The notes below the pieces were generated by a model. That model was not told where the DNA came from, ran no database searches, and saw nothing but the letters and a program-made list of their open reading frames with translations. A stretch of DNA of 36,143 nucleotides from Candidatus Paralactobacillus gallistercoris (GTDB taxonomy: Bacteria; Bacillota; Bacilli; Lactobacillales; Lactobacillaceae): positions 1 through 36,143 of the forward strand of contig JAHLFS010000058.1 of NCBI GenBank assembly GCA_018883675.1. Direction: 5' to 3'. Both the position numbers and the translations under genes were made by a program. Shown here one piece after another: positions 1 through 36,143 of this stretch. The stretch's first letter is position 1; every line of letters begins with the position of its first letter.

Positions 1-1
1 A

Positions 2-400
2 TGGTTACCGGTTGAACCGAATAAGCAATACGGCATGACTTATTTTGATAATAATGGTCAAATGATTAAAAACCGTAGTTGTGAAATTGGTGGTCATTGG
101 TATGTCTTTGATCAATATGGTGCTTATTTAACTGGTTGGCATAATTGGCATGGACAACGTTATTACTTTAATGATAACGGTCAATTAGCACGCAATCAGT
201 TTGTGTGGTTACCAGTTGAACCAAATAATCAATATGGTATGACCTACTTTGATAATAACGGGCAAATGTATAAGAATGGTAAGTACAATATTGGTGGTCA
301 TTGGTACTTGTTCGATCAATATGGTGCTTACTTAACCGGTTGGCAAAATACCAATGGTCAAAAGTATTATTATGATAATAATGGTTGGATGGCAACCGGA
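2..400 (+). repeat. Tandem coding repeat, period about 204 bp (68 aa), cell-wall-binding repeats
   Basis: tggttaccggttgaaccgaataagcaatacggcatgacttattttgataataatgg at 2 recurs at 206 as tggttaccagttgaaccaaataatcaatatggtatgacctactttgataataacgg; later divergent units follow. Confidence 0.75.
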
Positions 401-1045
401 ATGACGAATATCAATGGTCATACTTACTTGTTTAACAATAATGGTGTTATGCAAACTGGTTGGCAACAACTAGGCTGGCATGAATACTTCTTCAATCGTG
501 ATACTGGGGCAATGAACACTGGTTGGAGCTGGGCCGATGGCCAATGGTTACACTTTGATAATAATGGTGTTTTTGACGGCTTTAATGAACGTGTTCTGGA
601 ATGGTTCTATGATCGCATTGGCCATTTAACATATTCGATGAGTGGTTCACGTAATGGCAGTGACGGTACGGCCGATTGTTCTGGTTCAATGACCCAAGCG
701 ATTGCTGATGCAGGTGGTGCCCGCCCAGCATATTTGTATAATACCGAAACCTTGCATAATTACTTGTTAGCAAGCGGCTATCATCTTGTTACTGAAAATG
801 GTAGTTTCACACCACAATGGGGTGATGTCATTATTTGGGGTAAACGTGGTTCAAGTAGCGGTGCTGCGGGACATACGTTAGTCATAACTAATGACGGCCC
901 TAATGCTAACTGTATTTCAACTTGCTACTATACTAATGGGCAAGCGGGTACAGCAGTCCAAGTGCTTAATTATAATTATTACTGGCATTTGGCCGGGTGC
1001 CCATACTATTACGTATATCGACAAGGTAATAAATATCGTAGTTAA
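2..1045 (+). CDS. Cell-wall/glucan-binding repeat protein with C-terminal phage-type peptidoglycan amidohydrolase (Amidase_5/NlpC-like) domain; 5' end outside window
   Basis: Frame is open to the window start (WLPVEPNKQYGMTYFDNNGQ...). Repeats of the GGHWYxFDQYGAYLTGW / NGQxYYxDNNG type. C-terminus contains TADCSGSMTQAIADAGG and WGDVIIWG...GHTLVI, typical of a Cys-His amidohydrolase. Confidence 0.85.
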   Translation, partial: WLPVEPNKQYGMTYFDNNGQMIKNRSCEIGGHWYVFDQYGAYLTGWHNWHGQRYYFNDNGQLARNQFVWLPVEPNNQYGMTYFDNNGQMYKNGKYNIGGHWYLFDQYGAYLTGWQNTNGQKYYYDNNGWMATGMTNINGHTYLFNNNGVMQTGWQQLGWHEYFFNRDTGAMNTGWSWADGQWLHFDNNGVFDGFNERVLEWFYDRIGHLTYSMSGSRNGSDGTADCSGSMTQAIADAGGARPAYLYNTETLHNYLLASGYHLVTENGSFTPQWGDVIIWGKRGSSSGAAGHTLVITNDGPNANCISTCYYTNGQAGTAVQVLNYNYYWHLAGCPYYYVYRQGNKYRS

Positions 1046-1049
1046 AATA

Positions 1050-1084
1050 AAAACAAGCGTTGAGTTTTTCTCAACGCTTGTTTT
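1050..1084. terminator. Bidirectional rho-independent terminator between amidohydrolase and clpP
   Basis: aaacaagcgttgag-ttttt-ctcaacgcttgttt perfect stem with A/T flanks. Confidence 0.85.
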
Positions 1085-1095
1085 TATTTTATTGA

Positions 1096-1695
1096 TTATT
1101 TGTTTTCATCCATTTTACTGCGGTTTACCATAATGTGATCGATTAAACCATAATCCTTGGCTTCTTGAGCAGTCATATAGTTATCACGTTCTGTATCATG
1201 TTGGATGGTTTCAATGTCTTGTCCAGTTGCATCAGATAAAATCTTGTTCATCTTTTTACGTGTTTTCAAGATTTCTTCAGCAGCAATTTCAATTTCAGTT
1301 TGTTGTCCTTGGGCGCCACCTAAAGGTTGGTGAATTAAAACAGTGGCGTTTGGCAACGCAAACCGTTTACCTTTAGTACCTGCTGCTAATAATACACTCG
1401 CCATTGATGCTGCCATCCCGGTAGCAATGGTTTGAACATCAGCTTTAACAAAATTCATTGTATCCATGATTGCTAAACCGGAAGTAATAACCCCACCAGG
1501 TGAGTTAATGTAAAGATAAATATCTTTTTCAGAATCTTGAGCATCCAAGAAAAGTAATTGGGCAATAATTGCATTTGCCATATCATCATTGATTTCACCT
1601 GATAACATGATGATCCGGTCTTTTAATAACCGTGAATAAATATCATACGCACGTTCACCATGTGAGGTGTTTTCAATAACTGTAGGAATTAACAT
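1096..1695 (-). CDS. clpP: ATP-dependent Clp protease proteolytic subunit ClpP
   Basis: [35 protein letters not shown]..., [14 protein letters not shown] and [10 protein letters not shown] motifs. Start at 1695 chosen over the ORF start at 1725 because AAGGAGGAT lies just upstream of it. Confidence 0.96.
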
Positions 1696-1736
1696 GTACG
1701 TATCCTCCTTACATGTAATTAACATGTTTTATAGTT

Positions 1737-1765
1737 AGTATAAACGCATGGTCAAAAAAGGTCAA
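1737..1765 (-). promoter_or_regulatory. clpP promoter: -35 TTGACC, 17-bp spacer, -10 TATACT
   Basis: Reverse complement of 1760-1765 is TTGACC; of 1737-1742 is TATACT; spacer 1743-1759. Confidence 0.75.
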
Positions 1766-1766
1766 A
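1750..1766. promoter_or_regulatory. CtsR operator
   Basis: GGTCAAA-AAA-GGTCAAA matches the CtsR heptad direct-repeat consensus (RGTCAAA-N3-RGTCAAA) and overlaps the clpP -35 region. Confidence 0.88.
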
Positions 1767-1799
1767 TGAATTACTATTTTATGAAATTAATAATAATGC

Positions 1800-1829
1800 T
1801 TGCTTTTTAGTATGGTTATTGCTTATAAT
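1800..1829 (+). promoter_or_regulatory. tRNA-Arg promoter: TTGCTT, 18-bp spacer, TATAAT
   Basis: -35 1800-1805, -10 1824-1829, just upstream of the tRNA at 1848. Confidence 0.6.
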
Positions 1830-1847
1830 GTTAAACGTAAAATCAAT

Positions 1848-1919
1848 GCGCGGTTAGTGTAATGGATCGCACGTGAGATTCCGGTTCTCAAAATCAGGGT
1901 TCGACTCCCTGGCTGCGCA
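1848..1919 (+). tRNA. tRNA-Arg (anticodon CCG)
   Basis: GCGCGGT/GCTGCGC acceptor (with wobbles), GTG/CAC D stem, TGAGA-TTCCGGT-TCTCA anticodon arm, CAGGG-TTCGACT-CCCTG T arm. Confidence 0.93.
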
Positions 1920-1931
1920 TCATTATCGTTT

Positions 1932-1959
1932 GACAGTCGCTTTTAGCGGCTGTTTTTTT
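1932..1959 (+). terminator. Rho-independent terminator of tRNA-Arg
   Basis: cagtcgc-tttta-gcggctg followed by ttttttt. Confidence 0.8.
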
Positions 1960-1963
1960 ATAC

Positions 1964-1995
1964 AAAAAAACAAGGCAAAAATTGCCTTGTTTTTA
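1964..1995. terminator. Terminator downstream of whiA (potentially bidirectional)
   Basis: aaaaaaacaaggcaa-aaa-ttgccttgtttttaa stem-loop. Confidence 0.75.
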
Positions 1996-2001
1996 ATTTT
2001 A

Positions 2002-2934
2002 TTATCTTAATCCTTCAGCCATTTCGTTTAAACGACGTAAGCGGTGATTAATTCCTGATTTAGAAATAGGACCGTTGGGGAGTAATTCCCCTAATTCTTT
2101 TAAAGAAACATCAGGATGAGCAAGCCGGGTTAAGGCAATTTCACGCAGTTTGGGTGGCAAATTATCTAAGCCAATTTGGTCACGTAGTAATTCAATGTTA
2201 TCGATTTGGCGTTGGGCTGCATTAATGGTTTTATTCAAATTAGCAGTCTCACAGTTGACTAACCGATTAACTGAGTTGCGCATATCACGTACAATGCGAA
2301 TATCTTCGAATTTAAACCGCGCATTAGTTGCCCCAATAATTTGCAAAAAATCCGCGATTTTTTCTGCTTCTTTTAAATAAACAATATAACCACTACGTCG
2401 CTCGGTTTGATGAGCATTAAGACCAAAGTGATTCATAATTTTAGCAATGTCTTGACTATGCGATTCATACAATGAATAAATTTCTAAATGATAACGTGAT
2501 GTTTCGGGATTGTTAATTGATCCACCCGCTAAAAAAGCGCCCCGTAGATACGAACGCATCTTTTGCTCAGAATGCATGATTTCATCGCAAATTTGCATAT
2601 AAATGGTGAAACCATCCGGAGCAAGAATATTAAGATCATTTAAAATCTTATTAGTATCATGTTTTAAGCGAACAACATACTGGTTATTCTTTTTTAATTT
2701 CATTTTGCGCCGAACTAATAATTCGGCTTCTACTTGGTAAGTTTGCCGTAATAAACTATATAACCGCCGGGCAATAGTGGGGTTTTCCGTTTGCACATTT
2801 AATACAAACTGATGATTAACCAGGCTTAAACTTCCGTTCATGCGAATTAAAGCTGCTAATTCGGCACGAGCATGTTCACGATGTACCGGCAGCATAGTTA
2901 ATTCTTTTTTAACGGTACTTGCATATGAAGCCAA
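2002..2934 (-). CDS. whiA: DNA-binding protein WhiA
   Basis: [38 protein letters not shown]..., [19 protein letters not shown]-terminal [32 protein letters not shown]. Confidence 0.96.
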
Positions 2935-2947
2935 TGCGCTTGCCTCC

Positions 2948-3991
2948 TTAAAGTTTACGCCGGGCGCGTGCTTCTAAAGCTAAATTAACAATTTCAGTGG
3001 CAATTTTATCACCATTGTGAAAAATACCATGATCATGTAATGACAAAAAATCATTGGAAATTACCCGGCAACCTTGCCGACGTAAACCTTGAAAATCAGA
3101 TTTAACGGGTTCAAGGTATTCGTTATATTTTTGACGATCCATGTAATTACTTGGAATCGGATGGTTATTGACTAAAACCGTGTTAATAAAATGATGCTGC
3201 AAGTGTTGGTTCAATACCCTTACATGATCAGCATCAGTAAAGTGTTCAGTTTCGCCCTTTTGCGTCATTAAATTACAAATGTAAATGACTTCTGCTTTTG
3301 TATTAATAACGGCTTGGCCAACATTATCAATCATTAAGTTCGGTAAAATACTGGTGAACAAGCTGCCTGGTCCTAAAACAATGGCATCCGCATTAATAAT
3401 AGCATTAATGACTTCATTCATTGCTTTTGGATAAGGGTGGCGTTTGGTTGGGTGTGTTTCGGTAACCCATACGCGTTTAATTAATTTGCGCGCATGTGAA
3501 ATCTCGGTTTCACCAGCTTTGGTGCTACCATCTTCGAATTCAGCATGTAATGTTAATGGCGTATTAGAAACAGGATAAACTTTACCGTCAACATGCATCA
3601 TTTTGGATAACACTTGAATGGCGTCAAAAATACCACTTTTCATTTCAGCTAGTGCGGTAATAATTAAATTACCAATCGTATGTCCTGCTAAAAAAGCATC
3701 AGTTGATTCAAAACGGTATTGGAAAATTTCTAATGGTAATTGCGGTAAATCAGATAAAGCTACCAAAACATTCCGAATATCACCAGGTGGGACAACATTA
3801 ATAAAGTTACGAATAATACCAGATGAGCCACCATCGTCAGCAACAGTTACAATTGCTGTAATGTCAACGTCTTTATCACGTAAACTGTTTAAAATAACTG
3901 GTAAACCAGTCCCACCACCAATGACTACCACTTTGGGGCGCCGGCGTTTAATGAGATGATAGTGGGAAGTGTATGCTACATCATCTTCCAT
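2948..3991 (-). CDS. yvcK: YvcK/CofD-family gluconeogenesis factor (UDP-GlcNAc-binding)
   Basis: [56 protein letters not shown]; directly upstream of whiA. Confidence 0.95.
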
Positions 3992-4063
3992 ACGAAACTC
4001 CTTTCTGTTGTCGTTATAGTAACATTTTTTAAATTATAACATTCCGGGTGTGTCTATCACAAT

Positions 4064-4096
4064 AAAAAAGCGCCAGTGCCGCATGGGCATTGGCGT
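4064..4096 (-). terminator. Terminator downstream of the alpha/beta hydrolase
   Basis: cgccagtgcc-gcat-gggcattggcg stem with A-run on + strand (U-run for minus-strand RNA) at 4064-4069. Confidence 0.75.
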
Positions 4097-4104
4097 AGTA
4101 GTTA

Positions 4105-5055
4105 CTAAACGCGTTGTTGAGCAACATCTTCTAAGAAACGTGCTACGTGGGTTTGGTAGTGATAAGGATTAATCCAAAAACTTTCAGCATGAACTGCGGA
4201 GGGAACAATCCATAAGCGCTTAGGACCAGCATTGTTGTTGTAATTAATTCGACTCATTTGGGTTGGCACATAAACATCACGTTCACCATGAATGAATAAA
4301 ATTGGTCGGTGATTTTTTTGTAATTCACGTTCTGGAGCAACATCACGAAGGTAAAAGCCAAGTTTTTGTTTATTGATTAAACTTGCTAATTCAAGGAACG
4401 GATGTTTAGGTAAATGAAATTCAGTATTTAATAAATAACCCATTTCATCTTCAAGATTAGAATAACCGCAGTCAGCAATAATTGCTTTGACATTAGTTGG
4501 TAATTCTTCACCAGCGGTTAATTCAACCGTAGCGCCACCCATGCTAACGCCATGTAAAATAATTTCACAATTTTCGCCTAAGCGGGCAATAATGCGATAA
4601 ATCCAATCAACATAATCAATACGATCAATCCAGCCAAAATTTAGATATTTACCACTACTCCGTCCCTGACCACGATCATCAGGAAGCAAAACATTATAGC
4701 CTAATTCGTTAAACATATGTGCAAAATTAGCCATTGTTTCTCCGGTTCCTTTATAACCATGAGAAACAATAACTGCTTTGTTGCTACCTGGTTTCGGTAC
4801 CCACGTTGCTACCACTTTATTATGGGGATCATTAGCATGTAGTTGCCATGTTTCAATATCTTGTTGGTGTAACCAATCAACATAATGGTAATAGTCATTT
4901 TGGTACTTCATTTTATCAGCCGCTGGTTGCGGTACTTCAGCGACGCGTTGAAAAGCAAATTTATATAGCCATTTGGTAATGGCACAATCAAGAGCGCCTA
5001 AGGTAGTTACTGTTAAACCGGCATATTTTAAAAATTCTTTGACATCTTTTTCCAT
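4105..5055 (-). CDS. Alpha/beta hydrolase (serine aminopeptidase/BAAT-like)
   Basis: VIVSHGYKGTGETM, LLPDDRGQGRSSG, ILHGVSMGGATV nucleophile elbow, FIHGERDVYVPT. Confidence 0.88.
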   Translation of the reverse strand: MEKDVKEFLKYAGLTVTTLGALDCAITKWLYKFAFQRVAEVPQPAADKMKYQNDYYHYVDWLHQQDIETWQLHANDPHNKVVATWVPKPGSNKAVIVSHGYKGTGETMANFAHMFNELGYNVLLPDDRGQGRSSGKYLNFGWIDRIDYVDWIYRIIARLGENCEIILHGVSMGGATVELTAGEELPTNVKAIIADCGYSNLEDEMGYLLNTEFHLPKHPFLELASLINKQKLGFYLRDVAPERELQKNHRPILFIHGERDVYVPTQMSRINYNNNAGPKRLWIVPSAVHAESFWINPYHYQTHVARFLEDVAQQRV

Positions 5056-5070
5056 TTTCTCATCGCTTCC

Positions 5071-5541
5071 TTACTTAGTTAATGCTACGGTAATAATTTT
5101 AACTTGATAAGTTCCATTTGGTGCATTAACCGTTACAATTTCACCGGCATGATGTCCAATTATTGCTCGCGCTAAAGGAGCGTCATTGGCTAGTTTATGT
5201 TGTTCAAGATTAACTTCTGGATGTCCGACTAGTTGATAAGTAACTTGTTCATGATCATCTAAAAAGATAATAGTTACTGTTTTGCCAATATCAGCAATGC
5301 CATCATCTTGGGCATGCACAATTTCAGCATAACGTAATTGCTTGCCTAAGTAACGTAGCCGGCTTTCTAAATGTCGTAAATCATGTTTCGCAGCCGAATA
5401 TTCGGCGTTTTCAGACAAATCACCTAGTGCCCGGGCGGCTTGTAATGCTTTGATTAAAGCAGGACGTGTTTTTTTAAGAGCATCAATTTGTTGATTAATT
5501 TGATCATAACCAGCTTGGGTCATTTTTTGATAATAAACCAT
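5071..5541 (-). CDS. greA: GreA/GreB-family transcription elongation factor
   Basis: MTQAGYDQINQQIDALKKTRP...ARALGDLSENAEYSAAKHDLRHLESRL; C-terminal DAPLARAIIGHHAGEIV. Confidence 0.88.
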   Translation of the reverse strand: MVYYQKMTQAGYDQINQQIDALKKTRPALIKALQAARALGDLSENAEYSAAKHDLRHLESRLRYLGKQLRYAEIVHAQDDGIADIGKTVTIIFLDDHEQVTYQLVGHPEVNLEQHKLANDAPLARAIIGHHAGEIVTVNAPNGTYQVKIITVALTK

Positions 5542-5550
5542 GTTATGTTC

Positions 5551-6366
5551 CTATTCTAAATAAATTGTTTGTAAATCATTAAGCTCACGATCACTTAACT
5601 GTAAAGCGTCATTAAAATAATTATGCCAATTATGCCAACTATCTAAAACCGTGTTATTGATAATATCAAAATTCATTTGACCAATGCTTTCGTTATTCAT
5701 TTGGTTAACCAAATTGCCAATATTGTCAGGGACATTAACTTGTTGGCGTAGTTGGTTAATATCGTCAAGCGTGTCGTTAATAATAACATTAGTTAGTAAG
5801 TAATCGTTTTTAATGGTTGCTAATGGTAGATTTAAGGCGTGTTCAATCATAATTGCAGCTACGCCGGTGCGATCTTTGCCTGCGGTACAATGAAAAATTA
5901 CGGCCTGACCATCGGTATCATTAGCTAGTAAAGTTGTAAATAATTGGCGGTATGCTGCTAAAGCATGTGGATCAGTAACCATTTTGATATAAGTTTCATC
6001 TAGTGAAGTTAAGTGCGTATGGTTTTGATTAGCTTGTTGGCGTTCCCGAAAATGTTCCTTTATTTTTTGCCAAATTGCCAAGTTACGATCACATTCAAAC
6101 GGATAAACAGGGGCTTGGATGTATTCGGCATTAGGAAGATACGGATCATGCATGGCGTTCACTTCGCTGTTACTGCGTAAATCAACGTTATAACGCACGC
6201 CATAGCTAGTTAAGTTATCAATATCTTTTTGTGTTAAAAAATGAAGTTCGCCGGCTCGTAATAATTTGTGCCACTTAATATGCCGGTGATCAACTGTTTC
6301 ATAACCACCAAGTTCACGAAAGTTAATGCCTTCGTCTAAAGCAAGTAAACGTTGTGGTGTTAACAT
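5551..6366 (-). CDS. Tyrosine-protein phosphatase (DSP/PTP-like)
   Basis: GINFRELGGY and the Cx5R active site HCTAGKDRTG. Confidence 0.92.
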   Translation of the reverse strand: MLTPQRLLALDEGINFRELGGYETVDHRHIKWHKLLRAGELHFLTQKDIDNLTSYGVRYNVDLRSNSEVNAMHDPYLPNAEYIQAPVYPFECDRNLAIWQKIKEHFRERQQANQNHTHLTSLDETYIKMVTDPHALAAYRQLFTTLLANDTDGQAVIFHCTAGKDRTGVAAIMIEHALNLPLATIKNDYLLTNVIINDTLDDINQLRQQVNVPDNIGNLVNQMNNESIGQMNFDIINNTVLDSWHNWHNYFNDALQLSDRELNDLQTIYLE

Positions 6367-6467
6367 AACTTTTCCCCCTTATTGAATATTGTAATCGTTT
6401 TGGGAATTACTAGCATTATAAAGCTTAATTCGCTATAATTAGCATGATTTTATAAAGGAGGCTGTGC

Positions 6468-7430
6468 GTGTCAATGTCAACAGAACGCGTAATGAAAATT
6501 TTTAGTTTAAATAGTAATCGTCCCTTAGCGGAAAAAATTGCAAAAACGGTGGGTATCCCGTTAAGTAATGTAGGTGTTAACCACTTTGCCGATGGTGAAA
6601 TTCAAATTGAAATTAATGAAAGTGTTCGGGGAGCGGATGTCTATGTCATTCAATCTGATTCACGTCCCGTTAATGAAAATTTCATGGAATTAATGATTAT
6701 GATTGATGCGTTACGGCGGGCGAGTGCTGCTTCAATTACGGTAGTATTGCCATACTTTGGTTATGCCCGTGCTGATCATAAGAATCGTTCACGTGAACCA
6801 ATTACCGCCAAAATGATTGCCAATATGATTGAAATGGATGGTGCTGATCGGGTGGTTACGCTTGATTTGCATACTGCGCAACTAGAAGGTTTCTTTGATA
6901 TTCCCGTTGATAACTTACGTGCAATGCCATTATTAGCACTTTACTTCTTAGAAAATCATTTAACTGAAAATACCGTAGTGGTATCACCTGATCATGGTAG
7001 TGTAAAGGATGCGCGTAAATTAGCTGAAATGTTGCATTTACCAATTGCTATTACTGATCCGATTGATGGTGATATTGATGTCATTGGTGATGTTGATGGT
7101 AAAAATGCTATCATCATTGATGATATGATTGACACTGGTACGCGAATGGCTTCGACCGCAGCCGCATTGAAAGCACACGGTGCTAAGGAAATTTCCGCGG
7201 CTGCTACGCATGCTGTATTTTCAGAAGGCGTAGCCGCTAAACTTGAATCACCATTTATTAAACGTGTGGTGATTACTGATTCGATTAAAATTGCGCCTGA
7301 AAACCAATTAGATAAGCTAATCCAAATTAGCGTTGGTTCATTATTGGGGAAAGCAATTCGCAACATTCATGAAAATAAATCAGTTGGCGCTATTTTTGAA
7401 GCCGAAGCCGCTGAAGTTGAACATTATTAA
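6468..7430 (+). CDS. prs: Ribose-phosphate pyrophosphokinase
   Basis: IFSLNSNRPLAEKIAK..., VLPYFGYARADHKNRSREPITAKMIANMI, IIIDDMIDTGTRM; AAAGGAGG upstream of the GTG/ATG start. Confidence 0.96.
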   Translation: MSMSTERVMKIFSLNSNRPLAEKIAKTVGIPLSNVGVNHFADGEIQIEINESVRGADVYVIQSDSRPVNENFMELMIMIDALRRASAASITVVLPYFGYARADHKNRSREPITAKMIANMIEMDGADRVVTLDLHTAQLEGFFDIPVDNLRAMPLLALYFLENHLTENTVVVSPDHGSVKDARKLAEMLHLPIAITDPIDGDIDVIGDVDGKNAIIIDDMIDTGTRMASTAAALKAHGAKEISAAATHAVFSEGVAAKLESPFIKRVVITDSIKIAPENQLDKLIQISVGSLLGKAIRNIHENKSVGAIFEAEAAEVEHY

Positions 7431-7446
7431 AATAATTACGATTAAG

Positions 7447-7482
7447 AAAACGAGCTTGTAACCTAGTGTTACGGCTCGTTTT
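7447..7482. terminator. Terminator downstream of prs
   Basis: aaaacgagc-tt-gtaac-ctagt-gttac-g-gctcgtttt. Confidence 0.75.
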
Positions 7483-7492
7483 CCGTTATTGG

Positions 7493-7503
7493 TATGCTAT
7501 AAT
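7493..7503 (+). promoter_or_regulatory. Extended -10 promoter for murE
   Basis: TATGCTATAAT about 30 bp upstream of the murE start, with no clear -35. Confidence 0.5.
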
Positions 7504-7534
7504 AAACATAAATGTAAGCAGGGGGGAGCCGCTG

Positions 7535-9088
7535 ATGGGATTAACACTAAATGCATGTATTTTATTGTTAAAAGAACATCATTTATTAAAAAGTAGTGCA
7601 ATTCAAGACAAATTAAATATGGAAATGACTGATATTGCGTATGATTCACGTAAAATCGGTAAGCATGGTTTATTTTTCTGTAAGGGCGATGCTTTTCGTT
7701 CTGTATATTTAACTAATGCTAAGGAAAATGGGGCTATTACTTACGTTGCTGAAAAACCATATGTTGAAGGCAATGGCATGAATGCCTTAATTGTGGTGAA
7801 TGTTCAAAAAGCAATGGCTATTTTGAGTGCCGCTTTTTATAACTATCCACAAGATGATTTATTCATTATTGCATATACTGGTACGAAAGGTAAGACGACA
7901 TCATCTTACTTTACCAAGGGCATTTTAGATGGTGCTAATGATGATCATACGGCACTATTTTCAACTATTGACCGGGTTGTCGGCCCGAAACCACAACAAC
8001 GGTTTAAATCTAATTTAACCACGCCAGAAAGTTTGGATTTATTCCACGATATGCGTGAGGCCGTTGATAATGGGATGACCCACTTAGTAATGGAAGTATC
8101 ATCACAAGCATACTTACGGAACCGGGTTTTTGGATTGACTTATGATGTCGGCTTTTTCTTAAATATCACGCCTGATCATATTGGCGTTAATGAACATCCT
8201 AATTTTGCTAACTATTTGCATTGCAAAATGCAGTTATTAGCTAATGCCCGTAAATGTGTGATTAATGCGGAAACGGATCATTTTGATGAAGTTTATGCTG
8301 CTGCCACCACGACGACTAATCCTGATAGCATTTATTTGTATGCCCGGGCTGGTTTCCAACCAAAACGTGCTGATATTGATATTGACTTCCGGTTTACTAG
8401 CAATGAAGCTGATTTAATCACCAGCAACTTTACCATTACTACTGAAACCGCTAAAGCAAAACAATTACCAATTGCCGGTAATTATCAAATTAATTTGATT
8501 GGTGACTTTAATGAAAGCAACGCTACAGCAGCCATTATTGCCGCTGGTTTAGCTGGAGTTGGCCATGACATTGCGGCTAAACAAATTAAAAATGTGAAAG
8601 TGCCAGGCCGAATGGAATCAATGAACGTACCAGGTCATGGCCGGGTTTATGTTGATTATGCGCATAATTACGCCAGCATGAAAGTGTTACTTAACTTCTT
8701 ACAACGGGAATATAATCATCCGAAATTAATTGTTGTCGTTGGTTCAACCGGTGATAAGGGGGAATCACGGCGCGCTGGTTTTGCCAAAGCACTAACAGAA
8801 TACGCTTCCGTGGCTTACTTAACTACCGATGATCCTGGTTTTGAAGATCCAGCTGATATTGCTAAACAAATTGATAGTGGCATTGATCATAGCAAAGTAA
8901 CTGTCAAAATTGAACTCGATCGTGCGCAAGCCATTCATGATGCAATTATGGCAAGTAAACCAGGCGATATTGTCGTTGTTGCTGGTAAAGGTGCTGATCC
9001 TTATCAAAAAATTCGTGGTATTGATACGCCATACCCAACTGATATGGTAATTGTTAAAGATATTGCGGCCGATTTGGCTGATAAATAA
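7535..9088 (+). CDS. murE: UDP-N-acetylmuramyl-tripeptide synthetase (MurE-type, probably L-Lys ligase)
   Basis: YDSRKIGKHGLFFCKG, AYTGTKGKTTSSYF, NLTTPESLDLFHDM, YVDYAHNYASM, DDPGFEDP. Start moved to ATG 7535 after AGGGGGGAG. Confidence 0.92.
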   Translation: MGLTLNACILLLKEHHLLKSSAIQDKLNMEMTDIAYDSRKIGKHGLFFCKGDAFRSVYLTNAKENGAITYVAEKPYVEGNGMNALIVVNVQKAMAILSAAFYNYPQDDLFIIAYTGTKGKTTSSYFTKGILDGANDDHTALFSTIDRVVGPKPQQRFKSNLTTPESLDLFHDMREAVDNGMTHLVMEVSSQAYLRNRVFGLTYDVGFFLNITPDHIGVNEHPNFANYLHCKMQLLANARKCVINAETDHFDEVYAAATTTTNPDSIYLYARAGFQPKRADIDIDFRFTSNEADLITSNFTITTETAKAKQLPIAGNYQINLIGDFNESNATAAIIAAGLAGVGHDIAAKQIKNVKVPGRMESMNVPGHGRVYVDYAHNYASMKVLLNFLQREYNHPKLIVVVGSTGDKGESRRAGFAKALTEYASVAYLTTDDPGFEDPADIAKQIDSGIDHSKVTVKIELDRAQAIHDAIMASKPGDIVVVAGKGADPYQKIRGIDTPYPTDMVIVKDIAADLADK

Positions 9089-9108
9089 TTATTAAGAGGA
9101 TAACGATT

Positions 9109-9858
9109 ATGAAAAATTTCTTTACAATCATTGGCGGCATGGGCACGATGGCGACAGAAAGCTATATTCATTTATTAAATGAACGCACTCATGCTCATAA
9201 AGATCAAGATTACTTAGATTATATTTTAGTTAATCATGCAACCATTCCGGACCGCACGGCCTATCTTCTTGATCACCAACAACCTAATTTTTTCCCTGAT
9301 TTGTTGGCAGATATTAAACAACAAAGCTTATTACATCCTAACTTTATGGTAATGATTTGTAATACGGCACATTATTTTTATGAAGATTTACAAGCAGCAA
9401 CGGATGTACCGCTGTTGCATATGCCTCATATTGCCATTAAGGAGTTAGCTAAACGTTATCCTAATGAAAAACGCATTGGCCTGATTGCCACAGAAGGTAC
9501 TTTAGCAGATCATATTTATGATCATGAAATTGCTAACATTGGGGCCGAAGTTGTTACTGGCGATCATCATGTGCAGGAATTAGTAATGCGGTTAATTTAT
9601 GGTTGCATTAAAGAAAAAGGCACGATGAATGCGGAATTGTACCATGAAATTTTACAAATCATGCATGATAGGTATGGTTGTAATGTAATTGTTTTGGGAT
9701 GTACCGAATTGTCGTTTGCACAAGCTGCTGCGCCGGATCATCCTTATCATGTGATTGACGCCCAATCAATTATTGTTGATAAATCAATTGAGTTAGCGCA
9801 AGCTTTTCGTGAGGATAAAGCATACGCACAAAAACTAGTTAAAGAATTATTAAAGTAA
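9109..9858 (+). CDS. Aspartate/glutamate racemase family protein
   Basis: IIGGMGTMATESYIHLLN, CNTAHYFYEDLQ, LGCTELSFA. Confidence 0.92.
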   Translation: MKNFFTIIGGMGTMATESYIHLLNERTHAHKDQDYLDYILVNHATIPDRTAYLLDHQQPNFFPDLLADIKQQSLLHPNFMVMICNTAHYFYEDLQAATDVPLLHMPHIAIKELAKRYPNEKRIGLIATEGTLADHIYDHEIANIGAEVVTGDHHVQELVMRLIYGCIKEKGTMNAELYHEILQIMHDRYGCNVIVLGCTELSFAQAAAPDHPYHVIDAQSIIVDKSIELAQAFREDKAYAQKLVKELLK

Positions 9859-9862
9859 GTCT

Positions 9863-9896
9863 AAAAAGCTTGTGGCTTAATGTCACAAGCTTTTTT
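9863..9896. terminator. Terminator downstream of racemase
   Basis: aaaaagcttgtg-gcttaatgt-cacaagctttttt. Confidence 0.82.
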
Positions 9897-9919
9897 CAAA
9901 ACAATGGAGGAAGTTTTTC

Positions 9920-10647
9920 GTGAATAACTATGATGATCAACCACTTTACGATCAAATTGTTGCTAAATTGCAAGATCATATTGCCCTGCATATGCAATTG
10001 GGTGGCAAGTTGCCGGCTGAACGTAGAATAGCTGAATATTATCATGTTAGTCGCAGTACCATTCGCCAAGCTTTAGATGAATTAGAATCAATGGGTTTAT
10101 TTGTCGTCGTGAAAATGGGGTATATGTTAGTGATATGAACCGGCCGGCCTTGGACTTTAATAATACATATAGTTTTGCTAAACAAGTCCAACATGAAGAT
10201 GCTGTTCCCCATGTGCAGGTTATTTATTTTCATCATATTCTTGCTAATCGTTCGTTAGCTAGACAATTAGCAGTTGAAATTGGCACACCATTATATAAAA
10301 TTAAACGAATTCGTTATGCTAATAATTGTCCGTTGATTGTTGAACGTAATTTTTTGATTAGTGAGTTGCTACCTGATTTAACTTCAGCATTAATTCATGA
10401 TGTTTCTTTGTACCACATGATGCAGGCACATTATGGCATTCATATTGCTAATGTTGATGAAAAATTATCAGCATGCTTAGTAAGGGATGATAATGCCCAT
10501 GATCTTAAAGTTAATAATCACACTGCTGCGCTTCGTTTCTTACGCACTGCTACTGATACCCAAGGACGGATCGTTGAATTTACGAACGGCATTGCCCGTG
10601 CTGATCGCTTTGTTTTGAATATTCATCATTCCAAATATGATTATTAA
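9920..10647 (+). pseudogene. GntR/HutC-family regulator (N-terminal wHTH plus C-terminal UTRA), split by an apparent -1 nt frameshift into 9920..10138 and 10135..10647
   Basis: ORF1 MNNYDDQPLYDQIVAKLQDHI...LPAERRIAEYYHVSRSTIRQALDELESMGLF; reading the next frame from 10105 gives RRENGVYVSDMNRPALDF...; ORF2 is UTRA-like. Adding one base gives a 243-codon ORF. Upstream of nagA. Confidence 0.8.
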
Positions 10648-10657
10648 GGAGAGTATA

Positions 10658-11821
10658 ATGACTTATTATCTTCATGCAGCAAAGTTCTTTTTAAAAAACC
10701 ATACTGCTAATGGTGGTTATTTAACCATTACCGATGATGGTTGTTTTGGTGATTATCATCGTGATCCTTGGCAACCTGACGAACCGGTAGTTGATTATGG
10801 TGATTGTTGGATTGCTCCCGGATTAGTGGATACGCATATTCATGGTTTATTAGGGTATGATGTCATGGATAATGATGTTCATGGTTTACAAGTTATGAGT
10901 CGGGGATTATTACAAGCCGGTGTTACTTCATGGTTGCCGACTACTTTGACAGCTAGTAGTGCACGTTTAACGGCGGTTTGCCAAACCATTGCCACGCATC
11001 TTGATCAAATTGATGGTGCCAAAGTACAAGGTATTTATTTGGAAGGTCCTTATTTTACAGCGGAGCATAAGGGCGCACAAGATCCCCAATATTTACGTGA
11101 TCCTGACTGGCATGAATTTCAACAATGGCAAATGGCTGCCCATGGCTTAATTAAAAAAATTGCCGTTGCGCCCGAACGTCAGCATGCCTGCTCTTTTGTT
11201 AAAAAAGTGGTGCGTAGTGGAGTAGTTGTTGCTTTAGGACATAGCAGTGCTACTTATGAACAAGCTCTTGCTTGTGTTGAAGCTGGTGCTAGTATGTTTA
11301 CTCATACTTTCAACGGCATGCCCGAGTTTAAACATCGGCAACCAGGAATGGTGGGCGCGGCGCTAACCTTGCGTTTGGTTGATGACGAAATTATTTGTGA
11401 TGGTCATCATAATGATCCCGCCGCCGTGCAGTTATTGCTTGACCATAAAGGACCCGAGCATACCGTTTTGGTAACTGATTGTATGCGCGCAGGAATGATG
11501 CCGGATGGTGATTATCTTCTTGGCGAATTGCCTGTTTATGTTAAAGATGGTATGGCTCGCCTTAAGAACGGCAATAATTTAGCTGGTAGTATTTTACAAT
11601 TAAAAGATGCTGTTAAAAATATTGTCGACTGGAATATTGCGAGCGCGCAAGATGCAATCATGATGGCTAGTTATGTTCCGGCCAAAAGTGTTAACATTGA
11701 TGATAAATGTGGCGTTATTTTACCAGGCCATGCCGCTGATTTTATCGTGCTGCGGCCTGATATGACACTACAAGCGACCTATTTAGATGGGATTAAACGT
11801 TACCCAACTTCATCTGAATAG
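10658..11821 (+). CDS. nagA: N-acetylglucosamine-6-phosphate deacetylase
   Basis: GLVDTHIHGLLGYDVMD, YLEGPYFTAEHKGAQDPQYLR, ALGHSSATYEQA, HTFNGMPEFKHRQPGMVGAAL; AAGGAGAGTATAATG start. Confidence 0.95.
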   Translation: MTYYLHAAKFFLKNHTANGGYLTITDDGCFGDYHRDPWQPDEPVVDYGDCWIAPGLVDTHIHGLLGYDVMDNDVHGLQVMSRGLLQAGVTSWLPTTLTASSARLTAVCQTIATHLDQIDGAKVQGIYLEGPYFTAEHKGAQDPQYLRDPDWHEFQQWQMAAHGLIKKIAVAPERQHACSFVKKVVRSGVVVALGHSSATYEQALACVEAGASMFTHTFNGMPEFKHRQPGMVGAALTLRLVDDEIICDGHHNDPAAVQLLLDHKGPEHTVLVTDCMRAGMMPDGDYLLGELPVYVKDGMARLKNGNNLAGSILQLKDAVKNIVDWNIASAQDAIMMASYVPAKSVNIDDKCGVILPGHAADFIVLRPDMTLQATYLDGIKRYPTSSE

Positions 11822-11848
11822 GGACAAGTAAGGGAAAATTGAAATGAG

Positions 11849-12874
11849 ATGTTTAGGATGAAATTAGATGAAAATGTTGTTGCTAATATTGGTGGTCATG
11901 AAATTAAGCAATTTACATTAATTAATGACCACCAAACACGCGTTGACGTGCTTAGTTGGGGTGCAACTTTACAACATTTTGAAGTTAATGAAGATGGTCA
12001 TTTACAACCTTTAATTGTCAGCTACCCAACGGTGGCCGAATATGTTAGTGATCATTGGAAATTATGTAAAGCGGTTGGCCCGGTGGCCGGGCGGATTGCC
12101 GGTGCGACATTCACTTTGGCGGGACATCATTATCATTTACAACCTAATGAGAAAGGTAACTTATTACATAGTGGAACATATGGTTTCAGTAATATTAACT
12201 GGGAAGGACATATTGGCATTGATGATGATACCGCTAAAGTAGTATTACATCACCACTTTAACCCTCATGATGACGGCTTTCCGGGGCATGTTGCGGTTAC
12301 CATGACTTATTCTTTGGATAACGCTAATCGTTTAACAATTACCTGGCAAGCACAAAGCGATGCGACTACCTTATTTAATCCAACGGTACATACATATTTT
12401 AATATTAATAATCCGGCTAATTTAAACGGTCAATTCTTACAAATTAATAGCCAATATCGCACAGCATTGCGTGATGATAAGGTGCCAACCGGGGTATTGA
12501 CAGATGTAGCGGCAACACCTTTTGATTTTCGTCAAAAAGTTGCCTTACCTACTGCTTTGCAACGTTTGCATGCTCAAACTTCCCAAATACCATTTGATGA
12601 TGCGTTTCAAGTAACATCTAATTTAACCCAACCAATTGCGATTTTAAGTACAGCTAAGCGACGGGTTAAAATTTTTTCGGATCGGAATGGCTTAGTAATG
12701 TTTACAGCTAATCCGCTCAGTGCTAGTGCACAAATGCAACATCACTTTAATGCAGTTGCTTTAGAAGCACAAACATTGCCAGATGCTATTCATCATGACG
12801 GTTTTGGTAATATTGTATTGCCAGCACATCATCAATATCAATGCGAAATTATTTATCAATATGAACGCATTTAA
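11849..12874 (+). CDS. galM: Aldose 1-epimerase (galactose mutarotase)
   Basis: VLSWGATLQHFEV, CKAVGPVAGRIAGATFTLAGHHYHLQPNEKGNLLHSGTYGF, NPTVHTYFNI. Confidence 0.9.
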   Translation: MFRMKLDENVVANIGGHEIKQFTLINDHQTRVDVLSWGATLQHFEVNEDGHLQPLIVSYPTVAEYVSDHWKLCKAVGPVAGRIAGATFTLAGHHYHLQPNEKGNLLHSGTYGFSNINWEGHIGIDDDTAKVVLHHHFNPHDDGFPGHVAVTMTYSLDNANRLTITWQAQSDATTLFNPTVHTYFNINNPANLNGQFLQINSQYRTALRDDKVPTGVLTDVAATPFDFRQKVALPTALQRLHAQTSQIPFDDAFQVTSNLTQPIAILSTAKRRVKIFSDRNGLVMFTANPLSASAQMQHHFNAVALEAQTLPDAIHHDGFGNIVLPAHHQYQCEIIYQYERI

Positions 12875-12876
12875 AT

Positions 12877-12910
12877 AAAAACACGCATGAATTAATTCAT
12901 GCGTGTTTTT
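12877..12910. terminator. Bidirectional terminator galM/pepF
   Basis: Perfect palindrome aaaaacacgcatgaattaattcatgcgtgttttt. Confidence 0.88.
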
Positions 12911-12914
12911 ATTT

Positions 12915-14711
12915 TTATAGTAACTTTTCTAATTCATCAAGGCGTTGAGCAAAAACAGCGAAGGCATCTTCTAAGTAATCAGCCTTTGTCATATCAACAC
13001 CAGCTGCTTGCATAGTGCTGATAGCATCATGGGAACTACCCGATTTTAAGAAATTAATATATTTATCCCGTGCTTGTGGTTGGTAAGTGGAAATGCCATG
13101 TGCTAAAGTTGATGCGGCCGCAAAGCCAGTTGCATATTGATAAACGTAAAAATCACGATAAAAATGCGGAATGCGTGACCATTCTAAGGCAATTTCAGGA
13201 TCGCGAGCAACACTTTCGCCGTAGTATTTAGCATTTAAATCGGCATAAAATTGGTTCATCACTTCAGCAGTTAAAGGCTTACCAGCTTGATCAGCTTCAT
13301 GAATAAATTGTTCGAATTCAGCGAATTGGGTTTGCCGGAAAACGGTTCCCTTGAAACCATCAAGATAATAATTTAGAACATAAGCGCGGATTTTTGGATC
13401 AGTTTGCGTATCTAATAGATAGTTTGTCAAAATATTTTCGTTAGTTGTTGATGCGATTTCGGCAACAAAAATAGGATAATCACTATAGATGTAAGGTTGA
13501 TTATGATTGGTGTACCAGCTATGCACACTATGACCGGTTTCATGAACTAATGTGTATAAGTTGTTCAAATTATCCTGCCAGTTTAAAAGCATAAATGGAT
13601 TAGTATCATAACCACCACCGGAATAAGCGCCAGAACGTTTACCTTTATTTTCGACTACATCAATGTAACGATTATTAAAAATTTCTTTAACGTGTTCAAG
13701 GTAATCATCACCCATCACGGCAAGGGCTTTCAATGCTTCTTGTTGGGCGGTTTCATAAGTGTAAGTTAATGGGGGTTCACCCACTAAAGGAACATACATA
13801 TCATACATATGTAATGTTGATACCTTTAAAACTTTTTTCCGTAAGGCAACATAACGATGTAGTAAGTCTAAATGCTTGTTCGTTGTGGTTACCAAAGTGT
13901 CATAAACACTAACGGGAATATGATTGCGATCCATTTCCGCCGTCCGTGAATCTGGATAATGATGGACTTTAGCGTCATAATTGTGTGCTTTAACATCACT
14001 AGCTAAGGTCATAGCTAAGGTGTGTTGAAACTGCCCATATGTTTGGTAAAGTGTTTGGAAAGCGTCCTTGCGCACTTGCCGCTTAGTTGATTCGATTAAT
14101 TTGCCGTAAACACCATTAGATAGTTGTATTTGTTGGCCATCGGCGGTAGTTACGGTTCCAAATGTCATGTCGGTATCATTCAAAGTATCAAATGTATTTC
14201 GCGGTGCGTTAAAAATATCACTGGCGGCGGCTAGTAATGCTTCTTGATCAGCCGGTAATACGTGTGCGCTGTTAGCGGTAATTTCATTTAATAAATGTTG
14301 ATAAATTTTTAATTGTGGTTCTTCATTAATAAAACGTTGTAGTTGGTTAGCATCAATGGCAATGATTTCTGGTTCCATAAATGCTAATTGACTATCAATT
14401 TGTGCAGCTAAACTATCGGCTTGCGCATTAAAGGCTTGATACTTGGTATTAGTAGTATCTTGATCAGCTTTTAAACTAGCATAAACGTAAACTTTTTCAA
14501 AAGTACGCATAGCTGCAAAAATAGTTTGTAAACCGTGCAATAAATCAGCCGCACTTTTACCAAGTGTACCTTTAACTTTTGCGGCATGGGTTGCTTGTTG
14601 TTTGGCTTTTTCAAAAGCGGTTTGCCAGGCTTCATCATTCGGAAAGATAGTAGTTAGATCCCATGTTTTGGCAGTGGGTACGTCTTGGCGTAGTGGTAAT
14701 TTCGTTGTCAA
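12915..14711 (-). CDS. pepF: Oligoendopeptidase F
   Basis: M3-family zinc site LVHETGHSVHSWYT; GGYDTNPFMLLNW; C-terminal FLKSGSSHDAISTMQAAGVDM. Confidence 0.96.
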   Translation of the reverse strand: MTTKLPLRQDVPTAKTWDLTTIFPNDEAWQTAFEKAKQQATHAAKVKGTLGKSAADLLHGLQTIFAAMRTFEKVYVYASLKADQDTTNTKYQAFNAQADSLAAQIDSQLAFMEPEIIAIDANQLQRFINEEPQLKIYQHLLNEITANSAHVLPADQEALLAAASDIFNAPRNTFDTLNDTDMTFGTVTTADGQQIQLSNGVYGKLIESTKRQVRKDAFQTLYQTYGQFQHTLAMTLASDVKAHNYDAKVHHYPDSRTAEMDRNHIPVSVYDTLVTTTNKHLDLLHRYVALRKKVLKVSTLHMYDMYVPLVGEPPLTYTYETAQQEALKALAVMGDDYLEHVKEIFNNRYIDVVENKGKRSGAYSGGGYDTNPFMLLNWQDNLNNLYTLVHETGHSVHSWYTNHNQPYIYSDYPIFVAEIASTTNENILTNYLLDTQTDPKIRAYVLNYYLDGFKGTVFRQTQFAEFEQFIHEADQAGKPLTAEVMNQFYADLNAKYYGESVARDPEIALEWSRIPHFYRDFYVYQYATGFAAASTLAHGISTYQPQARDKYINFLKSGSSHDAISTMQAAGVDMTKADYLEDAFAVFAQRLDELEKLL

Positions 14712-14847
14712 TGAGCAACACTCCTTTTTAGTTGTAAGAATACATTAAAAACATTGTAACATTTTTGTGATATTTCATTGATAAAATAAAGATAGTTATT
14801 AAAGATATAATATTTTGCATCGAATACATATATGAAAGGTACATTAA

Positions 14848-15927
14848 ATGAAAACAAAAACAGTTAAGAATTTAGTAACGACCGGTTTTGTTGGTTTAGC
14901 CGGTGCTACTTTAATGGGAATGCAAACCAACACTGCTCATGCGGCTACTGTTAATTATAAAGATGGCGCAACGACCGTTTGGAGTAATCCTAATAATGGT
15001 CAACCAATTAAATATTTAACGGCCAATCAACAAGTAAATATTCAAAATACTCAACAAGTTAATGGGCAAACTTGGTGTCAAGTTGGTGCTAACGAATGGG
15101 TACCAGCAATTTATTTAAATACTACCCAATCAGCACCGCAACCAAGTCAAGCAATGACAATTACAGCTAATTATCAACAAGGTGCAACCACAATTTGGAC
15201 AGCACCTATTAATGGTCAAGTTGCTGGTTATTTAGCATGTGGACAAACCGCCCAAGTGTTAGGACAACAACAAGTGGGTAACGAAACATACTATCACATT
15301 CAACAAGGTTGGGTGCCGGCACAATATGTTACCGTTAATGGTCATACCACTGCTGCTGTTACTTCACAAGCTGCACCAACTAGCGCTGTATCAGCAGCTA
15401 GTCAAGCCCCAGTTAAGGTAACTACAGCTAGTGCTGCTCATCAAAATACTAACGTTACTAGTCAGGCAGCACGTCCACAAGCAAACACTAATTATTCACA
15501 AAATTATCACCGGAATAATGTCGTTCAACAAGCTAACACTACCACTGCGCAAAGTTATGCGCAACGGCCACAAACAAATAATGCCAATGGCGTTGTTAGC
15601 CGTGCTACAGCATATTTAGGAACACCATACCAATGGGGCGGCAATCAACCTGGTGGTTTTGACTGTTCTGGTTTTGTTCAATATGTCTATGGCTTAGGAA
15701 ATAACTACCGGACATCACAAGCACAAAGTACGATGGGACCAGCTGTTTCTGTTAATAGTTTACGGCCAGGTGATTTATGTTTCTGGGGACAACCGGGTAG
15801 TGCTTACCATGTTGGTATCTGGGTTGGTAATGGTCGCTATATTGCTGCTCCTGCACCAGGACAAAGCGTTTCGTACGGTTCGGCTCAATATTACACGCCA
15901 AGCTTTGGTATTCATATGAATCGTTAA
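14848..15927 (+). CDS. Secreted SH3-like plus NlpC/P60 (C40) peptidoglycan hydrolase
   Basis: Signal peptide MKTKTVKNLVTTGFVGLAGATLMGMQTNTAHA, two SH3-like segments (NYKDGATTVWSNPNNGQ / NYQQGATTIWTAPINGQ), Q/T/A-rich linker, GTPYQWGGNQPGGFDCSGFVQYVYG, HVGIWVGNGRYIAAP. Confidence 0.92.
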   Translation: MKTKTVKNLVTTGFVGLAGATLMGMQTNTAHAATVNYKDGATTVWSNPNNGQPIKYLTANQQVNIQNTQQVNGQTWCQVGANEWVPAIYLNTTQSAPQPSQAMTITANYQQGATTIWTAPINGQVAGYLACGQTAQVLGQQQVGNETYYHIQQGWVPAQYVTVNGHTTAAVTSQAAPTSAVSAASQAPVKVTTASAAHQNTNVTSQAARPQANTNYSQNYHRNNVVQQANTTTAQSYAQRPQTNNANGVVSRATAYLGTPYQWGGNQPGGFDCSGFVQYVYGLGNNYRTSQAQSTMGPAVSVNSLRPGDLCFWGQPGSAYHVGIWVGNGRYIAAPAPGQSVSYGSAQYYTPSFGIHMNR

Positions 15928-15929
15928 TA

Positions 15930-15965
15930 AAAAAAGCTCACAATCATAAAATTGTGAGCTTTTTT
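15930..15965. terminator. Bidirectional terminator
   Basis: aaaaaagctcacaat-cataaa-attgtgagctttttt. Confidence 0.88.
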
Positions 15966-16539
15966 ATTCTTCTTTTTTTCCCCGATAAACTAACTGAATA
16001 GAAAAAATTTCGGTATCTTTAGCTAGTTGGGTAATTTGTTGGGCCATTACTTCAGGCTTTTGCGGATAATTGGCACGAATCCAATCAAGCAATAAACCAC
16101 TGCAGCCATAACTAAAAAACTTGGCATAAAAGGTTTTATTATTTGCACTAATTTTCTGCTGGGGATCAAACATTTGAAATAAGTGAATAAAACGTTGTTC
16201 GATAATGTATGAAAATTCCCGCATGAGGATACTTTGATCACTAGTTACAGTGTTGTAATATAATTTCGCGTTATTCTTAATTGCTTTAAGCATGCGGGTA
16301 ACTTGCTGTTCCCAATTATCAAGTGATATTTGATTATCATCAAGATAGTAAAGGGCAGTTTGATGGTAAACCCATGCCAATAGCATATACTTATCATTAA
16401 AATGATAATAAAAGGTTTGTCGCTTAATCCCCACTTCACGAGTAATATCAGCAATACTAATTTTATTGAATGATTTAGTTTGGCATAGTTTAATTAAAGC
16501 ATCGCATAGCGCGCGTTTGGTTTTTAAAGAATCACTCAT
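15964..16539 (-). CDS. TetR/AcrR-family transcriptional regulator
   Basis: N-terminal HTH LCQTKSFNKISIADITREVGIKRQTFYYHFNDKYMLLAWVY. Confidence 0.88.
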   Translation of the reverse strand: MSDSLKTKRALCDALIKLCQTKSFNKISIADITREVGIKRQTFYYHFNDKYMLLAWVYHQTALYYLDDNQISLDNWEQQVTRMLKAIKNNAKLYYNTVTSDQSILMREFSYIIEQRFIHLFQMFDPQQKISANNKTFYAKFFSYGCSGLLLDWIRANYPQKPEVMAQQITQLAKDTEIFSIQLVYRGKKEE

Positions 16540-16588
16540 ATTATTACCTCGTATGTTTTTATTATTACTAATAAAGAAGGCTTTGGCA

Positions 16589-17428
16589 ATGTTAACGATT
16601 GCTTTTTCATCGGATAATCACCTGGATGTTAATCGCGTTGCGGTAGATGATGTTGCGCAGGCGCAAGCAAAATACCTACGTGATCATCAAGTTGATTACT
16701 ATATTAACACCGGTGATACTTTTAATGATTTTCATAAGACGTTACATTTTTTTGAAAAGTTACAATCTTTAGTTGGCTTACAAACACAAGTATACTTTAT
16801 CGCTGGTAATCATGATATGCGGCATGGAGTTACTTATGATGAACTTAATCAATCCTTATCACCGTTATATATTAACCATCGTTTGATTACTATTCCACAT
16901 ACTAATTACGCTATTATTGGTAATAATGGTTGGTATGATTATAGTTTTGCAGATCAATTTTTAATGAAAAAAAGTGTTAGTTTTAAGCGTTGGAAGAAAG
17001 CGTTATGGTTTGACGGTATGATTAAGCAACCATTGTCAGATGCCCAACGCTTAGCCGTTGATTTAAATGATTTACGTAATAAGTTGACCTATGTGCGACA
17101 GCATCAGATGCAGGCGATTATTGCGACACATTTTGTGCCGCATCAAAATTTTATGATTTATGGCTATGATCGTCCCCAATGGGATATGATTAATGCGTAT
17201 TTAGGTAGTCGGAAAACCGAAGCATTACTTAATGAATATCATGATGTCGTTAAAGTGGTTGCTTTTGGTCATTTGCATTTGCGCGATTATCAACAAATGA
17301 TTGCTGATATTTTGTATATTCATCGTCCCGTTGGTTATCAGCGGGGGCGTTTAAATGAGTGGCAAAGCCATGATTTTATGACTGAATGGCGTAATACTCT
17401 TACTAAAATATATTTGCCCCAAAATTAG
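16589..17428 (+). CDS. Metallophosphoesterase
   Basis: AFSSDNHLDVN, NTGDTFND, FIAGNHDMRHG, IATHFVPH, VVAFGHLHLRDY. Start moved to ATG 16589, which follows AAAGAAGG. Confidence 0.88.
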   Translation: MLTIAFSSDNHLDVNRVAVDDVAQAQAKYLRDHQVDYYINTGDTFNDFHKTLHFFEKLQSLVGLQTQVYFIAGNHDMRHGVTYDELNQSLSPLYINHRLITIPHTNYAIIGNNGWYDYSFADQFLMKKSVSFKRWKKALWFDGMIKQPLSDAQRLAVDLNDLRNKLTYVRQHQMQAIIATHFVPHQNFMIYGYDRPQWDMINAYLGSRKTEALLNEYHDVVKVVAFGHLHLRDYQQMIADILYIHRPVGYQRGRLNEWQSHDFMTEWRNTLTKIYLPQN

Positions 17429-17438
17429 TGAAAAACTC

Positions 17439-17466
17439 TTGCAAAAATTTGTGAACCTTGTATAAT
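17439..17466 (+). promoter_or_regulatory. tRNA-Tyr promoter: TTGCAA, 16-bp spacer, TATAAT
   Basis: -35 17439-17444, -10 17461-17466. Confidence 0.7.
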
Positions 17467-17481
17467 GAATAATGTTCCAAC

Positions 17482-17562
17482 GGAGGAGTAGCGAAGTGGC
17501 TAAACGCGGCGGACTGTAAATCCGCTCCTTCGGGTTCGGTGGTTCGAATCCACTCTCCTCCA
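17482..17562 (+). tRNA. tRNA-Tyr (anticodon GTA), class II with long variable arm
   Basis: GGAGGAG/CTCCTCC acceptor, CGGACTGTAAATCCG anticodon arm, long variable arm, GGTTCGAATCC T arm. Confidence 0.95.
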
Positions 17563-17569
17563 TTTTGCT

Positions 17570-17600
17570 AAGCTCTAGGCTGATTGCCTAGAGCTTTTTT
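17570..17600. terminator. Terminator of tRNA-Tyr
   Basis: agctctaggc-tgatt-gcctagagctttttt. Confidence 0.85.
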
Positions 17601-17658
17601 ATTTTTACTGTTTAAGTGTTAAATTAAATGTAATAAAAATAAATAAGGAGTTTTCAAG

Positions 17659-18555
17659 ATGACAAACACTAAGCAACAAAGACTTTGGATATTACTTGGT
17701 GCATTGGCACCAATATGTTGGGGAATTTCTGGCGTTTTAGGCAAAGCCTTGTTTGATTTTCCACATATGACTCCCATTTTTTTAACACAATTACGGATGA
17801 TTATTGGTGGTTGTGTTATCCTTTTAATTTCACTGTTATTGCATCATAACATATTTGCTGTGTGGCGCAATAAATACATGCTCCTTCAGTTAATTGCTTA
17901 TAGTTTAATTGGTTTAATTCCTAATCAATTATGTTATTTTTTAGCAATTGACTATGGTGATGCTTCAATTGCGACAATTTTACAATTTGTTGGTCCGTTT
18001 TTCATTATGATTTATATGGCGATAGTTCATCATCAAATGCCACGACGCATTGAGATTATTTGTGCTTTGGTAGCATTCGCTGGAGTAGTCATAGTTGCAA
18101 CTAATGGGAAATTAACGCATTTAACTATTAATATTGGTGTATTATTTTTTGGCTTATTATCAGCTGTTGGTGTATTAACTTGTACAGTAATACCACGCAG
18201 CCTTTTGAGCGAATATAATACTTTAGAAATTAGTGGTTGGGGCTTATTACTAGCTGGTATTTTTCTAGCAGTTATTCATCCGCACATACCATCTATTAGT
18301 TTAGATGTGATTAATGTTACTGATATATTTGCTGTAATTATTATTGGCACGGTAATTCCATTTTTAATTTATAATAATGCTTTACGACATATTGAACCTA
18401 CTATTGTGAGTTTACTTGATGCTTTTGAACCAGTAATAGCAACAATCGGATCGGTTGTATTTTTAAAATTGACGATAAGTACAGCCGATATTATTGGTTC
18501 GCTTTTAATTATTTTGGCAGTAATTGGTTTGAACTTTCAACCTGAAGAAAATTAA
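17659..18555 (+). CDS. EamA/DMT-family transporter
   Basis: About ten hydrophobic segments in a 298-aa protein; WGISGVLGKALFDFPHMTP; second EamA repeat with YNNALRHIEPTIVSLLDAFEPVIA. Confidence 0.88.
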   Translation: MTNTKQQRLWILLGALAPICWGISGVLGKALFDFPHMTPIFLTQLRMIIGGCVILLISLLLHHNIFAVWRNKYMLLQLIAYSLIGLIPNQLCYFLAIDYGDASIATILQFVGPFFIMIYMAIVHHQMPRRIEIICALVAFAGVVIVATNGKLTHLTINIGVLFFGLLSAVGVLTCTVIPRSLLSEYNTLEISGWGLLLAGIFLAVIHPHIPSISLDVINVTDIFAVIIIGTVIPFLIYNNALRHIEPTIVSLLDAFEPVIATIGSVVFLKLTISTADIIGSLLIILAVIGLNFQPEEN

Positions 18556-18556
18556 T

Positions 18557-18590
18557 AAAAAAAGCACTGGTTAACAACCAGTGCTTTTTT
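18557..18590. terminator. Bidirectional terminator
   Basis: aaaaaaagcactggtt-aac-aaccagtgctttttt. Confidence 0.88.
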
Positions 18591-18600
18591 TATTAATTTT

Positions 18601-20133
18601 CTAGTGACTTGGTGAAGCATGCATATTGTGATGAATATTATCTTCAACGCATGTACCAGTATCTTCTTCGGCATCTTCTTCAGCAAAATCGAAGTGTTTA
18701 ATTTCATACTTACTATTCTTAATATATTGTTTTTGGAAAGCGGTAAGTATAAATGGAATAATTAAAGCGATGATGAAGCAAATTACCAAGATAATTTGGA
18801 ATGTTTTTGCTTCTTTACCAGGTAATGCTGATGATGGAATAAATGATACAACGAATGCAAAAATTGAAGTTAATGTACCGCAAACTCCACAAATTACTTT
18901 ACCAATTGTACCGCCGGGAACATTGTAAGTTCGTTGTGCTTTTTTGTGTTTAAAGATTAAAACGAAGTATGCAATATACATGCAGAAGTAACATACTAAG
19001 TAAAGCAAAGTTGTTAATGTTGTCGCAACTAGGAATGAAATGTTACCTTTACCACCACCAAAGGTTAAAATTGCATCCCAAATTGTAACCATAACAGCTT
19101 GAACGGCTAAAATTACAACTGGTACACCATGCTTGTTCTTTTTACGTAATTGTTGTGGTAATAAACCATATTCAGTAGCAACTTGGATACCACGAGATGG
19201 TCCAACTACCCATGAACCGATTTCAGCAACAACCCCAAATACAATCATTAATACCAAAATATCTAACAACCATGTTAAATGTGGGTTGAAGTGGAATAAT
19301 AATGTCTTAAATGTTTGATAAATACCACCGTTTAATGATAACGTCTTTTGAGGAATTACTGCAGCAACACTTAAACCACCGGCAGCATCAAGAACAATTG
19401 CTAATACAACTAACATGATAATTGCTAGCGGATAGTTTTTTTCCGCATTTTGTAATTCATTAACATGAGATGCTGAAGCTTCAACGCCAGTGAAAGCAAG
19501 AATAAATGTTGCAAAGATCGTTAAAGTACCCGCATTATGGAAGTTTGGGAATAATGCATGCCAACTGAACGAAATTTGTACGGGATTACCTTGTGCCAAA
19601 TAAGTAATTGCTAATCCAAAGAATACAATTGAAGTTATAATAATGCCACCAACAAATCCCCATTGAGCAATTTTAGCAGTATACTTAGTTCCACCTAGTT
19701 GCAATAATGTAATTGTGCCAAATACAATTAACACTCCAAGGAACTTAAATAATGGATTGTTATTTAATGCTGGCCAATTAAATACATATGATAAAATCCC
19801 AATGATGAAATAACTCATTGTAACAAAGCCAACAGTGATTTGAAACCATTGGAAAAATACTGCAAAGAAACCTAATTTTTCGCTCCGCAGTGAGTGACTT
19901 ACCCAACCAAAGACACCACCGTCTTCCCAGCCTTTAACACTAGCCATTTCGGCAGATACTAAAGCTGTTGGTAAAAACCAAAAGACACCACCTAAAATTG
20001 TGAAGAATACCGCAGCTAATTTAGAAGTAGCGAAACTTGGATATTCATACACTGTCATTACCATTGAAGCAGTGAGAGCGAAAAATCCAAACAATGTTAA
20101 CACTTTGGTAGTACTGTTCTTTTTACTACTCAT
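18601..20133 (-). CDS. gadC: GadC-type amino acid antiporter, paralog 1 with extended acidic/His-rich C-terminus
   Basis: LTLFGFFALTASMVMTVYEYPSFATSKLAAVFFTILGGVFWFLPTALVSAEMAS; FTGVEASASHVNELQNAEKNYPLAI; about 12 TM segments. Confidence 0.85.
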   Translation of the reverse strand: MSSKKNSTTKVLTLFGFFALTASMVMTVYEYPSFATSKLAAVFFTILGGVFWFLPTALVSAEMASVKGWEDGGVFGWVSHSLRSEKLGFFAVFFQWFQITVGFVTMSYFIIGILSYVFNWPALNNNPLFKFLGVLIVFGTITLLQLGGTKYTAKIAQWGFVGGIIITSIVFFGLAITYLAQGNPVQISFSWHALFPNFHNAGTLTIFATFILAFTGVEASASHVNELQNAEKNYPLAIIMLVVLAIVLDAAGGLSVAAVIPQKTLSLNGGIYQTFKTLLFHFNPHLTWLLDILVLMIVFGVVAEIGSWVVGPSRGIQVATEYGLLPQQLRKKNKHGVPVVILAVQAVMVTIWDAILTFGGGKGNISFLVATTLTTLLYLVCYFCMYIAYFVLIFKHKKAQRTYNVPGGTIGKVICGVCGTLTSIFAFVVSFIPSSALPGKEAKTFQIILVICFIIALIIPFILTAFQKQYIKNSKYEIKHFDFAEEDAEEDTGTCVEDNIHHNMHASPSH

Positions 20134-20246
20134 ACCCTAAGACTCCTTTCCAAAGTTTTCTAAAAATACCAATGGGTATCTTCACTTATAAAATAACACT
20201 TTTTAAAAATGATTGCTAATATTTTTCATACTATATTCAAATATAT

Positions 20247-20284
20247 AAATAAATGTGAACAAAAATAAAAATAAATGTTAAAAT
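20247..20284 (+). promoter_or_regulatory. Putative glsA promoter overlapped by two 10-bp direct repeats, 22 bp start to start
   Basis: AAATAAATGT at 20247-20256 and 20269-20278. Candidate -35 TGAACA 20256-20261, 17-bp spacer, -10 TAAAAT 20279-20284. Confidence 0.45.
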
Positions 20285-20328
20285 ACATGGTAGCAAGGGC
20301 TTATAACGTGAATTAAGAGGTGGTAAAA

Positions 20329-21267
20329 ATGAAGCAAAGTGATTTACATGATTTGCTTATTAAAGATTTTGATTACTACAAAGAAGGCAAAAATGCGCAA
20401 TATATTCCTGCATTATCACAAGTTGATCCTAAGCAATTAGGTATTGCTTTATACAATTTACAAGCTAATGAGTTACAAACGTGTGGTATTCCTGAAAAAA
20501 GTGCTAATGTTCGTTTTGCTATTGAAAGTATTTCGAAAGTACCGGTTTTATTATTGGCAATTAATGATAATGGTTTAGATGGCGTATTTAGTCATGTTGA
20601 TGCAGAACCAACTGGTTTTTCATTTAATTCGTTATTAAATATGCAAATTGAGCAACGTAAATATCCATTAAATCCATTTGTTAATCAAGGTGCGATTGTG
20701 GTTAATTCATTGTTGAAAGGTAAAAACAGTGATGAACGTTTCGCGCGTATTCTTGATTTTATGAAAGAAATTTTTAATGATAACGATATTACTTTGAATG
20801 AAGAAGTCTATCATTCTGAATCGAAGACAGGCGATATTAATCGTTCAATTGCTTATTATATGAAGGGCAATGGTATTTGGAATGGCGATGTTGAAGATGT
20901 TTTAGATTCATACTTTAAGCAATGCTCAGTTAATGTTAATGCAATTGACTTAGCTAATTTAGGCGCATTACTAGCTAATGGTGGAGTAGCACCATGGAAT
21001 GGTAAACGCATTGTTTCAGAAGAAAGTGCCACAATTGTTAAATCACTAATGTTAACTGCCGGTTTATATGATGAATCAGGTGATTTTTCAATGCGCGTTG
21101 GTGTGCCAACTAAAAGTGGCGTTGGCGGTGGCTTAATGTCAGCCGTACCTGGTAAGTATGGTATTGGCATTTTTAGTCCCGCTATTGATAAGCCAGGTAA
21201 TAGTGTTGCCGGTATGAAATTATTGCACGATGTCGTTCAAGAATTAAACATTGATATTTTTGCGTAA
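20329..21267 (+). CDS. glsA: Glutaminase A
   Basis: RFAIESISKVPVLLLAI (SxxK), PLNPFVNQGAIVVNSLL, KSGVGGGLMSAVPGKYGIGIFSPAIDKPGNSVAG; AGAGGTGG upstream of ATG 20329. Confidence 0.95.
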   Translation: MKQSDLHDLLIKDFDYYKEGKNAQYIPALSQVDPKQLGIALYNLQANELQTCGIPEKSANVRFAIESISKVPVLLLAINDNGLDGVFSHVDAEPTGFSFNSLLNMQIEQRKYPLNPFVNQGAIVVNSLLKGKNSDERFARILDFMKEIFNDNDITLNEEVYHSESKTGDINRSIAYYMKGNGIWNGDVEDVLDSYFKQCSVNVNAIDLANLGALLANGGVAPWNGKRIVSEESATIVKSLMLTAGLYDESGDFSMRVGVPTKSGVGGGLMSAVPGKYGIGIFSPAIDKPGNSVAGMKLLHDVVQELNIDIFA

Positions 21268-21289
21268 AAATTTTAGTTACTATATAAAT

Positions 21290-21328
21290 AGGTGGTTTGA
21301 TTTTATTTGTAAAATCAAACCACTTTTA
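21290..21328. terminator. Bidirectional terminator glsA / second antiporter
   Basis: ggtggtttgatttt-atttgt-aaaatcaaaccac. Confidence 0.75.
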
Positions 21329-22774
21329 TTTAATATGCTTAATTTCATGTTGATGATGACGGTTATAAAATTTTTGTAAGCTGATAATCATTAATGCAAT
21401 TCCTAAAGTAAGGATAATGCAAATTATTAAAATAATTTGATAAAGATGAGCTTGCTGAGGTGGTAATGCAGTTGACGGCATAAAGGTTACAACAAATGCT
21501 AATAATGAAGTACTCATTCCGCATAACCACAAAATAATCTTTCCCGTTTTACCACCGGGTACTGTATAAGTTCGCGGTGCGTGTGGGTAATTAAAAATCA
21601 ACTTAAAGTAAGCAGCATACATTAATAAGTAACATAATAAATAAATTAATGCTGACAATGAGGTAGCAATTAAAAACGAAATATTACTTTTACCACCTGA
21701 AAAAGTTAATACTGCATCCCAAATAATAACAATTAAAGTTTGTAAAAGAATAATATTAACTGGCACGTCGTGTTTATTCTTTTTACGGAATACGGGAGGA
21801 AGCATGCCGTATTCTGTAGCGACTTGCATTCCGCGGGAAGGACCAACAATCCATGAACCAATGCTGCCAATTACCCCGAAAATAATTAAAATCACAAAAA
21901 CATTAACCAACCATGTTAAGTGTTGGTTATAGTGTAAAATTAACATTTTTAAGGCTTGATAAATTCCACCATCTAGTGAAAGCTGTTGTTGAGGTACGAC
22001 AATTGCGATACTTAAACCGCCAGCGGCATTTAAAATGATTGAAAGGATAATTAAAATAACCATTACTAGCGGATAATTTTTTTCAGGATTTTGTAATTCA
22101 TCGATATGTGAAGCGGAAGATTCAATGCCACTAAATGCCAAAATAAAAGTAGCAAAAATAGCTAATGTGCCACTGTCATGAAAATTAGGTAGTAATTTGT
22201 GCCAACTAAATGAAATTTGCAAAGGATTACCTTGAATAACATATGCTATTGCCAATGCAAAAAAGACCAATGATACACCAATAATCCCGATGAAAAGACC
22301 ATATTGCGCGATTTTGGCAGTATATTTTGTCCCACTTAATTGAATTACAGTAATAATGACAAATAGGACCATAACACTAGCAAATTTAAGACCTAAATTA
22401 TTGTTTAGTTGCGGTATATTAAAGACATCAGCTAACATACCAACCACGAAATAACTCATCGTAATAAAGTCAACAGTTACTTGAAACCATTGGAAAAAGA
22501 TGGCTAAAAAGCCGATTTTTTCATCGTTGAAGGCATGCCCAACCCAGCCAAAGACACCGCCAGTACTCCAGCCTTTAACACTGGCCATTTCGGCAGCAAT
22601 TAAAGCGGTAGGTAACAACCAAAAAAGCCCACCAAAAACGGTAAAAAAGATAACTGCTAATTTAGCTGTTGCAAAACCAGCGTATTCATAAATTGTCATT
22701 ACCATTGAAGCAGTTAGCGAAAAGAAACCAAATAATGTTAGAATTTGTTTACCATTATGCACATTATTTTGCAT
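21326..22774 (-). CDS. GadC-type amino acid antiporter, paralog 2 with short C-terminus
   Basis: Strongly similar to 18601..20133 along its length (LTLFGFFSLTASMVMTIYEYAGFATAKLAVIFFTVFGGLFWLLPTALIAAEMASVKGW); ends ...YNRHHQHEIKHIK. Confidence 0.85.
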   Translation of the reverse strand: MQNNVHNGKQILTLFGFFSLTASMVMTIYEYAGFATAKLAVIFFTVFGGLFWLLPTALIAAEMASVKGWSTGGVFGWVGHAFNDEKIGFLAIFFQWFQVTVDFITMSYFVVGMLADVFNIPQLNNNLGLKFASVMVLFVIITVIQLSGTKYTAKIAQYGLFIGIIGVSLVFFALAIAYVIQGNPLQISFSWHKLLPNFHDSGTLAIFATFILAFSGIESSASHIDELQNPEKNYPLVMVILIILSIILNAAGGLSIAIVVPQQQLSLDGGIYQALKMLILHYNQHLTWLVNVFVILIIFGVIGSIGSWIVGPSRGMQVATEYGMLPPVFRKKNKHDVPVNIILLQTLIVIIWDAVLTFSGGKSNISFLIATSLSALIYLLCYLLMYAAYFKLIFNYPHAPRTYTVPGGKTGKIILWLCGMSTSLLAFVVTFMPSTALPPQQAHLYQIILIICIILTLGIALMIISLQKFYNRHHQHEIKHIK

Positions 22775-22878
22775 GCGAAAGTCCCTTTCTTAAATAAACA
22801 TTCCTATATAACAGCATAGTCATAAATCGTGAAAATTCATAAAAAGCACACTTATTACCATAAATATTATAAAAAACA

Positions 22879-22907
22879 TTGACGTCAGAAAGCTAAAATA
22901 GTAAACT
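22879..22907 (+). promoter_or_regulatory. Putative str operon promoter: TTGACG, 17-bp spacer, TAAACT
   Basis: -35 22879-22884, -10 22902-22907, about 115 bp upstream of rpsL. Confidence 0.5.
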
Positions 22908-23020
22908 TATTCCTGGTATTTGTTAAGATAGTTATTTACTCGGGTTGGTTTAGTTAAAAAAAGAACCGCCTGGATGTGTGGACTTACAATTACAAAAATG
23001 AAGAAGGGAGGACCAAATAG

Positions 23021-23437
23021 ATGCCAACAATTAATCAATTGGTACGTCAAGGTCGTAAAACAAAGACAACCAAGTCAAACTCACCAGCTTTGAACTTTGG
23101 TTACAACAGTATGAAGAAAACTTTAACTAATAATCCTGCTCCGCAAAAGCGTGGGGTTGCTACTCGTGTCGGCACAATGACACCTAAGAAGCCTAACTCA
23201 GCTTTGCGTAAGTATGCCCGTGTACGGTTATCTAACTTAGTTGAAGTTACTGCTTACATTCCTGGTATTGGTCACAACTTACAAGAACACAGCGTTGTTT
23301 TAATTCGTGGTGGTCGTGTAAAGGACTTGCCTGGTGTTCGTTACCATATTATTCGTGGTGCGCTTGATACTGCCGGTGTTGATGGTCGTATGCAAGGTCG
23401 TTCCAAGTATGGTGCAAAGCGTCCTAAGAAGAAATAA
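23021..23437 (+). CDS. rpsL: 30S ribosomal protein S12
   Basis: [13 protein letters not shown]...[30 protein letters not shown]...[34 protein letters not shown]. Confidence 0.99.
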
Positions 23438-23474
23438 TTAAATAAATAACATATTTTTATAGGAGGTCAACGAG

Positions 23475-23945
23475 ATGCCAAGAAAAGGTGCTGTGGCAAA
23501 ACGTGATGTTTTACCTGATCCAATTTACAACTCTAAATTGGTGACACGTTTGATCAACAACTTGATGGTTGATGGTAAGCGTGGGGTTGCATCAACAATT
23601 TTATATAACGCATTTGATATTATTAAGGAACAAACTGGTAAGGATCCATTGGAAGTCTTCGAAGAAGCAATGAAGAACGTTATGCCAGTCTTAGAAGTAC
23701 GTGCTCGTCGTATCGGTGGTGCTAACTACCAAGTTCCAATCGAGGTTCGTCCTGAACGTCGTACAACTTTAGGTTTACGTTGGATCACACAATATGCACG
23801 TTTACGTGGTGAACACACTATGGATGAACGTTTAGCACGTGAAATCATGGATGCAGCTAACAATACTGGTGCAGCTGTTAAGAAACGTGAAGATACACAC
23901 AAGATGGCTGACGCTAACCGTGCATTCGCACATTATCGTTGGTAA
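23475..23945 (+). CDS. rpsG: 30S ribosomal protein S7
   Basis: [31 protein letters not shown]...[10 protein letters not shown]. Confidence 0.99.
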
Positions 23946-23953
23946 TATCAATG

Positions 23954-23996
23954 AGCTATTATATATTTGCCTGGCGAATGTATAGTAGCTATTTTT
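23954..23996 (+). promoter_or_regulatory. Long hairpin plus U5 in the rpsG-fusA spacer (candidate attenuator or processing element)
   Basis: AGCTATTATATATTTGCC (23954-23971) pairs with GGCGAATGTATAGTAGCT (23973-23990); the three non-Watson-Crick positions are all U-G in + strand RNA; followed by ATTTTT. Confidence 0.65.
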
Positions 23997-24027
23997 AAAA
24001 AATAAAATAAAAAAAGGGGTACAGTTC

Positions 24028-26121
24028 ATGGCAAACAAACGTGAATTTCCATTAGAAAAAACCCGTAACATCGGGATCATGGCTCACATTGACGCTGGTA
24101 AAACAACAACCACTGAACGTATCTTGTACTATACTGGTAAAATCCATAAAATTGGTGAAACCCACGATGGTGCTTCACAAATGGACTGGATGGCACAAGA
24201 ACAAGAACGTGGTATCACAATCACATCTGCTGCTACTACTGCGCAATGGAAAGACCACCGTATTAACATCATCGACACCCCAGGACACGTTGACTTCACT
24301 ATCGAAGTTGAACGTTCATTGCGTGTCTTAGACGGTGCGATTACTGTTTTGGATGGTCAATCAGGTGTTGAACCACAAACTGAAAACGTATGGCGCCAAG
24401 CTACTACTTACGGCGTTCCACGGATCGTTTTCGTTAACAAGATGGATAAGATGGGTGCTGACTTTGATTACTCAGTGCAAACATTGCATGATCGTTTGGA
24501 AGCAAATGCCCATGCTATCCAAATGCCAATTGGTGCTGAAGATAACTTCGAAGGTGTTATCGACTTAATCGAAATGAAAGCCGACTTATACGACGAAGAT
24601 GAATTAGGTACTAAGTGGGATACAGTTGATATTCCTGAAGAATACCGTGCTGAAGCTGAAAAACGGCGCGCTGACTTAATTGAAGCCGTTGCCGATGTTG
24701 ATGATGACATCATGGAAAAATACTTAGGCGGCGAAGACATCACTAATGATGAATTACGTGCAGCTATCCGTAAAGCAACGATTAACTTAGACTTCTACCC
24801 AGTCTTAGCTGGTTCAGCTTTCAAGAACAAGGGTGTTCAAATGTTATTGGATGCTGTTATTGACTACTTACCATCACCATTGGAAGTTCGTCCATACAAC
24901 GCAACTGATCCTGAAACTGGTGATAAAGTTGAATTAACAGCTGGCGATAACAAACCATTTGCAGCTTTAGCATTTAAAGTTGCAACAGACCCATTCGTTG
25001 GACGTTTAACTTACATCCGGGTATACTCAGGTACTTTACAATCTGGTTCATACGTATTAAACGCATCCAAGAATACGCGTGAACGGATTGGTCGTTTGTT
25101 ACAAATGCATTCTAACCACCGTAAAGAAATTCCTGAAGTATTCTCTGGTGATATTGCTGCTGCAATCGGTTTGAAGAATACCACAACTGGTGACTCATTA
25201 ACTGACGTAGATCATCCATTGATTTTGGAATCATTAGAAATTCCTGAACCAGTTATTCAAGTTTCTATTGAACCAGATTCAAAAGAAGACCGTGATAAGT
25301 TAGACAATGCGTTACAAAAATTATCCGAAGAAGACCCAACTTTCCGGGCAGAAACCAACCCAGAAACAGGCGAAACGTTAATTGCTGGTATGGGTGAATT
25401 ACACTTGGATATCATGGTTGACCGGATGAAGCGTGAATTCCACGTTTCCGCTAAGGTTGGCGCTCCACAAGTTGCTTACCGTGAAACATTTACTAAGCAA
25501 GCATCTGCTCAAGGTAAATTCGTACGGCAATCTGGTGGTAAAGGTCAATACGGTGATGTTTGGATCGAATTCACACCAAACGAAGAAGGTAAAGGCTTCG
25601 AATTTGAAGATGCCATCGTTGGTGGTGTCGTTCCACGTGAATACATTCCAGCAGTTGAACAAGGCTTGAAAGAAGCTATGGAAAACGGCGTCTTAGCTGG
25701 TTACCCATTAATTGACATCAAAGCTAAGTTATACGATGGTTCTTACCACGAAGTTGACTCTTCAGAAGCCGCATTTAAAGTTGCTGCTTCATTAGCATTA
25801 AAGAATGCTGCTAAGAACGCTGGCGCAGTTATTTTGGAACCAATCATGCGGGTCGAAGTAGTTGCTCCAGAAGAATACCTTGGCGATGTCATGGGTTCCG
25901 TAACAGCACGGCGTGGTCGTGTTGAAGGTATGGAAGCTCGTGGTAATGCGCAAATGATTAACGCGATGGTACCATTAGCAGAAATGTTTGGTTACGCAAC
26001 AACCTTACGTTCATCAACTCAAGGTCGTGGTACTTTCACAATGACATTTGACCACTACGAACCAGTGCCAAAGAGCATTCAAGAAGAAATTATTAAGAAG
26101 AACGGCGGTTCTGCTGAATAA
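24028..26121 (+). CDS. fusA: Translation elongation factor G
   Basis: [42 protein letters not shown]...[24 protein letters not shown]. Confidence 0.99.
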
Positions 26122-26138
26122 TTAATGAATAAATAATT

Positions 26139-26174
26139 AAAAGCAGTTATCCTTAATTGGATAACTGCTTTTTT
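26139..26174. terminator. Terminator downstream of fusA
   Basis: aaaagcagttatcc-ttaatt-ggataactgctttttt. Confidence 0.88.
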
Positions 26175-26218
26175 GTTTATCAAAATGTGATCCTTAGTTG
26201 AATCATGGTGCGAGCAGG

Positions 26219-26248
26219 TTGCAAGCAAGTGTTAAAATTTCTTATAAT
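26219..26248 (+). promoter_or_regulatory. Candidate EPS operon promoter: TTGCAA, 18-bp spacer, TATAAT
   Basis: -35 26219-26224, -10 26243-26248; implies a leader of about 145-150 nt before the Wzz start at 26404. Confidence 0.55.
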
Positions 26249-26403
26249 ATTATTTGTTGTGTACTTAACAGTAATGATTAATAATGCCATGATAATAAGT
26301 TTTACTTGGTATATTTACTTTTAATTTAGTACGCTAAAATTTTGATTATGTAATATTAATAATGATAAAAACATAATTCACCGAAAAGAGGAGCGACTGG
26401 TAA

Positions 26404-27195
26404 ATGAATGATGAACCAGAAACACAAACGAAACGTTCACACTTTAATGATTTGAGCGATATTCTTGCCGTATTACGGCGGCGCAGTAATTTAATTGTGT
26501 GGACAACAGTAATTATTACGGTCTTATCTTTAGTAGTTTCCTTATTCTTAATTACACCGAAATACAGTTCAACTACCGAAATTTTAGTTAATCGCAAACA
26601 AGATAATACTGACATGGCTAATGGTGCACAAATTCAAACCGATGTGCAAATGATTAGTACTTATAAAGATATTATTACTAGTCCGGCTATCTTAGATGAA
26701 GTTAGTCAAAAAATCGCCTATCAAGGTCATCACTTAACACCGGGCGAATTAAAGAATGATATTAGCATTTCTAGTCAACAAAATTCCCAAGTCTTTTCAT
26801 TACAAGTAAAGTCAAATAATCCAGAACTTTCCGCTGCTATTGCGAACACCACGGCGCAAGTCTTTAAACGTCGGGTTAAGAACATTATGAGTGTTAATAA
26901 TGTTTCGATCTTGTCAAAAGCAATTAGCAATCCACATCCAGTTTCACCACGGGTATTATTAAACACGGTAATTGGCTTAGTGGTTGGTTTATTACTTGGC
27001 TTAATTATGGCTTTCTTATTTAATAGTTTGGATCGTACGGTTGATAATGAAAGCTTTATTACCGACGTGGTTGGTTTAAATGATTTAGGAACCATTAACG
27101 AAATTCCAGCTAATAAAATTAAAAATGAAATTATGCAACAACATCATGTGCATAGCCATAGTAATGCACATCCTAATTCACATCGGAGGGTTTAG
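26404..27195 (+). CDS. Wzz/CpsC-type chain-length determinant, BY-kinase modulator
   Basis: Two TM segments flanking an extracellular domain; ILAVLRRRSNLIVWTTVIITVLSLVVSLFLITPKYSSTTEI; P-rich NPHPVSPRVLLNTVIGLVVGLLLGLIMAFL. Confidence 0.92.
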   Translation: MNDEPETQTKRSHFNDLSDILAVLRRRSNLIVWTTVIITVLSLVVSLFLITPKYSSTTEILVNRKQDNTDMANGAQIQTDVQMISTYKDIITSPAILDEVSQKIAYQGHHLTPGELKNDISISSQQNSQVFSLQVKSNNPELSAAIANTTAQVFKRRVKNIMSVNNVSILSKAISNPHPVSPRVLLNTVIGLVVGLLLGLIMAFLFNSLDRTVDNESFITDVVGLNDLGTINEIPANKIKNEIMQQHHVHSHSNAHPNSHRRV

Positions 27196-27198
27196 GCA

Positions 27199-28002
27199 AT
27201 GGCTATTTTGGATATCTTTACAAAACGGAAAACAAAATTAGATGAAAACTCAATGAAATACGGGGTTGCTTTAATTACCGCCTCAGAACCGCATTCAGCA
27301 ATTGCCGAACAATACCGGACGATTAGAACAAATATTCAGTTTTCATTTATTAATAAGAGTTTTAAAACATTAGCGTTTACTTCTTCCAATCCATCAGAAG
27401 GCAAGTCAACTGTTAGTGCTAACATGGCTGTTTCTTGGGCTGAAGAAGGGAAAAAAGTTTTATTAGTTGATGCTGATTTACGGCGGCCAACGATGCACCA
27501 TACGTTTAATGTACCGAATAATAAAGGGTTAACAACCATTATTACTTCGCGTGAATCAGTTGATTTAAATAATGTGGTACATACTACTTATATTCCTAAT
27601 TTAAGTATTTTAACCAGTGGTCCAATGCCACCAAACCCAGCTGAATTACTTGGTTCCCGCCGGATGGGTGAATTATTAGATTTCTTAAGTGATCATTATG
27701 ATTTAATTATTCTTGATATGCCACCGGTTAATACGGTTACTGATGCCCAAGTACTGGGGGCTAAAGTTGATGGCGTGATTATGGTAATTCCTCAAGGCAT
27801 TGCGAATAAGGATGCCGTTGTCCGGGCTAGCAACTTGTTAAAACGCGTTAAGGCTAATATTATTGGCGCGATCATGAACCGGGTAACAGCCAAAGAATCT
27901 GGTGGTTATTACGGTGGCTACTACGGTGGTTATTACGGTGGCTACTATGGTACAAGTGATGCTGATAAACAGCATAAGCAAAAGAAGAGTAAGCGCGTAT
28001 GA
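27199..28002 (+). CDS. CpsD/EpsC-type tyrosine-protein kinase (BY-kinase)
   Basis: Walker A FTSSNPSEGKSTVSANMA, Walker A' VLLVDADLRRPTMH, C-terminal tyrosine cluster GGYYGGYYGGYYGGYYG. Confidence 0.94.
   Translation: MAILDIFTKRKTKLDENSMKYGVALITASEPHSAIAEQYRTIRTNIQFSFINKSFKTLAFTSSNPSEGKSTVSANMAVSWAEEGKKVLLVDADLRRPTMHHTFNVPNNKGLTTIITSRESVDLNNVVHTTYIPNLSILTSGPMPPNPAELLGSRRMGELLDFLSDHYDLIILDMPPVNTVTDAQVLGAKVDGVIMVIPQGIANKDAVVRASNLLKRVKANIIGAIMNRVTAKESGGYYGGYYGGYYGGYYGTSDADKQHKQKKSKRV
27901..27948 (+). repeat. Four 12-bp units encoding GGYY, with two alternating synonymous versions
   Basis: GGTGGTTATTAC / GGTGGCTACTAC / GGTGGTTATTAC / GGTGGCTACTAT, in frame in the BY-kinase C-terminus. Confidence 0.95.
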
Positions 28003-28778
28003 TTGATTTACACTCACATATTTTGCCCGGTGTTGATGATGGTTCGCCTGATATGGAGCATTCATTAGCGTTAGCCCAAGTGGCAGTTGATAACGGCATT
28101 ACGCATACTTTATTAACACCGCACCATATGGATGGCAAGTATACCAATCATAAGGTCGATGTGATTCGCAAAACCCAACTTTTTCAAGCCGAATTAACGC
28201 GCCATAATATCCCGTTAACGGTGTTTCCGTGTCAGGAAGTTCACTTGACGGGTGATCTAATTCAAGCCATTGATGCGGATGATATCTTGTTTGCTGACGA
28301 AGGCAATCATTATTTGATGTTAGAATTACCGCATTCGCACGTGCCGACTTATTTTATGGATGATATTTTGCCAGAATTAGAAGCGCGGCGGATTGTGCCA
28401 GTTATTGTTCATCCTGAACGTAATCAAGGCATTCAAGCCAACCCGGATTTATTGTATGAATTGGTTGAAAACGGGTGCTTAACCCAGTTAACTGCCAGCA
28501 GTTATCTTGATATTTTTGGCAAACATGTTACGGAATTAACACAACAAATTATTGATGCCGGTTTAGGTGCGGTTTTTTCATCAGATGCGCATAATTTAAA
28601 AGGACGTAATTTCCGCATGCAAGCGGCTTTTGATAAATTAACACAGCAAAATGGCTTAGCCAAAACCCAATGGATGCAAGCTAATGCGAAGCACATTATT
28701 AATGGCGAAGAAGTTACGTTGACTAACTTTACTAAAGTTGGGGCAAAGAAGAAAAAGAAGCACTTTTGGTTCTTCTAA
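27999..28778 (+). CDS. CpsB/YwqE-type PHP-domain tyrosine-protein phosphatase
   Basis: [56 protein letters not shown]; ATGA overlap with the kinase. Confidence 0.94.
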   Translation: [259 protein letters not shown]

Positions 28779-28807
28779 ATTTTATGAAAAAAGAAAGGTA
28801 GTTACAT

Positions 28808-29746
28808 ATGAGTAAAGTTTTGATTACCGGTGGTGCGGGTTTTATTGGTTCTAATTTAGCCGATCGTTTAATTAAGGATAACGATCAAATCGTAATTGTC
28901 GATGATTTTTCGATGGGCTTACGGGAAAATATTCCTGACTCCCAATTAATTACGACTTATCAAGCGAATATTACTGATAAAGTGTTTATGAAAGACTTAT
29001 TACTAAGTGAACACTTTGATTACATTTATATGTTTGCGGGCATTGCGAGTGTGGCTGATTCAGTTGAACGACCGTATGAAACGCACCAAACTAATCAAGA
29101 AGCTAATGTTTACTTATTAGAAGTGCTTCGTAAGTATCATTTACCAGTGAAAAAAGTATTATTTGCGTCATCAGCAGCCGTTTATGGCAATGATCCGCAC
29201 TTACCAAAACTGGAAACAAGTACGATTGATCCATTAACACCGTATGCGATTGATAAATTTGCGACGGAACGTTATTTGATGGATTACGGGCGCTTGTACA
29301 ATATTCCGACCGTGGCTACCCGTTTCTTTAATATTTATGGACCTAAACAAAACCCATCTTCACCATATTCAGGAGTATTATCAATTATTAGTGATTGCAT
29401 CAAGCAAGGTAAAACTTTTAATTTGTATGGCGATGGGCAACAAGTGCGTGATTTTGTTTATATTGATGACGTTATTGACGCATTGCTTTTATTAACCAAA
29501 GAATCCGATATTAATCATGAAGTATTTAATGTTGCTGCTGGCGTAGGAACTACTTTGAACGACGTTATTCGGGCTTATGAACATGCCGCTGGTAAAAACT
29601 TAGCCGTTAATTATTTACCAGAACGGGTGGGTGATATTAAATACTCATATGCCGACATTACTAAATTACGGCAGTTAGGCTTTAAGCCAAAATACAATAT
29701 TGAATCAGGTATTGCTAAATACTGGCAATATATTAATCAAAAATAA
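28808..29746 (+). CDS. NAD-dependent epimerase/dehydratase (nucleotide-sugar SDR)
   Basis: VLITGGAGFIGSNLADRL, SSAAVYG, PYAIDKFATERY (YxxxK), RFFNIYGPKQNPSSPYSGVLS. Confidence 0.92.
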   Translation: MSKVLITGGAGFIGSNLADRLIKDNDQIVIVDDFSMGLRENIPDSQLITTYQANITDKVFMKDLLLSEHFDYIYMFAGIASVADSVERPYETHQTNQEANVYLLEVLRKYHLPVKKVLFASSAAVYGNDPHLPKLETSTIDPLTPYAIDKFATERYLMDYGRLYNIPTVATRFFNIYGPKQNPSSPYSGVLSIISDCIKQGKTFNLYGDGQQVRDFVYIDDVIDALLLLTKESDINHEVFNVAAGVGTTLNDVIRAYEHAAGKNLAVNYLPERVGDIKYSYADITKLRQLGFKPKYNIESGIAKYWQYINQK

Positions 29747-29761
29747 TAGAAGGCAATTATT

Positions 29762-30406
29762 TTGAAGAAACAAACCAAGGACATTAAATATTCTTTTGAA
29801 CAAAAATTAACGCACCCATTAACCAGTGATTATCTACCGTTAAAACGGGTGCTTGACGTTATTGCCGCAAGTGGGTTATTTACCATTACGTCGCCAGTTA
29901 TCTTGTTATTTGCATTATTAATTCGTTTAGAAACGCCCGGCAGTCCGGTTTATCGGCAAGAACGGGTAGGTTTAATGGGCAAGCGGTTCGTTATTGCCAA
30001 GTTGCGTTCCATGTATAACGATGCTGAAAAGCATAGTGGAGCCGTGTGGGCAGCGAAGAACGATGCACGGGTAACTAAAGTTGGTAAATTTATTCGAAAA
30101 ACCCGGATTGATGAATTACCACAACTACTGAATGTAATTAAAGGAGAAATGAGCATGATTGGTCCGCGTCCAGAACGGCCTAACCTTACGGAACAATTTA
30201 GCCATGATGTACCTGGTTTTGAACAACGTTTGGTGGTTAAACCCGGTTTAAGTGGTTATGCCCAGGTTCATGGTGGTTATGACGTAACTCCTGCCGAAAA
30301 ATACCAAATGGATCAACACTATATTGAAAACTTTGGTTTCTGGGAAGATTTTAAGATTGTTTTTGAAACCATTCGGGTAGTGTTAACAGGGGATGGCGCA
30401 CGTTAA
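29762..30406 (+). CDS. Sugar transferase, undecaprenyl-phosphate priming glycosyltransferase (TTG start)
   Basis: KRVLDVIAASGLFTITSPVILL, PVYRQERVGLMGKRFVIAKLRSM, KTRIDELPQLLNVIKGEMSMIGPRPERP. Confidence 0.95.
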   Translation: MKKQTKDIKYSFEQKLTHPLTSDYLPLKRVLDVIAASGLFTITSPVILLFALLIRLETPGSPVYRQERVGLMGKRFVIAKLRSMYNDAEKHSGAVWAAKNDARVTKVGKFIRKTRIDELPQLLNVIKGEMSMIGPRPERPNLTEQFSHDVPGFEQRLVVKPGLSGYAQVHGGYDVTPAEKYQMDQHYIENFGFWEDFKIVFETIRVVLTGDGAR

Positions 30407-31221
30407 TGGAAAAAGTATCGGTTTTAATGTCCGTTTATCGCAATGAAAAAGCACCTTACTTGCGTAAGGCAATTCAAAGTATGTTGACGCAAACAGTTAT
30501 GCCAGCTGAAATTGTTATCGTGGCAGATGGACCGTTAACATCTGCTTTGGAAAAAGTACTGCAAGATTACCAATGTCAATATCCTGATATTTTTAGTATT
30601 TATTATTTAGCGCAAAATCATGGCTTAGCTTATGCGTTAGCGTATGGTTTACAACGGTGTAAGTGTAATTTAGTTGCGCGGATGGATACGGATGATATTG
30701 CCGTTCCGCAACGGTTAGCTTGGTCTTTACAAGCAATGGCTGCGCATCATTATGATATTTATGGCGGACAAACGGCTGAATTTGATGGCAATGAAAATAA
30801 TATTATTGCTCATCGAACGGTGCCACTTAAACAAGCTGACATTATGCGTTTTGCTCATCGTCGTAATCCAATGAATCACATGAGTGTCATGTATCGGCGC
30901 GATAAGATTCTTAAAATTGGCAATTATCGCTCCTTTAATGGCTTTGAAGATTATGATTTATGGGTGCGTGCCTTGCAAGCGGGTTATCAATTTGGTAATG
31001 ATAACCGCGTTTTTGTATATGTGCGGGCCGGTAAAGAGATGATGGCGCGTCGAGGTGGTCTTGATTATTTAAAACGGAATATCAAGATGCGTTTTCTTTT
31101 TTATAAAGAACATTTCTATGACTGGCAAGACTTATTGATAACTACTTTAGGTATTAGTGTTACTAATCTGATGCCTGAAAAATTACGCTACTTGATTTAC
31201 TACAAGTTGTTGCGTAAATAG
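30406..31221 (+). CDS. Glycosyltransferase family 2
   Basis: VSVLMSVYRNEKAPYLRKAIQSMLTQTVMPAEIVIVADGP, ARMDTDDIAVPQRL; TAATG overlap with the upstream gene. Confidence 0.92.
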   Translation: MEKVSVLMSVYRNEKAPYLRKAIQSMLTQTVMPAEIVIVADGPLTSALEKVLQDYQCQYPDIFSIYYLAQNHGLAYALAYGLQRCKCNLVARMDTDDIAVPQRLAWSLQAMAAHHYDIYGGQTAEFDGNENNIIAHRTVPLKQADIMRFAHRRNPMNHMSVMYRRDKILKIGNYRSFNGFEDYDLWVRALQAGYQFGNDNRVFVYVRAGKEMMARRGGLDYLKRNIKMRFLFYKEHFYDWQDLLITTLGISVTNLMPEKLRYLIYYKLLRK

Positions 31222-31246
31222 GAACATGTAATGGAGAGATGAAACC

Positions 31247-32296
31247 ATGAGCCTGTTTATTACTTTATTTATTATTTTAGCTTGTTTATCATTAATTGAT
31301 TTTTTATCAGAACATAACTACGGTTTATTTATTTCAACAGTTATTCTCGCGGTTATTGCTGGTGTTCGTTATAATGTCGGTTATGATTATGGCACTTATT
31401 ATCAATTTTATTTAACTGGCAATCACAGTTTTGAAAAAGGCTATGTCTTGTTAAATAATCTGGCTCATTATTTTCATCTTAGTTTCTTTACATTTGAATT
31501 ACTTTTTTCGTTACTAACGATGGGTTTATTGTTTATTTTCCTGAGAAAATATGTAAGACCTGGTTTAGGTAACTTGTGCTTATTGTATTATTTTGCGCGC
31601 TTCTATTGGGTACGTGATTTAGGGCAGATTAGATCTTCATTGGCAGCTGTTATTTGTTTATTTGCCATTAAATATATTAGTGAAAAACGTTTACTGCCAT
31701 TTTTAATAATTACTTGTATTGCCGAAAGCATTCATAAAGGTTCGTTTATTATTATTGCTGCTTATTTAATGGCTAATTACTTTAATAAACATATTAATTA
31801 TTTCAAAACCATTACGTATTTATTACTAGCTTACATGGTGGGACTATTTTTGAAAGCTTCGCCTGCATTAGTAAGTAAACTTACTAATGGTAGTGCTTAT
31901 GTTACAGCTTCTGTTTATACCGAAAATTCATCGGCTAGTATTATCACTTTAATAATTCAAATCATTGTTATCTTGCTATATGTTTGGATTAGAATGCGTC
32001 AAGGTAAGCAACATAGTAAGTTTATGGATGCAGTTGCTAATGTTTATTTAACAGGAACATTAATTGCTTTAACGCTTATTGGTTATAAAACATTAGGCTA
32101 TCGTTTAGATACTTTATTAAACACCACTGAAATATTAATGGTACCGTATATTATTGATAAGTTCTTCAGTAATAAAATTATTGTTGTGCTTATTAACATT
32201 GCTGCAAGTGCTATTGTTTTATATATGATTATGTTTTCAGATAATTCTTATTTGAACTTTATTCCGTTTACTACGGTATTTACACCAATTAAATAA
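31247..32296 (+). CDS. EpsG-family protein, probable EPS repeat-unit polymerase
   Basis: Polytopic membrane protein, AGVRYNVGYDYGTYYQFY near the N-terminus, typical of EpsG proteins. Confidence 0.82.
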   Translation: MSLFITLFIILACLSLIDFLSEHNYGLFISTVILAVIAGVRYNVGYDYGTYYQFYLTGNHSFEKGYVLLNNLAHYFHLSFFTFELLFSLLTMGLLFIFLRKYVRPGLGNLCLLYYFARFYWVRDLGQIRSSLAAVICLFAIKYISEKRLLPFLIITCIAESIHKGSFIIIAAYLMANYFNKHINYFKTITYLLLAYMVGLFLKASPALVSKLTNGSAYVTASVYTENSSASIITLIIQIIVILLYVWIRMRQGKQHSKFMDAVANVYLTGTLIALTLIGYKTLGYRLDTLLNTTEILMVPYIIDKFFSNKIIVVLINIAASAIVLYMIMFSDNSYLNFIPFTTVFTPIK

Positions 32297-32311
32297 TTAA
32301 GGGGAACAGGA

Positions 32312-33229
32312 ATGCTATCGTATACAACCGTTATTGTGACTTTTAATCGAAAAAAGGCGATTCGTAATGCTTTATTAAAGCAATTTAAACAAACTTATCC
32401 AGCACAGAAAATTATTGTTGTTGATAATGCTTCAACCGATGGTACGTATGAATATATTGAAGATATTATTAATGATAATCAGGATAAGGTACGCTACTTA
32501 AAATTAAAAGAAAATTTAGGTGGTTCTGGCGGTTTTTATTATGGTATGAAAGCGGCATTGCAAGAAAATACTGATTTAATTGCTATTTCAGATGATGATG
32601 CTTCATATGATAAGGATTATTTTGAAAAAATTATTCATGTTGCTGAACAAAAACCTAAGACAATGGCCTTTTGTGGAGCAATGTATCGGAATGATAAATT
32701 AGAACCAATGACTGCTAAGTTTTTAGTTAACGAAAATACACTGCGTTTTCGTCCAGCAACTGCAAATGATTATCATCATGGTAATTTTTATGTTGATGTT
32801 TGGTCATTTGTTGGTCCTGTTTTTCGTACTAAGATGATTCAAGAAATTGGCTTACCGCTTAAAGATTTCTTTATCTGGTTTGATGATTCGGAATATTCAA
32901 TTCGCATGCACAACCATGGTTATCGTTATTGTGTTGTTCCTGATGCCAAAATTCATTTATATACTGATGCGCAATTAGCAGTTGCGCCACTTTGGAAAAA
33001 GTATTATGGTTTCAGAAATGAAATTTATTCAATAAATAAATATGGTAAGGGTCTTAGCGCTAAATTATATCCATATTTTATGTTAATTAAAAAGTATGGG
33101 GCCGTTATTTTACGAAAAAATGAGTATCAAGGTATTCGAACTAAAGCATTTAAAATTTTTGCCAAGGCATTTATTGATGGTGAACGTGGTAAATTAGGTA
33201 AGACTATCGATCCTATTAAGAGTAAGTAA
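32312..33229 (+). CDS. Glycosyltransferase family 2
   Basis: TVIVTFNRKKAIRNALLKQFKQTYPAQKIIVVDNASTDGTYEYI, NLGGSGGFYYGMK, SDDDASYDKDYFE; GlfT2-like. Confidence 0.9.
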   Translation: MLSYTTVIVTFNRKKAIRNALLKQFKQTYPAQKIIVVDNASTDGTYEYIEDIINDNQDKVRYLKLKENLGGSGGFYYGMKAALQENTDLIAISDDDASYDKDYFEKIIHVAEQKPKTMAFCGAMYRNDKLEPMTAKFLVNENTLRFRPATANDYHHGNFYVDVWSFVGPVFRTKMIQEIGLPLKDFFIWFDDSEYSIRMHNHGYRYCVVPDAKIHLYTDAQLAVAPLWKKYYGFRNEIYSINKYGKGLSAKLYPYFMLIKKYGAVILRKNEYQGIRTKAFKIFAKAFIDGERGKLGKTIDPIKSK

Positions 33230-33230
33230 T

Positions 33231-34301
33231 ATGAAAATCTGTTATATTATCACCACTACTACGAATTGTGGTCCAGTTAATGTTTTATATAATTTATTAG
33301 TAAATTATCATCAACTTAATAGTTTTGAACCAATTATCATAACATTGAAACCAGATGATGCTAATAAATCGCGACGTCAAGATTTTGAAGCATTAGGCAT
33401 TAAAGTATATGAATTTAAAAAAGGAATTCATGAAAAACAAGATATTTTTAAATTCATTGTTCAAAATAACTTTGATGTTATTCATTCGCATGGTTTAATT
33501 CCTGACATAATTAATAGTTATGTCCAGAAGAAAGAAGATAAACCACGCTTTCATATTACCACCTTGCATAATTATCCTTTTGAGGATTATCCGCAACGTA
33601 AGGGTAAATTATTAGGTAATGCGATGGCTTATTTGCATTTACGTGCTATTAAAACCTTATATAAGGTAGCTTGTTCTAAGGCAATTGCTCAACGTTTTGC
33701 CATGATTGGCGTTAAAACGGATGTTATTCAAAACGGGATTATCTTTAGTAATAATTTTGTAGGTAAATCACAAATATCATCAAACCATCCTATTTTTCTT
33801 TATCTTGGACGTATTCATGCTCGCAAGAATGTGCTATTTTTAGTTAATTATTTTAAAAAGCATCCTGATTATGAATTTTGGATTGTTGGTGATGGTGCTG
33901 AATATGAAAACATTAAACATGCAGCATCGGATGCTAATAATATCAAGGTTCTTGGTAAAACCAATCATCCTAACGACATGTATCAGAAAGCCGATTACTA
34001 TATTTCTGCATCTAAATCAGAAGGATTACCCTTATCAGTTTTAGAAGCATTATCATTTGGTTTGCCATGTATATTATCTGACATTGCTCCGCATGCGGAA
34101 ATCATTACTAATGATAAATTAGGCGAATTATTTATTAATAATGATGAAACTAGTTTAAATCAAGCGATTACCAAAGTACTAACTACTAAGTATGATGGTA
34201 AGCAGATTTATGAGATGACTAAGGATAAATTTAGTTCGGATACTATGATGAATAAATATTATTTATTATATGAAAATAAAATACTTAGGAGAAAAGCATA
34301 A
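33231..34301 (+). CDS. Glycosyltransferase family 4
   Basis: GPVNVLYNLLVNYH, FLYLGRIHARKNVLFLVNYF, ISASKSEGLPLSVLEALSFGLPCILSDIAPHAEII. Confidence 0.92.
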   Translation: MKICYIITTTTNCGPVNVLYNLLVNYHQLNSFEPIIITLKPDDANKSRRQDFEALGIKVYEFKKGIHEKQDIFKFIVQNNFDVIHSHGLIPDIINSYVQKKEDKPRFHITTLHNYPFEDYPQRKGKLLGNAMAYLHLRAIKTLYKVACSKAIAQRFAMIGVKTDVIQNGIIFSNNFVGKSQISSNHPIFLYLGRIHARKNVLFLVNYFKKHPDYEFWIVGDGAEYENIKHAASDANNIKVLGKTNHPNDMYQKADYYISASKSEGLPLSVLEALSFGLPCILSDIAPHAEIITNDKLGELFINNDETSLNQAITKVLTTKYDGKQIYEMTKDKFSSDTMMNKYYLLYENKILRRKA

Positions 34302-35231
34302 TGAGTTTTGTAAAAAAAGTTGCTCAATCAATTTTAAATTTTGAACAATATTCAAAACCGATTTCTAAGAAAAAATATTTTTTAAATAATTCTAAAAATC
34401 AAAAGACATTATTAATTGTTTTAGCAGGGTATAAAACGGAGCTTTGGGACAATGTATTTGGACGTTTAGAAAAATATAGTCCTGATAATATTGATATTTG
34501 TTTGGTTTCAAGTGGTGTATATAAGGAACATTTAAATGATCTTGCTAAGAAAAATAAATGGTCATATTTAAGCATTAAAAGAAATAACATTAATTTAGCA
34601 CAAAATACAGCCATTTCATTGTTTCCACATGCTCAAAACATTATGAAAATGGATGAAGATATTTTTGTAACTGAAAATACTATTCAAAATTTGATTGATG
34701 ATTTCGAAAAAATAAAAAAAGAATCTCGTTATGATGTAGGTACTATTTCTCCACTCATTAATTTAAATGGTTACTCATATCTTCGTTTATTAGAATTGTT
34801 CGATAAAGTAGATGTTTATGAAAAATTATTTGGTAGAGCAAAGTTTGGCGGAAAGGATAAACCTATTGAAAATTCTGTCGAAGTGGCGCGATTTATGTGG
34901 GGGGTACGACAACTATCTGCCAAGTATTGATGAAATGAATAAGAAGTTGTCGGCTAATAAAGATATCAGTTATACTTTGTGTCCGATTCGTCTAACTATT
35001 GGTTTATTTATGATGTCTCGTGATTTTTGGAAAGAAATGAAGATGTATAAAGTAAGACGTTTTTTGAATGATTTTGGTAAAGACGAACGTCAAATTAATG
35101 TGGAATCTATTTTAAATTCCAAGGCAATGGTTATTGATGAACGATGTGTAGTTGGACATTTTTCATTTCATTATCAGAATGATGAAATGGTTAAAATGTA
35201 TCGTCAACATCCAGAATATTTTAAAATGTAA
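34301..35231 (+). pseudogene. Glycosyltransferase-like EPS protein, interrupted by a +1 shift in a G6 tract (ORFs 34301..34930 and 34812..35231)
   Basis: Frame 1 ...VEVARFMWG|VRQLSAKY* and frame 2 ...|GYDNYLPSIDEMNKKLSANKDISYTLCPIRL.... Deleting one G from 34899-34904 fuses them into a 310-codon ORF; MDEDIF resembles a DxD-type motif. Confidence 0.82.
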
Positions 35232-35242
35232 GGCTTTAAATT

Positions 35243-36064
35243 ATGATTATTTCACATGATCAACTAAAAAAGTTACAACAAGTTGAATTACAAGCTTTAA
35301 TTAAATTCGATCAAATATGTCGTAAATATGATATTCCTTATACTTTATTTGGTGGTACTTTAATTGGAGCAGTTCGCCATCATGGCTTTATTCCGTGGGA
35401 TGATGATGTTGATGTATTATTAACACGGCAAAATTTTGAAAAATTACGTCGTATTCCCGCTCAAGAATGGGGCGATGATTACTTTTATCAATCGCATTAT
35501 ACCGATCATAATTACCGTTATTCTTATGATAAGTTACGCGTTAATCATACTTATTTTGGTGAAGAAGCATTAATTGGCACTGGTATTAAAAATAACGGTG
35601 TTTTTGTTGATATTTTTCCTGCTGATAAAGTTTCTAAAGATTATCGTTATCAACTACAAGTGATTGAATTTATGATATGTCGGTTATTATTTATGGCTAA
35701 ATACATTAATATTAATTATCGACATGGTTTTGAAAAAAAAGTCGCTCAGCTTATTCGAGTGCTTTTTAAAGGGATTAGTTTGGATAAGTTTTATCAATTT
35801 AACGAAAAGCTAATTCAAAAATATGATAATAGTAATTTTAAGTATTATTGTTCCTTTGATAGTTTCAATATAAAAAATGAAGTTTATCCTGAAAAATTTT
35901 TAACGGAATTAGAATATACTGATTTTGAAGGACATCAATTTTTAATTTCTAAGCATTACGATGCTATGCTTAAAGAAGGTTATGGTAATTATATGCAATT
36001 ACCACCTAAAGAAAAGCAAGTAAATAAGCATGAAGTTACAGCATTAAAATTGACAAAAGATTAA
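35243..36064 (+). CDS. LicD-family protein
   Basis: LFGGTLIGAVRHHGFIPWDDDVDVLLTRQNFEKL (LicD nucleotidyltransferase-like motif), NGVFVDIFPADKV. Confidence 0.92.
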   Translation: MIISHDQLKKLQQVELQALIKFDQICRKYDIPYTLFGGTLIGAVRHHGFIPWDDDVDVLLTRQNFEKLRRIPAQEWGDDYFYQSHYTDHNYRYSYDKLRVNHTYFGEEALIGTGIKNNGVFVDIFPADKVSKDYRYQLQVIEFMICRLLFMAKYININYRHGFEKKVAQLIRVLFKGISLDKFYQFNEKLIQKYDNSNFKYYCSFDSFNIKNEVYPEKFLTELEYTDFEGHQFLISKHYDAMLKEGYGNYMQLPPKEKQVNKHEVTALKLTKD

Positions 36065-36068
36065 AATT

Positions 36069-36092
36069 AAAGTGCCTAGTAGGCACTTTTTT
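36069..36092. terminator. Terminator-like hairpin inside the EPS cluster
   Basis: aaagtgcct-agt-aggcactttttt. Confidence 0.7.
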
Positions 36093-36110
36093 GTTATTGA
36101 GGTGAATTAT

Positions 36111-36143
36111 ATGAAAGTTAGTGTAATTGTAGCTGCATATAAT
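36111..36143 (+). CDS. Start of a further glycosyltransferase family 2 protein, cut by the right edge
   Basis: GAGGTG-N6-ATG; MKVSVIVAAYN is a typical GT2 N-terminus; only 11 codons visible. Confidence 0.6.
   Translation, partial: MKVSVIVAAYN

Follow-up and report, generated by a model that had tools for sequence, protein, structure and literature searches.

A frame break at six Gs in an EPS glycosyltransferase gene of a Lactobacillaceae genome: probably a recent slippage mutation at a family hotspot

The EPS cluster and its broken gene

The window, a 36,143-nucleotide stretch of DNA that is the whole of contig C3, belongs to a 1.16-Mb Lactobacillaceae draft genome of 68 contigs that is 87% complete. 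An EPS cluster runs from position 26404 to the contig end (Table 1). Some 30 other genes on this contig are intact; one glycosyltransferase gene of the cluster is broken in frame at a run of six Gs. Its first ORF encodes 209 amino acids and stops eight codons past the run, with the tail VRQLSAKY, and the rest of the protein is read in the neighbouring frame, in a second ORF that includes GYDNYLPSIDEMNKK. An ORF check thereby confirms the layout described in a first-pass annotation of this DNA. Read-through translation with one G fewer in the tract likewise bears out the continuous 310-codon gene proposed there, giving 309 amino acids plus a stop and reading FMWGYDNYLPS across the junction. The tract is thus a homopolymer within coding sequence, and the reading frame depends on its length. 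The continuation can be taken as real protein because it matches intact orthologues of 310–321 amino acids end to end, at 35–50% identity. A chance overlap of ORFs as the source of the frame break is rejected.

Table 1. Features of the EPS cluster in the window
Feature	Position	Strand	Basis
Cluster start: chain-length regulator, tyrosine kinase, PHP phosphatase, epimerase, priming transferase; intact	26404..30406	+	names inferred from sequence
Family 2 glycosyltransferase, intact	30406..31221	+	
EpsG-family polymerase-like membrane protein, intact	31247..32296	+	
Family 2 glycosyltransferase, intact	32312..33229	+	
Glycosyltransferase group 1 (GT4-like), intact; one-base overlap with the start of the broken gene	33231..34301	+	
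GT-A-fold glycosyltransferase, amino-terminal two thirds; 209-aa ORF with DEDIF, premature stop	34301..34930	+	ORF, alignment and model
G6 tract at conserved Trp-Gly codons, the frame-break site	34899..34904	+	sequence and orthologue alignment
Same glycosyltransferase, carboxy-terminal third, next frame; D261 E262, G285 H286, Q292	34905..35231	+	ORF and alignment
LicD-family phosphotransferase, intact; next cluster gene after the broken one	35243..36064	+	

Identity and conservation of the glycosyltransferase

No Pfam or NCBIfam family scores above its cut-off for the glycosyltransferase, and a PDB sequence search returns no relative. Its AlphaFold model (pLDDT 93.4) finds its best PDB structure matches among GalNAc transferases, hyaluronan synthase, and chondroitin polymerase, at TM scores of about 0.45–0.5. 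As modeled, the product of the broken gene is a glycosyltransferase of GT-A fold, encoded within an EPS cluster. The first-pass assignment to EPS glycosyltransferases is supported.

A first scan with the single glycosyltransferase protein as query gave no match, and neither a scan of viral contigs nor tblastn of plasmids and phages revealed a relative. Orthologues are present in a few Lactobacillaceae, and the genome_contigs collection contains 55 orthologous loci (L034–L088) spread over Firmicutes and some other phyla. The window's protein shares with these relatives end-to-end similarity, the DEDIF motif, W200, D261 E262, and G285 H286. The frame is intact in 53 of the 55 loci and broken in only two. 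The closest orthologue (L034, 50% identity) is listed as a contig of a Bacteroides MAG, yet its grouping is with Lactobacillaceae, which probably reflects a binning error. In a Selenomonadales orthologue (L086:3270-3420), the frame is broken elsewhere in the gene, at a place without a G tract.

Invariant residues flank the break, with DEDIF at 118–122 before it and D261 E262, G285 H286, and Q292 after it, so the truncated product is very probably inactive. The alternative that both pieces still work, via polymerase or ribosome slippage at the G6 tract or via re-initiation at an ATG after the stop, can point to an ATG in the downstream frame four bases past the stop codon. No Shine-Dalgarno-like sequence lies close upstream of that ATG, however, a split or frameshifted form is not standard in any orthologue examined, and the split cuts through a single GT-A domain. 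Together these observations leave two working pieces a very improbable outcome.

Accuracy of the sequence and age of the break

An assembly or sequencing error, in which the tract really has one base fewer and the gene is intact, would fit a draft of 68 contigs and 87% completeness, and would also fit the lack of decay in the gene described below. Contig ends provide insight into the data behind the assembly. Contig C12 begins with TGTATAAGAGACAG (L032:1-14), the untrimmed Nextera transposon end, and contig C28 finishes with its reverse complement (end of L022). Judged from this adapter, the underlying reads are probably Illumina, and because such data rarely miscall six Gs, a miscall of the tract is unlikely. 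The intactness of the other genes of the contig also speaks against error, as do the other G6 tracts checked within genes, where the reading frame is undisturbed. The first-pass annotation had held sequencing error to be equally compatible with the break; we consider it improbable.

Decay elsewhere in the gene, the pattern named in the first-pass annotation as the mark of a fixed pseudogene, is not seen. The glycosyltransferase gene carries no second stop or frame break besides the G6 lesion, and its codon-position GC pattern is still kept. The part after the break is conserved to a normal degree: the ratio of mean identity to the family between C part and N part is 0.795 in the broken gene versus 0.788, 0.747, and 0.830 in three intact sister orthologues, and conserved-column violations number four out of 25 versus three to five in the three intact sister genes. 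Since the post-break part has not drifted and is as conserved as in intact sisters, the break would be either recent or reversible.

Short G tracts and the question of a switch

Reversibility would be expected of a contingency switch, and the first-pass annotation had raised the possibility that the G6 tract represents an OFF state of one. In its low-rate form, this reading has short G tracts in three genes toggle single decorations of the polysaccharide: the glycosyltransferase G6 and two G7 tracts, in an acyltransferase and a LicC-like gene, respectively. The distribution of tracts lends it some weight. The genome contains 18 distinct tracts of at least six Gs, of which two are G7 and none is G8 or longer, and both G7 tracts fall in the EPS/lic cluster. 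Two of the three cluster tracts, the glycosyltransferase G6 and the acyltransferase G7, are out of frame, and the LicC-like G7 is in frame. Over 204 kb of the genome's ORFs, synonymous shuffling predicts 6.0 G6 and 1.1 G7 tracts versus seven and two found, a frequency in line with chance that counts against a switch. The EPS/lic genes (13.9 kb, made up of C3 from 26404 plus C12 to 4565, assumed to form one cluster), by contrast, contain three G6/G7 tracts against 0.24 expected (P about 0.001, synonymous shuffle), in a post hoc test for which one of the three tracts was preselected. Long tracts at the homologous codons of two distant orthologues, L066 and L084, and the undecayed state of the glycosyltransferase also fit a switch.

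Several observations weigh against it. Surveys of phase-variable genes set their cut-off for hypermutable length at G9 (PMC5953494), a length that the G6 tract does not reach, and in Bifidobacterium breve even G10 is far less slippery than G11 (PMC9187656). The genome is without a G8, and six-base G tracts are present in intact dnaA, an ftsW/rodA-like gene, and ackA (names from sequence). Because housekeeping genes carry G6 intact, general phase variability of G6 tracts in this genome is rejected. Sister orthologues of the glycosyltransferase in Lactobacillaceae show only G4 at the tract site, and LicC orthologues are without a G run. The local enrichment, moreover, comes from a post hoc test. 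A literature search of open-licence papers found no report of an EPS switch based on a homopolymer in lactobacilli. Support for phase variation in this genome is weak: the OFF state of a contingency switch raised in the first-pass annotation is not supported here, and a low-rate contingency switch appears somewhat unlikely.

The acyltransferase adds a further difficulty for a switch. This gene (L032:908-1997 on C12) is doubly broken, having lost one copy of a directly repeated 10-bp unit near its start, as judged against an intact paralogue on contig C43, in addition to bearing the out-of-frame G7. Given the second lesion, a change in the tract alone cannot restore the gene. The same contig encodes a MucBP-repeat adhesin (L032:10854-17326) with two lesions, a shift of one base near 13150, next to a G4 run, and a TAA stop in frame at 16349. 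The two-lesion acyltransferase and the adhesin are cases of ordinary decay, and decay of surface genes in this strain is a simpler account than switching. In a survey for frame breaks that sampled about 220 kb with a rough codon model, the remaining hits resembled gene boundaries or antisense noise in the subset inspected. Contig C12 also holds consecutive LicD-like, choline-kinase-like, and LicC-like nucleotidyltransferase genes (L032:2026-4565), the last with the in-frame G7, a row that suggests a choline-type decoration in a Lactobacillaceae genome.

A slippage-prone site in the family

The tract lies at codons conserved in the family. The homologous Trp-Gly codons are TGG GGN, giving G4, in 30 of 57 aligned orthologues, and several others have an in-frame G6 because the next codon begins with G. 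Among the ten distinct runs of at least six Gs in orthologues, seven fall at the Trp-Gly loop. On the tree, at least five changes are needed to account for the presence of six or more Gs at the site.

The preferred explanation, to which we assign a probability of roughly 0.6, is a recent slippage loss mutation at this family hotspot rather than a dedicated switch. The conserved Trp-Gly pair, coded TGG GGN, would always seed four or more consecutive Gs, and the run is longer here because the Gly codon is GGG. Replication slippage would then have added one base, probably recently, as the rest of the gene is undecayed; slippage at the homopolymer, which the first-pass annotation had named as the cause, is supported. 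The product terminates eight codons on, without the conserved carboxy-terminal third, and the sugar added by this glycosyltransferase would probably be absent from the polysaccharide. Reversion may occur, at a rate that is probably low, such that the change would behave as a loss mutation. A slippage loss explains the broken EPS gene in the window and cautions against labelling short G tracts as switches. At the level of the family, it shows how a pair of conserved residues can predispose a gene to slippage.

The poly-G phase-variable glycosyltransferase genes of Neisseria and Campylobacter, as defined for PhasomeIt (PMC5953494), likewise have an intragenic G tract that sets the frame, but G6 here is below the G9 cut-off there and is known from a single genome. 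The sortase-pilus switch of B. breve (PMC9187656) also concerns a Gram-positive gut commensal with a surface gene divided into two ORFs by a G tract; its tracts are G10–G11, with mixtures of lengths measured in populations, whereas the present case is a G6 in one genome. The LicD-like, choline-kinase-like, and nucleotidyltransferase genes in or near the cluster recall the Lic-1 (licABCD) phosphocholine pathway (PMC10434233). In the present cluster, unlike the Haemophilus influenzae Lic-1 locus, no tetranucleotide repeat was noticed, and the choline chemistry is predicted only. The H. influenzae lic switch is itself a tetranucleotide repeat, located in licA.

Poly-G clusters in gut Clostridia

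The phase-variation idea, which fares poorly in this genome, finds better ground elsewhere in the family, in two orthologues from rabbit-gut Clostridia MAGs with long tracts at the same Trp-Gly codons. L066 (genome G441) has G11 there, in frame, and L084 (G442) has TGGGGC followed by G10 and is out of frame exactly at this point. The two are sisters on the tree (support 100/99) and distant from the window's gene. Within the families of both Clostridia genomes, searches yielded no additional clear orthologue, and none of four more orthologues from a Lachnospiraceae-side search has a long G run.

These Clostridia loci resemble the window in having an orthologous glycosyltransferase with a tract at the same codons, and differ from it in tract length (G10–G11) and in the many G8–G11 tracts of adjoining glycosyltransferase and acyltransferase genes. 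In the genome of L066, 11 of 14 tracts of at least nine Gs lie within one 27-kb stretch on a single strand (G441:C2:72928-99556). The surrounding region (L169, L170; G441:C2:68000-103000) contains G9–G11 tracts in both frame states, carried by seven Acyl_transf_3 genes (acyltransferase, PF01757) and by family 2 transferase, PMT_2, and other genes. The genome of L084 has 20 tracts of at least nine Gs, many of them grouped in three contigs and mostly out of frame, in transferase, acyltransferase, and Caps_synth genes; where a tract lies close to a gene start, its ON/OFF call varies with the start codon assumed. From their sequence, the poly-G regions of both genomes look like contingency clusters for multi-gene phase variation. 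A limited literature search, confined to open-licence papers, found no report of poly-G clusters in Clostridia.

The loop might be seen as a site where poly-G contingency has arisen repeatedly in Firmicutes. Its protein sequence would impose G-rich codons from which a tract starts, and certain lineages would have lengthened this tract into a fast switch, with G10–G11 in Clostridia as the fast form and G6/G7 across the EPS/lic cluster of the lactobacillus as a slow one. This broader proposal is unlikely as it stands. The family result also draws attention to gut Clostridia, where clusters of several genes have the appearance of poly-G switches. Several polysaccharide clusters of G442 (contigs C34, C56, and C7; L171, L172, and L173) carry G8–G11 tracts. 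Four family 2 transferases of this genome have their tract immediately ahead of the DSDD motif, in the order EYCANN/EYCARN, GGG, xxFVDSDD, and one contig breaks off within such a tract.
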